NCBI RefSeq assembly: GCF_023169885.1
Contig: NZ_AP025516.1
Span: 1,426,001 to 1,490,000, forward strand
Length of the DNA: 64,000 bases
Direction: 5' to 3'
Source: Desulfofustis limnaeus
GTDB taxonomy: Bacteria > Desulfobacterota > Desulfobulbia > Desulfobulbales > Desulfocapsaceae
Shown: piece by piece, positions 1 through 64,000 of the stretch
Layout: each line of letters begins with the position of its first letter
How positions within the stretch are numbered: position 1 is the first letter of the stretch
Notes under the pieces: generated by a model
Seen by the model: only the letters and a program-made list of their open reading frames with translations
Told to the model about the DNA's origin: nothing
Databases searched by the model: none
Program-made: the position numbers and the translations under genes

Positions 1-316
1 CCAGAAAGTCCTCCGCCCCGAGCTTCATCGCTTCCACGCCCGTCTTGATCGAGCCATGACCGGTAAGCATGATGATTTCCGCCTCCGGATGGTCCGCCTT
101 GATTCGCTTCAGAGTCTCCAGGCCGTCCATGCCGGGCATGGCCAAATCGAGAACGATGGCATCGAACTCCTGACGATCCACCTGGGAGATCGCCTCGGCC
201 CCGCTGGTCGCCGTGGAGACTTTCAAATGACGAGCCTGGAGCCGCTGGGCAAGGGATTCGATGAAATCCTCTTCGTCGTCGACCAGGAGAATCTTGGCAT
301 CTAGCTGCTGATCCAT
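1..316 (-). CDS. response regulator receiver protein (3' end beyond window)
   Basis: The minus-strand frame opens with ATG at 316 and runs off the left edge, so about 105 residues are visible. They form a CheY-like receiver: acidic pair in LLVDDEED (residues 11-18), phospho-acceptor D57 in VLDLAM, and the LTGHGS switch-threonine segment. The visible part ends near GAEDFL, just before the expected KP lysine. It is close in sequence to the receiver gene at 2349, so the two are probably paralogues. It lies 28 bp downstream of the kinase-like/receiver fusion on the same strand and is probably co-transcribed with it. No output domain can be seen; whether one follows beyond the edge is unknown. Confidence 0.9.
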   Translation of the reverse strand, partial: MDQQLDAKILLVDDEEDFIESLAQRLQARHLKVSTATSGAEAISQVDRQEFDAIVLDLAMPGMDGLETLKRIKADHPEAEIIMLTGHGSIKTGVEAMKLGAEDFL

Positions 317-344
317 GCGAGGTACCTCCGTTTCTGCGTCCGGG

Positions 345-1571
345 TCAGGCCGGCTCGCCTTCTTCGTTGCGTTGTCTCACTTTCTCGTTGGCCGCCTTGA
401 TGGTCGTCGACAACTCTTCGATATCAACCGGTTTGTTCATGTAGGCGAAGGCACCCAGCTCCATGCATTGCTTCATATCCTCATTGGTCCCGTGACCGGT
501 GAGGATAATGACCTCCACCTCAGGGGCCAGTTCCTTGGTTCTCCTGAGGACTTCGACGCCGTGGAGGCCGGGCATTTTCAGGTCGAGGACCATGACCTCA
601 GGCCGATCCTGGGTTACCAGCTCCAGGGCGTCAGCTCCGTTGTACACCCCGTAGGTTCCGACATCGCGGCTGATCAACCGCTGCGACACGGTTTCGACGA
701 ATTCTTTCTCGTCATCGACGAACAGCACCTTGGAGGGCAATTCGAATTTTTGCCGACGATAGATCGATTCGCGAAAGTTCTTGCTCCGCTCGACATTGAC
801 GATGGTGACACCGGCGATGGGAGTGATCAGATCAGCCAGCTCCTGCTGGAATTTGCTGTAGTTCAGGACGTTTTTATCGACGACCAGGGTGACGCCACCG
901 TTTTTCACATGGGCAGCCACTTTATGCCCGGCCGCCAGCAAGTGCTTCTCAACCTCGGATTCCAGGCGCAGATCAACGATGGCTTGACGGGATTCGGCAT
1001 TCTGCAGCACGGACGTGGTGTGAAAACGCTTGGTGATGGTGTCGAGCAGCTCTTCCCGGCTCTTTTTTTCGACCGGGATCACCATATCGTACAAAGAGGA
1101 GTCGTACGCTTCTTTCTGGAACAGAAAGTCGGTCCAGGTGTAGGCGCTGACATCGTCGGCCTTGACTCGTTTCTTGGCATCCCGTTGCGACAGACCCTGC
1201 TTGACGGCGTAATCGATCCGCCCCTGCTTGGTATCCACCACCAGGACCCTGAGAACGTGCGTCACTTGGGGGGGGATCAGAGCCGTGAGGAAGCCATGGA
1301 AAAGATATTGACGGGAGTCGTCGAGTCGTTCGGCGAGGATGGCCTTGAACAGATTGACCGCCTTTTCTTTTTCCAGGGTGAATTGGTTGAAAACGGAAGT
1401 CTTGCCGTACATGAAATTTTTCAGCCGTTCCCTGTTGATGGGGCATCGGGCGGTGGCTTCTTCGACGAGATCGGCATCACGGTAGATTGCGAGCTCCAGG
1501 TGCTTCGACAGGTCGTCGATGATGTCTTCGCCAGGGGTGAACGTGCAAGGGAAAATGGCTATTGATGACAT
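345..1571 (-). CDS. degenerate cytidylate-kinase-like protein fused to a receiver domain
   Basis: This 408-residue protein starts at ATG 1571, where AGAGGA sits about 7 nt upstream; the open frame extends further back but through the MITE, so the longer start is rejected. Residues 1-190 resemble the cytidylate-kinase-like NMP-kinase fold, but the N-terminus (FPCTFTPGEDII) has no P-loop GxxxxGK, so kinase activity is unlikely. Residues about 195-260 form a small alpha/beta domain reminiscent of BON. Residues 280-400 are a receiver with DDE at 286-288, D330 and an NKP lysine. A receiver-less paralogue lies at 5138. The likely role is signal integration near the anion transporter; this is inference. 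A MITE lies 24 bp upstream of the start codon and may separate the gene from its original promoter. Confidence 0.8.
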   Translation of the reverse strand: MSSIAIFPCTFTPGEDIIDDLSKHLELAIYRDADLVEEATARCPINRERLKNFMYGKTSVFNQFTLEKEKAVNLFKAILAERLDDSRQYLFHGFLTALIPPQVTHVLRVLVVDTKQGRIDYAVKQGLSQRDAKKRVKADDVSAYTWTDFLFQKEAYDSSLYDMVIPVEKKSREELLDTITKRFHTTSVLQNAESRQAIVDLRLESEVEKHLLAAGHKVAAHVKNGGVTLVVDKNVLNYSKFQQELADLITPIAGVTIVNVERSKNFRESIYRRQKFELPSKVLFVDDEKEFVETVSQRLISRDVGTYGVYNGADALELVTQDRPEVMVLDLKMPGLHGVEVLRRTKELAPEVEVIILTGHGTNEDMKQCMELGAFAYMNKPVDIEELSTTIKAANEKVRQRNEEGEPA

Positions 1572-1594
1572 GACATATCCTCTTGATAAGTGGT

Positions 1595-1737
1595 GGGAAT
1601 CTTGGAAAATTACCATTTCGCCCCGGATCGTCGTTGCGCATTCACCTTTGATCCTGGCACTATCACGTATGTGCCTGCGGTAAGATGTTTTTGCGCGCTT
1701 CGATCTTGAACGAAATTCCGAATGTTTCAAGCTCCCC
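1595..1737. repeat. 143-bp MITE, copy A
   Basis: The element begins GGGAATCTTGGAAAATT and ends TTTCAAGCTCCCC, giving imperfect terminal inverted repeats. It is flanked by TGGT at 1591-1594 and 1738-1741, a 4-bp target duplication. It aligns without gaps over 143 bp to the element at 23447-23589. The ends share GGGNNCCTTGAA with the IS5-family elements at 45117, 48991 and 57261, which also make 4-bp duplications, so that transposase is a plausible mobiliser. No coding capacity is seen. It sits 24 bp upstream of the start codon at 1571. Confidence 0.85.
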
Positions 1738-1750
1738 TGGTTATAGGTAG

Positions 1751-2275
1751 TGTTACCTGTTCACTGTCTCGTTGCTTTCGTTGCCATACCTACTGCACGT
1801 TTTGTTCCTGTTACAAAGTGATATTTCAAAATATAATAAATACAGTTAGATAAACGATTTTTGCGAGATTTTTCGAGCATTGTGACGAAATGATACGTGT
1901 CTGCAAAATGTAACAAATAATAACGAATTGTAAAGATTTACTCGCCTTTGGTTCCGATTGGGTAGGTTACGATAGCTTGATTTGTCCTTTTGTTACCATG
2001 TGATAGGTTGTCTGTTCTGGATTTTTCTCCAGTCTCTTCGGGGACGGGGGTCGCTCCTTGTCCGTTTGTTGTTACGATCAAAAACTGTGTCCTTTTATGT
2101 TTTAAAAAGTAACATAAAATAACGTTAAGCATCGTTGTGTATTGGTTCGCGGGGCCTGTTCAACAAACCGTTGGTGCCACGATGGTTTTTAATCAAATCA
2201 TGTATCTCACTGATAACAGAGGCAATAAAAAACTATTGCCCAGGTGGCACACCTGTTGCTTTGCAATTCGTAACA
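1751..2275. promoter_or_regulatory. cluster of seven TGTTAC/GTAACA sites in a gene-free region
   Basis: The 1738-2348 interval holds no convincing gene. It is AT-rich and carries TGTTAC or its complement at 1751, 1809, 1910, 1991, 2070, 2109 and 2270, with a near match (GGTTAC) at 1965. About 0.3 would be expected by chance in this length at even base composition. Flanking bases often extend the word to TTGTTACnAT. The region lies between divergent regulator genes and upstream of a sigma-54 promoter, so these may be binding sites for an activator such as the NtrC-family protein encoded at 7508. That assignment is inference. Confidence 0.55.
2245..2260 (+). promoter_or_regulatory. sigma-54 promoter for the receiver gene at 2349
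   Basis: TGGCAC at 2245-2250, a 5-nt spacer and TTGCT at 2256-2260 match the -24/-12 consensus TGGCACN5TTGCW, with GG and GC at the required spacing. It lies about 88 bp upstream of the ATG at 2349 and downstream of the TGTTAC cluster. A sigma-54 activator is encoded at 7508. Confidence 0.8.
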
Positions 2276-2348
2276 ATGATCAAGTGGAGGCGTACGTTCA
2301 ATTCCTGCCTCTTCAGCGGTTCAACCAATTATAACCGAAGGAGTCCAC

Positions 2349-2789
2349 ATGAGTGACATAAGAAAAGCAAAAGTCCTGCTGGTTGATGACGAAGAAGACT
2401 TCGTCATGACCCTGACTGAGCGGTTGCGTGCCCGCGGCCTGGATGTAACCGCCGTGACCCGGGGGGAAGATGCCATCGACATGGTGGCGAAGCAGGACTT
2501 CGACGCCGTGGTGCTCGATCTGGCCATGCCCGGCATGGACGGTTTGGAGACCCTGAAGCGTATCAAGGAACATCATCCCGAAACGGAGATTATCATGCTC
2601 ACCGGGCACGGCTCGGTGCAGACCGGCATCAAGGCGATGAAGCTCGGGGCGGACGACTTCCTGGAAAAGCCGGTGGAGTTGCCGACCTTGCTGGCCAAAA
2701 TCGGTGAAGCCCATGCCAAGCATGTCACCATCCTGGAAGAAAAATCGCAGGAACAGATCGAACGCATCCTGAAGAATCGCGGCTGGTAA
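2349..2789 (+). CDS. single-domain response regulator
   Basis: This 146-residue protein starts at ATG 2349, preceded by GAAGGAG about 7 nt upstream. It is a receiver only: LLVDDEEDF near residue 10, phospho-acceptor D57 in VVLDLAM, LTGHGS with the switch threonine near 84, and an EKP lysine near 107. About 25 residues of charged helix follow, with no DNA-binding output domain. It is probably the first gene of a unit with the CBS protein (43-bp gap) and the anion transporter. It is driven by the sigma-54 promoter at 2245. It likely acts as a phosphorelay or protein-interaction module for one of the local kinases; the partner cannot be read from the sequence. Confidence 0.9.
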   Translation: MSDIRKAKVLLVDDEEDFVMTLTERLRARGLDVTAVTRGEDAIDMVAKQDFDAVVLDLAMPGMDGLETLKRIKEHHPETEIIMLTGHGSVQTGIKAMKLGADDFLEKPVELPTLLAKIGEAHAKHVTILEEKSQEQIERILKNRGW

Positions 2790-2831
2790 GCCAGGTGCTC
2801 AGGTTTAAAACTTCACGTACGGAGATTCCAG

Positions 2832-3356
2832 ATGAGTACAGAAATTACGGCAATTCGCGACATGGTGATCCGGCTCGATCGGTATCCGCACCTGCGCGAT
2901 GACGAGCCGATCGGCAACGGCGTGGCCCTGCTGCTGCAGAACTGTTCGGCGGACGGGATGCACCTCCACTTTGAGGAAGCATTGGTGGTCAACGGTGACG
3001 GCGATCTGGTTGGCCACCTGACGGTTGAAAATATCCTCTCCAGCTTCTTTCCCTCGATCCTGGCGCCGGACCAAGTGACGGCCTATGTGGGCAAGAAAGA
3101 ACAGTTCACTGATCTTTCCATCCTTTTCGAAGACAGTTTCCGTAAAGAGTGCCGACGCCAGGCCGGAAAAATGGTGAAACAATACATGAGCAAGCCACGC
3201 CGGCTGCTCACTGGCGCCACCCATCCGCTACATGCCCTGGAAATCATGGTCAAGGAAAAGGCTCATAGCCTGCCAGTCAGCGACGACCAGGAACTCATCG
3301 GAGCGGTGCGGATTACGGATCTGTTCCGCGTCTTGGGAACGTATTGCACCCTGTGA
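2832..3356 (+). CDS. CBS-domain protein
   Basis: The 174-residue protein starts at ATG 2832 with GGAG about 8 nt upstream. It appears to hold a CBS pair: residues about 20-75 (ending LVVNGDGDLVGHLTVENIL) and about 115-172 (YMSKPRRLLTGATHPLHAL, then LPVSDDQELIGAVRITDLF). A helical insert separates the two halves. CBS pairs usually bind adenine nucleotides and gate transporters or enzymes. Here the gene lies 43 bp upstream of a DASS transporter, so energy-dependent gating of anion transport is a reasonable inference. No membrane segment or signal peptide is seen. Confidence 0.8.
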   Translation: MSTEITAIRDMVIRLDRYPHLRDDEPIGNGVALLLQNCSADGMHLHFEEALVVNGDGDLVGHLTVENILSSFFPSILAPDQVTAYVGKKEQFTDLSILFEDSFRKECRRQAGKMVKQYMSKPRRLLTGATHPLHALEIMVKEKAHSLPVSDDQELIGAVRITDLFRVLGTYCTL

Positions 3357-3399
3357 TTTCGCAGGACAACGGGAGAATTTCATCGAGAGGAACAGAACC

Positions 3400-4887
3400 A
3401 TGAGTGCTCAAACCAAGGCGGCTGAAGCCGCCGCACCCGGCTTTGCCAAATATCGTCGACTCTTTTTCATGCTGCTGGGCCTGGCCCTGTTTGCCTTTAT
3501 CTATTATTGCCCACCCTGGCCGGACGCCATCGACCCGCTGGGCGAACACTTCGTCTTGAGCAAGGAAGCCAAGGGCGCCCTCGCCGTCTTCGCCCTGGCT
3601 GCCACCTGGTGGGTTTTCGAGGTGGTCCCCATCGGTGTGACCAGTATCGCCATCGGTACCCTGCAGGCGCTTTTCCTGATTAGAAAGCCGAGCGTCGCTT
3701 TCAAGGATTTCATGGATCCGTCGGTTCTCTTTATCTTCGGTTCCATCGTTATCGGCATGGTCTTCACCAAGACCGGCTTGACCAAACGGCTGGCCTACAA
3801 GATGCTGTCCATCGTCGGCGAGCGCACGAGTATGATCTATCTCGGCTGCTTCGTCATGACCGCTGGTCTGACCCACCTGATGGCCCACACCGCCGTTGCC
3901 GCCACGATGTTTCCGTTGTTGATGGCAATTCACGCCCTCTATGCCGATGACGACAACCCCACCAAGTTCGGCAAGGGCCTCTTCATCGGCATGGCGTACG
4001 TGGCCGGGGCCGGCAGTATCATCACCCTGCTCGGTGCTGCCCGTGGAGCCGTGGCCCTCGGCTTTTACAAGGACATCATGAATGTCGAGATCAGCTTTTT
4101 CGAGTTGTCCTATTACATGTTTCCCATCGGCTGGCTGATGGTGTTTCTGCTCTGGGGCTTTTTCATGCTCGTCTGCAAACCGGAGAAGAGCCGCATTGAA
4201 GGGTTGAAGGAACGCTCCAAGCGCATGTACAAAGAATTGGGCGCCTGGTCTGCCAGAGAGTTGATTACCGTGGCCATCGTCCTGCTTACCATCCTTATCA
4301 TCGCTCTGAAGAATTTCGTGCCGGCCCTGGCGCCCATCGACAAGACGGCGATCATGCTCTGCTCGACCATCTCTTTCTTCCTGCTCAACATTCTCAATCT
4401 GGAAGATCTGGAAGAGATTCCGTGGAACATCATCCTGCTCTTTGCCGGCGCCATGTCCATCGGTTTCTGCCTCTGGGAGACCGGGGCGGCCAAATGGCTG
4501 GCGGTGAACTGGCTGAAATTGTTCCAGGACGCCCCAGGAATCGTGTTCGTGCTCGGCATGGCCTTCTTCGTCATGATCATGACCAACTTCATCATGAACG
4601 TGGCCGCCATCGCCATCTCCCTGCCGGTGGCGCTGGTCATCGCTCCCTACCTCGGCGTGGCCGGCGAGGTCATCCTCTTTGCCTCCCTGGTGACCGCCGG
4701 CATGCCTTTTATTCTTTTGGTCGGCGCCGCGCCCAATGCCATCGCCTACAACTCCAAGCAGTTCACCACGGCGGAATTCGTCATGTACGGCGTTCCCGCC
4801 TCGATTCTGCTGATGGTTGTGGTCTGGATTGCAGCGACGGTCATCTGGCCGCTGATGGGTATGACCACCAGCGTGCCGGTCTCGTAA
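3400..4887 (+). CDS. DASS (SLC13/CitT family) anion transporter
   Basis: This 495-residue polytopic membrane protein starts at ATG 3400, with GAGAGG about 9 nt upstream. A longer in-frame extension overlaps the CBS gene and lacks a sensible start context. About a dozen hydrophobic segments are seen. Family-like features include FIFGSIVIGMVF, the polar stretch AGLTHLMAHTAVAATMFP near residue 150, and GAAPNAIAYNSKQFT near the C-terminus. The family transports sulfate or dicarboxylates with sodium. The substrate cannot be read here; sulfate fits a sulfate-reducing host. It probably ends the 2349-4887 operon, which is closed by a strong hairpin at 4914. Confidence 0.88.
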   Translation: MSAQTKAAEAAAPGFAKYRRLFFMLLGLALFAFIYYCPPWPDAIDPLGEHFVLSKEAKGALAVFALAATWWVFEVVPIGVTSIAIGTLQALFLIRKPSVAFKDFMDPSVLFIFGSIVIGMVFTKTGLTKRLAYKMLSIVGERTSMIYLGCFVMTAGLTHLMAHTAVAATMFPLLMAIHALYADDDNPTKFGKGLFIGMAYVAGAGSIITLLGAARGAVALGFYKDIMNVEISFFELSYYMFPIGWLMVFLLWGFFMLVCKPEKSRIEGLKERSKRMYKELGAWSARELITVAIVLLTILIIALKNFVPALAPIDKTAIMLCSTISFFLLNILNLEDLEEIPWNIILLFAGAMSIGFCLWETGAAKWLAVNWLKLFQDAPGIVFVLGMAFFVMIMTNFIMNVAAIAISLPVALVIAPYLGVAGEVILFASLVTAGMPFILLVGAAPNAIAYNSKQFTTAEFVMYGVPASILLMVVVWIAATVIWPLMGMTTSVPVS

Positions 4888-4913
4888 AAAAAAAAGTAGC
4901 AATCCGCCTTCTC

Positions 4914-4948
4914 GTCAGGGTTCTTTACACGATGTAAAGAGCCCTGAC
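4914..4948 (+). terminator. strong hairpin after the transporter gene
   Basis: A 16-bp stem (left arm 4914-4929, right arm 4933-4948) has one T-G wobble and a CGA loop. It lies 27 bp after the stop codon and is followed by AGTGTTTTGGGG, so the T tract is short. It probably terminates the operon. Confidence 0.75.
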
Positions 4949-5065
4949 AGTGTTTTGGGGGGAGCGATAGGGGCAGGGTGGCAGCGGCAGAGCGGGCGCC
5001 GGTGGAACCCGTACCTGACCATGGCCAGGGGCGTCGGTCCTGTTCTTTGTGATGCGTCAAGCCGC

Positions 5066-5081
5066 TGGCATGAATTATGCT
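5066..5081 (+). promoter_or_regulatory. probable sigma-54 promoter upstream of 5138
   Basis: TGGCAT at 5066-5071, a 5-nt spacer and ATGCT at 5077-5081 keep GG and GC at the -24/-12 spacing with two departures from consensus. It is 57 bp upstream of the ATG at 5138 and downstream of the 4914 hairpin, so it would start a new unit. Confidence 0.55.
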
Positions 5082-5137
5082 CACTTGGACGGAGAGAGGA
5101 GCTGCTTCTGTCTTTTTCCCACCAGGCGAGGTATGAT

Positions 5138-6001
5138 ATGATCTCGATCGCTCTGTTTCCCTGCTCGTTCATCGACGGGGCCACGCTGGTCGGTGAGTTG
5201 TCCATGCAGTTGGGCCTCATGGTCTATACCGACGGATTGTTGCTCGACGATATCGTGCAAAAGCACGGCGGGTCGGTAGAACGTATGAAGGAGGTGCTGT
5301 TTGGCAGGAAACCGCCGGCGGATCGTGCAACCCTGGAAAAGGAGCGGATGGTCAACCACCTCCGGCGCCATCTGGTTGCCAGGTTGCGCCAGGAACAGGG
5401 ACGAACCCTTTTCTATGGTCGTCTCGCCTCGTTGTTCACCCCGGCCCTCAGTTCGGTATTTCGAGTCCTGGTCATCGACAGTGAGGAGGCGCGGATGGTG
5501 CGGGCCATGAAGCAGGAAGGGTGCACGGCCGGTCAGGCGCGCCGAATGATCAGCCGGCACGACTCGGACGTATCGCTGTGGACCGATTACCTGCATGGTC
5601 GCATGGCCTACGATCCGGTCTTGTATGATGCGGTGATCGCCTATAACGAGCGAGACGTCTTTACCGTGACCAACGACGTCATCGCCGGTTATATCCAACG
5701 AGAGGGCGTCAAGACGCAAGAGACGATTACCGACGAACTGCGGAACCAGGCCGTGTCCCTGGAGGTGGAACGGGCCTTGCTGGAGGACGGGTTCCAGGCC
5801 AAAGTGAAGGTTGGCAATGGCCGAGTTCATCTGCAGGTCTCCTCCAGTTCCTACCACTTTTCCTGGCTTTCGAAAGCACTGGCCAAGCGGGCTTTGACGG
5901 TATCCGGAGTGGAGCAGGTGACGATCAGCAATGATGCCGGAATCCTTGTTTGTCCTGAAGAATCGCGGCAGGACTGGCTCCCCGGCCATGCCTACGCCTG
6001 A
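5138..6001 (+). CDS. degenerate cytidylate-kinase-like protein without receiver
   Basis: The 287-residue protein starts at ATG 5138, with GCGAGG 6 nt upstream; the open frame upstream crosses the promoter region. It is collinear with residues 1-260 of the 345-1571 protein: ISIALFPCSF at the N-terminus, VFRVLVIDSEEARMVRAMKQ in the middle, DSDVSLWTDYL, and YDPVLYDAVIAY. The P-loop is again missing, so it is probably a non-catalytic kinase fold. Unlike its paralogue it has no receiver. It lies 38 bp upstream of a histidine kinase gene in the same direction, so a role as input or accessory protein for that kinase is inferred. Confidence 0.75.
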   Translation: MISIALFPCSFIDGATLVGELSMQLGLMVYTDGLLLDDIVQKHGGSVERMKEVLFGRKPPADRATLEKERMVNHLRRHLVARLRQEQGRTLFYGRLASLFTPALSSVFRVLVIDSEEARMVRAMKQEGCTAGQARRMISRHDSDVSLWTDYLHGRMAYDPVLYDAVIAYNERDVFTVTNDVIAGYIQREGVKTQETITDELRNQAVSLEVERALLEDGFQAKVKVGNGRVHLQVSSSSYHFSWLSKALAKRALTVSGVEQVTISNDAGILVCPEESRQDWLPGHAYA

Positions 6002-6039
6002 ACCGGAAAATCAGAGGTCAAGCGGAGACCGGGAGCGGC

Positions 6040-7530
6040 ATGCTTGAACGGATCAGCCTCAGGAGCAGAATCGGTGGCCTGTTCATTCTGATGGCCCTCA
6101 TCGTGACGGGCGGCGGGGCTGCCTCGTTCTGGTATACGTTTCAGGTCGATCGCATGTTCGACGAGCTGGTCGAGCGGGAACTCGCCCTGTACAAAATCGC
6201 TCAGGAGATGGAGTTGACCCTGGCCAACCAGAAAGGGCTGCTCACCTACTACCTGTTCGACGGTGACGCCAAGTGGCTCAAGTCGCTTGGCGAATACCGA
6301 GGGATGTTCCGGCACAGCCTGGAAAAGGCGTCGGCCCTTGATGTGAGCAGTACCCAGCGGCAGACGCTGGCCAGAATCGGCACCGAGTACGAGAGTTACG
6401 TCCGCGCCAAGGACATGGCCATTGAAGGTTACCAGCGGCGCACCGTGGCGGAGGGTATCTCGGCGTTGCACGAAAAGCAGCGGGAAGAATTTTTCAAGCT
6501 GCTCAATCTCTGCCGCAGCTTCAGCGCCGATCAGTGGCTCGTGGTGCAGGAGACCCAGCGGCGCAGTGAGCAACGTTCTTCCTCGTTGCGCCGTTTCGCC
6601 TCCTTCGGGATTATCCTGTTTCTTACCTTGAGCGCCGGTTTTCTCTTTGTCATCTACCGGCAGATCCTCGTACCCATCCGCGGCCTGGCTCTTGCCACCG
6701 GCGGCTCTCCTTCGGACAGCACCCGGGACGAGGTCGATTCCCTGCGCCGCTCTCTCGAGGATATGCTCCGTGATTTCGATGAGACCCATGATCAATTGGC
6801 CAGAAGCAGAAAGAACTTGCGGCAGGCGGAACGGATGGCGATGGTCGGCGAACTGGCCGCCGGGGTTGCCCATACCATCAGAAATCCCTTTACGTCCATC
6901 AAGATGCGGTTGTTTTCGTTGAGCCGCAGTCTCGAACTGAACGAGGTGCAGAACGAAGACCTGCAGGTCATCTCCGACGAGATCGGCAGGATCGACAAGA
7001 TCGTCCAGAGTTTTCTCGAATTCTCCCGGCCGCCGAAATTACGCATGGAACCCTGCAGTCTGGGACTGCTCATCCAATCGGTCTTGAAGTTGTTGGAATA
7101 CCGCCTCAAGGAATATAACGCCGACGTCAGCTATCACTTGAATCCCGATCTGCCCGACGTGACGGTGGACCCCGATCGGATCAGAGAGGCTCTGATCAAC
7201 CTGATCACCAATGCCTGTGAAGCGGCGACGGACGGCTGCCGTATCGAAATCCGGGAGAGCCGGGGCGAGGATCCGGAACTCGGCCCGGTGGTGATGCTTG
7301 CCGTTAAAGACTACGGTGGTGGTATCGACGAAGAGCTGGTGCATAAAGTCACCACGCCCTTCTTCACCACCAAGGAAGACGGTTCCGGGCTCGGCCTGAG
7401 CATCGTCGAGCGGATTGTCAAAGAGCACCAGGGGAAACTGGTTATCTCCTCCGATCCCGGAAAGAGCACCGAGTTTCTGCTGATCCTGCCGATCACGAGG
7501 GGAGTGGATGAGCCTGATTCTGATCATTGA
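6040..7530 (+). CDS. membrane sensor histidine kinase
   Basis: The 496-residue kinase starts at ATG 6040. A transmembrane helix at about 13-33, a mostly helical periplasmic region of about 150 residues and a second helix at about 188-206 precede the cytoplasmic part. The H box is GVAHTIRNP with His278; the usual Glu after His is Thr. The ATPase domain has an N box (NLITNACEAA), DYGGGID, and GSGLGLSIV. The H-box Thr may affect phosphatase or kinase balance. Its 3' end overlaps the sigma-54 activator gene by 23 bp, so the two are almost certainly a cognate pair. Confidence 0.93.
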   Translation: MLERISLRSRIGGLFILMALIVTGGGAASFWYTFQVDRMFDELVERELALYKIAQEMELTLANQKGLLTYYLFDGDAKWLKSLGEYRGMFRHSLEKASALDVSSTQRQTLARIGTEYESYVRAKDMAIEGYQRRTVAEGISALHEKQREEFFKLLNLCRSFSADQWLVVQETQRRSEQRSSSLRRFASFGIILFLTLSAGFLFVIYRQILVPIRGLALATGGSPSDSTRDEVDSLRRSLEDMLRDFDETHDQLARSRKNLRQAERMAMVGELAAGVAHTIRNPFTSIKMRLFSLSRSLELNEVQNEDLQVISDEIGRIDKIVQSFLEFSRPPKLRMEPCSLGLLIQSVLKLLEYRLKEYNADVSYHLNPDLPDVTVDPDRIREALINLITNACEAATDGCRIEIRESRGEDPELGPVVMLAVKDYGGGIDEELVHKVTTPFFTTKEDGSGLGLSIVERIVKEHQGKLVISSDPGKSTEFLLILPITRGVDEPDSDH

Positions 7531-8938
7531 CGACGACAAGCAGCTCTGCCTGAGTTTTGCCAAGATCCTGGCCCAGGAAGGATACCGGACCGAAAGTGTG
7601 CACACCGGCCGGGCCGGCATCGAAGCAGTGGGGGTGGTGCATCCCGATCTGGTGGTTCTCGACATCAGGTTGCCGGACATGAACGGCATTCAGGTGTTCG
7701 AGGCGATTCATGAATCGTTCCCGAAGCTCCCGGTTATCATCATCACCGCCTACGGCAGTACGGAAACCGCCATCGGGGCCATCAGGAAGGGTGCCTTCGA
7801 TTATATCTACAAACCGTTCGACGTCCCCGAGATGTTGCAACTGGTGGAAAAGGCTTTGCTAGCCGGGCGGTGCATGTCGTCTCCGGTGGAGTTCAATCCG
7901 GATTTGGGACGGCTCACCGACCGGGAGGCGCTGGTGGGCAGCAGTGCCCAGATGCTCGAAGTCTACAAGACTATCGGTCGAGTGGCGGCCACCGATGCCA
8001 CCGTTCTGATCAGGGGTGAGTCCGGAACCGGCAAGGAACTGGTGGCGCGGGCCATTTACAACCACTCCGCCCGATCGAACAAACCGTATGTGGTGGTGAA
8101 TTGCGTGGCCATCCCGGAGACCCTGCTGGAGAGCGAACTGTTCGGCTACGAGCGGGGGTCGTTCACCGGAGCGATGCATCGACGGGTGGGCAAGATCGAG
8201 CAGGCCCGGGGCGGCACGGTGTTTCTCGATGAAATCGGTGACATGCCGTTGAGCATCCAGGCGAAGTTTCTGCGCCTGCTCCAGGAGAACAGTATTGAAC
8301 GGTTGGGCGGCAAGGAGCCGGTCAACGTGGATGTGCGCATCATCGCCGCCACCAATCGCGACCTGGAGGCGGCCGTTGCCGAGGGGGTGTTCCGGGAAGA
8401 CCTGTACTATCGATTGCGCGTGGTCACCATAGCCATGCCGCCGCTGCGCGAGAGAAAGGAAGACAGCCAGGCGCTGGCGCAATACCTGGTGGCCCGGTTG
8501 TCGAGCGATATGTCCATGGCCAACCCCGGTATCTCCGAGGAGGCGCTGGCCAAGATCGAGCAATACGACTGGCCAGGAAATATTCGGGAACTCTCCAACG
8601 CCTTGAAGCGGGCGCTGATCTTCAATCGGGGCGCACCCATTCAGCCGGAGGAAGTGGCCCTGCCGCGCAGCGATACGGGAGATTCGTATCAGCCGGGCGA
8701 GCAGCAGCAGACGGACCAGATCTTGCGGAACTGGGTACGGGCGGCGCTCACCGGCGAAAAAAAGGAACGTCTGTTCGATCACTGCCTGGATCAGATGGCT
8801 GCCCTGCTGGTCAGCGAAGCGCTTGAGCTGAACCGGGGGAACCGCTCGCATGCCGCGAAGCTGCTCGGTATCTCCCGGCCGACATTGCACGCCAAGATCG
8901 ACAAATATCGGCTTGCCGCGGATAACCGTGACGAATGA
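7508..8938 (+). CDS. NtrC-family sigma-54-dependent response regulator
   Basis: The 476-residue protein has a receiver (residues 1-118; IDDD, D52, K102), a sigma-54 AAA+ domain and a C-terminal Fis-type helix-turn-helix. The AAA+ domain shows Walker A GESGTGKE at 170-177, the sigma-54 contact loop as GSFTGA at 217-222, and Walker B FLDEIGD at 239-245. The helix-turn-helix is in NRSHAAKLLGISRPTLHAKI. It activates transcription from -24/-12 promoters when phosphorylated, presumably by the overlapping kinase. Candidate targets in this window are the promoters at 2245 and 5066; its start overlaps the kinase gene, implying translational coupling. Confidence 0.95.
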   Translation: MSLILIIDDDKQLCLSFAKILAQEGYRTESVHTGRAGIEAVGVVHPDLVVLDIRLPDMNGIQVFEAIHESFPKLPVIIITAYGSTETAIGAIRKGAFDYIYKPFDVPEMLQLVEKALLAGRCMSSPVEFNPDLGRLTDREALVGSSAQMLEVYKTIGRVAATDATVLIRGESGTGKELVARAIYNHSARSNKPYVVVNCVAIPETLLESELFGYERGSFTGAMHRRVGKIEQARGGTVFLDEIGDMPLSIQAKFLRLLQENSIERLGGKEPVNVDVRIIAATNRDLEAAVAEGVFREDLYYRLRVVTIAMPPLRERKEDSQALAQYLVARLSSDMSMANPGISEEALAKIEQYDWPGNIRELSNALKRALIFNRGAPIQPEEVALPRSDTGDSYQPGEQQQTDQILRNWVRAALTGEKKERLFDHCLDQMAALLVSEALELNRGNRSHAAKLLGISRPTLHAKIDKYRLAADNRDE

Positions 8939-8940
8939 CA

Positions 8941-8961
8941 TCCCGGTGGCGAACCGGGATC
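8941..8961 (+). terminator. hairpin after the NtrC-family gene
   Basis: ATCCCGGT at 8941-8948 and ACCGGGAT at 8954-8961 form a perfect 8-bp stem with a 5-nt loop, directly after the stop codon. There is no T tract, so termination is only possible, not shown. The rest of the 8962-9183 gap shows no gene. Confidence 0.4.
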
Positions 8962-9183
8962 GGCCGGCTGAACGGCGAGCTCACCCGCCGACATGCGGGC
9001 CTGAAGATTCCGGTCATCATGGGCAGGGGTGCGTTTGCCTGGAGGGCTGAGGCGAATACCTTCAGTGAAACCAATTGTGCTCGGAAATGGATGGCGGGGT
9101 GACGCTCAGGGGTGTACTGGGCGCATCACCGTCTACTGAAAAGAATAGAACCCACCGTCAAGGACGGGGGAAAGGAGGGGAGC

Positions 9184-9666
9184 ATGGCGACGTTTCAGAA
9201 GATACTGGCCTGTGTGGACTTTTCCGATTATTCGCCTGAGGTGCTTGATTATTCGCTGACCTTGGCGAAGATGTTCAAAGCCAAGATAGTGGCCTTCAAC
9301 GTCATCAACAAGCGGGATGTCGATGCCGTGGCAACGGCCAGCCGCTATTATCCGCATATGGTGAGCGTCAACCAATTCCTCGAAAAAGCCAGGGAAGAGC
9401 GGACGGCAAAAATGCACACCATGCTCGAGGAAATGGATGGGGCCGAACTGATCGACGTGGAGATCGCCATCGAGGCCGGCGTACCGTTCGAGGTGATCCT
9501 GCAAGCGGTCGACAAGCACCGTATCGATCTGGTGGTGCTGGCCAATAAAGGCCGGGGCGATCTGGCCAGAACACTGCTCGGCAGTAATGCTGAAAAGGTG
9601 TTTCGTCACTGCCCCGTGCCGGTGCTGAATGTACGCAATCCCAAACGATTCGGAAGAAAAATCTGA
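9184..9666 (+). CDS. universal stress protein (UspA family)
   Basis: The 160-residue protein starts at ATG 9184 behind AAAGGAGGGG; a 24-codon upstream extension is rejected on ribosome-site grounds. It has the Usp fold signature: ILACVDFSDYSPEVLDYSL at the N-terminus, VPFEVILQAVDKHRIDLVV, and the ATP-binding type GxxGxnG(S/T) segment in NKGRGDLARTLLGSNAEKV. Usp proteins bind ATP or regulatory partners during stress. It is followed after 9 bp by a second Usp gene, so the pair is one operon. An association with transport regulators is suggested only by position. Confidence 0.92.
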   Translation: MATFQKILACVDFSDYSPEVLDYSLTLAKMFKAKIVAFNVINKRDVDAVATASRYYPHMVSVNQFLEKAREERTAKMHTMLEEMDGAELIDVEIAIEAGVPFEVILQAVDKHRIDLVVLANKGRGDLARTLLGSNAEKVFRHCPVPVLNVRNPKRFGRKI

Positions 9667-9675
9667 GGAGGGGGC

Positions 9676-10137
9676 GTGAAGGTCTTCAATAAGCTCGCGG
9701 TAGCGGTCGATCTGTCCCCCTTTTCCCAGAACATCATCGCCTGTGCCGGTAAACTTTCAGAGCGCTCCGGGGCCGAAGTGGTCGTGGTGAGTGTGATCGA
9801 TAAACGGATGATCGATGGTGTCGAATCGGCGTTTGAAGCGGAGGGTCGCGGTTTTTCCTATAAACGATTCCTCGCCGACGAGACGTTTCGTCGGACCCAG
9901 TCACTGCGCGAATTGTTCGAGCAAGCGTTGCCGTCCCATGTGCCACGAAAAATGATCATCACATCCGGTGTGCCGGCCACCGAGGTCCTCAAGGTCGTCA
10001 ACCAGGAGCAGGCGGAACTGCTCATCATCGGCACCAAAGGAGTCACCAACCTGCGCGGCTTCCGGCGGGGAACGACGGCGGAGAGGCTGTATCGGTATTG
10101 TCCGGTGTCTGTTCTCAGCGTCTCCCATCAACCATGA
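9676..10137 (+). CDS. universal stress protein (UspA family), GTG start
   Basis: The 153-residue protein starts at GTG 9676 with GAGGAGGGGG just upstream. It is a Usp paralogue of the preceding gene: LAVAVDLSPFSQNIIACA, GVPATEVLKVV, and the nucleotide-binding segment GTKGVTNLRGFRRGTTAERL. The two genes are separated by 9 bp and co-transcribed. The unit ends at the inverted repeat 10183-10226. Confidence 0.9.
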   Translation: MKVFNKLAVAVDLSPFSQNIIACAGKLSERSGAEVVVVSVIDKRMIDGVESAFEAEGRGFSYKRFLADETFRRTQSLRELFEQALPSHVPRKMIITSGVPATEVLKVVNQEQAELLIIGTKGVTNLRGFRRGTTAERLYRYCPVSVLSVSHQP

Positions 10138-10182
10138 ACAGAAACGACGTATCCGATTCATGAACCCTTGAGCTGTAGCGGT

Positions 10183-10226
10183 AAACGATCAGGCAACCGC
10201 CTTCATGACGGTTTGCCTGATCGTTT
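10183..10226. terminator. bidirectional terminator hairpin
   Basis: Arms 10183-10199 and 10209-10226 pair over 17 bases with one bulged base. Each arm begins or ends with AAA/TTT. It lies between the convergent Usp operon and the receiver gene at 10203, whose stop codon is in the loop, so it probably serves both. Confidence 0.75.
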
Positions 10227-10604
10227 GGCTCCGTAGCAGGAGCGGACCACCTCTTTAAGGTGTCTGATGCTGTTCGCATCCTTGTTGATGAAGCAAAAGG
10301 CCTCCAACGGCTCGATGTTCGGCAGTTGGTCCCGAAAGGAGTGGATGATTATCGGGATCTTCAGCGAAGTGCCGAGCAAGCTTTGAAAGACTCGTTGACT
10401 GTATGGGCAGAACAATTCCGGGTCGAGAATGATAAGATCGACGGATTCCGGATGAACCATGCGCTCGAGTATCTCCTGCCCGTTTCTCAGACTTGATACC
10501 GAGTATCCCTCTCGTTCCAATTCCCGCTTCAACAAATCCCGTACCCGGCTGTTGCTGTCGGTTACGATGATCCTGAAGCCACGTGTATCTGCTGCGTCAC
10601 GCAT
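10203..10604 (-). CDS. divergent receiver-domain protein
   Basis: The 133-residue protein reads as a receiver domain with weak conservation. FRIIVTDSNS stands where the acidic pocket should be and has only one Asp. D61 in LIILDPEL is the likely acceptor. IIIHSFRD replaces the Ser/Thr switch region, and INKDAN carries the lysine. No output domain is present. The altered acidic pocket suggests weakened or phosphorylation-independent function. It converges on the Usp operon and lies downstream of another receiver gene on the same strand (85-bp gap). Confidence 0.7.
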   Translation of the reverse strand: MRDAADTRGFRIIVTDSNSRVRDLLKRELEREGYSVSSLRNGQEILERMVHPESVDLIILDPELFCPYSQRVFQSLLGTSLKIPIIIHSFRDQLPNIEPLEAFCFINKDANSIRHLKEVVRSCYGAKRSGKPS

Positions 10605-10689
10605 ATTTCATCTCGATGCGGCCACCTTGGATGGGCCCACGCCTCTGTCTTTGACCTGTTTGACAATCAACCACTTTACAGCCTGTAAA

Positions 10690-11115
10690 TTATCCTGACA
10701 GTGAGGCCGGTTTTGCCAGACGTTCTATTCCCAGCTGTCCGCTGGCGAGAAGCCGGATCGTGTGGAACTGGATATGGCTAATTAACTCATCGATACTAAA
10801 AGGTTTTGTGAGAAAGGCATCGGCGCCCGACCGGTATGCGTCGACGGCGCATTGAGCATCTCGGCACCCGGTCATCAGAAAGATCATCAGCTCGTCACTG
10901 GATTGCCGGGCGTGGCTGATGACGGTAAAACCGTCAATCGGGCTCATCTGCAAGTCGGTGATGACCAGATCGAAGGTCTCGTCCTGCAGTTTCCTGATGG
11001 CCTCGCCGCCGCTCTCGGCAGTATCTACCTCGTGGTTGTAATTATCTAGGATTGTAGATAATAATTCTCTCATCACGGCTTCGTCGTCAACGACCAGAAT
11101 CTTCAGGGGTATCAT
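10690..11115 (-). CDS. single-domain response regulator
   Basis: The 141-residue protein is a canonical receiver: ILVVDDEAVMRELL with Asp10-Asp11, acceptor D54 in VITDLQMSPIDG, FLMTGCRD with the switch threonine, and LTKPFS with the lysine. A short C-terminal tail carries no known output domain. It is divergent from the sensor kinase at 11515. The two may share the 11116-11514 control region, which suggests but does not prove a functional link. Confidence 0.9.
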   Translation of the reverse strand: MIPLKILVVDDEAVMRELLSTILDNYNHEVDTAESGGEAIRKLQDETFDLVITDLQMSPIDGFTVISHARQSSDELMIFLMTGCRDAQCAVDAYRSGADAFLTKPFSIDELISHIQFHTIRLLASGQLGIERLAKPASLSG

Positions 11116-11303
11116 GATCCACCTCGTTCGTATCGATGATCTGTGTCTCCGGGTTGCTATCTATTCTGCATGAACCGTTCCAAGCATGGAGAGCGGTAGC
11201 CGCTTTGCTTGTTGACGAGTTGATGAGGACCGGTTCGCCGTCTTGATCGACCCGGTTTGCCCACCCGTGTTCTGCCCGCTCCTCTTCCCTGCTCGTCAGC
11301 CGC

Positions 11304-11320
11304 CCCGCACTTTCCTTGCA
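11304..11320 (+). promoter_or_regulatory. weak sigma-54-like site in the 11116-11514 intergenic region
   Basis: CCGCAC, a 5-nt spacer and TTGCA (ending at 11320) preserve the GC of the -12 element and part of the -24 element, whose first G is C. It lies about 195 bp upstream of the kinase at 11515. The rest of the gap shows no convincing gene; a 138-codon minus-strand frame overlapping the receiver gene is considered chance. Confidence 0.25.
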
Positions 11321-11514
11321 GATATGCAAAAAACGTCTTAACCCAATGGAAATAAATGAAAAAACAAAATTGAGAAGATTCTCCTGCGAGGCTGGTATGC
11401 ATGTTGCTTCTCTGTCGTTGAAGGCAATTGGGTAGATGGGTGGTCGGGAATCAGCGGGCGGTGCAGGTGAGCTCTTCAGGACAATGATTGAAGCGAACGG
11501 CAAGAGATGAACCC

Positions 11515-13173
11515 ATGATGCGGAAAAAAGCCTATTACAGCGCCATTACCAGAAGACTCGTTATTGCCTTCTTCTGCCTCAGCGTTGTGCCCATCGTCGG
11601 TTTTGCCCTGGTCGCCAAAGACCAGGTGGAACAAACCAATATTGTCAAGCTCCAAGAACTGGCCAACAGCACCATCGAGCACCGGGCCGAGGTCATCTCG
11701 CTGTTTCTCAAGGATCGGCTTTCTCTGTTGCGGTTGTTGGTATCCCTCTACCCTGAAGACTTTCTCATTCAGCAGGAGCGCCTTGAGCAACTCTTCCTGG
11801 CGCTGGCTCCACAGGGAGACATTGTCGATCTGCAGGTCATCGATTCCTCGGGCCTTCAATTCGCCTATGTCGGGCCGTACCGAACCATGATCGAGGGTAA
11901 ACGCTACGACGAGGCCTCTTGGTTCAAAGAGACGCTGATCAGTGGTGTCCACGTCAGCGATGTCTTTTCCGGCTACCGCAACGTCCCGCACTTCGTCGTC
12001 GCGGTTACCAACCCGCTGAAAACGCTCGTTCTCCGGGCGACCATCAACTCCAGTATCTTCAACTCACTGTTGCATTCCGCCCAGCTCGGGCCCCGGGGCG
12101 ATGCCTTTATCGTCAATCAAGCCGGAGCGTTTCAGACACCGAGTCTGCTCGGAGATACCGAACTCAACCGTGAGGAGCGGCTGCTGATCTCGTTTGACAG
12201 CCGGCAGGGCTCGTTGGTGACCGACAAGTATGTCTATACGAGCCACTGGATCGATAACAACCGCTGGCTATTGGTGATCAAGGCCAATATCGAAGATTCG
12301 TTCGGCTACTACATCCAGGTGCGCAATCGGATCATCATGCTGGTTGTCGCCATTTCGGTGCTGGCAATGCTCGGAGCCACGCTGGCCAGTGTGGCGATTT
12401 CCCGTAATCTGCAGCGCTCTGACAAGGAATATGGGGCCTTGAGCATGCAGTTCGCCCAGGTGGAGAAAATGGCGACGGTGGGTCGGCTGGCGGCAGGTAT
12501 CGCCCACGAGATCAACAACCCGCTGCAGATGATCACCAACCAGGCAGGGTGGATCGGTGAGTTGCTTCCGGAAGAGGATCCGGCCAGCATCAAGAACCTC
12601 GAGGAATATCAAAAGGCAGTCGAGCAGATCAAATATCATGTCCGGCGGGCCGGAACCATCACCCATCGGCTGCTCGGCTATTCCCGCAAGATGTCGACGC
12701 AACAGGAGCGGGTCTCGATCAACGAGCTGGTCGAGGAGGCCGTCTCTTTTGTCGAACGGGAAGCAAGCTACAACCACATCGCCATCAACCGCCGCTTCAA
12801 CCACGATCTGCCTGCCGTTATGACCGACGGGCCGCAGTTGCAACAGGTCTTTCTCAACTTGCTCAATAACGCCATCGACGCCGTCGGCCAAAAGGGCGAG
12901 ATCACCATAACCACGCGAATCGGCACGAAAGGGATGCTGGTAATCGAGTTTGCCGACAGTGGGCCGGGAATCAAACCGGAAGCGCTCAAACAGATCTTCG
13001 ATCCCTTTTTCACCACCAAGCAGACCGGTAAGGGCACTGGACTTGGCCTCTATATCAGCTACGACATTGTGCAAAAACTGGGAGGATCGATACAGGCGGC
13101 AAACGGCCCGAAAGGAGGGGCGGTGTTCATCGTTGAGATCCCCCGCTCGGGTTTTTCTGAAAATGAGTCGTAA
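11515..13173 (+). CDS. membrane sensor histidine kinase with Cache-type sensor
   Basis: I place the start at ATG 11515 (552 residues). A TTG at 11488 with AGGA upstream is an alternative adding nine residues. A transmembrane helix (about 14-34), an extracytoplasmic region of about 230 residues with Cache-like strands (VDLQVIDSSGLQFAYVGPY; WFKETLISGVHVSDVFSGY) and a second helix (about 272-295) precede the kinase core. His331 lies in GIAHEINNPL. The ATPase has LLNNAIDAV, DSGPGI and GTGLGLYIS. The receiver at 13217 follows after 43 bp and is the probable cognate partner. Confidence 0.93.
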   Translation: MMRKKAYYSAITRRLVIAFFCLSVVPIVGFALVAKDQVEQTNIVKLQELANSTIEHRAEVISLFLKDRLSLLRLLVSLYPEDFLIQQERLEQLFLALAPQGDIVDLQVIDSSGLQFAYVGPYRTMIEGKRYDEASWFKETLISGVHVSDVFSGYRNVPHFVVAVTNPLKTLVLRATINSSIFNSLLHSAQLGPRGDAFIVNQAGAFQTPSLLGDTELNREERLLISFDSRQGSLVTDKYVYTSHWIDNNRWLLVIKANIEDSFGYYIQVRNRIIMLVVAISVLAMLGATLASVAISRNLQRSDKEYGALSMQFAQVEKMATVGRLAAGIAHEINNPLQMITNQAGWIGELLPEEDPASIKNLEEYQKAVEQIKYHVRRAGTITHRLLGYSRKMSTQQERVSINELVEEAVSFVEREASYNHIAINRRFNHDLPAVMTDGPQLQQVFLNLLNNAIDAVGQKGEITITTRIGTKGMLVIEFADSGPGIKPEALKQIFDPFFTTKQTGKGTGLGLYISYDIVQKLGGSIQAANGPKGGAVFIVEIPRSGFSENES

Positions 13174-13216
13174 CACTATAAAAATATAACGTAATCAAGC
13201 CAAAAGGAGGAAGGTG

Positions 13217-13657
13217 ATGACGGAGTTAAAGAAATTTAGCGTACTGGTCGTGGACGATGAGGACGAGTTCCGCGAGTTGACGGTGAAACGGCTCAACAAA
13301 CGCGGACTTGACGCCATCGGTGCCGAAAGCGGGGAGAGGGCTCTCGATATCCTACAGCAGAACAGCCTGATCGACGTGGTCCTGCTGGACGTGAAAATGC
13401 CCGGGATCGACGGCATCGAAACGCTGCGCCAGATTCGCCAGATACGGCCGCTGGTGGAGACGGTCCTGTTGACCGGACATGCGTCGGTCGACTCGGGCAT
13501 CGAAGGAATGAAGCTAGGGGCCTTCGATTACCTGATGAAGCCCATCGAACTCGAGCCGCTGCTGGAAAAACTGGCAGACGCCTATGAGAAAAAACGGCTG
13601 CATCAGGAGAAGATCGAACAGGCCCAGATCAAGCGCTTTATGGCCATGCCGACCTGA
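13217..13657 (+). CDS. single-domain response regulator
   Basis: The 146-residue protein starts at ATG 13217 behind AAAGGAGG; an adjacent GTG at 13214 is too close to the ribosome site. Receiver features are VLVVDDEDEF, acceptor D58 in VVLLDVKMPGIDG, LLTGHAS, and LMKPIE. A short charged C-terminal helix follows (YEKKRLHQEKIEQAQIKRF) with no DNA-binding domain. It sits between the kinase at 11515 and the TauE/SafE gene at 13721, in one orientation with small gaps, so it likely links sensing to that transport unit. Confidence 0.9.
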   Translation: MTELKKFSVLVVDDEDEFRELTVKRLNKRGLDAIGAESGERALDILQQNSLIDVVLLDVKMPGIDGIETLRQIRQIRPLVETVLLTGHASVDSGIEGMKLGAFDYLMKPIELEPLLEKLADAYEKKRLHQEKIEQAQIKRFMAMPT

Positions 13658-13720
13658 GTTCGGAGTGGCCTGAACCAGTATCAGTTAAACAGAAACCTCT
13701 CAAAAAAGGATCGTAAGACA

Positions 13721-15001
13721 ATGAATTATTGCAGAGAATTCTACAACTTATTGATCAAGGGATCACAGGCGTACGCCCGCTGGGATCTGGAAACATCAAC
13801 CACGATTCTTCGGAGCCGTAAACGGATGGGGCTGCTGTTTCTCATGCTGTTGCCCATCATCATCGGCGGTATCGCCATCGCCGCCGGCGACGGTTCCGGT
13901 CTGCCGAGCACCATCGGCGGTAAATCGGCGTATATGCCGTCCCATTACACCAACCTCATCTTCTTCGCCTCGATTTTTGTCGGGCTCTGTGCCGGCCTGA
14001 TCACCGGATGTATCGGCGCCGGCGGTGGCTTCATTATTGCCCCGGCCCTGATGAGTGCCGGTGTCAAGGGTATCCTGGCGGTCGGTACCGACCTTTTTCA
14101 CATCTTCGCCAAGGCTATCATGGGCAGCGTTCTCCATCGCAAGCTGGGCAACATCTCGATCTCCCTGGCGGTGACCTTTCTCATCGGTTCCCTTACCGGT
14201 GCCACCCTCGGCGGCATGCTCAATCGCTACCTGTACGATCTCAACCCGGTCTTGAGTGACGCGTTTATCACCTCGGTTTATGTGCTCATCCTCGGCTTTC
14301 TCTCATTTTATGCGTTGCTCGACTACTTCCGAGCGAGAAGAGGCGAGTTGAAGAGCAACAAAAAAGCCAGCCGTGCTGAAGAGATTCCCCCGCTGGGACA
14401 GAAGCTGCAGTCCATTACCATCCCGCCGATGCTGACCTTCGACGAAGGCGTAACCCCCGGCGGCCGGAAGATCTCTGCCGTGTTCCTGGTCCTCAGCGGT
14501 CTGCTGGTCGGTCTTGCAGCTGCGATCATGGGAGTCGGCGGCGGCTTTTTGACCTTCCCCATCTTTGTCTATGGGCTCGGTGTCTCCTCGATGACCACCG
14601 TCGGTACCGATATCTTCCAGATCGTGTTTACCGCCGGCTACAGCTCCTTGAGTCAGTATGCCTTCTACGGGTTCGTCTTCTACACCCTGGCCATGGGCAT
14701 GCTGCTCGGCTCCTTGATCGGCGTACAGGTCGGTTCCTTGGTGACCAAGGTGGTACCAGGCATTATGATTCGGGGGTTTTTTGCCTTGGCCGTCACCGCC
14801 GGTTTCATCAACCGTTTCTTCGCCCTACCGGGCAAGCTGCAGAGCTTGGATTACATCAGCATCCCCCCGAATGTCGGGCAAATTTTAAACCTGGTAGGCA
14901 ACACCTTGTTCTTCGCGGTTATCGGGGCCTTCGCCGTCTGGGTGTCCTGGGTCTTTTTCGCCAATATCAAAGAGCTGAAGTCGGAACATAGCCATAATTG
15001 A
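13721..15001 (+). CDS. TauE/SafE (TSUP) family permease
   Basis: The 426-residue membrane protein starts at ATG 13721. A 35-residue hydrophilic N-terminus precedes about eight to nine hydrophobic helices. The internal repeat typical of the family is visible: GLCAGLITGCIGAGGGFIIA near residue 90 and GLAAAIMGVGGGFLTFP near 270, each followed by a TDLFHIFAK or TDIFQIVFT segment. The family moves sulfite, sulfonates or related anions. In this context (DASS transporter nearby, probable sulfur metaboliser) a sulfur oxyanion is likely, but the substrate and direction cannot be read. Confidence 0.9.
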   Translation: MNYCREFYNLLIKGSQAYARWDLETSTTILRSRKRMGLLFLMLLPIIIGGIAIAAGDGSGLPSTIGGKSAYMPSHYTNLIFFASIFVGLCAGLITGCIGAGGGFIIAPALMSAGVKGILAVGTDLFHIFAKAIMGSVLHRKLGNISISLAVTFLIGSLTGATLGGMLNRYLYDLNPVLSDAFITSVYVLILGFLSFYALLDYFRARRGELKSNKKASRAEEIPPLGQKLQSITIPPMLTFDEGVTPGGRKISAVFLVLSGLLVGLAAAIMGVGGGFLTFPIFVYGLGVSSMTTVGTDIFQIVFTAGYSSLSQYAFYGFVFYTLAMGMLLGSLIGVQVGSLVTKVVPGIMIRGFFALAVTAGFINRFFALPGKLQSLDYISIPPNVGQILNLVGNTLFFAVIGAFAVWVSWVFFANIKELKSEHSHN

Positions 15002-15041
15002 TTGTGTGTGAAGATTTTCTACCCCATGAGGAGATACGAAT

Positions 15042-15731
15042 ATGAGTCTGCAGAAAAAATTACAAACCAGAGGGATCCTGCTATTGCTCTCCTTCTTTGT
15101 GGTGCTGGCCGTCATCTTCAGCCCGGTCTTTCCCGGAAAAGTGAACGGTCTCGATTACATGGACAATCTTTTCAATATGATATCAAAGGGATCGTCCTAT
15201 TTCATCCCGGCCTCCAAAGATGAGAGTTCGAAGTATGTCGGAACGATCATCGAGGCGACCATCAAACTGGCCAACGAGGCCAAGGCCGGACAGGTCGCTC
15301 AGCTTATCGGCGGCGGCGGGGCCGAGGTGGTGGTAAACGGCAGCGAGTTGCAGGTCAAGGGGGATATGGGCGCCATGCTGCAGCGGTGCCTTGATGACGC
15401 CGATTTGATGTTCAAGAATCAGGGAGAAATGTTGCAGGACAAATATGGTCTCTCTGCCCAGGAGGTGCTTCATGGCTGGTGGGTTGCCTTTTCCGCTTTG
15501 TCCAAGGAGTTGACCAGACAGGAGAGCTTCAAGGAAGCAAAAGAGCTTGCCAATGTCCAGAAACGGGTGATTGAGCCTTCGTATAATTACTACGGGGTTG
15601 AGGCCCAGAACTGGAAAGAAAATCTCTGGCTGATCGTTGCCGCCCTGGCCTTCTATGTGGTCTATACACTCTGGTACGGTTTTGGTATCATGTATATTTT
15701 TGAAGGGTTGGGAATGAAGATCGGTCATTAA
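15042..15731 (+). CDS. membrane-anchored protein of unknown function
   Basis: The 229-residue protein starts at ATG 15042 with GAGGAG about 8 nt upstream. An N-terminal transmembrane helix (about 12-30), a soluble region of about 165 residues rich in Lys and Glu helices, and a C-terminal helix (about 195-218) suggest both ends in the membrane with a periplasmic middle. I recognise no family. It lies 40 bp after the TauE/SafE gene and before the PEP-synthase-like gene, in the same direction, so it is probably an accessory component of that unit. Confidence 0.75.
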   Translation: MSLQKKLQTRGILLLLSFFVVLAVIFSPVFPGKVNGLDYMDNLFNMISKGSSYFIPASKDESSKYVGTIIEATIKLANEAKAGQVAQLIGGGGAEVVVNGSELQVKGDMGAMLQRCLDDADLMFKNQGEMLQDKYGLSAQEVLHGWWVAFSALSKELTRQESFKEAKELANVQKRVIEPSYNYYGVEAQNWKENLWLIVAALAFYVVYTLWYGFGIMYIFEGLGMKIGH

Positions 15732-15814
15732 GGATGCCAATCGTCGCTGCGAGCGGCGAATTCGGGCGGGCTGCGTCGATCCGGGGGCGGTCCGCCCGCT
15801 CATGTGGAGCAAAG

Positions 15815-18436
15815 ATGCGCGGGATCATCAGGTTCGTCAAAGAGCTCTTTTCTCCTACCCGACCAGACCCGGTAGCGCAGAGCCCGGAGGAGCGTCGAGC
15901 CTCCTTTCGCAAACGGTACCGCCATTTCCGCAGCCTGCTTACGGCCAACAACAATGCGCTGCAGGCCATGGCCGAGCTGGAGAAGATGTACTACGGCTCG
16001 GAGAGCTACCGGATGGCCGCCATCCGCTCCAAGATCACTACCATCCTGGTCAACGTCTATAAGATGGTGACCAATCTGCAGGAGATGTCCTCCAATCGGT
16101 ATCGTGAGCTTTCCGAAATCCTCGAGAAACTGACCTCCCAGATCGAGGAAGTGGTAGATCGGAAGCCGGTCTACCCGGCCGGGCCGTACGTGCTCAATCT
16201 GTTTGATATCGGGGTTCAGGACCGAATCCAGGCCGGCGAGAAGATGGCTCATCTGGGGGAAGTCTCTCGCCTCGCCGGCATGTATGTGCCGCCCGGCTTC
16301 GTCGTAACCGCTACGGCGACCCGTTCGTTTCTCAACGAGGAACTGCTCACCGAGATCAATCGGAAGCTGCAGGTCAAGGACAGCGACGATCTGGCCTCTT
16401 TGTATCATACCTGTGAAGCGATTCAGAACCTGGTGCGGCAGACGCCGCTGCCCGCCGATCTTGAGGAATTGCTGCAGGTCTACTACGCCCGGTTGGAGCA
16501 GGACACCCGCCCCGGTTGCCGGGTGGCGCTGCGTTCCAGTGCCCTGGGCGAAGATGTTGCCGGCGTGTCCTTTGCCGGCTTGTATCGGACCGTTCTCGAT
16601 GTGGATCGGTCGTCGTTGGTGTCCGCCTACAAAGAGGTCATCGCGAGCAAATACGGGGCCAGGGCCATCGCCTACCGGCGCAAGCGCGGTTACCGTCACG
16701 AGGATATCGAGATGTGTGTCGGCTGCCTGGCCATGGTCGACGCTCTGATCAGCGGCGTCCTCTACACGCGTGATCCCTCCGACCAAGAAGCGGATGTGGT
16801 GCGGATCAACGCCGCCGCCGGGATTGCCCGGGGCGTGGTGGACGGGACCACCGCCGTCGATCTTTTCCTGGTCGGCCGGGACAAACCGTATCCCCTGGTG
16901 TACAGCGAAATAAACCGGGAACGGCAAATTTCGGCGGAGAGCGGGGCAGCCGCTCCGTCCTTGACCTACCAGCAGCTGCGTAAACTGGTTGAGAGCGCCC
17001 TGCGCCTCGAAGAGCATTTCGGCTGTCCGCAGGATATCGAATGGTCCTTCGATCACCAGGGCCGGCTCTACATCCTGCAGAGCCGACCGATGAAAACGGC
17101 CGAGCCGGTAACCGAACAGCCGCTCATCCAGGTCGACCAAGACGTCCCGCCATTGCTCTTCGGCGGGGTCTGTGCCGCGTCGGGTATCGGGGCCGGGATC
17201 GTGCATCGGGTCGATTCCCCGGAGGATATGCAGCGATTCCCGAAAGACGGTGTGCTGGTGCTCGATTATCCGCTGCCCGACTGGGCGCCGCTGGTAGGCC
17301 GGGCGGTGGCGGTGATCGCTCAGAAGGGAAGCGAGGCCGGCCACCTGGCGACCGTCTCCCGGGAGTTCGGCATTCCGGCTTTGTTTGGAGTGGCCGATGC
17401 CATGCAGGTTCTGGCCGATGGCCAGGAAGTTACCGTCAATGCCGGTGCTCGTGCCGTGTATCGGGGCATACGTGAGGATATCCTGAAGATGCGGACGGTG
17501 CGCCGGGAGTTGATGGCCGGCAGTCCGGTCCAACGGCTCCTCTCCGAGGCCCTGCAGTACATCACGCCGCTCAACCTCAACGATCCCGCCTCCACCAAGT
17601 TCAAGGCCTCCTGGTGTGAGACGCTGCATGACATCACCCGTTTCTGTCATGAGAAATCGGTGACCGAGATGTTCAATGCCGGTCAGCTCAACGGCTTCGA
17701 CAAGGCCTCGGCGAAACGACTGGTGGGCGATGTGCCCCTGGAGTGGTGGGTTATCGATCTGGCCGACGGCTTTCGGGAAGGAGTACCGGAGAATTCGCCA
17801 ACCGTTCGCATCGACGATATCGCCTCCCTGCCCATGCTCGCCATCTGGCAGGGCATCGAAGCGGTTCCCTGGGGTGGCCCGCCGCCGGTTTCGGCCCGGG
17901 GGTTCGGCTCGATCATCCTGCAGTCGACCATGCGTCCTGAGTTGGATCCATCCGTCCCCTCGGCGTTGACGGTGAAAAACTATTTTCTCATCTCACGCCA
18001 TTTCTGCAACCTCAGCGTCCGACTCGGCTACCATTACGCCATGATCGAGGCCTTTTTGAGCGACATGCTCACCGAGAGCTATGTCACCTTCCGCTTCAAG
18101 GGCGGGGCGGCCGATATGCGCCGCAAGGCGCTACGGGCCAGGCTTTTGTCCGAGGTGCTGAAGCATTATGGCTTCCGTATCGAATTGCAATCCGACGCCT
18201 TGCTGGCCCGGATCAAGAAGAAAGAGACGCCGTATCTGGAGAGCCGATTGAAGATCCTCGGCTATCTGACGGTCCACGCCCGGCAGATTGATATGGCCAT
18301 GGACCGTGAAACTGCAGTAAAACACTACCGGGAGAAGTTCCTGCAAGACATAGAGTCGATGCTGGCGGCAACCCCAACGCCACCGGTGACGACGGAGGTG
18401 GATCATGGTAACGAAACCGAAAGTGATGTTGGTTGA
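15815..18436 (+). CDS. PEP-synthase-like protein (PEP/pyruvate-binding and phosphohistidine domains)
   Basis: I place the start at ATG 15815 (873 residues), with GGAGC about 6 nt upstream; ATG 15734 adds 27 poorly structured residues. A helical region of about 130 residues is followed by a PPDK N-terminal ATP-grasp domain (about 145-445: GFVVTATATRSF, VALRSSALGED, QDIEWSFD). Next comes the mobile phosphohistidine domain (about 460-570) with GSEAGHLATVSREFGIPALFG. The last 290 residues do not resemble the PEP-binding TIM barrel, so this is not a normal PEP synthase. It may act in phosphotransfer control. The receiver gene at 18405 overlaps its 3' end by 32 bp. Confidence 0.8.
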   Translation: MRGIIRFVKELFSPTRPDPVAQSPEERRASFRKRYRHFRSLLTANNNALQAMAELEKMYYGSESYRMAAIRSKITTILVNVYKMVTNLQEMSSNRYRELSEILEKLTSQIEEVVDRKPVYPAGPYVLNLFDIGVQDRIQAGEKMAHLGEVSRLAGMYVPPGFVVTATATRSFLNEELLTEINRKLQVKDSDDLASLYHTCEAIQNLVRQTPLPADLEELLQVYYARLEQDTRPGCRVALRSSALGEDVAGVSFAGLYRTVLDVDRSSLVSAYKEVIASKYGARAIAYRRKRGYRHEDIEMCVGCLAMVDALISGVLYTRDPSDQEADVVRINAAAGIARGVVDGTTAVDLFLVGRDKPYPLVYSEINRERQISAESGAAAPSLTYQQLRKLVESALRLEEHFGCPQDIEWSFDHQGRLYILQSRPMKTAEPVTEQPLIQVDQDVPPLLFGGVCAASGIGAGIVHRVDSPEDMQRFPKDGVLVLDYPLPDWAPLVGRAVAVIAQKGSEAGHLATVSREFGIPALFGVADAMQVLADGQEVTVNAGARAVYRGIREDILKMRTVRRELMAGSPVQRLLSEALQYITPLNLNDPASTKFKASWCETLHDITRFCHEKSVTEMFNAGQLNGFDKASAKRLVGDVPLEWWVIDLADGFREGVPENSPTVRIDDIASLPMLAIWQGIEAVPWGGPPPVSARGFGSIILQSTMRPELDPSVPSALTVKNYFLISRHFCNLSVRLGYHYAMIEAFLSDMLTESYVTFRFKGGAADMRRKALRARLLSEVLKHYGFRIELQSDALLARIKKKETPYLESRLKILGYLTVHARQIDMAMDRETAVKHYREKFLQDIESMLAATPTPPVTTEVDHGNETESDVG

Positions 18437-18794
18437 TGACGAGCCGGAATTTCTCGAGGTGATGGCGAAGTTCATGAGACATCGCGGTGTTACATTGGAA
18501 ACCGCTGCCAATTGTTCCGAAGCCCTGTCCTGGCTGGCCCGAGACCGTTTCGATGTGGTGGTGATGGATGTGCGAATGCCGGGGATAGGCGGCCTGGAAT
18601 GCATGGATGAGATGAAATCGGTACAGCCCGGCCTGGAAGTGATCATCCTCACCGGCCACGCCTCGCTCAATTACGGCATCAGCGGGATGGAACGGGGGGC
18701 CTTTGATTACTGCCTGAAACCGGTCGATGCCGGCGAGCTCCTGGAAAAAGTCTTACTGGCCCGGGAGAAGGCCGCTGCCGGCCCGCACGGCTGA
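18405..18794 (+). CDS. single-domain response regulator
   Basis: The 129-residue receiver starts at ATG 18405, overlapping the preceding gene by 32 bp, which implies translational coupling. Features are VMLVDDEPEF, acceptor D55 in VVVMDVRMPGIGG, ILTGHAS, and LKPVDAGELL. No output domain. It closes the 13721-18794 transport and phosphotransfer unit and converges on the selenoprotein gene. The 6-bp gap between the two stop codons lies inside a small GCTGAG/CTCAGC hairpin. Confidence 0.9.
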   Translation: MVTKPKVMLVDDEPEFLEVMAKFMRHRGVTLETAANCSEALSWLARDRFDVVVMDVRMPGIGGLECMDEMKSVQPGLEVIILTGHASLNYGISGMERGAFDYCLKPVDAGELLEKVLLAREKAAAGPHG

Positions 18795-18799
18795 GCCAC

Positions 18800-19348
18800 T
18801 CAGCGAATCGAGCGTTCATAGGCGGCGATGATGTCCTGCAGCGGGGGGCGATCAGCCGGTCCGGCACCGACGAAATGGAAACGGATGATGCCGTCGGCAT
18901 CGATAAGAAGATCACCACCGCGCTGCCAGATATCGCCCTCCGAGGGCGTTGGAACCTTGCCCCGCAGGAGTTCCCGAAGATAGACCAGCCACGTCCGGGG
19001 CCCCCAGATATCCCAGAAGCCAGCCTTTTGCAGCCCATAGGCACGATAGAGCCTGCGCTGGGGATCGACCAGCAACGGCCAGTCCGCCTCCGTCTTGCCC
19101 AAAAAGATCTGGGCCTGCGGCGGCGGTTCAAAGGTCACCGCGACCACCTCGATGCCCCTCTGTTCCAGTTCCTCCCGTTGTTGCCACAACTGTGACAGGT
19201 GCCGACGTCAGGGCAGTCAGCCCAGGTGCCGGAGGAAGACCAGCAGCAACCAACGGCCTTGGTACTGCTCGAAACTATGGGGCCGGCCAGAGGCGTCTTT
19301 CAGCACGAATGGTACGGCGGGCGAGCCGATCAGGTCGTTGTGTTTCAT
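18800..19348 (-). CDS. selL: SelL-type selenoprotein: peroxiredoxin-like with UxxU redox motif
   Basis: Read from ATG 19348 the frame is continuous to 18800 except for TGA at 19219-19217 and TGA at 19210-19208. They fall exactly on the two Cys positions of the Prx-like family motif: VFLRHLG-U-LP-U-RRHLSQL. Downstream family features continue in frame (GIEVVAVTFE, WPLLVDPQRRLYRAYGL, GGDLLIDADGIIRFHFVG). With both TGAs read as Sec the product is 182 residues. The SelL family is known to carry a UxxU motif with two selenocysteines and a single bacterial SECIS. A hairpin follows the second TGA. Two independent nonsense mutations at just these codons would be an odd coincidence. An alternative start is ATG 19381. 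Confidence 0.85.
19183..19196 (-). promoter_or_regulatory. candidate bacterial SECIS hairpin
   Basis: On the minus strand GTCAC (19196-19192), loop AGTT and GTGGC (19187-19183) form a stem with one G-U pair, extendable by a U-A pair. The loop contains GU, as bacterial SECIS loops usually do. The loop starts 16 nt after the second TGA and 25 nt after the first, within the usual range. One hairpin could serve both codons. Confidence 0.6.
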
Positions 19349-19699
19349 TTCCTGAGGTTTCGGTCCGTATGTTTCGTTCATCTGGATAAAACGTATTTTT
19401 CTGGGGGTGAGGGTAAAAGAGCCTTCGGCTCCCCGATTTTTCACTCTAGCGACCGTCAGCATCTTTGGCAATCGTTTGCTGTCTGGGCGGCGACGAGCTG
19501 TGTTGGGAAGAAAATTCCTTTTCCTGGCGATTCTCATAGTCTACACTCAAGGCAGTGGATACTCCGTTGCTTCCCGTCGCCAGCGTCCAGACCTTGCCGG
19601 GCGAGGAAGGGATTGGATCGATGCGTTGCCCGATCGGTGCCTTCATGGCACCGCCGTCGCTGTCAGCGGTACCTGAAAACTCAAAAGAAAAGGCATCCC
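19349..19699. other. divergent intergenic region between selL and the CsaA-like gene
   Basis: No gene is supported here. A GAGCC-TTC-GGCTC hairpin at 19419-19431 is followed on the minus strand by TTTTA and on the plus strand by a T-rich run. It could be a terminator or attenuator in the selL leader. No clear promoter was identified. Confidence 0.4.
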
Positions 19700-20059
19700 A
19701 TGGCCAAAGAGATAAAACCGGTCGTGCCATACGACGACACCTTTGCCAAGCTAGATATACGGGTAGGGCGGGTAGTCGAGGTGGAACGGGAAACGGCTAC
19801 CCCCAAGCCCACCTACAAAATGGTCGTCGATTTTGGCGCATACGGCAAAAAAACCAGTTATGGCCGGTTCACCAATCATCCGCTTGATGAAGTGAAAGGG
19901 AGATTGGTTCTGGGGGTTCTGAATTTCGGCCCGAAGCAGGTGGGTGAGGTCGTCTCCGAGGTCCTGATTCTCGGTGTACAATTTCCCAAGGCAGATAGTG
20001 GTGAAGCGACCTTTGTTGCCCCCCTCCGGGAGGCTAAGATCGGCAGTAAAATGTTTTAA
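19700..20059 (+). CDS. CsaA-like tRNA-binding-domain protein
   Basis: The 119-residue protein starts at ATG 19700 (weak AAAAGG about 8 nt upstream); the long in-frame extension back to 19199 is antisense to selL and rejected. It is a single OB-fold tRNA-binding domain: FAKLDIRVGRVVEVE at the N-terminus, YKMVVDFGAYGKKTSYGRFT, VLGVLNFGPKQVGEVVSEVL, and a C-terminal EAKIGSKMF in place of the usual GxxL end. CsaA proteins bind tRNA or act as export chaperones. There is no operon partner. Confidence 0.85.
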   Translation: MAKEIKPVVPYDDTFAKLDIRVGRVVEVERETATPKPTYKMVVDFGAYGKKTSYGRFTNHPLDEVKGRLVLGVLNFGPKQVGEVVSEVLILGVQFPKADSGEATFVAPLREAKIGSKMF

Positions 20060-20094
20060 TCAGCAGGGCTGTTACGGTCGGCACGCTAGGAGCA

Positions 20095-20751
20095 TCACGG
20101 GATGGCATGAGGGGCGGAAAGAACACGCATCCCCTGCGGTGTGTTGATATGTGCGATCAGGCGCGTTGTTGCAGCCGAAGCTGTGGGAACAACGGAAACC
20201 GGAGCTTCGAGTTGCAGAGACGACACTAATCGGGTGAGGCGATCGGGATCCGGGTGAATTATCTCCAGCGCGGCCAGAGACAGCCCCTTGTCCTCAAGGT
20301 TGGCGGCCGGGTGGTTGGCGGCCTGCCACTCGATCAACGCTGGGGCACCGCTCGCCAGCGGAATTGAACCGTCAGCGGGAATGGTGATAAGCCAGTTGAG
20401 TGTGCCGCGGCTCATGGATTCGACTACCCCGAGATTCTCGGAAGCGGCGGCGGCGGTGGCGTGGATGTCCGGAGTGCGTACGACCCAGGCTGACAGGCAG
20501 GGGGGCGATTGAGGGGTGAGGCAGTCCAGGGCGAACCAGCGTGGCCGTGTCGGCGGCGGCGCCGCGGGGTTTGGTGCTATCACCTCAAGATACGTGGTAT
20601 CGCCAAGTCGTAATAAGCTGTTGTGGGTGCCCATCCGCGGGTGTTCACCCCCGGCCTGTGGAACGACACCTAAACACTCTGTGACGAAGGCGTTGCCTGC
20701 CTCAAGAGACAAGGCGGTAACGGCGATGTGATCGAGAAATGTGCGAGGCAT
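20095..20751 (-). CDS. VOC-family glyoxalase-like protein
   Basis: The 218-residue protein is read from ATG 20751, with GAGGAA 7 nt upstream; five more codons are possible. It opens with FLDHIAVTALSLEAGNAFV, a metal-binding His typical of vicinal-oxygen-chelate domains. TTYLEVIAPNP supplies the second conserved Glu, and a later LAALEIIHPDPDRL resembles a second module. It fits the glyoxalase-like domain group of unknown substrate. It is a stand-alone gene with no neighbour hinting at a pathway. Confidence 0.75.
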   Translation of the reverse strand: MPRTFLDHIAVTALSLEAGNAFVTECLGVVPQAGGEHPRMGTHNSLLRLGDTTYLEVIAPNPAAPPPTRPRWFALDCLTPQSPPCLSAWVVRTPDIHATAAAASENLGVVESMSRGTLNWLITIPADGSIPLASGAPALIEWQAANHPAANLEDKGLSLAALEIIHPDPDRLTRLVSSLQLEAPVSVVPTASAATTRLIAHINTPQGMRVLSAPHAIP

Positions 20752-20921
20752 GGCAAAGTTCCTCATTGTTTAGCTGCTTCCGGCGGCAGTATCAGTACCT
20801 GGTATAGTCAGCAAAAGATGAACCATTCCTGTTTTTCTTTATCAACTCTTGCTAATGATTTATAATCGATTTGGTTATGGCAAAATTTTTACTATAAATC
20901 AGGTTAAAGGAGAATATTTCG

Positions 20922-21125
20922 ATGAAAAAAGTTAGCGAGTCCGCCGGCGACCTCAAAAAACTCATCAAGCATGCCATCGAAGACTTAGAGGTCACGCCGA
21001 CCGAATATCAGCAGATCATGGATTGCGCTGGTGCCGATGGGCACATAGACAAAGAGGAAGCAGCTCTTTTAGCGCAATTTCAGACTATGATCGCCAATGG
21101 AACCATCAAGCGAGTGAAGGAATAG
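20922..21125 (+). CDS. small acidic protein of unknown function
   Basis: The 67-residue protein starts at ATG 20922 behind AAAGGAGA. It is rich in Glu and Lys. Its middle, DCAGADGHIDKEEAALLAQF, resembles a single EF-hand-like or TerB-like DxDGxI..E loop (ADGHIDKEE). That is only a resemblance. Its strong ribosome site and isolated position favour a real gene. The AT-rich 20767-20921 gap upstream would contain its promoter. Confidence 0.65.
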   Translation: MKKVSESAGDLKKLIKHAIEDLEVTPTEYQQIMDCAGADGHIDKEEAALLAQFQTMIANGTIKRVKE

Positions 21126-21144
21126 GGGTAGTACATCGGCATTC

Positions 21145-22824
21145 TCACGGGTATCTACCGCCATTGCCTTTGTACCATCTCCCAAAATCTTCATCCGGCA
21201 TGGGACGGGCAATCAAATATCCCTGCGCAAAATCACAACCTATTTCCTTGAGGATGTTGTAGGCTTCGGGGGTCTCTACTCCTTCCGCTATCACCTTCAT
21301 GCCGAGACTGTGCGCCATTTTGATAGTGGCTTCCACAATGTGGATTACCTGACGGTCGACGTCTAATCGGCGAATGAATGATTGATCGATTTTGATATTT
21401 GACATCGGCAACTTATGGAGATATTGAAGTGACGAATAACCTGTTCCATAATCGTCAATTGATAGGTCGATGTTCAATAGGCTCAGTTTGTTGAGTTCGG
21501 TAATAGCCTGGTCGACATCCAACAATAAAGCGCTTTCTGTTACCTCCAGTTCAACATCTTTCCCTTCAAGCTGATATTTTTCCATCAGACGGGCGACCAA
21601 CTCTGCAAATCCAGGCTCGGAAAGGTTCCTCGTTGACACATTGACAGCCACGCTCAGATCGATTTCCTTCTGTTGAAAAAGCCGGATCGTGGCCATGGCC
21701 TGGTTCAAGACAAATTCCGTGACGGAATGAATGAGGGTGCTTTCTTCGGCACGTGGGATAAATGCCGCCGGTGGAACATTTCCTCTTACTGGGTGTTCCC
21801 ACCGGATCAGTGCTTCGGCTCCGCGAATGATGCCAGATGCCATCTCAACCTTCGGTTGAAAATGAAGGAGTAATTGATGATGGTCGATAGCTGTTGCCAA
21901 TTCACCGAGCAATTTCACATTCTCTTCAGCGGTGATAACAAGATCGGGTTGATAAATGGCACTGTCTTTGCCTTTTTGTCGTGCAATCGCTAATGCCATT
22001 TCCGCCTGTTTTAAATAGTCTTCTGGTGAGCGACCTTCCTTGCCAAGAGTAACAGTTCCGACCCTTGTGTCCACGTGGAGCAATAACCCGTTGAACGATA
22101 TTGCTTCTTGTGATGACGCCAAGAGATTATCTCGTATCGCTGACGAACAGTCCTGATTACACTGGAGTACGAACCCCAGTACCGTCGTCTCAGGTTGAAA
22201 AATGTATGTGCATATAGAGGCCGATTCGATTCGTTTGGTCAGTTGATCGATCGCAGTCTCAAGAACAGCGGGACCAAAAGTACACTTGAGTTCGGTGGCG
22301 TTTTCAATTGATAACAGAGATAAACTTAAAACCTCTGAGGGATCTTTTTTTGAGGTCAATTCTGGAAGGGCAAGCAGGAGATCTCTCCGGTTGGGTAGAT
22401 CAGTAAAAACATTGTGATGAGCAATCCATCGAAGCTGCTCGATATATTGCTTGGCCGTACTGCTGGCAAGACCGCTCAGTGTTCCGGCAATCACAAAGAG
22501 ACCTGATCTGAACAACCAATTGAAGGTTGTCTGTTGTTCTCCGGTTACAACGTCAAGCGGCATTACAGGGCCAAGCGATAGACCGGCAATAACAGCGAAA
22601 ATTAAACCACCGGTTGCGCCGATGATGAAACCAGCAAACAGAATGGGAATATACATCGCGTGCGAGTAAACGTACTTGATCCCACCCGTCTGGTACACGG
22701 TAATGGCAATACCTGCTATGGCGATAAGCAGGATAAAACTTGCAAATGTTTGAACGGAAATACGTTGCTTGTCAGTCCAGGAAAAATAGCTGCTGAGTAA
22801 GAAAGATAATGGAATGTTCTCCAT
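21145..22824 (-). CDS. membrane EAL-domain protein with degenerate GGDEF
   Basis: The 559-residue protein starts at ATG 22824. Four or so hydrophobic helices fill residues 25-120. A GGDEF-fold domain (about 135-295) has PETTVLGF at the signature position, so diguanylate cyclase activity is unlikely. The EAL domain (about 305-555) keeps EAL at 337-339, ELEVTESALL, SIDDYGTGYSSL, IKIDQSFI and VIAEGVETPE, so cyclic-di-GMP phosphodiesterase activity is likely. It is transcribed in the same direction as the hemerythrin and hybrid kinase genes upstream, but the gaps (160 bp or more) suggest separate promoters. Confidence 0.9.
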   Translation of the reverse strand: MENIPLSFLLSSYFSWTDKQRISVQTFASFILLIAIAGIAITVYQTGGIKYVYSHAMYIPILFAGFIIGATGGLIFAVIAGLSLGPVMPLDVVTGEQQTTFNWLFRSGLFVIAGTLSGLASSTAKQYIEQLRWIAHHNVFTDLPNRRDLLLALPELTSKKDPSEVLSLSLLSIENATELKCTFGPAVLETAIDQLTKRIESASICTYIFQPETTVLGFVLQCNQDCSSAIRDNLLASSQEAISFNGLLLHVDTRVGTVTLGKEGRSPEDYLKQAEMALAIARQKGKDSAIYQPDLVITAEENVKLLGELATAIDHHQLLLHFQPKVEMASGIIRGAEALIRWEHPVRGNVPPAAFIPRAEESTLIHSVTEFVLNQAMATIRLFQQKEIDLSVAVNVSTRNLSEPGFAELVARLMEKYQLEGKDVELEVTESALLLDVDQAITELNKLSLLNIDLSIDDYGTGYSSLQYLHKLPMSNIKIDQSFIRRLDVDRQVIHIVEATIKMAHSLGMKVIAEGVETPEAYNILKEIGCDFAQGYLIARPMPDEDFGRWYKGNGGRYP

Positions 22825-22983
22825 AGTCGTGAACCTGCGAGAAGGTTTGTCGATAACGCTTTCTGATTTTCAGAACAAGAGATCATCAAACCAGAAAGTT
22901 TGATTACGTAGTTCACGCCAAGACATCAATGAAATTCGATTTAAATCAAAGTCTTGCATCACATCATGTTCCACGAGTGAGCG

Positions 22984-23397
22984 TCAATTTTCCGATTGAC
23001 TGGCCTTTAAGTGATCAGAATACTTCCTGTCCTCAATACAGATATGGTTCATCCACCAGCTTCTCAGAAAGTTCAGCAGTTCGTGTGAGTCTTTAAAATT
23101 TTTGGTTTCCTCAACGATCCGCTGGGTTTCACCGACGAGCTGCCGATGCAATGAGATGTGGTCATGTAGGTCCGGGTAGTCCATTTGCCGCATGATTTCT
23201 TCTTCAGTCAGAAAATGAAATTTTGTGTATTCATTCAAGATGATGAGGACCGAATCAAGGACCTTTTCTTCCTTCTTTTTGGTGATGAAATAATGCAACG
23301 TATTGATTGTCGAGATAATGGCCCGATGCTGCTCGTCGATAATGGGAATATCGAGTTTGTTGTTGTCGCTCCAAACGATGTAGAGGTTTCGTTTCAT
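22984..23397 (-). CDS. bacteriohemerythrin
   Basis: The 137-residue protein is read from ATG 23397 with GAGAGA about 8 nt upstream; a TTG five codons earlier is less likely. The diiron-site pattern of hemerythrins is present: IVWSDNNKLDIPIIDEQHRAI (first His/Glu), KFHFLTEEEIMRQMDYPDLHDH, SLHRQL and a final MNHICIEDRKY. The family binds oxygen or acts as an O2 sensor or store. Its genomic position beside an EAL protein and a PAS kinase fits redox sensing, by inference. A MITE lies 50 bp upstream of the start codon. Confidence 0.92.
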   Translation of the reverse strand: MKRNLYIVWSDNNKLDIPIIDEQHRAIISTINTLHYFITKKKEEKVLDSVLIILNEYTKFHFLTEEEIMRQMDYPDLHDHISLHRQLVGETQRIVEETKNFKDSHELLNFLRSWWMNHICIEDRKYSDHLKASQSEN

Positions 23398-23446
23398 GGA
23401 TTTATCTCTCAATGAATCTTATCGGTTGCCACTGCGGTTGATTTTA

Positions 23447-23589
23447 GGGAACCTTGAAAAATTGCCATTTCGCCCAATCTCATCGTTGCGCAATCGAATT
23501 TTATCCTCGGAATATCATGTATATGCCTGCGGTAAAATTCTCTTGCGCGCCTCGATCTTGAACGAAATTTCGAATTTTTCAAGGCCCCC
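23447..23589. repeat. 143-bp MITE, copy B
   Basis: GGGAACCTTGAAAAATT at the left and TTTTTCAAGGCCCCC at the right form terminal inverted repeats. TTTA at 23443-23446 and 23590-23593 is a 4-bp target duplication. It has the same length as copy A at 1595 and aligns to it without gaps. It lies between the hybrid kinase stop codon, which is inside the right duplication, and the hemerythrin start. The first 40 bases resemble the GGGCACC end of the local IS5 element. Confidence 0.88.
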
Positions 23590-23590
23590 T

Positions 23591-25390
23591 TTAAGCATCA
23601 AGTATCTGCCGAATCTTTTGTGAAAGATCTTGCTTGGAAAAAGGCTTTGAAATGAAGTTAACACCTTCTTTCAAGATACCGCGATCAGAAATCACGCTTG
23701 CCGTATAGCCGGACATAAAGAGTATATGTATGTTCGGATATTCGTGCAGGAGCAGATCGCCGAGTTCCTGCCCGTTCATGTCCGGCATGATGACATCGGT
23801 CAGCAGCAGGTGGATCACTCCATCGTACTGTTTCGCCAGCGCGATCGCTTCCACGGGATTTTTTGCTGTCATGACGTTGTAGCCCAATTGGCTGAGCATC
23901 CGATCGGCCAGCTTTAAAATGGCCTGAGCATCCTCAACCACCAGAATGGTTTCATTGCCGCGGGCGTCAGCAGGCCGCGGTTCCTTGATCTCGACGAGGT
24001 CGACGGTCTCCGCATGTTTTGGCAGGTAAATTCTAAAGGTTGCCCCCTTGCCGAGTTCGCTATAGACATTGATGAAGCCGCTATTCTGCTTGACGATCCC
24101 GAAAACAGTGGCCAACCCGAGCCCGGTCCCTTTCCCCTCTGCTTTGGTGGTGAAAAACGGTTCAAACAGGTGCTGCATGGTCTCCTGGTCCATGCCGGAA
24201 CCGCTGTCAGTTACCGTAAGGGTCGTATAGTCTCCGGGAACGAAACCGGTGTGCGTGGCACAATAGTCCTCATCAAGATAGACGTGCCCGGTTTCGATAA
24301 TTACCCTGCCGACACCACCGATGGCATCCCGCGCATTAATACACAGGTTTGCCAGTAATTGATCAACTTGTGACGGATCTATTTTGACCAATCCGATGCT
24401 CGCCCCTGGCTGCGAGATCAAGTTAATATCCTCACCGATCAGCCGACGGAGCATCTTCAGCATACCCTCGATACTGTTGTTGAGATCGAGCACTTTGGGT
24501 GCAATGGTTTGCCTACGGGCAAAGGCCAGAAGCTGTCGGGTGATAGTGGTCGAACGTTGTGCGGCGCTCAACACCTCGCCGAGATAGTCGTGGAGCTGAT
24601 CACGCTTATCAATTTTTCCCAAGGCGAGCTCAGTGAATCCTATGATGACGCTGAGGATGTTGTTGAAGTCATGAGCAACACCTCCGGCCAGACGGCCGAC
24701 AGATTCCATCTTTTGTGCCTGGATTACTTGTTGCTGTAATTTCTCACGCTCCCGATCCAGGCGGACATGATCGGTAATGTCGACAACCGCAGCGAATACA
24801 CGCGGTTGTTTTCCTTCCAGGCGTTCAATGACTCCCTGGTTGCGAATATGTAAAATCTCACCATCGCGGCGAACGATGCGATATTCGTGAGACGGCAGTT
24901 CCGTTCCGCCTCCCTTGAGACTTTCTTGCAGCCATGCGACCGTCTGTTCCCGATCCTCCGGATGTATGATTTTATTGGTGACCACATCAAAGGTGATGGT
25001 CTCATGTGGGCTGTATTGCAGGAGTTCGTAAATACCTTTTGACCAGGTGATCTCACCTGTTTCGAGATCCCAGGTAAAGTCACCAGCCCTGGCCACCTGT
25101 TGCGCTCTGATAAATCTGGCTTCACTTTCGCGCAAGGCCTGTTCAACCGATCGTCTCTGTTCTATTTCCCGCTGCTGTTTGGATAGCTCGTGACGCAGGA
25201 CAAGATAAAACGTGAGGGACGTGATGAAGACAAAGAACCATCCCTTGTAGGTTTGTAGAATGGTGGTCTGGCTGGTGTCTCCAGTCAACGCGCCAAGCAA
25301 CCAATCGGAACCAATGATCCACAAACCGGCGAGCAGAGCATAGACCGCCGCTCGAAAAAAAGGCGTGTTCTTTCTATCATCGCTGTTCAT
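23591..25390 (-). CDS. hybrid sensor histidine kinase with PAS domain and C-terminal receiver
   Basis: The 599-residue protein has two hydrophobic helices (about 12-34 and 50-66) and a PAS/PAC domain (about 85-212; AGDFTWDLETGEITWSKGI, YRIVRRDGEILHIRNQG). The HisKA region has His240 in GVAHDFNNIL, and the ATPase has DSGSGM and GTGLGLATVFG. The C-terminal receiver (about 480-599) has VVEDAQA, acceptor D532 in LLLTDVIMPDMNG and ISKPFS. The DFNN-type H box and C-terminal receiver are typical of PAS hybrid kinases. No output regulator is adjacent. The MITE at 23447 abuts its stop codon. Confidence 0.94.
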   Translation of the reverse strand: MNSDDRKNTPFFRAAVYALLAGLWIIGSDWLLGALTGDTSQTTILQTYKGWFFVFITSLTFYLVLRHELSKQQREIEQRRSVEQALRESEARFIRAQQVARAGDFTWDLETGEITWSKGIYELLQYSPHETITFDVVTNKIIHPEDREQTVAWLQESLKGGGTELPSHEYRIVRRDGEILHIRNQGVIERLEGKQPRVFAAVVDITDHVRLDREREKLQQQVIQAQKMESVGRLAGGVAHDFNNILSVIIGFTELALGKIDKRDQLHDYLGEVLSAAQRSTTITRQLLAFARRQTIAPKVLDLNNSIEGMLKMLRRLIGEDINLISQPGASIGLVKIDPSQVDQLLANLCINARDAIGGVGRVIIETGHVYLDEDYCATHTGFVPGDYTTLTVTDSGSGMDQETMQHLFEPFFTTKAEGKGTGLGLATVFGIVKQNSGFINVYSELGKGATFRIYLPKHAETVDLVEIKEPRPADARGNETILVVEDAQAILKLADRMLSQLGYNVMTAKNPVEAIALAKQYDGVIHLLLTDVIMPDMNGQELGDLLLHEYPNIHILFMSGYTASVISDRGILKEGVNFISKPFSKQDLSQKIRQILDA

Positions 25391-27254
25391 CTGATCCTTC
25401 CGAAATAAGCTGAGTTCAGGGCGCCCTTTTGTAGCGTTTTACTCCTGTTTTCTTCAGTTTTCAAAGTTCTTTAAAATAAGCGAACAGGTCTACCGCAGTG
25501 AAGGTTTCCATATTTGCACAAAGGATTCATTCATCGGATGTTCCGAACGAGGGCGGACCGATTTCCGTCCTCATCTCTATGTAATTATTTCGCTTTTCTC
25601 CTTGTCGGCAACTTCTTCCTGCTGGCTACGTGACCATGAGAGCGCGGCAGCGCGCTGGGCGGCGTGATCGCCAACGCCGAGAACAGTACGGCCAGGCTCG
25701 GCCGTGGCTTCGGCACACTGAGCATGCCACCAGTCTGTTGACCGTCGATTTCATGCTCCATTGCGCATAAGCTGGTGAGCTTTTTCAGACCCTCCTCAAC
25801 TGTCAGGTCGAGGTCACGCCAAGCCGCTGCCAGTTTCCGGCGAACCAGATACGCCAGCATCACCACAAAGACATGCCCTCTGGTACGTGACTCTTTCCGT
25901 ACGTAGATGGGACGAACCTCCAGATGACCGGTCTTGCACGTGCGGAACGCCTGTTCCACCTGGATCAGGTCCTTGTAGCGGTCGTGTATCGTTTTCATCG
26001 GCGCGGCATCGGCCGGCAGGTCGGTCTTGATGGCGTAACAGCCATCCAGTTCCTCGACTTCAGCCAGATAGGCCTCGTTCACCTGCACGGTGATCGTACG
26101 GTTCGAGCAGGTGGCCTTGATAAAATCATCAACGCCGAGCTGTGCTTCTTTTTCCCACACCTTACGGAGGGCGATTGATTCGTCGGCCCGGGGATGGTCG
26201 GCCAGATAGCGATTCTGTTCCCGGGCGAGCGCCTGCACGGCCCTGATCCGCTGTTCACGGGAAGCGGCCAGCTCCGCGGCACGGATCGGATTGCGACGCA
26301 GAATGTAGCGGACGCCATGCTGCTCAATCTCGCACAGATCCCGGTCGAACAATCCCAACTGCAGGACCCCGCTGTTCAGCAGAGCCCGGATCTGCGGCTT
26401 GGTGATCGCCGTGATGTAGTGGAATCCGGCTGCCTGCAGCTCTTCGATCTGAGCGCTCTTGATCATGCCCCGGTCACCGACCATGGTCACCCGCTGACAA
26501 CCGAAGTGCCGGGCGGTGGTCTCGATCTGGGCGCCAAAGGTCTTCAGATCAGTGGTGTTGCCCTGAAAGACCCTGACTGATACCGGGGTGCCGTCATCAC
26601 TGCAGAGCAGGCCGATGACAATCTGTTTCTTGCCCCGCTTCTTGTCCCGGTTGTACCCCCAGTCGCCGAGTTCATTGTGGTCGCCTTCCAGGTAGCTGGA
26701 GGTAACATCATAGAGAAACAACGAGGGGGCGTGGTCTGTGAAGGTTGTCTTGAACAGTTTCTGCTCCATGGCGTCCTGCTGCTCGCAGAGCCAGTCCAGG
26801 GCCTGGTAGAGATCGTCTTCGGTAAATGAATCAACGCCGAGCAGTTCGCCAACCGCATGTTCTTCAGCCAGGCGGACCGCGCTCAGCCGTGAGCCTTGCT
26901 CGATCAGTCGAGCCATGATCATCCACAGGCAGAGCAGGCCGTTTCGTGATGACCCAACGATTGTATCAAGACCCAGCTCGCGGCAAAGGTGCAGCAGCAC
27001 CCACACGGCGCCAACCGAACGGCCTTGTTTTTGTTTGACACTGCTGCCCAGCAGATGTTCAAGTTCCTGCGGGTTGTCTTTGTGCTTCAGAGCCAGCACG
27101 ATAGCCTGAATGACAGCCTCCGGGTATTTGGTCAGGTTAAGCAGGGTTCGTTTCTTGACCTTGGAGCCGTTTTCACGTAACCGTCAAATGAACCCCATCT
27201 GGTCAAGGAGCCTGAGACATGGTCATGTATGCCGAAAATTTTCAGGAGGCATGC

Positions 27255-27602
27255 ATGGAACAGGAAGCAATCAAGAATCGCAGGACAAAACAGTCGTTCT
27301 GGCAGCACCACATTGACGACTGGCGTCAATCAGGAAAAAGCCAACGGCGCTATTGCCTGGCACACGGACTAGCTCTGGCCACCTTTGGCTACTGGCGACG
27401 GAAAATAAGAGAGGGGCGTACCGAGAAGCCGCACTTCTATCCGCTGGTGCTCTCCGGCCAATCTTTCAGAAGCAAAACGACTCATATGAGCCATTCAGGT
27501 TTGCGCGTCGTGCTCGGCAACAACCGTTTCACCATCGAGATCGATGACCATTTCTCGCCGGCGGTTTTGCGGGACCTGGTCACCACCCTGGAACAGTTGT
27601 GA
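27255..27602 (+). CDS. tnpA: IS66 accessory protein TnpA
   Basis: The 115-residue protein starts at ATG 27255 behind CAGGAGG. It shows the IS66 orf1 pattern: FWQHHIDDWRQSGKSQRRYC, then GLALATFGYWRRKIRE, a helix-turn-helix-like segment. The C-terminus is short and variable. Its stop overlaps the tnpB start (ATGA at 27602), implying coupled translation. A role as a DNA-binding regulator or co-factor for transposition is known for the family but poorly defined. Confidence 0.9.
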   Translation: MEQEAIKNRRTKQSFWQHHIDDWRQSGKSQRRYCLAHGLALATFGYWRRKIREGRTEKPHFYPLVLSGQSFRSKTTHMSHSGLRVVLGNNRFTIEIDDHFSPAVLRDLVTTLEQL

Positions 27603-27949
27603 TGAACCGGACAGCTGGAGGAACAACCGTGTACCTGGCGCTGGGCGCGACGGACATGCGCAAATCAATCAACGGCCTGTCGCTGCTGGTGGAAGAACAG
27701 TTCGAGCTGGACCTCTTTACCGGCAACCTGTTTGCCTTCTGCAACCGCCGCCGGGACATGGTCAAGATCCTCTACTGGGACACTAACGGCTTCTGCATCT
27801 GGCTCAAGCGTTTGGAGCAGGATCAGTTCCGTTGGCCGCAGAGCGAGCAGGAGGTGATGGAGATCAGTCCGACAGCTCTGAACTGGTTGCTGCATGGCCT
27901 GGATGTCCGCCAGGCGCATCGCCGGCTGAGCTATGGATCGGTCGCCTGA
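27602..27949 (+). CDS. tnpB: IS66 accessory protein TnpB
   Basis: The 115-residue protein starts at ATG 27602, overlapping the tnpA stop. It matches the IS66 Orf2 family: VYLALGATDMRKSINGLSLL at the N-terminus, GNLFAFCNRRRDMVKILYWD in the middle, and GFCIWLKRLEQDQFRWP. This protein is required for transposition in characterised IS66 elements. Length and gene order are normal, and no frame damage is seen. Confidence 0.95.
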   Translation: MNRTAGGTTVYLALGATDMRKSINGLSLLVEEQFELDLFTGNLFAFCNRRRDMVKILYWDTNGFCIWLKRLEQDQFRWPQSEQEVMEISPTALNWLLHGLDVRQAHRRLSYGSVA

Positions 27950-28011
27950 AAATATTCTATTATATTGATTTTATTAATGATATAGTTGTTCGTTCGTGGT
28001 AGTATGGCAGC

Positions 28012-31000
28012 ATGAAACCTGCCACCGAAACCACCTTGCCCGACGACCCGGAAGAACTGAAGCGGATTATCGTCCACCTGCAACAGGAGCAGGACCGCCT
28101 GCAACAAGAACAGGGCCGCCTGCAGCAGGAACGGAACCGCCTGGAACGGGAGCAGGACCGCTACGAGCAGGAAATCAACCTGCTCCACGAGCGCATCCGG
28201 CTGCTGTATGGCAAATTGTTCGGCAAGAAGAGCGAGAAGCACCCCGCTCGCGAGGACAGCCCGCAGCTGCCGCTGTTCGATATGCCGGAGCCGGCCGAGA
28301 TCGAGCCGGAACGCGAAACAGTCGAAGTGCCGTCCCACACCCGGCAGAAGCGCGGCCGCAAGCCGCTGCCAGTGGAGCTGCCGCGCGTGGAAGTGGTTCA
28401 TGATATCGACGAAGCGGAGAAGACCTGCGGCTGCGGCGCCCGGTTGGACAAGATCGGCGAGGACGTCTCCGAGAAGCTCGATCTCATCCCGGCGATCATC
28501 CGGGTCATCAGACATATCCGGCCCAAGTACGCCTGCAAACAGTGCGAAGGGCTGGAGACCGAGGGCGGCACGGTCAAGATCGCACCGCCCCCGCCGCAGA
28601 TCATTGACAAAGGAATTGCCACCGCCGGCCTGCTGGCCCATATCCTTACCGCCAAGTTCTGCGACGCGCTGCCGTTTTACCGACAGGAGAAGCAGTTCGA
28701 CCGGCTGGGCGCCGATGTGGGGCGGGCCACCATGTGCAACTGGGCGATGAAGGCGGCCGAGGCCTGTCAGCCGGTGCTGACGTTATTACACCGGGAGATC
28801 CGCTCGGGACCGTTGATCAACATCGACGAGACGACGGTGCAGGTGTTGGATGAACCGGGGCGCGCCGCGACGACGAAATCATATATGTGGGTCTGTCGTG
28901 GCGGTCCAACCGGAACACCGGGCATCCGCTACCATTACGCACCGAGCCGTTCTTCCACAGTGGCCCGGGAGTTGCTCGATGGTTATGCCGGGATCGTGCA
29001 GACCGACGGTTATAGTGGCTATGATTATCTCGACCACGATCCGGCGATCCTCCATGCCGGTTGCCTGGCCCATGTGCGGCGGAAGTTCGACGAGGCAAGA
29101 CGAGGCAGCGGCAAACCATCCGGGAAAACGGGGAGCGCCGACGTGGCCCTGAGTTATATCGGCAAGCTCTATCGGATCGAATCCGAGGCCAAGCGAAAAG
29201 GGCTGACTTCCGAAGAGCTGCGGACGCTGCGCCAGGAGCGGGCTAAACCGATCTTCGATGACTTCCGTACCTGGCTGCACAAGAAAGCCACCCAGGTGGT
29301 GCCGAAGAGCCTGCTCGGTGTGGCGGTTCATTATGCACTGAGCCAGTGGGACCGGTTGGTGGTGTATCTGGAGCATGGTGAGATGACACCGGATAACAAT
29401 CAGGCTGAAAATGCCATCCGGCCGTTCGTGGTGGGGAGGAAAAACTGGTTGTGTGTGTCACGAAGGAGGTTTTATGAAAGAAGATTAGCATAAAACATCC
29501 ATGTTCCAAGTTGGATGAAGGATGGCCCTTCGGTCAGGGTTTACAGGAGCACTGACCAAACGACCCGAAAGCTGCTATTTCCTCAGGGATTTGGTGGTGA
29601 GCGTTTCGGGAAAAGGCGGACATACTACCGTCACGTGCGATCTGGGAAGTCGAACGAAAGTGAACTGTTCGAAGAAGCATCGAAATCTTAGACGATGTCA
29701 AAAGGGGCTTGTATAGCCGTGCCCTGAAGAGTGCAGAGGAAACCTGTTTATTGTCTGCACGGCATCCGGTGTTAAGGCAGCGAGAGCCCAGGTCAGGCCA
29801 ATTTGGGGAACGTGAGAACCTGTTCTCAGCACGCATTGGAGGACAGGGACGGACATGCCCGTAGTAGTGATGAACTGATTTTAATGATCAGGGAGCGAAG
29901 GGGTATGGGGCAACGAATTGCACCGTTCACAACTCGGAAGAGGATGATGGCGTGGGGCAAGGAAAAGCATTTGCAATACCAAAAGAACTGGTCTGGAAGT
30001 CCTACCTTGAAGTTCGCAAGAACCGGGGTGCTGCTGGATGCGATGGGCAGACCATAACGCAGTTTGATGAAAATCGAGACGGAAACCTCTATAAGATCTG
30101 GAACCGCCTGAGTTCCGGCTCCTATTTTCCACCGCCGGTTCGCGAGAAGCGGATCCCGAAAGGAGATGGAAAAGAGCGAGTGCTCGGAATACCCACGGTA
30201 TCAGATCGAATCGCCCAAGGTGCGGTTAAGCTTTTTGTCGAGGAACGACTCGATCCTCTATTTCATGAAGACTCGTATGGATATCGACCCGGAAAATCAG
30301 CACACCAGGCGCTTGAGATATGTGCCCGGCGATGTTGGAGGTACAGCTGGGTATTGGAGGTGGACATTAGGACATTCTTTGATAGCGTAAGGCATGATTT
30401 AATCATCAAGGCGTTAGAACATCACCATATGCCGAGATGGGTCATTTTGTATTGTCGGAGATGGCTTGAGGCACCAATGCAAGGCTCGGTGGTCGATAGT
30501 GACTTGCGGAAACGAGAAGTAGGCACACCTCAAGGTGGTGTAATATCGCCACTATTGGCGAATCTATTTCTTCATTACGCATTTGATCAGTGGATGGGTC
30601 GTGAATTTCGCTTTGTACCTTTTGAAAGATATGCTGATGATATAGTAATTCATTGTAGTCTGATGAAGGATGCGAGCCATATGAGAGCGCTTGTAAGAAA
30701 ACGTTTTCAGGAAGTAGGGCTCGAAATAAACGAAGAGAAATCAAAGATCGTCTACATCGATACGTTCAAGCGCTTCAATGTTGAAACCTGTTTCACGTTT
30801 CTCGGATACGATTTCAAGGTAAGAACCCTGAAGAATTACAAAGGGGAAGTCTACCGCAAATGCATGCCGGGGGCGTCAAAGAAAGCGTTGCGTCAGATCA
30901 CTCAGACCATAAAAGGGTGGCGGATTCATCGATCGACAGTGGATAACGCAGAAACGATAGCGAAACGGTACAATACAATTCTCCGTGGTTGGATCAACTA

Positions 31001-31482
31001 CTACGGGAAGTTCTGGTATCGAAACTTTGGCTATCATGTGTGGCGCGTATTTCAGTCGAGACTGGTTAAGTGGATACGTTCGAAGTATCGAATCCCAGGA
31101 AAGAAGGCTGAAAGAAAATTGGCGATGATGAGAAAGGAAAATCCGCGGTTGTTTGCTCATTGGTATTTATTACGTGCAGCAAATGCGTGTCCAAGAGCCG
31201 TATGACAGGAGACTGTCACGTACGGTTCTGTGAGCAACCAGGGGGTGAAACTCCTCCTGGTTGACTCGACTTGCTGGGACCCCGAAAGGCGCCCGGGCCA
31301 GTGCCGATCTTTACAGTCTGATCGAGACGGCCAAGGCGAACGGGTTGGAACCGTACCGGTATCTTCGCTATCTGTTCGAGAAACTGCCGTTTGCTCGGAG
31401 CACGGAAGATTATCAGGCGCTACTGCCGATGCGGCTTCGTCCGGAAGATGTGGAACTGAAGAATATTGCCAGAGGGGTTTAA
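28012..31482 (+). CDS. tnpC: IS66 transposase TnpC, split by a group II intron
   Basis: Exons 28012-29452 and 31271-31482 join to 551 codons with no frame change, rebuilding NWLFAGTPKGA across the splice. The N-terminus carries a coiled coil of repeated LQQEQ units (residues about 20-70), then a zinc-binding segment (CGCG...CKQC). The DDE catalytic core follows (LINIDETTVQV, IVQTDGYSGYDYL, NNQAENAIRPFVVG). Without splicing, translation would stop about 14 codons into the intron at 29488. Function therefore depends on intron excision from RNA. Confidence 0.93.
29453..31270 (+). mobile_element. group II intron inside tnpC
   Basis: The intron begins GTGTGTCACG and ends GACTCGAC. Both limits are fixed by restoration of the tnpC frame. 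Domain V is seen at 31195-31228 (GAGCCGTATG...CGTACGGTTC). A domain VI-type stem with a GTGAAAC bulge region follows to the 3' end. Bases 29453-29951 hold the structured 5' domains and no gene; 29952-31205 encodes the reverse transcriptase. Confidence 0.92.
29952..31205 (+). CDS. group II intron reverse transcriptase/maturase
   Basis: The 417-residue protein uses a GTG start at 29952 (no better in-frame start was found). RT motifs are in order: GAAGCDGQTI, RVLGIPTVSDRIAQGAV, SYGYRPGKSAHQAL, VLEVDIRTFFDSV, GTPQGGVISPLLANLFLHYA, the catalytic FERYADDIVIH, and FLGYDF. The C-terminal part (LRGWINYYGKFWYR) is the maturase-type segment. No HNH endonuclease domain is present. It would promote splicing and retrohoming of its host intron. 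Confidence 0.93.
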   Translation: MGQGKAFAIPKELVWKSYLEVRKNRGAAGCDGQTITQFDENRDGNLYKIWNRLSSGSYFPPPVREKRIPKGDGKERVLGIPTVSDRIAQGAVKLFVEERLDPLFHEDSYGYRPGKSAHQALEICARRCWRYSWVLEVDIRTFFDSVRHDLIIKALEHHHMPRWVILYCRRWLEAPMQGSVVDSDLRKREVGTPQGGVISPLLANLFLHYAFDQWMGREFRFVPFERYADDIVIHCSLMKDASHMRALVRKRFQEVGLEINEEKSKIVYIDTFKRFNVETCFTFLGYDFKVRTLKNYKGEVYRKCMPGASKKALRQITQTIKGWRIHRSTVDNAETIAKRYNTILRGWINYYGKFWYRNFGYHVWRVFQSRLVKWIRSKYRIPGKKAERKLAMMRKENPRLFAHWYLLRAANACPRAV

Positions 31483-31707
31483 TTGACGGTTACGTTTTCA
31501 CCGTGCTCACGATATGATTCGCGGAGCAGTATCTGGGTGTAGACCTTGCCGCCTTGGCGGGATTTGACTCGTTCGATATACATAATGGCCACTAATTACC
31601 ATATATGTATATTTATATCAATATATTAATCTTATATTAATGGCTACGACAAAGAACCACAAAACCGCATTTTTCGACGTATAATCAGCGACATAGTGAA
31701 ATTGTAA

Positions 31708-32445
31708 TCCGGAACATCCGTTACAATACCTACTATTTTAGAGATTTATTTAGGTAATCCTCCACATGTGGGTTTACTGTTCCATGAGTTTGCACACCTT
31801 TTAGTCAATGCGGCTGACATGTATCATGGGTGGCCACCTGAATCAGAATATGTTCCCTTTACAGTAGGCCCGTTCTCGCTTATGTCGACAGGAATGCCAG
31901 CCAATTTAGACCCATTTCATCGGTTGAAGTATGGCTGGTTGAGACATCGTTTCGCATCTCGTTCAGGGCACTATTCATTGCATGCCGCTGTAACGCATGG
32001 TGAGGCATTGGTGCTTATGGATCCACACCACAGTAAAAGGGAATATTTTCTTCTCGAGAACAGGTGGGACGCTAATAACACATGCGATGCTAACTTACCG
32101 GACCGAGGTCTTGCGGTTTGGCACATTATCGAGGACAGTGCGATTTTTAATGCTTCTCCGACTCCTGCTGGGACTGATCCAGCTTACTGGAACAGTACTG
32201 TAGATCAATGGAGTAGGCGTGGAGTGCGATTGATTAGACCATTGGTAACTCCTCCTATCACTAATAACAACCAAGCGTTGTGGGATGGAAGTCAGCCTGC
32301 CACAGGTTATGATTTGCTGTCCAATGATCCAATTCCACAACATTCAGAACTACGTTGGGCCGGCGGTAACCAAAGCGGGTTTTCGGTACGGAATATTTCA
32401 CCGTCTGCTAATATTGTCGAGTTTGATCTCGATGTTCCTTGGTAG
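31708..32445 (+). pseudogene. 5'-truncated M6-like zinc metalloprotease
   Basis: The frame is open from 31708 to 32445 (GTG at 31768 is the first start-like codon). It contains GLLFHEFAHLLVNAADMY, an HExxH zinc motif, then GPFSLMSTG, REYFLLENRW and RGLAVWHIIED, the order seen in immune-inhibitor-A (M6) like peptidases. A complete protein would have a propeptide, a signal peptide and a longer catalytic N-terminus. These are missing, and an in-frame stop lies just before 31708. The IS1634-type element ends about 105 bp upstream, so loss of the 5' part by that insertion is likely. Confidence 0.7.
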
Positions 32446-32477
32446 AATAATCACATCCAATCGGGCATCACAAAGCG

Positions 32478-32552
32478 CTGCTCTTCGTCACTCTTCTTGC
32501 TTCGGGTTTGATCCTCTATAATATCAAATCTACACGAGATGATGAGGAGCCG
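32478..32552 (-). repeat. degenerate ISL3-end mini-element
   Basis: On the minus strand it starts GGCTCCTCATCATCTCGTG and ends GACGAAGAGC, matching both termini of the ISL3 copies at 38295 and elsewhere. The internal GATTTGAT...ATCAAA palindrome of the ISL3 left end is also recognisable. No target duplication was found, so it is an old copy or remnant. Confidence 0.5.
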
Positions 32553-32578
32553 GCAAATTTGGACAGGATGGATAGAAA

Positions 32579-32608
32579 AAAGAGTCAGCCGGATTCGGCT
32601 GACTCTTT
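32579..32608 (+). terminator. intrinsic-terminator-type stem at the intron target
   Basis: A perfect 13-bp stem (32579-32591 and 32596-32608) with a 4-nt loop ends in CTTT. It lies 8 bp before the 5' end of the class-C-like intron, which is the known target preference of such introns. It may have terminated the M6-like protease gene. Confidence 0.8.
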
Positions 32609-32616
32609 GCCATTTC

Positions 32617-34502
<1,886 letters not shown>

Positions 34503-34506
34503 TTGG

Positions 34507-34548
34507 AACCCCCAAGGAGAATTGAGCCCCTGTTCCCGGCGTGAGAGG
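34507..34548 (+). other. candidate attL: degenerate tRNA-Glu 3' fragment
   Basis: Bases 34527-34548 are identical over 22 bp to 62269-62290 inside tRNA-Glu, in the same orientation. The neighbouring 34507-34526 still resembles the T arm (CCCCAAGG kept, loop altered). The identical block covers the anticodon loop and stem, a common crossover site for tyrosine integrases. The diverged T arm would be the displaced, decayed original tRNA 3' end. Confidence 0.65.
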
Positions 34549-34676
34549 AGCAACTGAAAGTCATCAGGATGAATCCACTGTGTTGATTTTACGTTAAAAA
34601 AAGTTTGAAGAAATTTGAAGAAGGCCGAAAAAGTCAAAATAAAACCCACACCCAACCCACACAACTTGCGAGTAAG

Positions 34677-35594
34677 ATGAAGAAGACCAGAACTGGTAGC
34701 CGCCCCGAAAAGAAGACACCGAAATCCGACAAAGTGACGGTTGAGCACAGCGGTCCGCTGCTCACCAGCCTCATTAAGGCCTTCCCTCAAAAGAGCCGTA
34801 GTCTTTTGAAAGCCGTGTTGCGAGATCAACAGGTCTTGGTCGACGATCACCCGATAACGCAGTTCGATCATCTGCTCAAGGCGGGTCAAACCCTGGAAGT
34901 TCTCTGGGAGAAGACCTCTCCCAGGAACCGTCTGCATGGTCTTAAAATCGTTTTTGAGGATGAGTACCTGATCGTGGTCGAGAAGCCAGCCGGGCTCCTG
35001 ACGGTCGCTACGGACAAGGAAAAGCGCAAAACCGCCTATGCTCTCTTGAGCGACTATGTGAAAACGGAACATCCGGATAATAAAATTTTTATCGTCCACC
35101 GAATCGACCGGGAGACTTCCGGTCTCCTGCTTTTTGCCAAAAATGAGGCAATCAAGCACCAGATCCAGGAGACCTGGGGGGCGACCATCAAAGAACGAAT
35201 CTATGTGGCGGTAGTAGAAGGAGAGGTCCTGCGGGAAGGGGGAACCATCACTTCCTTTTTAAACGAGAGCAAGGCTTTTAAAGTATATTCTTCGCAGAAT
35301 CCCAAAAACGGCCAGAAAGCCGTGACTCATTATAAGACGCTGAAGACCGGCAAGGATTACTCCCTGCTGGAGATCCAGCTTGAAACCGGGAGAAAACACC
35401 AGATTCGTGTCCACCTGCAGGATATCGGGCACCCGGTGGTTGGCGATACCAAATACGGATCCCAACAAAAACCGCTCGGCCGGCTCGGCCTGCACGCCCG
35501 GGTCCTCGCCTTCACCCATCCTGCAACCGGCAAACTGTGCAGATTCGATACCGGTATCCCGTCAAAATTCCACCGACTTTTTCCCCGCGAATAG
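34677..35594 (+). CDS. RluA-family RNA pseudouridine synthase
   Basis: The 305-residue protein is read from ATG 34677; a TTG at 34605 would add 24 low-complexity residues. The N-terminus has an S4-like segment (PQKSRSLLKAVLRDQQVLVDD). The catalytic motif is HRIDRETSGLLLFAKN, with the Asp that attacks uridine. Later family blocks are GRKHQIRVHLQDIGHPVVGDTKYG and LGLHARVLAFTHPATG. It modifies rRNA or tRNA uridines; the target cannot be assigned. It faces the cassette array convergently and is not followed by an attC in its own direction, so it is not a cassette. Confidence 0.9.
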   Translation: MKKTRTGSRPEKKTPKSDKVTVEHSGPLLTSLIKAFPQKSRSLLKAVLRDQQVLVDDHPITQFDHLLKAGQTLEVLWEKTSPRNRLHGLKIVFEDEYLIVVEKPAGLLTVATDKEKRKTAYALLSDYVKTEHPDNKIFIVHRIDRETSGLLLFAKNEAIKHQIQETWGATIKERIYVAVVEGEVLREGGTITSFLNESKAFKVYSSQNPKNGQKAVTHYKTLKTGKDYSLLEIQLETGRKHQIRVHLQDIGHPVVGDTKYGSQQKPLGRLGLHARVLAFTHPATGKLCRFDTGIPSKFHRLFPRE

Positions 35595-35613
35595 GTATCC
35601 AATACCTTATCCG

Positions 35614-35673
35614 GCACAACGCCTGAATTAAGCCGCGCCGCCAAGCGGCGTCGACTTGAATGAATTGTTAGGC
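35614..35673 (-). other. attC site 1
   Basis: Minus strand: R'' GCCTAAC (35673-35667) contains the TAA stop of the methyltransferase. R' GTTGTGC is at 35620-35614. The 60-bp interior is an imperfect palindrome around GCCGCTTGGCGGC, a classical 59-base-element shape. This is the distal end of the array. Confidence 0.9.
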
Positions 35674-36432
35674 CTTTTTGAACTTGAGTCGTGGCATGAG
35701 CGCGAACACGCCCCAACCCAAATACTCGCGCGTGTAGGTTGCGTGGCGCTCAGGTTCTGTGTTCAGTTTGGAACGGATTTCCTCCGCCAACTCATCGTCG
35801 GGATTTTCCTCAAGCCATCGGCGCATCGTGAGCCACTTGGCGGCTTCGTACCTGTCCCAACCGTCTTGATTGGCTAGAACCATCTCAACGACGTCGTAGC
35901 CAAGGCTGCCGAAGGACGCTAGAAGCGCTGGAAGACTGAGAAAATCGGCGATTGAATGAGCAAAACACTTTTTGGCAATATCCTCCGCTGGCGGTAACTG
36001 TCGCCAGTAAGGCTCGCCAATCAGGATGATTCCACCTGTACGCAGGCTTTTTGCCAGAAGCTCGATGGTGCCAGCGACGCCTCCACCAATCCAAGTGGCA
36101 CCGACACAAGCTGCCACATCAGCTTTCTCGTCAGAGACATAACCTGCTGCGTCGTTGTGAATGAACTTGACTTGATTGGCAACGCCAAGTTCTTCAGCAC
36201 GCTGTTTCGCCTGTTCGGTGAACAACGGACTCATGTCGATGCCGGTACCGACGATGCCGTGGTCGCGCGCCCAAGTGCATAGCATCTCGCCCGAACCACT
36301 ACCAAGATCGAGCACTCGAGCTCCTGGCGCCAGGCGCAGCGCATCACCGAGAGTGGCAAACTTTTCAGGCGTGAAAGGATTGTGGATGCGATGCGCACTT
36401 TCTGTGATATTGAAAATCCGTGGGATATCCAT
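35668..36432 (-). CDS. SAM-dependent methyltransferase (gene cassette)
   Basis: The 254-residue protein has a class I methyltransferase core: ARVLDLGSGSGEMLCTWA (motif I, residues about 38-56), GTGIDMSPLF (motif II), NDAAGYVSDEKADVAACVGA, and LRTGGIILIGEPYW. The substrate is unknown; it resembles UbiE/COQ5-type small-molecule methyltransferases. The start is ATG 36432. Its stop codon lies in the attC R'' site, the usual compact cassette layout. It is the last cassette of the array. Confidence 0.88.
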   Translation of the reverse strand: MDIPRIFNITESAHRIHNPFTPEKFATLGDALRLAPGARVLDLGSGSGEMLCTWARDHGIVGTGIDMSPLFTEQAKQRAEELGVANQVKFIHNDAAGYVSDEKADVAACVGATWIGGGVAGTIELLAKSLRTGGIILIGEPYWRQLPPAEDIAKKCFAHSIADFLSLPALLASFGSLGYDVVEMVLANQDGWDRYEAAKWLTMRRWLEENPDDELAEEIRSKLNTEPERHATYTREYLGWGVFALMPRLKFKKA

Positions 36433-36630
36433 TGTGTAAACTCCCTAGAGATTGCGGCTAGCTCGGGCAAAGGGCCTAAAGCCAAAAATCTTCGGCGACT
36501 GCAGGCCGTCCGGTGCGTTGCTTTGTTGCCCTTTTTTATGCCGTTCATCCGGTCTTTTCTGCCGGGTATGGGATTGTGCACCATACCAGTATGCTGTTTA
36601 AATTTGATTTTTTATCTTCCAGTTTTTTTT

Positions 36631-36688
36631 ATCATACGTCCGGTCAATTGCGAAGCAACTACCTTTGAAAAACCCCGCCGGCTTATTC
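36631..36688 (-). other. degenerate attC site of the thioesterase cassette
   Basis: Minus strand: GAATAAG (36688-36682, containing the stop codon) and GTATGAT (36637-36631) stand at R'' and R' positions of a 58-bp interval. Its centre GTTGCTTCGCAAT can fold back on itself. Both core sites deviate from consensus, so this site is tentative. The rest of 36433-36630 shows no gene. Confidence 0.35.
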
Positions 36689-37574
36689 CCGGTCACCTAG
36701 ATTTTTCTGTTGGGCCTTGTTTGTATTATTTCCGCAAATAAGCTTTTTGTATTTCTCTGGCGGCAAAATATGGAACGTACCTTTTCCTGTAGTACAAACC
36801 GCTCCTTCGCTGTCAGAAAGCGTTGCTTGCATATTTATTTTTGGTCCTTCTTCTGAAGAGACTCGACATGTAATTTTAATTTTATTCTCACCAATATATA
36901 CCGGCTGCAAGAATTTGAAATTTAGATCAGACGTGACTGCCATTTTTTGAGAAAAAACATAACTGGTCCATCCCATTATTTCATCCAGGAGGCCCATTTG
37001 AATGCCGCCGTGAAGTATGTTGCCTTGACCTACAAAATGCTGAACGGGTAAATATTCAGTAGATACCTCTTTTATTTCTTTGTCCAAATCAGTAGTGTCC
37101 GGTTAAGAGTTGAAAGGCACGATGTAACATGTTGTATTAATATATCATTAGCGACAAAATGACCATAATCGACTTGAAATCTTATCCCGTTCTAGGGAAG
37201 TTCTTCGGCAAAACCCTGGAGGGGGGTACACATGTTTGCCGGACAATTGATTTTCAAGCAGGTTATGGAGTTCATGCCGTTGCCAACCTTTCGCCGGTGT
37301 GTAGCCAAATACCAAGGCGAACGCCGAATAAGGAAGTTTTCCTGCCTCGATCAATTTCTGTGCATGGCTTTTGCCCAAATCACTTACCGGGAGAGTCTTC
37401 GCGATATCGAGGCGTGTCTCCGTTCTCAGCAAAAGAAGCTCTATCATATGGGCATCCGTGGCAGAGTTTCCAAATCCACGCTCGCCGACGCCAACGAAAT
37501 TCGCGACTGGCGGATTTATGCGGAGTTAGCTCAACATCTTATCGCAATCGCTCGCGAACTCTACAAAGAAGATT

Positions 37575-37839
37575 GGCTCTTCGTCGTTTCAAGTGGAATT
37601 TGCCTATGACAGGGGGTTCGGCATGGGCCGAGATAATGATGCCGCCCAGAGCAGAAAACCTCGGATTGCCTTCAGTAGCCCTGCTCTCCGGACACTCAGG
37701 TGGCAGCCATTGTTGGAGATGCCTTTGTACCCTGATTGGGGGTATCCCATGAAACAACATGTTGTTTTTCTGTCTTTTTGTCGTTTTGTGTGGGTTTGAT
37801 CTCTTGAAAAATCAAATCCACACAAAACGACGAGGAGCC
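37575..37839. repeat. 265-bp ISL3-derived MITE
   Basis: The element begins GGCTCTTCGTCGTTTCAAGTGG-like sequence and ends ACGACGAGGAGCC, the two ISL3 termini. AGAAGATT at 37567-37574 and 37840-37847 is an exact 8-bp target duplication, as for ISL3. The interior has no complete transposase; a short minus frame shows no similarity I recognise. It was probably mobilised by an ISL3 transposase in trans. Confidence 0.88.
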
Positions 37840-38294
37840 AGAAGATTCGTTCATCGACGATCTCGACGAGACAATCTATGCTCTGGACTCGACCACTATC
37901 GACCTGTGCCTCTCTGTTTTTCCCTGGGCAGCATTCCGGAAAACAAAAGCTGCGATCAGACTCCATACCCTCCTGGACCTCAAAGGAAACATCCCAACGT
38001 TTATCCATATCTCCGACGGCACATTGCACGATGTCAACGCGCTCGATATCTTAACCCTGGAAGTTGGCGCCTATTATGTCATGGATCGGGGCTACTTGGA
38101 CTTCGAAAGATTAAACAAATTCAATCAAGTACCTGCCCACTTCGTAACTCGTGCCAAATCGAACACCCAATACAAACGACGTTACTCACACCCAATCGAC
38201 AAAAGCACCGGCCTGATCTGCGACCAAACGATTGTGCTTACCGGATTCTATGCCAGAAAGGACTACCCGGGAGCACTTCGTCGGGTAAAATTTC

Positions 38295-39628
38295 GGCTCC
38301 TCGTCATTTCGTGTGGATTTGATATCATAGGATCAAATCCACACGAAATAGCGAGGGAAACAGATGAACGGTAACGATATCATAGCATTAGGTCTTGGTC
38401 TTGAGAAACCGTGGGAGATCACCGGCCAGTCTCTGAACACCGAGTGTACGCCCCATGAACTGCGCATCACGTTAGCAGCTCCCCGGGGCAGCAGCTTTCC
38501 CTGTCCCGACTGCGGAGCGATGTGCAAGGCCCATGACTTCAAGGAAATGACCTGGCGTCATCTCAACTTCTTTCAACACCATTGCTACATCACCGCCGCC
38601 GTTCCACGGGTCAACTGCAAAGACCACGGGGTAAAACGGATCACCGTCCCCTGGGCGCGCACGGGCAGCAAGTTCACCTTGCTCTTCGAACAAGCCGGCC
38701 TCATGCTGGTACGAGAGATGCCGGTATTGGCTGCGGCCCGGATCATGGAGATTCCCGATAAAACGTTGTGGCGCATCGTCCTTCATTACGTGACCGCCGG
38801 TCTTGCCCAGCTTGACCTGAGCGAACTCAAAGCCGTCGGCCTCGATGAAACTTCGGCAAAGAAACGGCATAACTACGTGACCGTTTTCATCGATCTGGAC
38901 CGTAGGAAAGAGCCTGTCGTGTTTGCGGTACCCGGCAAAGGCCAGGATGTGATTCGCCAGTTCAAACAGTTTCTCACGACACAGGGCGGTGCTGCCGGCA
39001 ACATCAAAGAAGTAGCCTGCGACATGTCGAAGCCCTTCTTGTCCGGTATCAAGCAAAGCTTTCCACGAGCCCAGGTCACGGTTGACTGGTTCCATGTGGT
39101 GCAGACTTTCACCAAGGCGGTCAACAAGGTCCGTGTCCTCGAGGCACGGAAGAAACAGCTACCCCGAACCACCCGCTGGGCGGTGCTGAAGAATGAAGAG
39201 TCAACCGGTCTCAGCGAGCAAGAACGGCAAGCCCTGGCAGAGCTCAACGCCATGGATTTCTTCACAGCTATTGCCTGGCGGGTCAAGGAGCGTCTCCGCT
39301 GGGTACGCAAAGCATCGACAGCGCAAGCGGCCAAATGGCGCCTGAGCAACTTTTTGTTGTGCATGGCGGAAGCCAACCTGACGAAATCACCACTGTTACG
39401 ACCGGTCATCGCGGCTATCGAAACGGTGATCAGGCATCGCCGTGCCATTGAGTCTCGGTGGGAATCCGGCCATAGCACCGCTCGCCTGGAGGGTTTGAAC
39501 AGCATTTTCCAGGCAGCCAAAGCACGGGCCAGAGGGTATCGGAATCCACAGACATTTATCAGCATGATTTACCTGCTTGCCTCACCGGTCGGTAATCTGC
39601 TCAAATCCACTTGAAACGACGAAGAGCC
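38295..39628 (+). mobile_element. ISL3-family element, copy A
   Basis: 1334 bp, starting GGCTCCTCGTC and ending GACGAAGAGCC, with AAAATTTC duplicated at 38287-38294 and 39629-39636. A long palindrome lies just inside the left end. It is identical in encoded protein to copies B, C and D. Confidence 0.95.
38364..39614 (+). CDS. ISL3-family transposase (copy A)
   Basis: The 416-residue transposase has an N-terminal zinc ribbon (CPDCGAMCKAHD, then VNCKDHG), a helix-turn-helix-like segment (ARIMEIPDKTLWRIV), and the DDE core: VGLDETSAKKRHNYV, CDMSKPFLSGI with VTVDWFHVVQ, and the C-terminal ARLEGLNSIFQAAKARARGY. Length and motifs are normal for ISL3. It lies inside the IS4 transposase gene. Confidence 0.95.
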   Translation: MNGNDIIALGLGLEKPWEITGQSLNTECTPHELRITLAAPRGSSFPCPDCGAMCKAHDFKEMTWRHLNFFQHHCYITAAVPRVNCKDHGVKRITVPWARTGSKFTLLFEQAGLMLVREMPVLAAARIMEIPDKTLWRIVLHYVTAGLAQLDLSELKAVGLDETSAKKRHNYVTVFIDLDRRKEPVVFAVPGKGQDVIRQFKQFLTTQGGAAGNIKEVACDMSKPFLSGIKQSFPRAQVTVDWFHVVQTFTKAVNKVRVLEARKKQLPRTTRWAVLKNEESTGLSEQERQALAELNAMDFFTAIAWRVKERLRWVRKASTAQAAKWRLSNFLLCMAEANLTKSPLLRPVIAAIETVIRHRRAIESRWESGHSTARLEGLNSIFQAAKARARGYRNPQTFISMIYLLASPVGNLLKST

Positions 39629-40167
39629 AAAATTTCGCGACGAGAAGACAGGAAAAACGTTGGTCTTTCTCACCAACAATTTCACTTTACCGGCATTGAC
39701 GATAGCACACCTCTATCGCAGCCGCTGGCAAGTAGAGTTGTTTTTCAAATGGATCAAACAACACCTCAGAATAAAGAACTTTTTCGGTACATCGGAGAAC
39801 GCGGTAAAAACACAAATCTGGATTGCGGTCTCCGTATACGTGTTGGTAGCCATCATGAAAAGGCGGTTCAACCTGCAAGAAAGTCTCTACACAATTTTAC
39901 AGATTTTGAGCGTCAATGTTTTTGAGAAAACCCCTTTTTATCAGTTGGTTACTGAAAGAGATTACAATGCCGAGACCAGCTCTCCCGGTAAGCAACTGAA
40001 TTTATTCGACTAACAACCGGACACTACTGTGTCCAAATAGAATTTAAGTTTTAACCCGTGAATGTTTTCACTGCCGCAAAAAAAGCAGTTATTGTCAGGA
40101 TAAGGATTTTTTATTTCTACTTTCATGAGATGAACAATTTACCCCACATTTTATAAATATTATTCAG

Positions 40168-40249
40168 GCCGAACGTTGAGCTAACCGGCCCGCGCTGTTT
40201 GCGGGTCCGAGCGGAGTGCAACGAAGCGTTGTTGAGCGACTGGTTAGGA
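40168..40249 (-). other. attC site 2
   Basis: Minus strand: R'' TCCTAAC (40249-40243) follows the DUF2971 stop codon directly and R' GTTCGGC is at 40174-40168. The 82-bp interior contains CCCGCAAACAGCGCGGG, shared with other sites in this array. Confidence 0.85.
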
Positions 40250-41059
40250 TTATTTTTCTTGTTTCAAATCAGGTCGTTCTTTGACAGATATTCCATATTT
40301 CCCTTTAAGCCGTATAGCGCTAAAAAGGTCTACTTTCAATCCCTCATCTCTTATTGCATTGACAACTTTGCTTAATTTATCAAAATCTCTAGGGCTAATT
40401 CTTATGCCAGCAATGACCGATTTTAATATTGCATTTCTATTATATTTGTGGATGCCACTTTTTCGTATAAAATCAATAACTCTTTCTTCTTGCTCATATT
40501 CCCAATCTTTTCCTTTAACCAAAAACTGCTTTTTCATTTTGGTGTCTTGGTCATCATCATATTTTACAATTGGTTTTTCATAGTCATACTCAACCTTTTG
40601 GGGAATAAGCCATTCCATATACTTTACATCGTCATCTGCCGGGTAAAAGCTCTCTAGCGGAATTTCAAATTCTACGACAAAACCAGTATGATTTTTGGCA
40701 TAATGGGCCCACATTAATAGGTTCAGTGGCTTTCTGCTTAACGAGCATATTCCGATGTCATCTGATGCTCCTTGCCCAAAATGGCGATTGTCAATTGCTT
40801 CTTGCAGCCGATTTTTCATTGCTTCTATTTCTTTATCGATGCCTTTACATCTTGCATTTCTATACTTTAAAACTTGTTCAACAACATCCGGCCTAGATGA
40901 TATATATTTATCTACATAATCTGGTTCATGTTCGGGATCACAATCAAATGGATCGTTGAAATCACTTGGTTTGGTGAATTTTATTGTTCCTTCACTTAAT
41001 ATTTTCAATGACCCTTCGGTTAAGGGTAAATATTTGTAGAGTCGGATTTTTTTTAGCAC
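40250..41059 (-). CDS. DUF2971-family protein (gene cassette)
   Basis: The 269-residue protein starts at GTG 41059, 16 bp after attC site 3. It opens with RLYKYLPLTEGSLKILSEGT and KFTKPSDFNDPFDC, then ICSLSRKPLNLLMWAHYAKNHTGF and EEQEERVID-like DWEYEQEERVIDF, the diagnostic blocks of DUF2971. The family has no established biochemical role and is often met in mobile and defence-rich regions. Low GC and position between two attC sites mark it as a cassette. Confidence 0.88.
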   Translation of the reverse strand: MLKKIRLYKYLPLTEGSLKILSEGTIKFTKPSDFNDPFDCDPEHEPDYVDKYISSRPDVVEQVLKYRNARCKGIDKEIEAMKNRLQEAIDNRHFGQGASDDIGICSLSRKPLNLLMWAHYAKNHTGFVVEFEIPLESFYPADDDVKYMEWLIPQKVEYDYEKPIVKYDDDQDTKMKKQFLVKGKDWEYEQEERVIDFIRKSGIHKYNRNAILKSVIAGIRISPRDFDKLSKVVNAIRDEGLKVDLFSAIRLKGKYGISVKERPDLKQEK

Positions 41060-41074
41060 GATTTATGTTTTATA

Positions 41075-41137
41075 TCCTAACGTAGAATTCTGCGGACTCG
41101 CGCTGTTTGCGGGGCCCGCAGAAATGACTTGTTGTGT
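41075..41137 (-). other. attC site 3
   Basis: Minus strand: ACACAAC at 41137-41131 (R'') and GTTAGGA at 41081-41075 (R'). The 63-bp interior pairs CTGCGGGCC with the opposite arm and contains CCCGCAAACAGCGCG. Confidence 0.8.
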
Positions 41138-41150
41138 AAATTATATATTT

Positions 41151-41525
41151 TTAGAAATAGGTTACGCGGTTATTGCTATCAACCTTCAAAAATTTCTTTT
41201 GTTCGAGTTTTTGAACTATCATTTCTTGGTCTTTTTCTGAGATAGCTCCTTGGAATTGGTACATTGCTGCGATTGAATTTAGCAGAGATTTCTTTTTAGA
41301 TGGGCGCAACTTGGCCAAACGATCAATTACATATTGAATCGAGTTAATGTCTGTTGCAGGTTCATCTGATATTTTTTTGGTGACTTTTTCTTTTAGATTT
41401 TGTCTTGTCTGTGGATTTTGTATTTCTTCTTCTTTTCTGGCCAATTGAATTAGGAGTTGTGAAAGACGGAATTTGTCTCTATATCCTAACGATTCACAAT
41501 GCTTTGCTATTTCATCGTATTCCAT
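41151..41525 (-). CDS. hypothetical protein (gene cassette)
   Basis: The 124-residue protein starts at ATG 41525 with AGAAGGAAAT about 6 nt upstream. It is lysine-rich and predicted helical. The C-terminal MYQFQGAISEKDQEMIVQKL then KFLKVDSNNRVTYF looks like a small winged-helix or DNA-binding end, but I do not recognise a family. It is bounded by attC site 3 downstream and attC site 4 upstream, so it is a single-gene cassette. Confidence 0.7.
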   Translation of the reverse strand: MEYDEIAKHCESLGYRDKFRLSQLLIQLARKEEEIQNPQTRQNLKEKVTKKISDEPATDINSIQYVIDRLAKLRPSKKKSLLNSIAAMYQFQGAISEKDQEMIVQKLEQKKFLKVDSNNRVTYF

Positions 41526-41554
41526 TTGGCATTTCCTTCTTATTTTGTTTCAAT

Positions 41555-41625
41555 ACACAACGGTAAGTTCACCGGAAACTTTGGAGCGCAGCGGAAAAGA
41601 TTTCCGGTGAAACGTTTTGTTGGAC
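41555..41625 (-). other. attC site 4
   Basis: Minus strand: R'' GTCCAAC (41625-41619) fits RYYYAAC exactly and R' GTTGTGT is at 41561-41555. The interior pairs TTTCACCGGAAA with TTTCCGGTGAA. Confidence 0.88.
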
Positions 41626-41662
41626 CAAATTTCTCAATATTTTTTAATAGATCTGAAGGCTA

Positions 41663-42793
41663 TCAACTAGGATCAATCAACTCTTCCCTTTCCAAAACAC
41701 GCCTGATTTCCTCAAAGGATGCAGCGATATTTCCTTTAGGAAAACGTATCTGCCCAAGGCCATCAATATTACTGAACTGCTCGCAGCCTTCCTCCAGCAG
41801 AACAATTGCCCTCATAAAGCCAAGCCTGCCTTGAAACAAACCCGCTTCATGCACAACGTTCATCCTTGCTTGGAGTGCACCGTCTGCCATTTCATCTTCC
41901 GCTGTCATAACCAGAAAAGCAATTGCTGCGGAATCTAACATCTCTGACAATCGTGCAATATTTGTCACTCCCGCCACTGGAACACGATTGAACTCATCCC
42001 ATGGTAATCTCAAGCGGTCTTGCACAAAGTCTTTGAGGTCTCGCCAAACTTGAGAACGACCATGACCGATGAAAACATTAGTGCCCACACGCTCTTTGCG
42101 TTTTTGACGCCGAGATTTTCGTTCGATATGAGATGCTGCCTTTGATGCTATATTGCTGGCTACACGACATATTCCAAACGTATGGTAGATAGCTTTTACT
42201 TCTGCAATAATGCTTACGTGTGGGGGAATTTGAGTGCCCTGACCAAGAGTGACGGTGTCTCGAGTCATAATCTGACCTTTTGGGGACAGATGCTCAGCAA
42301 CATCAAAAGCTGACATTGCTTGTAGTTCTTCTACATCTTTTTTGAGCTTTTCAAGAAAACTATCGGATTGTCCATCCATTTCATTTTGTAAAATGGAAAT
42401 AATTTCTGACTGTGAAGTTTCAAAGGTTTCCTGTGCCGACTCTGCATATTTGCGAGCGGTCTCTAGATCTGGTTCTCCAGCTAGCTTTCGTATATGAGCA
42501 GTTACTTCTTCAGAATCGTATTCACGCCAATCACCATGAGAACCGTAACTAGATAAAAAAGTGTCCATCAAACCCCACTCTTGGCTAAAATGTGCTCCTG
42601 GTGGTGGTGGAACCAGACCATTGTAGTAGACCCTAGAATGATAGCCTTGCCACGAACCCGAAAAAGACTTTCCGACAGACTTAGCAGCTTCTTCCAAGGC
42701 ACTAAGAGGCTTTGTTATCTCTTCGTTCTCTGCGTTCTCTGATGATATTTTTAGTTTATCAGATAGTTCAAATAGCTCGTCATACGATGTCAA
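41663..42793 (-). CDS. TIR-like nucleotide-binding domain protein (gene cassette)
   Basis: The 376-residue protein has a helical N-terminal region (1-230) of unknown type and a C-terminal TIR-like domain of the predicted nucleotide-binding class (about 237-376). That domain shows TNVFIGHGRSQVWRDLKDFV, AIAFLVMTAEDE, and NVVHEAGLFQGRLGF, whose Glu316 matches the NAD-hydrolase catalytic Glu. IRFPKGNIAASFEEI ends it. Such domains act as NAD-depleting effectors in CBASS and other antiphage systems. No cyclase gene is next to it, so it would act alone or be triggered through its N-terminus. It is a single cassette between attC sites 4 and 5. Confidence 0.88.
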   Translation of the reverse strand: MTSYDELFELSDKLKISSENAENEEITKPLSALEEAAKSVGKSFSGSWQGYHSRVYYNGLVPPPPGAHFSQEWGLMDTFLSSYGSHGDWREYDSEEVTAHIRKLAGEPDLETARKYAESAQETFETSQSEIISILQNEMDGQSDSFLEKLKKDVEELQAMSAFDVAEHLSPKGQIMTRDTVTLGQGTQIPPHVSIIAEVKAIYHTFGICRVASNIASKAASHIERKSRRQKRKERVGTNVFIGHGRSQVWRDLKDFVQDRLRLPWDEFNRVPVAGVTNIARLSEMLDSAAIAFLVMTAEDEMADGALQARMNVVHEAGLFQGRLGFMRAIVLLEEGCEQFSNIDGLGQIRFPKGNIAASFEEIRRVLEREELIDPS

Positions 42794-42822
42794 TATAATG
42801 TCTCCATAAGTGTTTTTTCATT

Positions 42823-42949
42823 GTCCAACGTAGAATTCAGTGGTTTGCGGGTAAGAAGCAAAATGCTTGCATTACCCAGAATTATTTAAAACTTCTTCGG
42901 TTCAAAATTCCGCCGACTTCAGCAAATCCACTGGAGTGTATAGTTATGT
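42823..42949 (-). other. attC site 5 (long)
   Basis: Minus strand: ACATAAC at 42949-42943 holds the stop codon of the next cassette gene, and R' GTTGGAC at 42829-42823 fits GTTRRRY exactly. The 127-bp length is like the long VCR-type sites. Confidence 0.8.
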
Positions 42950-43213
42950 GTTTTTATTGGTTTTACCTTTAATAATTGTGCCAAGCAGGATTCCGAGACC
43001 TCCAGCTAACAAACCTAAAAAAACACCTACTATTAATGCTATTGGCCACATTGATGCACCACCACCCATATAAGGAAGAACAAATTCAGAAAAAAGTACG
43101 AATATCGGTACAACGCAGCAAGATAAGAGCCATGAAGTTAATGGTTTTATATCTTTTGAACAAAGAAACAAACCAAGAATAAATGCGCAAAATATTGCTA
43201 AAAGTGCTGGCAT
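42944..43213 (-). CDS. small membrane protein (gene cassette)
   Basis: The 89-residue protein has three hydrophobic helices (about 3-18, 26-46 and 54-80) with a glycine-rich last helix (VGVFLGLLAGGLGILLGTII). No family is recognised. Its stop codon lies in attC site 5 and the remnant of attC site 6 lies upstream, so it is a one-gene cassette. Small membrane proteins are common in cassette arrays. Confidence 0.7.
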   Translation of the reverse strand: MPALLAIFCAFILGLFLCSKDIKPLTSWLLSCCVVPIFVLFSEFVLPYMGGGASMWPIALIVGVFLGLLAGGLGILLGTIIKGKTNKNT

Positions 43214-43286
43214 TGTTTCTGTTATTTGATATTTATATTTATAATCAAAATGTTAGCTAAATTTTGTGCATTGTTTTTTTATTTTC

Positions 43287-43348
43287 GCATAACGGTTGCC
43301 ACACCGGACCCGCGCTGTTTGCGGGGTCCGTGTGTAGGCATTAGTTAG
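43287..43348 (-). other. attC site 6, R'' split by an IS insertion
   Basis: Minus strand: R' GTTATGC at 43293-43287 and a palindromic interior CGGACCCCGCAAACAGCGCG. The IS at 43349-45045 duplicated TAGTTAG inside R''. The other half of R'' (TGCTAAC) is at 45054-45048, beyond the IS. Confidence 0.85.
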
Positions 43349-45045
43349 TTTCTGTCCGGAAACCCTAACGGTTTGAAAATGTTTCACAATCCTGACAAAA
43401 CAGGCTGCATTTTTTCTGCCGATCTGTTACACTGAGCGAGACAACCAACCGATATGTTTCGATATTTACCATCTGATCGGTGAGTCCATGCGCAGAAAAC
43501 GCAATCCACAAACCACGATCTTCGAGGTTCTTGGCAAACATCCCGGACCTCGTGAGCTGGAACAGATGGACGCCATCCTGGCAACCGACCACCATCTGCT
43601 TGACCAGGCCTATGCCGATCTGCTCAAGAAAAGCCGCTCCGATACCGGCCGCCAGGGCATGACTGCCGAACAGGTAGTCCGCTGCACGCTCCTCAAACAG
43701 TTCCGCGAACTCAGCTACGATGATCTGGCCTATTATCTGGCCGACTCCCATTCGTTTCGCAGCTTCGTCCGCCTTGAACCGGGACACTTTCCGGCCAAAT
43801 CGACCCTGCAGGAAAATATCAAGGCCCTGAGCGAAGAGGCCTGGCTGGCGATTCACCAGTTTCTGCTCGCCTACGCCCAGCAGGCTAAGATCGAGAACGG
43901 CCGGAAGATCCGACTCGACTCCACCGCCGTCCAAACGGATATCCACCGGCCGACCGATGCGACGTTGCTCTGGGACGGGATCCGGGTCATCACCCGCTGG
44001 CTGTTTGAGGGCAAGGAACTCAGCCCCTGTCCCGGCTATGGGTGCAGCGATCATCGGCGGGTGGTGAAGAAGCGGTTGCTGTCCATCCAGAACGCTACCA
44101 AGCAGGAGACACGCCAGACGGCCTACCGGGATATGCTGCACTATGCCGGTCGCGTGATCGCTTATGCGGAGCAGGCGATCCCCGAGCTTGCCGACTTCGG
44201 CGGAGACTCGATTGAAGACTACACTCACGCCCGGGCGCTGGCCGAGAAACTGTCCCGTGCCATTGACCTGCTGCGGCGGGTGATGGACCAGACCGAGCGA
44301 CGGGTGTTCAAAGGTGAACAGGTACCGGCGTCGGAGAAGATCGTGTCGCTGTTTGAGACGCACACCGACATCCTGGTCAAAGGACGGCGTGAGACGGAGT
44401 TTGGGCACAAGGTGTTCCTGACCGGCGGTGCGTCGAACCTGATTCTTGACTGCCTGGTGGAACGAGGCAACCCGGCCGATGCCGAGCGGTTTCTGCCGTT
44501 GTTGAAGCGGCATATCGAGCGGTATGGACGCCCGCCCCGGCAGAGCACGGCGGATGGCGGCTTTGCTTCGCAGGCGAACCTGGCGGGAGCCAAGGCAGCA
44601 GACGTCAAGGATGTGGTCTTTGCCAAGAAGCGCGGTCTGTCGATCGTGGACATGGCCAAGAGCACGTGGGTTTATCGGCGGTTGCGCAATTTTCGAGCCG
44701 GGATCGAGGCGAACATTTCGACGTTGAAACGAAGCTATGGGCTGAAGCGTTGCAACTGGTCGGGTTGGGAAGGCTTCAAGGCATATATCTGGAGTGCGAT
44801 TGTTGCCTACAACCTCACGGTGCTGGCCCGTATTCAGCTGGCCACGGCCTGAGAGAGCAGCGAGAAAAAAGAAGGTACCGGGACGAAACAGCCGAGGTGC
44901 GTCTGCAGATCGAAAAATCGGCGTCTTGATGGTGTTAGGAATGGGTGTCATGCCCGCCTGCGCGTTGAAAATCGCCGTCTCTTTCAAGGCAGCGCCGTTT
45001 TGTCCCTTGATGTTTAACAAAATATCGCCCTTTCCGGACGGACAC
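43349..45045 (+). mobile_element. ISNCY/IS1182-like element inserted in an attC site
   Basis: Ends share GTCCGGAAA in inverted orientation. TAGTTAG at 43342-43348 and 45046-45052 is a 7-bp target duplication. One transposase gene fills the element. The family name is tentative. Confidence 0.85.
43488..44852 (+). CDS. transposase (ISNCY/ISDol1- or IS1182-type)
   Basis: The 454-residue DDE transposase shows QVVRCTLLKQFRELSYDDLA at the N-terminal domain, the first catalytic Asp in IRLDSTAVQTDIHRPTD, ADGGFASQANLAGAK, and a C-terminal FRAGIEANISTLKRSYGL with the catalytic Glu. TEFGHKVFLTGGASNLILDC lies in the middle. Gene length and order fit the ISDol1-type group found in sulfate reducers; IS1182 is the alternative label. 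It appears intact. Confidence 0.9.
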   Translation: MRRKRNPQTTIFEVLGKHPGPRELEQMDAILATDHHLLDQAYADLLKKSRSDTGRQGMTAEQVVRCTLLKQFRELSYDDLAYYLADSHSFRSFVRLEPGHFPAKSTLQENIKALSEEAWLAIHQFLLAYAQQAKIENGRKIRLDSTAVQTDIHRPTDATLLWDGIRVITRWLFEGKELSPCPGYGCSDHRRVVKKRLLSIQNATKQETRQTAYRDMLHYAGRVIAYAEQAIPELADFGGDSIEDYTHARALAEKLSRAIDLLRRVMDQTERRVFKGEQVPASEKIVSLFETHTDILVKGRRETEFGHKVFLTGGASNLILDCLVERGNPADAERFLPLLKRHIERYGRPPRQSTADGGFASQANLAGAKAADVKDVVFAKKRGLSIVDMAKSTWVYRRLRNFRAGIEANISTLKRSYGLKRCNWSGWEGFKAYIWSAIVAYNLTVLARIQLATA

Positions 45046-45146
45046 TAGTTAGCAAAATATTTCTTCATTGTTTGCAATAAAAAACCTATCTAATAATTCA
45101 ATTTTTCAATTATTATGGGTTCCTTGAAAAATAGGGGCTAAAAATC

Positions 45147-46480
45147 GGCTCTTCGTCGTTTCAAGTGGATTTGAGCAGATTACCGACCGGTGAGGCAAGC
45201 AGGTAAATCATGCTGATAAATGTCTGTGGATTCCGATACCCTCTGGCCCGTGCTTTGGCTGCCTGGAAAATGCTGTTCAAACCCTCCAGGCGAGCGGTGC
45301 TATGGCCGGATTCCCACCGAGACTCAATGGCACGGCGATGCCTGATCACCGTTTCGATAGCCGCGATGACCGGTCGTAACAGTGGTGATTTCGTCAGGTT
45401 GGCTTCCGCCATGCACAACAAAAAGTTGCTCAGGCGCCATTTGGCCGCTTGCGCTGTCGATGCTTTGCGTACCCAGCGGAGACGCTCCTTGACCCGCCAG
45501 GCAATAGCTGTGAAGAAATCCATGGCGTTGAGCTCTGCCAGGGCTTGCCGTTCTTGCTCGCTGAGACCGGTTGACTCTTCATTCTTCAGCACCGCCCAGC
45601 GGGTGGTTCGGGGTAGCTGTTTCTTCCGTGCCTCGAGGACACGGACCTTGTTGACCGCCTTGGTGAAAGTCTGCACCACATGGAACCAGTCAACCGTGAC
45701 CTGGGCTCGTGGAAAGCTTTGCTTGATACCGGACAAGAAGGGCTTCGACATGTCGCAGGCTACTTCTTTGATGTTGCCGGCAGCACCGCCCTGTGTCGTG
45801 AGAAACTGTTTGAACTGGCGAATCACATCCTGGCCTTTGCCGGGTACCGCAAACACGACAGGCTCTTTCCTACGGTCCAGATCGATGAAAACGGTCACGT
45901 AGTTATGCCGTTTCTTTGCCGAAGTTTCATCGAGGCCGACGGCTTTGAGTTCGCTCAGGTCAAGCTGGGCAAGACCGGCGGTCACGTAATGAAGGACGAT
46001 GCGCCACAACGTTTTATCGGGAATCTCCATGATCCGGGCCGCAGCCAATACCGGCATCTCTCGTACCAGCATGAGGCCGGCTTGTTCGAAGAGCAAGGTG
46101 AACTTGCTGCCCGTGCGCGCCCAGGGGACGGTGATCCGTTTTACCCCGTGGTCTTTGCAGTTGACCCGTGGAACGGCGGCGGTGATGTAGCAATGGTGTT
46201 GAAAGAAGTTGAGATGACGCCAGGTCATTTCCTTGAAGTCATGGGCCTTGCACATCGCTCCGCAGTCGGGACAGGGAAAGCTGCTGCCCCGGGGAGCTGC
46301 TAACGTGATGCGCAGTTCATGGGGCGTACACTCGGTGTTCAGAGACTGGCCGGTGATCTCCCACGGTTTCTCAAGACCAAGACCTAATGCTATGATATCG
46401 TTACCGTTCATCTGTTTCCCTCGCTATTTCGTGTGGATTTGATCCTATGATATCAAATCCACACGAAATGACGAGGAGCC
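45147..46480 (-). mobile_element. ISL3-family element, copy B
   Basis: 1334 bp on the minus strand, inserted 30 bp inside the left end of IS5 copy 1, with TAAAAATC duplicated at 45139-45146 and 46481-46488. Same termini as copy A. Confidence 0.95.
45161..46411 (-). CDS. ISL3-family transposase (copy B)
   Basis: Translation is identical to the 416-residue transposase at 38364, with the same zinc ribbon and DDE blocks. It lies upstream of the IS5 transposase gene in opposite orientation and separates it from most of its left end. Identity of all four copies points to very recent transposition. Confidence 0.95.
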   Translation of the reverse strand: MNGNDIIALGLGLEKPWEITGQSLNTECTPHELRITLAAPRGSSFPCPDCGAMCKAHDFKEMTWRHLNFFQHHCYITAAVPRVNCKDHGVKRITVPWARTGSKFTLLFEQAGLMLVREMPVLAAARIMEIPDKTLWRIVLHYVTAGLAQLDLSELKAVGLDETSAKKRHNYVTVFIDLDRRKEPVVFAVPGKGQDVIRQFKQFLTTQGGAAGNIKEVACDMSKPFLSGIKQSFPRAQVTVDWFHVVQTFTKAVNKVRVLEARKKQLPRTTRWAVLKNEESTGLSEQERQALAELNAMDFFTAIAWRVKERLRWVRKASTAQAAKWRLSNFLLCMAEANLTKSPLLRPVIAAIETVIRHRRAIESRWESGHSTARLEGLNSIFQAAKARARGYRNPQTFISMIYLLASPVGNLLKST

Positions 46481-46594
46481 TAAAAATCTGGCAAATTATT
46501 CAAAAAAATCAGCGAAAAATCTCTGAAAATATATTAATATCAACACGTTGGTTATGATATCACCATTTCATTCCCCCTTTTCAGAGATAGCGCC

Positions 46595-47608
46595 ATGACA
46601 CAATTCGGCCTCTTCGATTATCACAAGCGACTCTCCCGGATCGATAAAGCCGGTGATCCCCTGATCGAACTCAATAAGGTGGTTGATTGGGAACAGTTCC
46701 GTGTCCTCATCAACCGTGCACTTGAGAAACCGCGTAAATCTCCAGCCGGTGCCAAGGGCTACGACCCAATCCTGCTGTTCAAGATCCTGATTCTCCAGTC
46801 TTTGTACAATCTCTCCGACGAGGCCATGGAGTATCAGATCCTTGATCGCTATTCGTTTTCCCGGTTCCTTGGTATTCGTGAAGGTTCCAAGGTGCCCGAT
46901 GCCACCACCATCTTCCGCTTCCGGGATGAACTGGCCAAAGCCGGCGTGGTGGAGCTGCTGTTTACCCAGTTCGATCAGTTCCTCCGTGAGCATGGCTTTC
47001 GTGCGCAAAAGGGCCAGATTGTCGATGCCTCCATTATCCGCGTTCCCACTCAGCGCAACAGCCGGGAAGAAAACGAAGATATCAAAGCCGGCACACCCAT
47101 CACCTCATGGGACGAACCGAAACGCCGGCAAAAAGATACCGATGCCCGCTGGACCAAGAAGAACGGCAAAGCGTTCTTTGGCTACAAGAACCATGTCAGT
47201 ATCGACGTCGGTCACAAGTTCATTCGCAGCTATGAGGTCACCGACGCCAGTGTCCATGACAGTCAAGTGTTTACCGAGCTGCTTGACCCGGAAAATACCA
47301 GTAATGACGTCTGGGCCGATTCTGCGTACCGTTCCGAAGAATCGTTGCAGGAGTTGGCACAACAAGGGTTTCAAGAACACCTGCAGCTCAAGGGCAACCG
47401 GCACCGAAAGCTGACCGACGAAGAGCGCCAGGCGAATCGGACCAGATCGAAGATCCGTAGCCGTGTCGAACATGTCTTCGGGGTGATGGCCATGCGTACC
47501 GGCAGTACACTGATGCGCGGGATTGGCATGGTCAGAATCAGGGCCAAGATCGGCTTGCGCAATTTGGCTTACAATGTGAGCCGTTTTGCACTGCTGGCCA
47601 CCGCTTAA
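46595..47608 (+). CDS. IS5-family transposase (copy 1)
   Basis: The 337-residue transposase starts at ATG 46595. Blocks: an N-terminal helical domain (YDPILLFKILILQSLYNLSD, SRFLGI, DATTIFRFRDEL), the catalytic Asp in GQIVDASIIRVPTQRN, FGYKNHVSIDVGHKFIRSY, VWADSAYRSEE with the second Asp, and RSRVEHVFGVMAMRTG with the Glu. All residues expected for IS5 are present. The translation is identical to copies 2 and 3. Confidence 0.95.
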   Translation: MTQFGLFDYHKRLSRIDKAGDPLIELNKVVDWEQFRVLINRALEKPRKSPAGAKGYDPILLFKILILQSLYNLSDEAMEYQILDRYSFSRFLGIREGSKVPDATTIFRFRDELAKAGVVELLFTQFDQFLREHGFRAQKGQIVDASIIRVPTQRNSREENEDIKAGTPITSWDEPKRRQKDTDARWTKKNGKAFFGYKNHVSIDVGHKFIRSYEVTDASVHDSQVFTELLDPENTSNDVWADSAYRSEESLQELAQQGFQEHLQLKGNRHRKLTDEERQANRTRSKIRSRVEHVFGVMAMRTGSTLMRGIGMVRIRAKIGLRNLAYNVSRFALLATA

Positions 47609-47792
47609 CAGCAGACGTGCGCCTTCAGAACGTAGAAGGCGCTCACCGGCTCCTGAAAGAGCGATACGTGAGATCAAGAGAGCAGAAAATCGTCTCATGG
47701 CCGTCATAGTTTGACGAAAAACGGTGTTCATGAGTGCAGATTTTTACGGCGCAACAACGCGTTTATTGAAAATGGCATTATTCAAGGTGCCC

Positions 47793-48203
47793 TTGAGTAT
47801 TATCAATATATTTTGTGTAATTGAAGCAATTCTATATGGAATAATTAACGATCTAAATGATCATTGCAAGGTTAAAGATGGTAGCTGCAAGAAATACAGG
47901 TCCTGTCAATATTTTATAAAAAGCAGCAAGAAAATTAAATTCAATCAAGTTGTTGATCTTTTGATGGAGAAACAAGTTTTAAATCTAAGCCCAGAAAATA
48001 GAGAGCTATTGTTCAAGTATAACGACATGAGGAACAATGTGCATATATTTATTAACAAAGATAATGAGTTCTTAAGTGAACAATATAATCGCAAAACATA
48101 TAATAAGTTAGTTTTCCTTTTAAGGAAAATGAGCCAAAATTTGCACAACAAGCTTGAAGAATTTATTGAAGGAAGAGATTGCCACTGCAAAAAAAATGTA
48201 TAA
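47793..48203 (+). CDS. 5'-truncated cassette gene, HEPN-like hypothetical
   Basis: The frame runs out of the IS5 end at 47793 and stops at 48203 inside attC site 7, giving about 136 genuine residues. LFKYNDMRNNVHIF has an RNxxH-type motif seen in HEPN-like or DUF4145-like proteins, but the match is weak. CKVKDGSCKKYRSC adds a small cysteine group. The 5' end was lost to the IS5 insertion. In the reconstructed order it abuts the fragment at 57145, although the two frames differ. Confidence 0.6.
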   Translation: MSIINIFCVIEAILYGIINDLNDHCKVKDGSCKKYRSCQYFIKSSKKIKFNQVVDLLMEKQVLNLSPENRELLFKYNDMRNNVHIFINKDNEFLSEQYNRKTYNKLVFLLRKMSQNLHNKLEEFIEGRDCHCKKNV

Positions 48204-48261
48204 CCACCGGCTCCACAAGGAACCCGCAAACAGCGCGGGTCCTGTGAGCCGGACATTAGCA
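48198..48261 (+). other. attC site 7 (plus orientation)
   Basis: R'' GTATAAC (48198-48204) includes the stop codon of the preceding gene. R' is ATTAGCA at 48255-48261, with A for the usual first G. The interior holds CCCGCAAACAGCGCGGG. Orientation is opposite to sites 1-6, because this segment is inverted. Confidence 0.8.
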
Positions 48262-48314
48262 ATTGACAAGGGAGACATTTCAAGAATAATCATGAATAAT
48301 GATTGAGGGGAGTT

Positions 48315-48990
48315 ATGGTAGATGACAACTTATTAAAAGAATTAAATCCCTGGAAAGAAATTCCAGTTTCAGCTCCTTTTGTCTTACCGCATGATAAAAT
48401 GCATGTTGATAGATATAACGAACAGTTGTCTATTTCTAACGAATCTTATCTACATTCAGAATTATACCCAGAGCAGTATGCAGGAAAATTTGGTGCAGAA
48501 ATAGTGCTTCTAGGCAAGTGTCCAGGTTACAGTCCAGATGATGCTTCTTTCCATAGTGGAAACACTTATAAAAAACTATGGAAAGGAAATGTATCACAAT
48601 CAATTGAAGATTATCCTCTCTTCCTTTTGCATCACGAATTAAAAAATGCACCTTGTTTTAACTGGTGGTATAAGAAGTTGAAATCACTAATTGAATATTC
48701 GAGCCTGAGAATAGTTGCCAAAAAAATTCTTGAAATACAGTTATTTCCGTATCACTGTAAAAAGTTGCGACTCAACAAATCAAGCAAGACAATCCCATCT
48801 AGAGGTTTTGCCGGAAAGTTAGTCACCTATGCAGTTCAACGTAATGCATTAATAATTATTATGGAAAGTGAAAAACTCTGGAAAGAACATGTTCCAGAAC
48901 TCCATAAGTACCCAAATGTTTTTACAGTTAATAGCACTCGTTCAGGAGCTGTGTCTCCTGGCAATCTTCCCGATGGAGTATTTGACATAA
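48315..48990 (+). pseudogene. uracil-DNA-glycosylase-like cassette gene, 3' end cut by IS5
   Basis: The gene starts at ATG 48315 behind GAGGGGAG and is read for 225 residues until IS5 copy 2 begins at 48991. Segments EIVLLGKCPGYSPDDASF, IQLFPYHCKKL and VNSTRSGAVSPGNLPDG resemble the active-site loops of the uracil-DNA glycosylase superfamily; this is a fold-level guess. Joining it to the segment left of 45117, with one TTAT duplication, adds IIEKLNY and a stop, then the attC site 6 R''. That restores a normal cassette end. In its present form the frame ends 11 bp into the IS. Confidence 0.65.
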
Positions 48991-49174
48991 GGGCACCTTG
49001 AATAATGCCATTTTCAATAAACGCGTTGTTGCGCCGTAAAAATCTGCACTCATGAACACCGTTTTTCGTCAAACTATGACGGCCATGAGACGATTTTCTG
49101 CTCTCTTGATCTCACGTATCGCTCTTTCAGGAGCCGGTGAGCGCCTTCTACGTTCTGAAGGCGCACGTCTGCTG

Positions 49175-50188
49175 TTAAGCGGTGGCCAGCAGTGCAAAAC
49201 GGCTCACATTGTAAGCCAAATTGCGCAAGCCGATCTTGGCCCTGATTCTGACCATGCCAATCCCGCGCATCAGTGTACTGCCGGTACGCATGGCCATCAC
49301 CCCGAAGACATGTTCGACACGGCTACGGATCTTCGATCTGGTCCGATTCGCCTGGCGCTCTTCGTCGGTCAGCTTTCGGTGCCGGTTGCCCTTGAGCTGC
49401 AGGTGTTCTTGAAACCCTTGTTGTGCCAACTCCTGCAACGATTCTTCGGAACGGTACGCAGAATCGGCCCAGACGTCATTACTGGTATTTTCCGGGTCAA
49501 GCAGCTCGGTAAACACTTGACTGTCATGGACACTGGCGTCGGTGACCTCATAGCTGCGAATGAACTTGTGACCGACGTCGATACTGACATGGTTCTTGTA
49601 GCCAAAGAACGCTTTGCCGTTCTTCTTGGTCCAGCGGGCATCGGTATCTTTTTGCCGGCGTTTCGGTTCGTCCCATGAGGTGATGGGTGTGCCGGCTTTG
49701 ATATCTTCGTTTTCTTCCCGGCTGTTGCGCTGAGTGGGAACGCGGATAATGGAGGCATCGACAATCTGGCCCTTTTGCGCACGAAAGCCATGCTCACGGA
49801 GGAACTGATCGAACTGGGTAAACAGCAGCTCCACCACGCCGGCTTTGGCCAGTTCATCCCGGAAGCGGAAGATGGTGGTGGCATCGGGCACCTTGGAACC
49901 TTCACGAATACCAAGGAACCGGGAAAACGAATAGCGATCAAGGATCTGATACTCCATGGCCTCGTCGGAGAGATTGTACAAAGACTGGAGAATCAGGATC
50001 TTGAACAGCAGGATTGGGTCGTAGCCCTTGGCACCGGCTGGAGATTTACGCGGTTTCTCAAGTGCACGGTTGATGAGGACACGGAACTGTTCCCAATCAA
50101 CCACCTTATTGAGTTCGATCAGGGGATCACCGGCTTTATCGATCCGGGAGAGTCGCTTGTGATAATCGAAGAGGCCGAATTGTGTCAT
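49175..50188 (-). CDS. IS5-family transposase (copy 2)
   Basis: Translation is identical to the 337-residue IS5 transposase at 46595, including all catalytic blocks. ISL3 copies C and D lie upstream of its start, in the left end of the element, and may separate it from its promoter. Confidence 0.95.
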   Translation of the reverse strand: MTQFGLFDYHKRLSRIDKAGDPLIELNKVVDWEQFRVLINRALEKPRKSPAGAKGYDPILLFKILILQSLYNLSDEAMEYQILDRYSFSRFLGIREGSKVPDATTIFRFRDELAKAGVVELLFTQFDQFLREHGFRAQKGQIVDASIIRVPTQRNSREENEDIKAGTPITSWDEPKRRQKDTDARWTKKNGKAFFGYKNHVSIDVGHKFIRSYEVTDASVHDSQVFTELLDPENTSNDVWADSAYRSEESLQELAQQGFQEHLQLKGNRHRKLTDEERQANRTRSKIRSRVEHVFGVMAMRTGSTLMRGIGMVRIRAKIGLRNLAYNVSRFALLATA

Positions 50189-50281
50189 GGCGCTATCTCT
50201 GAAAAGGGGGAATGAAATGGTGATATCATAACCAACGTGTTGATATTAATATATTTTCAGAGATTTTTCGCTGATTTTTTT

Positions 50282-51615
50282 GGCTCCTCGTCATTTCGTG
50301 TGGATTTGATATCATAGGATCAAATCCACACGAAATAGCGAGGGAAACAGATGAACGGTAACGATATCATAGCATTAGGTCTTGGTCTTGAGAAACCGTG
50401 GGAGATCACCGGCCAGTCTCTGAACACCGAGTGTACGCCCCATGAACTGCGCATCACGTTAGCAGCTCCCCGGGGCAGCAGCTTTCCCTGTCCCGACTGC
50501 GGAGCGATGTGCAAGGCCCATGACTTCAAGGAAATGACCTGGCGTCATCTCAACTTCTTTCAACACCATTGCTACATCACCGCCGCCGTTCCACGGGTCA
50601 ACTGCAAAGACCACGGGGTAAAACGGATCACCGTCCCCTGGGCGCGCACGGGCAGCAAGTTCACCTTGCTCTTCGAACAAGCCGGCCTCATGCTGGTACG
50701 AGAGATGCCGGTATTGGCTGCGGCCCGGATCATGGAGATTCCCGATAAAACGTTGTGGCGCATCGTCCTTCATTACGTGACCGCCGGTCTTGCCCAGCTT
50801 GACCTGAGCGAACTCAAAGCCGTCGGCCTCGATGAAACTTCGGCAAAGAAACGGCATAACTACGTGACCGTTTTCATCGATCTGGACCGTAGGAAAGAGC
50901 CTGTCGTGTTTGCGGTACCCGGCAAAGGCCAGGATGTGATTCGCCAGTTCAAACAGTTTCTCACGACACAGGGCGGTGCTGCCGGCAACATCAAAGAAGT
51001 AGCCTGCGACATGTCGAAGCCCTTCTTGTCCGGTATCAAGCAAAGCTTTCCACGAGCCCAGGTCACGGTTGACTGGTTCCATGTGGTGCAGACTTTCACC
51101 AAGGCGGTCAACAAGGTCCGTGTCCTCGAGGCACGGAAGAAACAGCTACCCCGAACCACCCGCTGGGCGGTGCTGAAGAATGAAGAGTCAACCGGTCTCA
51201 GCGAGCAAGAACGGCAAGCCCTGGCAGAGCTCAACGCCATGGATTTCTTCACAGCTATTGCCTGGCGGGTCAAGGAGCGTCTCCGCTGGGTACGCAAAGC
51301 ATCGACAGCGCAAGCGGCCAAATGGCGCCTGAGCAACTTTTTGTTGTGCATGGCGGAAGCCAACCTGACGAAATCACCACTGTTACGACCGGTCATCGCG
51401 GCTATCGAAACGGTGATCAGGCATCGCCGTGCCATTGAGTCTCGGTGGGAATCCGGCCATAGCACCGCTCGCCTGGAGGGTTTGAACAGCATTTTCCAGG
51501 CAGCCAAAGCACGGGCCAGAGGGTATCGGAATCCACAGACATTTATCAGCATGATTTACCTGCTTGCCTCACCGGTCGGTAATCTGCTCAAATCCACTTG
51601 AAACGACGAAGAGCC
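50282..51615 (+). mobile_element. ISL3-family element, copy C
   Basis: 1334 bp with ATTTTTTT duplicated at 50274-50281 and 51616-51623, inside IS5 copy 2 and only 29 bp from copy D. Confidence 0.95.
50351..51601 (+). CDS. ISL3-family transposase (copy C)
   Basis: Identical in translation to the transposase at 38364 (416 residues). It forms a tandem with copy D; the two insertions have distinct 8-bp duplications, so they arose by separate transpositions and not by tandem duplication. Confidence 0.95.
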   Translation: MNGNDIIALGLGLEKPWEITGQSLNTECTPHELRITLAAPRGSSFPCPDCGAMCKAHDFKEMTWRHLNFFQHHCYITAAVPRVNCKDHGVKRITVPWARTGSKFTLLFEQAGLMLVREMPVLAAARIMEIPDKTLWRIVLHYVTAGLAQLDLSELKAVGLDETSAKKRHNYVTVFIDLDRRKEPVVFAVPGKGQDVIRQFKQFLTTQGGAAGNIKEVACDMSKPFLSGIKQSFPRAQVTVDWFHVVQTFTKAVNKVRVLEARKKQLPRTTRWAVLKNEESTGLSEQERQALAELNAMDFFTAIAWRVKERLRWVRKASTAQAAKWRLSNFLLCMAEANLTKSPLLRPVIAAIETVIRHRRAIESRWESGHSTARLEGLNSIFQAAKARARGYRNPQTFISMIYLLASPVGNLLKST

Positions 51616-51644
51616 ATTTTTTTGAATAATTTGCCAGATTTTTA

Positions 51645-52978
51645 GGCTCCTCGTCATTTCGTGTGGATTTGATATCATAGGATCAAATCCACACGAAATA
51701 GCGAGGGAAACAGATGAACGGTAACGATATCATAGCATTAGGTCTTGGTCTTGAGAAACCGTGGGAGATCACCGGCCAGTCTCTGAACACCGAGTGTACG
51801 CCCCATGAACTGCGCATCACGTTAGCAGCTCCCCGGGGCAGCAGCTTTCCCTGTCCCGACTGCGGAGCGATGTGCAAGGCCCATGACTTCAAGGAAATGA
51901 CCTGGCGTCATCTCAACTTCTTTCAACACCATTGCTACATCACCGCCGCCGTTCCACGGGTCAACTGCAAAGACCACGGGGTAAAACGGATCACCGTCCC
52001 CTGGGCGCGCACGGGCAGCAAGTTCACCTTGCTCTTCGAACAAGCCGGCCTCATGCTGGTACGAGAGATGCCGGTATTGGCTGCGGCCCGGATCATGGAG
52101 ATTCCCGATAAAACGTTGTGGCGCATCGTCCTTCATTACGTGACCGCCGGTCTTGCCCAGCTTGACCTGAGCGAACTCAAAGCCGTCGGCCTCGATGAAA
52201 CTTCGGCAAAGAAACGGCATAACTACGTGACCGTTTTCATCGATCTGGACCGTAGGAAAGAGCCTGTCGTGTTTGCGGTACCCGGCAAAGGCCAGGATGT
52301 GATTCGCCAGTTCAAACAGTTTCTCACGACACAGGGCGGTGCTGCCGGCAACATCAAAGAAGTAGCCTGCGACATGTCGAAGCCCTTCTTGTCCGGTATC
52401 AAGCAAAGCTTTCCACGAGCCCAGGTCACGGTTGACTGGTTCCATGTGGTGCAGACTTTCACCAAGGCGGTCAACAAGGTCCGTGTCCTCGAGGCACGGA
52501 AGAAACAGCTACCCCGAACCACCCGCTGGGCGGTGCTGAAGAATGAAGAGTCAACCGGTCTCAGCGAGCAAGAACGGCAAGCCCTGGCAGAGCTCAACGC
52601 CATGGATTTCTTCACAGCTATTGCCTGGCGGGTCAAGGAGCGTCTCCGCTGGGTACGCAAAGCATCGACAGCGCAAGCGGCCAAATGGCGCCTGAGCAAC
52701 TTTTTGTTGTGCATGGCGGAAGCCAACCTGACGAAATCACCACTGTTACGACCGGTCATCGCGGCTATCGAAACGGTGATCAGGCATCGCCGTGCCATTG
52801 AGTCTCGGTGGGAATCCGGCCATAGCACCGCTCGCCTGGAGGGTTTGAACAGCATTTTCCAGGCAGCCAAAGCACGGGCCAGAGGGTATCGGAATCCACA
52901 GACATTTATCAGCATGATTTACCTGCTTGCCTCACCGGTCGGTAATCTGCTCAAATCCACTTGAAACGACGAAGAGCC
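51645..52978 (+). mobile_element. ISL3-family element, copy D
   Basis: 1334 bp with GATTTTTA duplicated at 51637-51644 and 52979-52986. It occupies the same IS5 target as copy B in IS5 copy 1 (the complementary TAAAAATC word), shifted by one base. Confidence 0.95.
51714..52964 (+). CDS. ISL3-family transposase (copy D)
   Basis: Identical in translation to the transposase at 38364 (416 residues), complete with zinc ribbon and DDE residues. Confidence 0.95.
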   Translation: MNGNDIIALGLGLEKPWEITGQSLNTECTPHELRITLAAPRGSSFPCPDCGAMCKAHDFKEMTWRHLNFFQHHCYITAAVPRVNCKDHGVKRITVPWARTGSKFTLLFEQAGLMLVREMPVLAAARIMEIPDKTLWRIVLHYVTAGLAQLDLSELKAVGLDETSAKKRHNYVTVFIDLDRRKEPVVFAVPGKGQDVIRQFKQFLTTQGGAAGNIKEVACDMSKPFLSGIKQSFPRAQVTVDWFHVVQTFTKAVNKVRVLEARKKQLPRTTRWAVLKNEESTGLSEQERQALAELNAMDFFTAIAWRVKERLRWVRKASTAQAAKWRLSNFLLCMAEANLTKSPLLRPVIAAIETVIRHRRAIESRWESGHSTARLEGLNSIFQAAKARARGYRNPQTFISMIYLLASPVGNLLKST

Positions 52979-53008
52979 GATTTTTAGCCCCTATTTTTCA
53001 AGGAACCC

Positions 53009-53028
53009 TTCAATCTAAGCTGTTTCAT
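53009..53028 (-). pseudogene. displaced 5' end of the gene now at 58597
   Basis: On the minus strand ATG at 53028 opens MKQLRL and then meets IS5 copy 2. Joined through one TGAA duplication to base 58599 it continues in frame as KAWASENPP. The remaining 53029-53506 is AT-rich. I see no other gene there, only the likely promoter regions of this start and of the 53507 gene. Confidence 0.7.
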
Positions 53029-53506
53029 GGTTCACCACCAAAATCGTACGAACTCTTTTCATTGTTTTTCAATGATGACCGTATGGACATATCATCTACC
53101 ATTATTTCAAGGTTTCTTTTAGGATTCGTATCAATCTGAAGAGTCAAGCTATCATTTTGTTTTTAAAGAAATACAATCAATTCTTGTATTTATTTACATT
53201 TCATTTTCTGGAGGGGATTGATTTCTCATTCGCCTGATCAACCATGAAAGTAATTTGTTCTACACGGTAATCAATTATGCCAACAAGGTAGTTTTGTTCC
53301 ATCTGGATGTTTTTACGTGCAATAATCTAGCAAATACCTTAACCCTTTCAAGGAGCATTTATGCTGGAGTGTTCTATACTTGCAACATGGGAAATATTAT
53401 TAACTAATGGAACACGAATGTTATTCATCCAATGATGACGGCTAAGCACTAGATAATAATGAATGAGATTATCATACCGGCAAATTTCAACAATAAGGTT
53501 TGAGAA

Positions 53507-53932
53507 ATGGCCAGACGCAGCGGAGCCTTCGGAACGGTTGTCAAGATAGCTAGAGCGATTGATCGCGCTGGAAAGCAGGCTGCAAGAGATTCTGCCAAGA
53601 GGGCGAAGGCGTACGAAAGGGAGCAGGCTCGTATCGCTCGGGAGATGGAACAGGAGGCCAGGCAAGCAGAACGGGAAGCTGCAGCTCTTGAACGCCAGCG
53701 TAAAAAAGAAGAGTTGGCGAGAGAGAAGGAGGAACAAAGGCGCAGAGCTCAGGAAGAAAAAGACAGGCTTGCCCGCTTGAAGACCGGACTGAAAGCTGCT
53801 GAGCAAAAGGTTAAGGAAGCTGAGAAAAAAAGAATTGAGCGGGAGAAACAGGCTGCACTTGATGCTTTTGGAAAGCGATGCAAAGAAAGAGAAGAAGAAA
53901 AAATCAAAGTGATAAAGCAGGTTTTGAAGTAA
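53507..53932 (+). CDS. coiled-coil protein of unknown function
   Basis: The 141-residue protein starts at ATG 53507 and is almost wholly a charged helix (EAERERA-like Glu/Arg/Lys/Ala repeats, residues about 20-140), preceded by a short basic segment MARRSGAFGTVVKIARAID. No family is recognised. It ends 13 bp before the DUF4041/GIY-YIG gene, so the two form an operon. The long coiled coils of both proteins suggest they interact. Confidence 0.7.
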   Translation: MARRSGAFGTVVKIARAIDRAGKQAARDSAKRAKAYEREQARIAREMEQEARQAEREAAALERQRKKEELAREKEEQRRRAQEEKDRLARLKTGLKAAEQKVKEAEKKRIEREKQAALDAFGKRCKEREEEKIKVIKQVLK

Positions 53933-53945
53933 TTCAGGAGGGAAG

Positions 53946-55556
53946 ATGAATTATCAGCTTATCATCGGTGTTGAGTCTGCTGTCCTTTGTCTGGTAGCGA
54001 TCACCTTTTTCCTCTATTATCGAAAGGTCAGGAAGGAGGCTGACGAATTCTCCTCAATGCTGGAGCAGACAAAAAAGATGGAGGGGAGACTGGAAGCTGC
54101 AAAACAGGAGTTGAATGAAACGCGCAAGACAGAGAAAGAGCTGCAGAAGATCGTTGAGGGTATCAAGCAGGAGATATCGGCAGCTAGCCAAGAGAAAGAA
54201 CTGAAGCTGGCAGAAACAGCACAAGCTGTGAGTAATCACGCAAAAGCTGTTCAGACCATGGAAAAGGCACGATCCGTAATTGCTGAGGCAAAAAAGAATT
54301 TTGATGCGATAAAGAATGAGACGTTGGAGCTACAAGACCTAAAAAAGAATGCTGATAAAATTCGCATTGGTATTCAGAATCATACAGAACTTCTCGGAAA
54401 ATTAAAGAAAGAGATCGTAAAGCATGAAACCGATTCCAGGGACGCCAAGGCAAGGCTTCAGGAATTAATGTCTAGGATTGATCTCTACTCAAGACTCGAA
54501 GAGTTCACGGCATTCGGACACTTTGAGGAGCCGGAATACCTTTATGAGACATCAGCCAGATTTACAGAAGAAATCAAAATTAATCGCGATAAGCAGAAGG
54601 CTCTCCTCTCATCGGATAGTGCTATAACCTGTCCAGATTCCGTTTCAATCACTTCCGATCCTAAAGCTGACAAAAAAATCATCTCCGGGCAGATCAACCT
54701 CATGCTTACTGCCTTCAACATTGAATGCGATTTCCTGATAAGCAAGGTGAAACCAAGCAACTTTACTCGGACCCTGGAGCAGATCGAAAAACTGGCTGCG
54801 AAGCTGGAGAAAAACGCAGCCACTCTTCACTGTGGCTTCAACACGGAATATGTCAGACTGAAATACGAGGAATGCAAACTACAATACCAATTCAGGCTCA
54901 AGAAAGAAGAAGAAAAAGAAGAACAGCGCCTCATTAACGAACAAATGAGAGAAGAGGTAAAAGCCCAGAAGGAATACGAAAAGGCTATTGCCGAAGCAGA
55001 AAAGGAAGAGCGCATGTATCGCCAACTTCTTGACAAGGCGAAAGAATCGCTTTCCAAAGCCAACCAGGAAGAACAAATCATCTTGCAGCTTCGCATCGAT
55101 GACCTTGAAAAGCAATTAGCTGAAGCAGTTGATAAGGAAGAAAGAGCTAAGAGCATGGCCGAGCAAACCAGAAGAGGGTATGTCTATGTCATCAGCAATG
55201 TCGGGTCCTTTGGTAAAAACGTATACAAGATAGGCCTTACAAGGCGTCTTGACCCAATTGATCGAGTAAACGAGTTAGGGGATGCCAGCGTCCCATTCAA
55301 GTTTGATGTTCATGCAATAATCCATGCGGATGATGCACCAGCCCTTGAGGCCACCTTGCATCGTGAATTCAAGTATAAAAGAATAAACGCGATAAACCTA
55401 AGAAAAGAGTTTTTCAGCGTTAGCCTTGAAGAAATCAAGAATGCAGCAGAAAAAATAGTTGGAAATGATGTCGAGTTCACTATGTCTGCACTTGCTGAAG
55501 AGTATTACGAGACGAGGAGGTTGCAACAAGAAATGCCACCAGAGGTGGTTGCTTAG
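53946..55556 (+). CDS. coiled-coil protein with DUF4041-like and GIY-YIG (T5orf172-type) domains
   Basis: The 536-residue protein starts at ATG 53946 with AGGAGGGA upstream. An N-terminal transmembrane helix (about 5-25) is followed by a coiled coil to about residue 170 and a DUF4041-like middle (about 170-320; ARLQELMSRIDLYSRLEEFTAFGHFEEPEY-type region). A second coiled coil (about 310-410) follows. The C-terminal GIY-YIG variant (about 413-505) has RRGYVYVISNVGSFGKNVYKIGLT, DASVPFKFDVHAI and ALEATLHREFKYKR. This architecture is seen in phages and defence regions; nuclease activity is inferred from the family. No attC follows it. Confidence 0.82.
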   Translation: MNYQLIIGVESAVLCLVAITFFLYYRKVRKEADEFSSMLEQTKKMEGRLEAAKQELNETRKTEKELQKIVEGIKQEISAASQEKELKLAETAQAVSNHAKAVQTMEKARSVIAEAKKNFDAIKNETLELQDLKKNADKIRIGIQNHTELLGKLKKEIVKHETDSRDAKARLQELMSRIDLYSRLEEFTAFGHFEEPEYLYETSARFTEEIKINRDKQKALLSSDSAITCPDSVSITSDPKADKKIISGQINLMLTAFNIECDFLISKVKPSNFTRTLEQIEKLAAKLEKNAATLHCGFNTEYVRLKYEECKLQYQFRLKKEEEKEEQRLINEQMREEVKAQKEYEKAIAEAEKEERMYRQLLDKAKESLSKANQEEQIILQLRIDDLEKQLAEAVDKEERAKSMAEQTRRGYVYVISNVGSFGKNVYKIGLTRRLDPIDRVNELGDASVPFKFDVHAIIHADDAPALEATLHREFKYKRINAINLRKEFFSVSLEEIKNAAEKIVGNDVEFTMSALAEEYYETRRLQQEMPPEVVA

Positions 55557-55742
55557 TGAAGATTACCACCGTGGATGATTTTTGATCGAATTTATTCGAA
55601 AAAAGCAACTTATATGCATGAGAAGAAAATTGTTTCGTAGCAAAATTAAACTCCATATTTATCACCAATTTTTTGAATATACTATACTAAAATCAAACAA
55701 TAACCTTCTGTGGAAATGCCGCAGATGTTGGAGTTAGAGAAT

Positions 55743-56291
55743 ATGACATCAATATCATTCCAGACATTTGAATATGTGATTCAAGATGCGACAGACCTTT
55801 TAAATCATTTTGATAAATTAAATACTAACCCTCCTCCTCATGAAATCGAGGTGCTAAAACGTTCTGGACTTGTAATGGCACTTGCTGCTCTAGAAACATA
55901 CGTAGAAGATAGAATAGCAGAAGCAGTAGATAAAGTATCTGGAGCTGGATCAGAGAATAGTATTCTTGTCAAATTTTACAAATCTTCGCTGGAAAATGAT
56001 TTAAAATATTTTCACACACCTAATACAGATAGAGTGAAAAATATTTTTGAGAAATATTTAGGAATTAATGTAACCAATGGTTGGTCCTGGAATAATTATG
56101 ATTCCAAAAGAGCTTGTACCGAGCTAAACACAATTACAAAGAAAAGGGGCGACATTGCTCATCGATCTTGGAGGCCGCAAGAGGGTCAGCCAGTATCGCA
56201 TATAGTTACAAGAGACGAATTACGAAAACATATTAGGTTTATACGAGATTTGGTAAAAGCTACAGATGAATTTATTGAAAAAAATCTATAA
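55743..56291 (+). CDS. HEPN-domain protein (gene cassette)
   Basis: I place the start at ATG 55743 (182 residues), with GGAG 8 nt upstream; GTG 55710 is an alternative. It is all-helical with the HEPN ribonuclease signature Rx4H in TITKKRGDIAHRSW (Arg135, His140), and SGLVMALAALETYVEDRI, typical of the RiboL-PSP-type HEPN group. Such proteins are RNases or toxins in defence and stress systems. No antitoxin gene is adjacent. Its stop codon lies in attC site 8, marking it as a cassette. The 55557-55742 gap upstream shows no gene or attC. Confidence 0.78.
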   Translation: MTSISFQTFEYVIQDATDLLNHFDKLNTNPPPHEIEVLKRSGLVMALAALETYVEDRIAEAVDKVSGAGSENSILVKFYKSSLENDLKYFHTPNTDRVKNIFEKYLGINVTNGWSWNNYDSKRACTELNTITKKRGDIAHRSWRPQEGQPVSHIVTRDELRKHIRFIRDLVKATDEFIEKNL

Positions 56292-56343
56292 CCAGTCATT
56301 TCAACGGACGCGGTGACCCGCGCCGCTGAATTCCACGTTAGAC
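56286..56343 (+). other. attC site 8
   Basis: R'' CTATAAC (56286-56292) contains the HEPN stop codon, and R' GTTAGAC (56337-56343) is a perfect GTTRRRY. The 58-bp interior pairs CAACGGACGCGG with CCGCGCCGCTG. Confidence 0.9.
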
Positions 56344-56358
56344 GACAGAAAAGAAGAA

Positions 56359-57051
56359 ATGAACGACAGTATTACGCGACAACTTCTAATCGAGATGCAG
56401 GATTTTCTTGCTCCGAAGTTGGATAGCTATGAACAGATGTTATACCACTACCTATTCCGGCATAGTCATCTTGAAGGGCTGTCATCGACAATTATCGGAA
56501 TAAGAACAATACAAACTCGCGCAGGTCTAGGTGTAGGGCAGGCCGGATCGCCGCCATCCCAAATGGTCGTGATGAAGAAGCTGAGGAGCCTGGAGGATAA
56601 GGGATGTATCAAGATCGTTTCTAGGTCGTCGCGGGGTACAGAAATTCGCGTACTGTTGCCTAAAGACATACCTGGCGTTGTGCCGGCCGCACAAACGCTC
56701 CCAAAAATAGATCTCGAAGAACTCGATTTCTTTAGCTCCCCTGCTTTGCGGTTACAAATACTCAAGCGAGACAAATACAAATGCTTCTATTGCTTCCGGA
56801 ACCTCTCGGAAGCAAGCTATACGGTCGATCATATTCGGCCACAAGCGGAGGGTGGCCGACATAGCTATAGAAACGTGGTCGCCTGTTGCTTTGAGTGCAA
56901 CGTGCGAAAACAAAACCGGGACGGAAAGGCCTTCTTATTACAAAACTACCGCGAAGGCATGTTGACCGCCGAGGAATACCAGGAGCGCCTTCTGGCTCTT
57001 GAGTCGGTGCAAGCTGGAGGCATCAAACCGGATCTGACAAATGTCGTCTAA
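56359..57051 (+). CDS. HNH endonuclease with winged-helix N-terminus (gene cassette)
   Basis: The 230-residue protein starts at ATG 56359 behind AAAGAAGA. The N-terminus (about 25-105) looks like a winged-helix domain (IQTRAGLGVGQAGSPPSQMV, LRSLEDKGCIKIV). The C-terminal HNH domain has CFYCFRN, YTVDHIRPQAEGGRHSYRN and NVVACCFECNVRKQ, with two CxxC zinc pairs and the catalytic His in DHIRP. Likely a DNA endonuclease; a defence role is possible but unshown. Its stop codon lies in attC site 9. Confidence 0.88.
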   Translation: MNDSITRQLLIEMQDFLAPKLDSYEQMLYHYLFRHSHLEGLSSTIIGIRTIQTRAGLGVGQAGSPPSQMVVMKKLRSLEDKGCIKIVSRSSRGTEIRVLLPKDIPGVVPAAQTLPKIDLEELDFFSSPALRLQILKRDKYKCFYCFRNLSEASYTVDHIRPQAEGGRHSYRNVVACCFECNVRKQNRDGKAFLLQNYREGMLTAEEYQERLLALESVQAGGIKPDLTNVV

Positions 57052-57117
57052 CAAACCCATCAAGCCGACGCTCTCTTCGCTGCGCTTCGTTCGCGCGGCT
57101 TATGGGCGGCGTTATAC
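57046..57117 (+). other. attC site 9
   Basis: R'' GTCTAAC (57046-57052) fits RYYYAAC and carries the HNH stop codon. R' GTTATAC is at 57111-57117. Arms CCCATCAAGCCG and CGGCTTATGGG pair. It is a classical site. Confidence 0.92.
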
Positions 57118-57144
57118 AAATAAAACATATCATCTCGACGTCCT

Positions 57145-57260
57145 ATGGAAGACTGGGAAATACAATATCTTGAGAAGCTTAAAAAGGCTTCAGAAGCGAT
57201 AAAAGATGCCCAAGAGATTCTTGTTGAGAATGGCTTAGATGTTCGCCAGCCTAAAATTAA
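57145..57260 (+). pseudogene. cassette gene fragment cut by IS5 copy 3
   Basis: ATG 57145 opens MEDWEIQYLEKLKKASEAI and reads 38 codons before the IS5 end at 57261. It then stops 8 codons into the IS. It directly follows attC site 9, as a cassette gene should. In the reconstructed array it joins the segment at 47793, but in a different frame from the gene there. Either a base has been lost since, or they were separate frames. Confidence 0.55.
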
Positions 57261-58594
57261 GGGTTCCTTGAAAAATAGGGGCTAAAAATCTGGCAAATTA
57301 TTCAAAAAAATCAGCGAAAAATCTCTGAAAATATATTAATATCAACACGTTGGTTATGATATCACCATTTCATTCCCCCTTTTCAGAGATAGCGCCATGA
57401 CACAATTCGGCCTCTTCGATTATCACAAGCGACTCTCCCGGATCGATAAAGCCGGTGATCCCCTGATCGAACTCAATAAGGTGGTTGATTGGGAACAGTT
57501 CCGTGTCCTCATCAACCGTGCACTTGAGAAACCGCGTAAATCTCCAGCCGGTGCCAAGGGCTACGACCCAATCCTGCTGTTCAAGATCCTGATTCTCCAG
57601 TCTTTGTACAATCTCTCCGACGAGGCCATGGAGTATCAGATCCTTGATCGCTATTCGTTTTCCCGGTTCCTTGGTATTCGTGAAGGTTCCAAGGTGCCCG
57701 ATGCCACCACCATCTTCCGCTTCCGGGATGAACTGGCCAAAGCCGGCGTGGTGGAGCTGCTGTTTACCCAGTTCGATCAGTTCCTCCGTGAGCATGGCTT
57801 TCGTGCGCAAAAGGGCCAGATTGTCGATGCCTCCATTATCCGCGTTCCCACTCAGCGCAACAGCCGGGAAGAAAACGAAGATATCAAAGCCGGCACACCC
57901 ATCACCTCATGGGACGAACCGAAACGCCGGCAAAAAGATACCGATGCCCGCTGGACCAAGAAGAACGGCAAAGCGTTCTTTGGCTACAAGAACCATGTCA
58001 GTATCGACGTCGGTCACAAGTTCATTCGCAGCTATGAGGTCACCGACGCCAGTGTCCATGACAGTCAAGTGTTTACCGAGCTGCTTGACCCGGAAAATAC
58101 CAGTAATGACGTCTGGGCCGATTCTGCGTACCGTTCCGAAGAATCGTTGCAGGAGTTGGCACAACAAGGGTTTCAAGAACACCTGCAGCTCAAGGGCAAC
58201 CGGCACCGAAAGCTGACCGACGAAGAGCGCCAGGCGAATCGGACCAGATCGAAGATCCGTAGCCGTGTCGAACATGTCTTCGGGGTGATGGCCATGCGTA
58301 CCGGCAGTACACTGATGCGCGGGATTGGCATGGTCAGAATCAGGGCCAAGATCGGCTTGCGCAATTTGGCTTACAATGTGAGCCGTTTTGCACTGCTGGC
58401 CACCGCTTAACAGCAGACGTGCGCCTTCAGAACGTAGAAGGCGCTCACCGGCTCCTGAAAGAGCGATACGTGAGATCAAGAGAGCAGAAAATCGTCTCAT
58501 GGCCGTCATAGTTTGACGAAAAACGGTGTTCATGAGTGCAGATTTTTACGGCGCAACAACGCGTTTATTGAAAATGGCATTATTCAAGGTGCCC
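57261..58594 (+). mobile_element. IS5-family element, copy 3 (uninterrupted)
   Basis: 1334 bp from GGGTTCCTTGAAAAAT to ATTCAAGGTGCCC. Flanks are TTAA (57257-57260) and TGAA (58595-58598). TGAA matches the GGGTTCC-end flank of copy 2, not its own left flank. This is the only copy without ISL3 insertions, so it defines the intact element. Confidence 0.95.
57397..58410 (+). CDS. IS5-family transposase (copy 3)
   Basis: Identical in translation to the 337-residue protein at 46595. In this copy the complete left end and promoter region are intact, so it is the most likely source of active transposase. Confidence 0.95.
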   Translation: MTQFGLFDYHKRLSRIDKAGDPLIELNKVVDWEQFRVLINRALEKPRKSPAGAKGYDPILLFKILILQSLYNLSDEAMEYQILDRYSFSRFLGIREGSKVPDATTIFRFRDELAKAGVVELLFTQFDQFLREHGFRAQKGQIVDASIIRVPTQRNSREENEDIKAGTPITSWDEPKRRQKDTDARWTKKNGKAFFGYKNHVSIDVGHKFIRSYEVTDASVHDSQVFTELLDPENTSNDVWADSAYRSEESLQELAQQGFQEHLQLKGNRHRKLTDEERQANRTRSKIRSRVEHVFGVMAMRTGSTLMRGIGMVRIRAKIGLRNLAYNVSRFALLATA

Positions 58595-58596
58595 TG

Positions 58597-59508
58597 AAGG
58601 CCTGGGCGTCAGAAAACCCTCCAATAGTTGTCTTGGTCAGTCAACTAGCGGCAATTCTTCCTGAAACAATCGTCGAATTACTTGATGATATAGGTGAGCC
58701 CCAGAAGTTAACCAAAATGTTTGGGGAACCAGAACCATCGTTCTGGCTTCGGATGTACCGTTCTTACGCAGTTTTCAATCGTAGGATTTCAGAAATGATC
58801 CCAATGCTTGGGACAGCGCCTGCTATTTATGCTCAAATTCACGAAGCCCTAAGAGGTGCAGGAAATCTTACCCAAATCAATTCGGAAACTAAATGTACCC
58901 ATAAACTTGATGAGATATTGACTCACCATTACGAATACATCCAGGATGATCTAGACAACAAACCGATTTCAGAAGCACAACGAGACACGATCTTCAAAAC
59001 GCTCGTCACTCAGGACTTCCATTTTCTTGTAAGGGTCGTGCTGCCATGTGTGGTTCTATACCGTGAGCACTCAGTACTCTTGTACCGAAAGGCGCGGCTT
59101 GGCCATCCAGATTCGCTCGACAAACTCTTGCGGCTTGACAAGATGTTGCTCCGGGATCCCTCTATTAATAAATGGATTTACCGTTATTCCCAAAAAACAG
59201 CAGGTGCTCGAACGTATGAGATGCTGACGGAAGCCTTGAGAAGTCCACCAAGGCCACATCTTTCAAGGCAGCAAATCAAAATCCGCGTTGCAGGAGCTCT
59301 TTCTTTTGTCACCGAAGTGCTTGGTCACCGATTATCAGCTCCATCAATTCAAAATCTGTTTGATGCCGTTTCGGTTGATTATGGAAAAGACGATTTGCGG
59401 GACTATGATCTACCGGATGCACCAGAGTCATTCTCTCAGGCTGTGCGAAGAGAACGAAATATTCTTCTCAGCAAATTAAAGAAAGCTTCCCCTACAAAAC
59501 TTTCTTGA
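58597..59508 (+). pseudogene. hypothetical protein, 5' end displaced by IS5
   Basis: The genuine frame (303 codons) runs from 58597, at the IS5 edge, to 59508. With the six codons at 53028-53011 it gives a 309-residue protein starting MKQLRLKAWASENPP. It contains a hydrophobic N-terminal stretch (IVVLVSQLAAILPETIVELL) and is otherwise mainly helical (HKLDEILTHHYEYIQDDLDN, DSLDKLLRLDKMLL). I recognise no family. It now reads through from inside the IS5 end and might be made as a fusion using an IS-internal start. Confidence 0.7.
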
Positions 59509-59537
59509 TTCGTGTCGGGGTAAGACGTGCTCACGCC

Positions 59538-59576
59538 TGATATCTACTTTCGTCATGAAGACGAAAACAGATATCA
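59538..59576. other. inverted repeat upstream of the Rep gene
   Basis: Arms 59538-59554 and 59560-59576 match at 15 of 17 positions (TGATATCT...TTTCGTC). It may be part of a replication or transfer origin for the adjacent Rep protein, or a terminator for the preceding gene; there is no T tract. Confidence 0.5.
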
Positions 59577-59622
59577 AAGGTTCCGTACCTCTCCATCCAA
59601 GTAGTTTAGAGCGTCAGAACCA

Positions 59623-59672
59623 GGCAAGCCGCACGCGCCCTCAACCGTCGGGTTGGGGGCGTGCGGCTTGCC
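59623..59672. other. long GC-rich hairpin upstream of the Rep gene
   Basis: GGCAAGCCGCACGC (59623-59636) pairs perfectly with 59659-59672. An inner CAACC/GGTTG stem extends it. It is followed by GGCTTTCT. It lies 43 bp before the Rep start codon, a position typical of double-strand origins, but it could also terminate transcription. Confidence 0.55.
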
Positions 59673-59715
59673 GGCTTTCTACCTCCGCACTGGCCAGAAG
59701 CCGGAAGGGGGGCAA

Positions 59716-60957
59716 ATGACTATCAGCCCCCCCGCAAAGGTGAAACTTGGTCCTGAGGACACCTTCAAAGTGCTCACCTCAGGGATCGATTCGCTCTATT
59801 TGGCCATCGATATTCACTGGGAGAACGAAGATTTTTTCGAATATCTCAGGGAAATGAAAGCGCTCGCGGTTGAGACCGAGCGTGACCAGGTCATTCAATT
59901 TCCTCAAAGCGGTCTATTCAGTGTGGTTAAGCCTTACGGAAGGAAAGGGCATCAGTGGATCATCGAGAACAACGACTTCGAGATGACACTTGGTGATTGG
60001 CTCACTCCAAAATCGCGCCCAAGTGCGATGGTGACGTTTCGATCTGAAGCGTTATGGCGACTTGGCCCTCATGAATGTGTAGCACTAATTGGAGAGCTTT
60101 TTCGGTTAGCTCACGCTGAGGATATCAAGATCAAACCAAGTCGGGTCGACCTTTGTCTTGATATGACCTTTCCCGATTCTGAATGGTTCATGGACTTAAT
60201 ATATCTCAGAGTCACGAGATCAACGGGAAGTCACCCATACCTTGATAACAATAACCTGACAGGAATCAGTATCGGCAGAGGAAATATTGCTGCTCGACTC
60301 TATGACAAGCCTTTCGAGATCCGCAGAAAATCAAAAAAATACTGGGTGTATGATATCTGGGGCATCGAAGAGGAGGTTCCCGAGTCTTTGAGAATCATCA
60401 GGACGGAAGGGCAATTCAGGCGCGAGGCGCTCAGAGAATTGGGTATCGATACGATTGACGACCTTTTCGACCATATCGAAAAGCTCTGGGGCTACTTCAC
60501 CCAGAAGTGGCTCAAGTTCGCGACCAATCCTGGTGAACATCACACCATGAGGAAGCTTCTGCCGTGGTGGGAGATCGTTCAGAATGGCTTTCTCGGAGTG
60601 CAACAGCCCACCCCTCTGATTCGATGCAAAGCAATCCAACCCCGCAAAAAACAGCTCTTTGCTCAGTCCTACGGCACGATGACCAGCTTTATGGCTTGCT
60701 GTCATGAGGAAATGGAAATGCCCATTGGCTGTTCGGTCACTACCAGTGACTTGTCACGACAGTTCAATATGAGTCTGCGGGAATATGGGAAAAGTGATTT
60801 TGAACTGGAGATGGATTTGCAGCAGAAGCGAGCAAAGCGGGATCGGGCGATGGCAAAAATGTATGCGGTGGATCAGCAGAGAAAAGCGCTCGGTCTTCCC
60901 TCAACTATCAAACTCAACCCGCATTCAGGACAGAAACCATGGCCTACCAAGAGTTAG
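59716..60957 (+). CDS. replication initiation factor (Rep_trans-like)
   Basis: I place the start at ATG 59716 (413 residues), directly behind GGAAGGGGGG; an upstream TTG lies inside the hairpin. The pattern LTSGIDSLYLAIDIHW near the N-terminus, KIKPSRVDLCLDMTFPD, IGRGNIAARLYDKPFEI and RTEGQFRREALREL fits rolling-circle-type initiators or relaxases of the Rep_trans group used by phages and integrative elements. The tyrosine that would attack DNA was not assigned. It lies in a Rep-Xis-Int order at the tRNA end of the element. Confidence 0.75.
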   Translation: MTISPPAKVKLGPEDTFKVLTSGIDSLYLAIDIHWENEDFFEYLREMKALAVETERDQVIQFPQSGLFSVVKPYGRKGHQWIIENNDFEMTLGDWLTPKSRPSAMVTFRSEALWRLGPHECVALIGELFRLAHAEDIKIKPSRVDLCLDMTFPDSEWFMDLIYLRVTRSTGSHPYLDNNNLTGISIGRGNIAARLYDKPFEIRRKSKKYWVYDIWGIEEEVPESLRIIRTEGQFRREALRELGIDTIDDLFDHIEKLWGYFTQKWLKFATNPGEHHTMRKLLPWWEIVQNGFLGVQQPTPLIRCKAIQPRKKQLFAQSYGTMTSFMACCHEEMEMPIGCSVTTSDLSRQFNMSLREYGKSDFELEMDLQQKRAKRDRAMAKMYAVDQQRKALGLPSTIKLNPHSGQKPWPTKS

Positions 60958-61280
60958 GCAGACTGCTCACCGCTCCGAAGGCAGCAAAGCAGATCGGAAT
61001 TGGTGTAAAAAAGTTCAGAAAGCATTATGCTCGTTTTGGTGGATTCGTCCTGGATGGCAGAACCTATGTCTATGAGGAGATTTTAAAGCATGCCTTACAG
61101 GATACGAAAAAGTGGTCAATGGATGGCGCAGGTGACGATAGACGGGAGAAAACAACGGCACCGGTGCAAAACGAAAAAAGAAGCGCTCCTGTGGGAGGAG
61201 GAGCAGAAAACGGGATCGATATTTCAGCCAGTAGAAGTATCCCCGACCTGCACGATGTCTTTGGGCGAATGGGCAAATGA
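60939..61280 (+). CDS. small DNA-binding protein, candidate excisionase
   Basis: The frame starts at ATG 60939, overlapping the Rep stop by 19 bp. Residues 1-55 (RLLTAPKAAKQIGIGVKKFRKH, FVLDGRTYVYEEIL) look like a MerR/Xis-type winged-helix. The last 60 residues overlap the integrase start in another frame and are low-complexity, so the real C-terminus may matter little. Excisionase is inferred from its place between Rep and integrase genes. Confidence 0.65.
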   Translation: MAYQELGRLLTAPKAAKQIGIGVKKFRKHYARFGGFVLDGRTYVYEEILKHALQDTKKWSMDGAGDDRREKTTAPVQNEKRSAPVGGGAENGIDISASRSIPDLHDVFGRMGK

Positions 61281-62238
61281 ATATCTTACCTTTGCCCGGC
61301 AACGGTTCAGCTCGACGGCCTATACGGAGAAATGCTTTGCCTTCCGGGAATTTTTTTTAAGTGAGGCCAAGCCTGAAACACCAATTGCTTCGTACGGTTC
61401 AAAAGCGGCTCTGGTGCATCTGCAGTACCAGGCGCGAAAAAGATCCGGTAGTTCCGCCAACCGGCAGCGAAAGAATCTTCGGGCTGCTTGGGAGTGGGGC
61501 GTGAAGTTCCTTGGCTTGCCGGAGAGAAATCCGTTCCATGTGGTGCCGCGATTTGCTGAGATACGCTATGAACGAAGTGTCCCAACGCTCGAGGAGTTCT
61601 GGAAGGTCTATGCAGCGGCCGAGTTCGAGAAGGATCGGTTGATGCTGTTTGCCTATCTGCAGACCGGCGCCAGGAGGGATGAGCTGTTCCGGCTGAAATG
61701 GATTGATGTCGATTTCACCAAGAAGCGGCTGCGATTGCGATGGCGCAAGAACAGTATCGGCGAATGGCGCGAATCGTGGCTACCGGTCGGTGACGAACTG
61801 TTGGACATGCTGAAGGTGCAGAGAAAGACGACGGGAAAACTCGAATTCGTATTCATGCGCTGTACCGACGACGGGCAATGGGTGCCCTATGAAGCGCGTG
61901 GGCAGTGGCTGAAACGGTTGTGCAAGCGCGCCGGGGTCAAGGACTTCGGGTTCCACGGCATCCGGCATCTGTTCGCCTCGATTCTTGCAAGCAAGAATGT
62001 ACCATTGGTCGAGATTCAGAAGATGCTGCGGCACGGCTCGATCCAGACGACCGCCCGTTACATTCATTCACTGCAGGACGGCTCGCGCGAAGCGCTCGAA
62101 GCCTTGCCGAAACTGGAGGATCAGTCGGTGTGGAAGGTGTTTGAACAAGACGTCCGGAAAAATGAAAAACCCACAGACAACCCACACTGGCGGGTGGGAG
62201 TGTGTCTGCGGGCCTCAGAACAGTCACTAAGTAACTGA
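61090..62238 (+). CDS. tyrosine recombinase/integrase
   Basis: The 382-residue protein starts at ATG 61090. The N-terminal arm-binding strands (RKSGQWMAQVTIDGRKQRHR) are followed by a core-binding SAM-like domain (about 58-160). The catalytic domain has Arg195 in QTGARRDELF, HGIRH (His289, Arg292), LRHGSIQTTARYIH with His315 and nucleophile Tyr324. It lacks the extra insertion of integron integrases, so it is not IntI. It ends 7 bp before the tRNA-Glu CCA end, which identifies that tRNA as its target. The AAAACCCACA repeat at 62166 lies inside its last codons. Confidence 0.93.
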   Translation: MPYRIRKSGQWMAQVTIDGRKQRHRCKTKKEALLWEEEQKTGSIFQPVEVSPTCTMSLGEWANEYLTFARQRFSSTAYTEKCFAFREFFLSEAKPETPIASYGSKAALVHLQYQARKRSGSSANRQRKNLRAAWEWGVKFLGLPERNPFHVVPRFAEIRYERSVPTLEEFWKVYAAAEFEKDRLMLFAYLQTGARRDELFRLKWIDVDFTKKRLRLRWRKNSIGEWRESWLPVGDELLDMLKVQRKTTGKLEFVFMRCTDDGQWVPYEARGQWLKRLCKRAGVKDFGFHGIRHLFASILASKNVPLVEIQKMLRHGSIQTTARYIHSLQDGSREALEALPKLEDQSVWKVFEQDVRKNEKPTDNPHWRVGVCLRASEQSLSN

Positions 62239-62245
62239 TATTATT

Positions 62246-62321
62246 TGGTGACCCCAAGGGGACTCGAACCCCTGTTCCCGGCGTGAGAGGCCGGTGTCCT
62301 AGGCCACTAGACGATGGGGCC
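62246..62321 (-). tRNA. tRNA-Glu (CTC anticodon)
   Basis: A 76-nt cloverleaf with encoded CCA reads from 62321 to 62246. The acceptor stem GGCCCCA pairs with TGGGGTC (one G-U). The anticodon loop is CTCTCAC, anticodon CTC, and the T arm is AGGGG-TTCGAGT-CCCCT. Bases 62269-62290 are the core repeated at 34527-34548. The 3' end would be supplied by the integrated element. Confidence 0.95.
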
Positions 62322-62395
62322 ATGTGGCGAGATCGAATCATTTACCGAAATGGCCAGGGAATGTCAAGCGATAGTTCCCGGCCGGTTGTTTTTCC

Positions 62396-63952
62396 TCAGC
62401 GGCCGAATCGTTGGGTGATTTCTCTGGTCCGGGACGCCAGGTCGTTACTCAGGAATTCTGCGGCGCAGCGCCAGCGCCAGTTACCCTCGGGGACGCCGGG
62501 GGTGTTCATGCGGCAATCCGAACCGAAGCCGAGCAGATCCTGCAGCGGTGTGACGGCCAGGGCCGCAACCGAGGAGAGGGCGAGGTAGAGCAGGTCCTCG
62601 TGGATTGGGCTGTGGTCGTGCATCTCCCGATTGGCAAAGCGCTTGATGCGCTGCTGGTCGTTTTCGGTGAGGCGTTCGGAGAGGAACCAGCCGAGGGTGG
62701 TGTCGTTGTCGTGGGTACCGGTGTAGACGACGCAGCGGGGCGAGGTGAAATTGTAGGGCAAAAACGGGTTGGCTGGGTTGCCGTCGAAGGCGAACTGCAG
62801 CACCTTCATGCCGGGCAGGTCCAGGTTGTCGCGCAGGGCGATGACTTCTGGGGAGATGTCGCCCAGGTCCTCGGCGATGATGTCCAGTGGCCCGAGGCGG
62901 TCGTGTACGGCGTGGAAGAAGGTGGCTCCGGGGCCGGGTTCCCAGGTTCCGTTGAGAGCCGTCTCTTCGTCAGCCGGTACCGCCCAGTAGGATTCGAAGG
63001 CGCGGAAATGGTCGATGCGCACCACGTCCACCAGATCGAAAACGCACCTGAGGCGGGAGACCCACCAGTCGATGAGGTGTTTTTGCACGTCGCGATCAGT
63101 GCTGTGCCAGCGATAGAGAGGGTTGCCCCACCGTTGCCCGGTGGCGCTGAAGTAATCGGGCGGCACACCGGCGACGCGCAATGGCTGCAGGGTTTTGGGG
63201 TGCAATTCGAAGAGATCGGTATGGGCCCAGACATCGGCGCTGTCGAGACCGATATAGATGGGGATGTCGCCAATCAGGCGGATCTTGCGTTGTGCCGCCC
63301 CCTTTTTCAGGCGGGACCATTGGGCCAGAAACAAGCGCTGCTCGAACAGGTAGTACTCGATGCGGCTCCGATAGGCGGCCCGGGCCTTGGTGAGCGCTTT
63401 AGGTTCCCGCCGGGCCAGACCCCTGGGCCAGGAAAACCAAGGGGCGTTGCGGTGGGCTTCCTTGATTGCCATGAACAGGGCGAAGTCTTGCATCCACGGC
63501 TCCGGTCCCGGTTGGTCGGCGAACAGGTCGGCGTGTCTGCTGCTGCGGGAGAATCGGTGAAAGGCCTGATCCAACAGCTGCGATTTGAAGCGGGCCACCC
63601 GCTGATAGTCGACCAGATAGGGGGAGAAATCGCCACCGGCGGCCAGCTCCGCCGTGGTGATCAGTCCTTGATCATGGAGCAGCTGCGGTGCCAGCAGCAG
63701 CGGCGACCCGGCACGGGCCGAGGTGCTCATGTAGGGTGAATTGTCAAACACCGGGTTGGTCGGGCAGGTCGGCAGGATCTGCCAGTAGCGTTGACCGGCG
63801 GCAGCCAAAAAATCGAGAAACGCCAACGCGGCCGGACCGATGTCGCCGATGCCGAACGGTCCCGGCAATGAGGTCAGGTGGGCGAGAATGCCGCTGGCGC
63901 GTTCGTCGTGGAGAAAGGTTCTGGCGGCTGGAACGGGGGGGCGCGTGGACAT
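62396..63952 (-). CDS. malQ: 4-alpha-glucanotransferase (GH77 amylomaltase)
   Basis: The 518-residue protein starts at ATG 63952. GH77 blocks appear in order: RASGILAHLTSLPGPFGIGD, RYWQILPTCPT, SPYMSTSARAGSPLL, GDIPIYIGLDSADVWA, VRIDHFRAFESYWAVP with the nucleophile Asp, IAEDLGDISPEV with the acid/base Glu, and YTGTHDNDTTLGW with the third acidic residue. It transfers maltodextrin chains in glycogen or maltose metabolism in the cytoplasm. It is normal in length and GC-rich, and marks the return to core chromosome beyond the tRNA. Confidence 0.96.
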   Translation of the reverse strand: MSTRPPVPAARTFLHDERASGILAHLTSLPGPFGIGDIGPAALAFLDFLAAAGQRYWQILPTCPTNPVFDNSPYMSTSARAGSPLLLAPQLLHDQGLITTAELAAGGDFSPYLVDYQRVARFKSQLLDQAFHRFSRSSRHADLFADQPGPEPWMQDFALFMAIKEAHRNAPWFSWPRGLARREPKALTKARAAYRSRIEYYLFEQRLFLAQWSRLKKGAAQRKIRLIGDIPIYIGLDSADVWAHTDLFELHPKTLQPLRVAGVPPDYFSATGQRWGNPLYRWHSTDRDVQKHLIDWWVSRLRCVFDLVDVVRIDHFRAFESYWAVPADEETALNGTWEPGPGATFFHAVHDRLGPLDIIAEDLGDISPEVIALRDNLDLPGMKVLQFAFDGNPANPFLPYNFTSPRCVVYTGTHDNDTTLGWFLSERLTENDQQRIKRFANREMHDHSPIHEDLLYLALSSVAALAVTPLQDLLGFGSDCRMNTPGVPEGNWRWRCAAEFLSNDLASRTREITQRFGR

Positions 63953-64000
63953 GGTCAGACTCCCAAATGCGGCTGTGCCGGGATGTGCAAAGAGTCGGAA

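Follow-up and report, generated by a model that had tools for sequence, protein, structure and literature searches.

Active sites built on two selenocysteines are rare, and we know of no settled view on the advantage of a diselenide over a selenenylsulfide. The source paper for SelL, covering fish, invertebrates and marine bacteria, is reportedly Shchedrina et al. 2007. In the available parts of the papers at hand, SelL is a two-Sec protein of fish, invertebrates and marine bacteria for which a diselenide bond is reported (PMC2397514, PMC3473315), and the portion at hand of PMC2398784 terms it Prx-like. The bacterial Prx-like thiol:disulfide oxidoreductase of PF00578 is tabulated with both UxxC and UxxU motifs in the available text of two articles (PMC13188914, PMC9312934), and the table in the first of these gives it one to two Sec residues. 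The GOS survey, in the part of it available, describes a Prx-like 2 family that is UxxC with several UxxU sequences, and regards it as very distantly homologous to Prx and only slightly similar to pfam04592 (PMC2398784). UxxU variants are also given for SelenoW, which is usually CxxU, in the accessible portion of PMC7539508. UxxU proteins of the SelL and Prx-like kinds are already described, as the original prediction had stated, since SelL is reported from marine bacteria and UxxU is among the motifs of the listed Prx-like proteins (available parts of PMC2397514, PMC13188914 and PMC9312934). The present gene adds a member to this known kind, and its interest lies in the one-step origin proposed for it.

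The gene considered here lies in the window (the whole stretch of 64,000 nucleotides that was analysed), together with the following features:

19348..18803, minus strand: SelL-related selenoprotein gene of 182 codons, with stop TGA at 18802..18800 (from frame reading and NF040769)
19217..19219, minus strand: first Sec codon, TGA (U44); TGA in all 61 distinct relatives
19208..19210, minus strand: second Sec codon, TGA (U47); TGC (50) or TGT (11) in the relatives
19181..19198, minus strand: SECIS-like hairpin with 6 bp TGTCAC/GTGGCA (19197..19182) and loop AGTT (19191..19188) (from covariation and folding)
18405..18794, plus strand: convergent neighbour, a response-regulator-like ORF of 129 aa, named by eye
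19199..20059, plus strand: opposite-strand ORF whose 3′ part (from about 19700) is by eye like a CsaA-type tRNA-binding protein

We read this gene as encoding a Prx-like SelL-related oxidoreductase in which both active-site chalcogens would be Sec (U44-L-P-U47), with one SECIS serving both UGA codons, and we put the probability of this reading at roughly 0.7. The evidence in hand consists of the sequence, the family, the motif, a covarying hairpin, its spacing, the predicted fold and the presence of selB, selC and selD; Sec insertion at both codons and diselenide chemistry are what we infer.

The claim of a SelL-type family was borne out by the NCBIfam model NF040769 (SelL-related redox protein), which matches residues 11-176 at 191.5 bits against a curated cut-off of 120, and all 38 aligned rows match the same model at E <= 0.001. 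The relatives under this model have one active-site Sec, whereas the window protein has two and no Cys. The likeness to SelL itself is that of a two-Sec protein whose range, in the available parts of the sources, includes marine bacteria; however, the relatives here are all UxxC, the candidate SECIS is a hairpin of the bacterial kind within the coding sequence, and the NCBIfam name is the sole link between animal SelL and the window family. With the Prx-like thiol:disulfide oxidoreductase the gene shares the tabulated motif and the Pfam family (AhpC-TSA, PF00578, 70.4 bits; AhpC-TSA_2 scores 64.2 bits). The GOS Prx-like 2 family is alike in being, in the part of that survey available, a bacterial UxxC Prx-like family with UxxU exceptions, but PF04592 is not among the five Pfam families listed for the window protein.

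The gene and its relatives

Read with TGA as Sec, the frame is MKHNDL...FLRHLGULPURRHLSQL...ERSIR, with the two TGA codons as residues 44 and 47, and it runs through the gene without a frameshift. Both TGAs (19219..19217 and 19210..19208) are followed by C, as had been claimed. Under table 11 the gene is broken into a 106-aa ORF that ends at the first TGA and a 129-aa ORF with a TTG start; the anticipated split is confirmed, and it is a caution for annotation that standard gene calling cuts the gene in two. The 5′ part of the opposite-strand ORF (19199..20059) is an upstream extension of its frame and overlaps the Sec gene in antisense. A search of the genome itself for paralogues returned the gene as the sole match among the matches listed, and when flanking ORFs (mostly those within 1.5 kb) were compared all against all, the window fell in none of the 14 most recurrent groups.

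Of the 257 genomes of the class, 168 gave a match of some kind at E <= 0.001, counting remote Prx families, and further searches at E <= 1e-20 gave 8/395 (a draw from the phylum), 6/24, 22/277 and 6/26, in sets that overlap. A contig scan gave one relative out of 37 stretches. The 61 distinct relatives of the same phylum that were counted comprise 33 from the class search (among the matches listed), five from the 395 draw, two from the 24 set and 21 from the 277 set. The 33 are 29 loci and four stretches, two of the latter with broken or interrupted frames. Dropped before the count were G206 (a fragment without the motif), G191 and G203 (remnants in which ULPC is followed by a deletion), remote UxFC homologues, other Prx-like matches, L023 (whose protein is identical to that of L043) and refetched copies. 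Full-length sequences (38 of the 61) were used for the invariant columns and 40 for covariation, and the use of the 21 from the 277-genome set was confined to the motif, loop, hairpin and codon. The 63-row table referred to below holds the 61 relatives, the window and one gene that occurs twice (L107/L117).

The motif is ULPC in 60 of these relatives and ULLC in one, and no second UxxU was found among the 61 distinct relatives of the same phylum. The codon at the second active-site position is TGC in 50 and TGT in 11; it is TGA in the window alone. The original prediction had placed the TGAs on both Cys positions of the family motif. Both do lie in the active-site columns, but the first column is Sec in 61/61 and only the second is Cys. 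The window gene is of the SelL type in having UxxU from two in-frame UGA codons (U44, U47), in one assembly only, whereas the norm of the lineage is UxxC with one Sec (61/61), to which UxxU is the exception. Each counted relative has at least one Cys, and the translated window protein has none. In alignment the gene looks like a UxxC selenoprotein in which TGA has taken the place of the Cys codon at the second position, and UxxU is here probably an exception derived from UxxC and not the rule of the family.

Two candidates for a second UxxU were rejected. G122 (L084) reads ULPC and carries its extra TGA elsewhere, at a site that is Gly in relatives (GDUNI), and the second TGA of G879 is its stop codon. 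Within the same class there is also a remote UxxC group (L091-L099). Six of its members (L094-L099) read RHFGUxFC or RHFGUILC, with RQQVAEL or RQQVADL next, and the other three (L091-L093) read UAFC, UTFC and UPFC. The genus mate G117 has the remote UxxC type and, among the matches listed, no close SelL type. In G666 (L120), reading through past the SelL stop enters a peroxiredoxin-like frame with an active-site TGA (TPVURNE), perhaps a second selenoprotein directly downstream.

The claim that the family sequence continues intact on either side of the TGAs held well. The window retains all 21 columns that show no variation among the 38 full-length relatives and 19 of the 23 further columns conserved at >= 90% (four are changed), and a leave-one-out comparison of columns at 95% gave 30/30. 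Both TGAs occupy invariant active-site columns. The nearest relative of the window protein shows 55% identity. In a tree of 39 rows with a midpoint root, the window branch is 0.8 long, against a median of 0.19 for the end branches, and lies among UxxC forms; the forks near it have supports of 91/87 and 93/91. Since this long branch sits among UxxC forms, a change from UxxC to UxxU is the likely direction, not a proven one, being read from a single branch without a close relative.

A hairpin in range of both UGA codons

As given in the available part of a 2026 review, a bacterial SECIS lies 16-37 nt from the UGA, has a loop of 3-9 nt on a stem of 4-16 bp, carries a G in the first two loop positions with U next, and has an energy of <= -7.5 kcal/mol (PMC13188914). 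In the window the distance to the start of the hairpin loop is 25 nt from UGA1 and 16 nt from UGA2, so that both spacings are inside the published range, and the G and then U of its loop fit as well (PMC13188914, same part). The seventh, outermost pair that many relatives have (19198 with 19181) is unpaired in the window.

When sequences were aligned without gaps from the first TGA, 41 of them (40 distinct) had a common position for a 7-bp hairpin with a 4-nt loop. Paired cells made up 94.3%, against 72.7% after shuffling; cells changed on both sides numbered 57 against 19.2; and the covariation score was 0.583 against 0.205 (in each case 0/500 shuffles as high). Registers slid by 1-3 columns reached at most 69.3% paired and a score of 0.187. 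There was no clear excess in the number of pairs with any two-sided change (5 against 4.7 shuffled, 386/500 as high) or in pair types (14 against 11.7, 25/500 as high). These shuffles leave relatedness in, and the hairpin sits inside coding sequence. Arms as diverse as CTCTCGC/GCGGGAG, CTGGTAC/GTACCAG and ATCACGC/GCGTGAT surround the same loop, and codon constraint alone would be hard put to explain arms so different around one loop. The loop is AGTT in 62/63 rows and GGTT in one, and its Leu codon is TTG in 63/63 rows, compared with 113/813 of the other Leu codons in 41 genes.

In isolated folding the window hairpin is marginal. Its own energy is -6.8 kcal/mol, against the published limit of -7.5. 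Folding of the 45 nt after UGA1 gives it as the minimum-energy structure, with pair probabilities of 0.40-0.49; in 50 nt after UGA1 its pair probability is about 0.15 and in 60 nt 0.01, and it is not the minimum-energy fold of either. When folding was started after UGA2 the probability was about 0.02, and the hairpin was the minimum-energy fold in no stretch tried. Over the 63 rows, 50-nt folds gave a median of 0.98, with nine rows below 0.5, the window among them. The hairpin that had been proposed is there, 16 nt after the second TGA, with loop AGUU and conserved by homology, but its stability when folded alone is borderline. We regard this one conserved and covarying hairpin, in range of both UGAs, as a candidate shared SECIS.

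In the mechanism we propose, SelB and Sec-tRNA would read both UGAs in succession from this one hairpin (25 nt and 16 nt), and a single TGC to TGA change would have turned UxxC into UxxU with no new SECIS. One change would suffice because in the UxxC family the resolving-Cys codon is already at 16 nt from the hairpin. A single substitution separates ten of the 182 codons from TGA (counting codon 47 as Cys and excluding U44), and codon 47 is the sole one of these in the 16-37 nt SECIS range. We lean, at slightly better than even odds, to the view that a deltaproteobacterial UxxC lineage independently turned its resolving Cys into Sec by one base, giving an all-selenium site with no Cys left. 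In the available parts of the literature, mostly outside subscription journals, we found no account of a UxxC-family SECIS that is already in range of the second codon. If the proposal is true, the 25/16 nt geometry puts UxxC members one mutation from UxxU, and the rarity of UxxU would reflect selection on function or cost and not decoding. UGA read-through reaches only 1-3% of that of common amino acids in the available part of one review (PMC8659212), and two UGA readings in a row should reduce yield. The UxxC relatives with TGC are one base away and have the same SECIS, so that UxxC could be compared cleanly with UxxU in a direct test; the same set allows a direct test of one SECIS serving two UGAs.

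Sequencing error, decay and the selenocysteine machinery

The main rival is an error of base calling or assembly in an ordinary UxxC gene whose codon 47 is truly TGC, which we consider unlikely. Cys stands in this column in 61/61 relatives, TGC is one base from TGA, and UxxU is known from one assembly (0/61 relatives); moreover, the single extra TGA of G122, at its Gly site, is probably itself either a recent mutation or an error. To create a TGA, however, an error would have to strike this one of the 10 one-step codons, a chance of about one in ten if all are equal. Interrupted coding stretches are also few in the window. A codon-usage scan for stops in coding-like stretches gave 14 candidates, eight of them shadows of another frame, and the SelL TGAs rank first and third among the six non-shadow candidates, which is a weak control.

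Less probable again, and improbable to our minds, is a recent nonsense mutation, in which UGA44 is read as Sec, translation stops at UGA47 and the gene is a pseudogene in the making. TGA47 is unique to this genome and sits on the long branch (0.8), and copies in the family do decay, with internal deletions in G191 and G203 (L089, L090), a broken frame in G215 and the fragment G206. These decayed copies show deletions or broken frames, though, and not intact genes with TGA at codon 47, while the window gene has no other damage and keeps its 21 invariant residues and the 6-pair hairpin. At 16 nt from the loop, moreover, the UGA has a spacing inside the published range, and the hairpin should therefore favour its recoding.

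A search for the Sec machinery had been set beforehand as a test that could refute the original prediction. It showed selB, selC and two selD genes to be present, but selA was not found and its expected place reads N. The tRNA-Sec (selC) scores 72.5 bits against a cut-off of 47 and has anticodon UCA, and selB scores 364.7 bits against 242.25. The two selD genes differ (L018 and L019; 369.7 and 365.5 bits), and each has one in-frame TGA at the SelD Sec site, in the contexts SKTCGUAAK and KGAGUASK. TIGR00474 gave no selA match in this genome. A match to PF03841 was rejected as selA, being below its cut-off (19.4 against 22.8 bits) in an ORF that by eye probably reads as a PLP enzyme of Cys/Met metabolism.

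Among genomes of the same family, 72/93 match selA, 70 of them over the cut-off and including one other genome of the genus. Of the three selA regions taken, two also contain an rRNA operon; the third is that of the genus mate, whose contig stops about 480 bases beyond selA. Many selA genes of the family begin within a few hundred bases of the first base of their contig, as a gene next to a repeat would be expected to do. This genome does have the gene that comes after selA in the genus mate (48% identity), and the side of it on which synteny places selA reads N in this assembly. Since the expected place of selA reads N, its missing match is no proof of absence. That Sec synthesis was lost with selA, leaving the SelL-related gene a relic, is therefore very improbable: the empty TIGR00474 search and the sub-threshold PF03841 match speak for it, but selB, selC and both Sec-containing selD genes are intact, and selA is widespread in the family, genus mate included, with its place here reading N.

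Predicted fold and chemistry

For an oxidoreductase with Sec at both active-site positions, the reading that we prefer, the model structure is suitable. AlphaFold2 (38 sequences) gave a pLDDT of 92.4 and a pTM of 0.89, with a strand at 33-38, the motif at 44-47 and a helix at 45-56. The predicted fold is thioredoxin/peroxiredoxin-like, the motif lying at the N-terminus of helix 1 after the central strand. A fold search returned 699 PDB matches at E <= 0.001, the best being human prostamide/PGF synthase (PDB 9usa, the C44S/C47S mutant; TM 0.72/0.80, 23% identity), followed by Bcp and AhpE, with AhpC and ResA among the best 50. The prostamide/PGF synthase has the same active-site spacing (C44/C47), and the title of 9usa implies native Cys at both sites. 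A PDB search by sequence gave general relatives of Prx/ResA type.

The catalytic motif of true peroxiredoxins is PxxxT/SxxC(P). The window protein lacks a PxxxT/SxxC motif and reads FLRHLGULPU, with an invariant RH in its place. Since the peroxiredoxin motif is missing, a thiol/selenol-disulfide oxidoreductase is favoured, and judged by its motif the product is more likely such an enzyme than a peroxidase. If both UGAs are read, a protein without Cys could form no internal redox bond other than a U44-U47 diselenide. The enzyme would then cycle between the diselenol form and this intramolecular diselenide, with the U44-U47 pair at the N-terminus of helix 1 in a thioredoxin fold. We infer a cytosolic location, as no signal-like N-terminus was recognised by eye.

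Elsewhere in the window, five group II intron matches lie close together at 29517-34502 on the plus strand (Rfam RF01999, RF00029 twice, RF02001 and RF01998). Long ORFs (29874-31205 and 33010-34431) stand between them, and they probably represent two or more adjacent introns. Farther on, at 38352-58410, ORFs of 420 aa recur (at 38352, 45161, 50339 and 51702), as do ORFs of 356 aa (at 46538, 49175 and 57340), each set with the same length and coding score, which suggests repeated insertion sequences and a mobile region.
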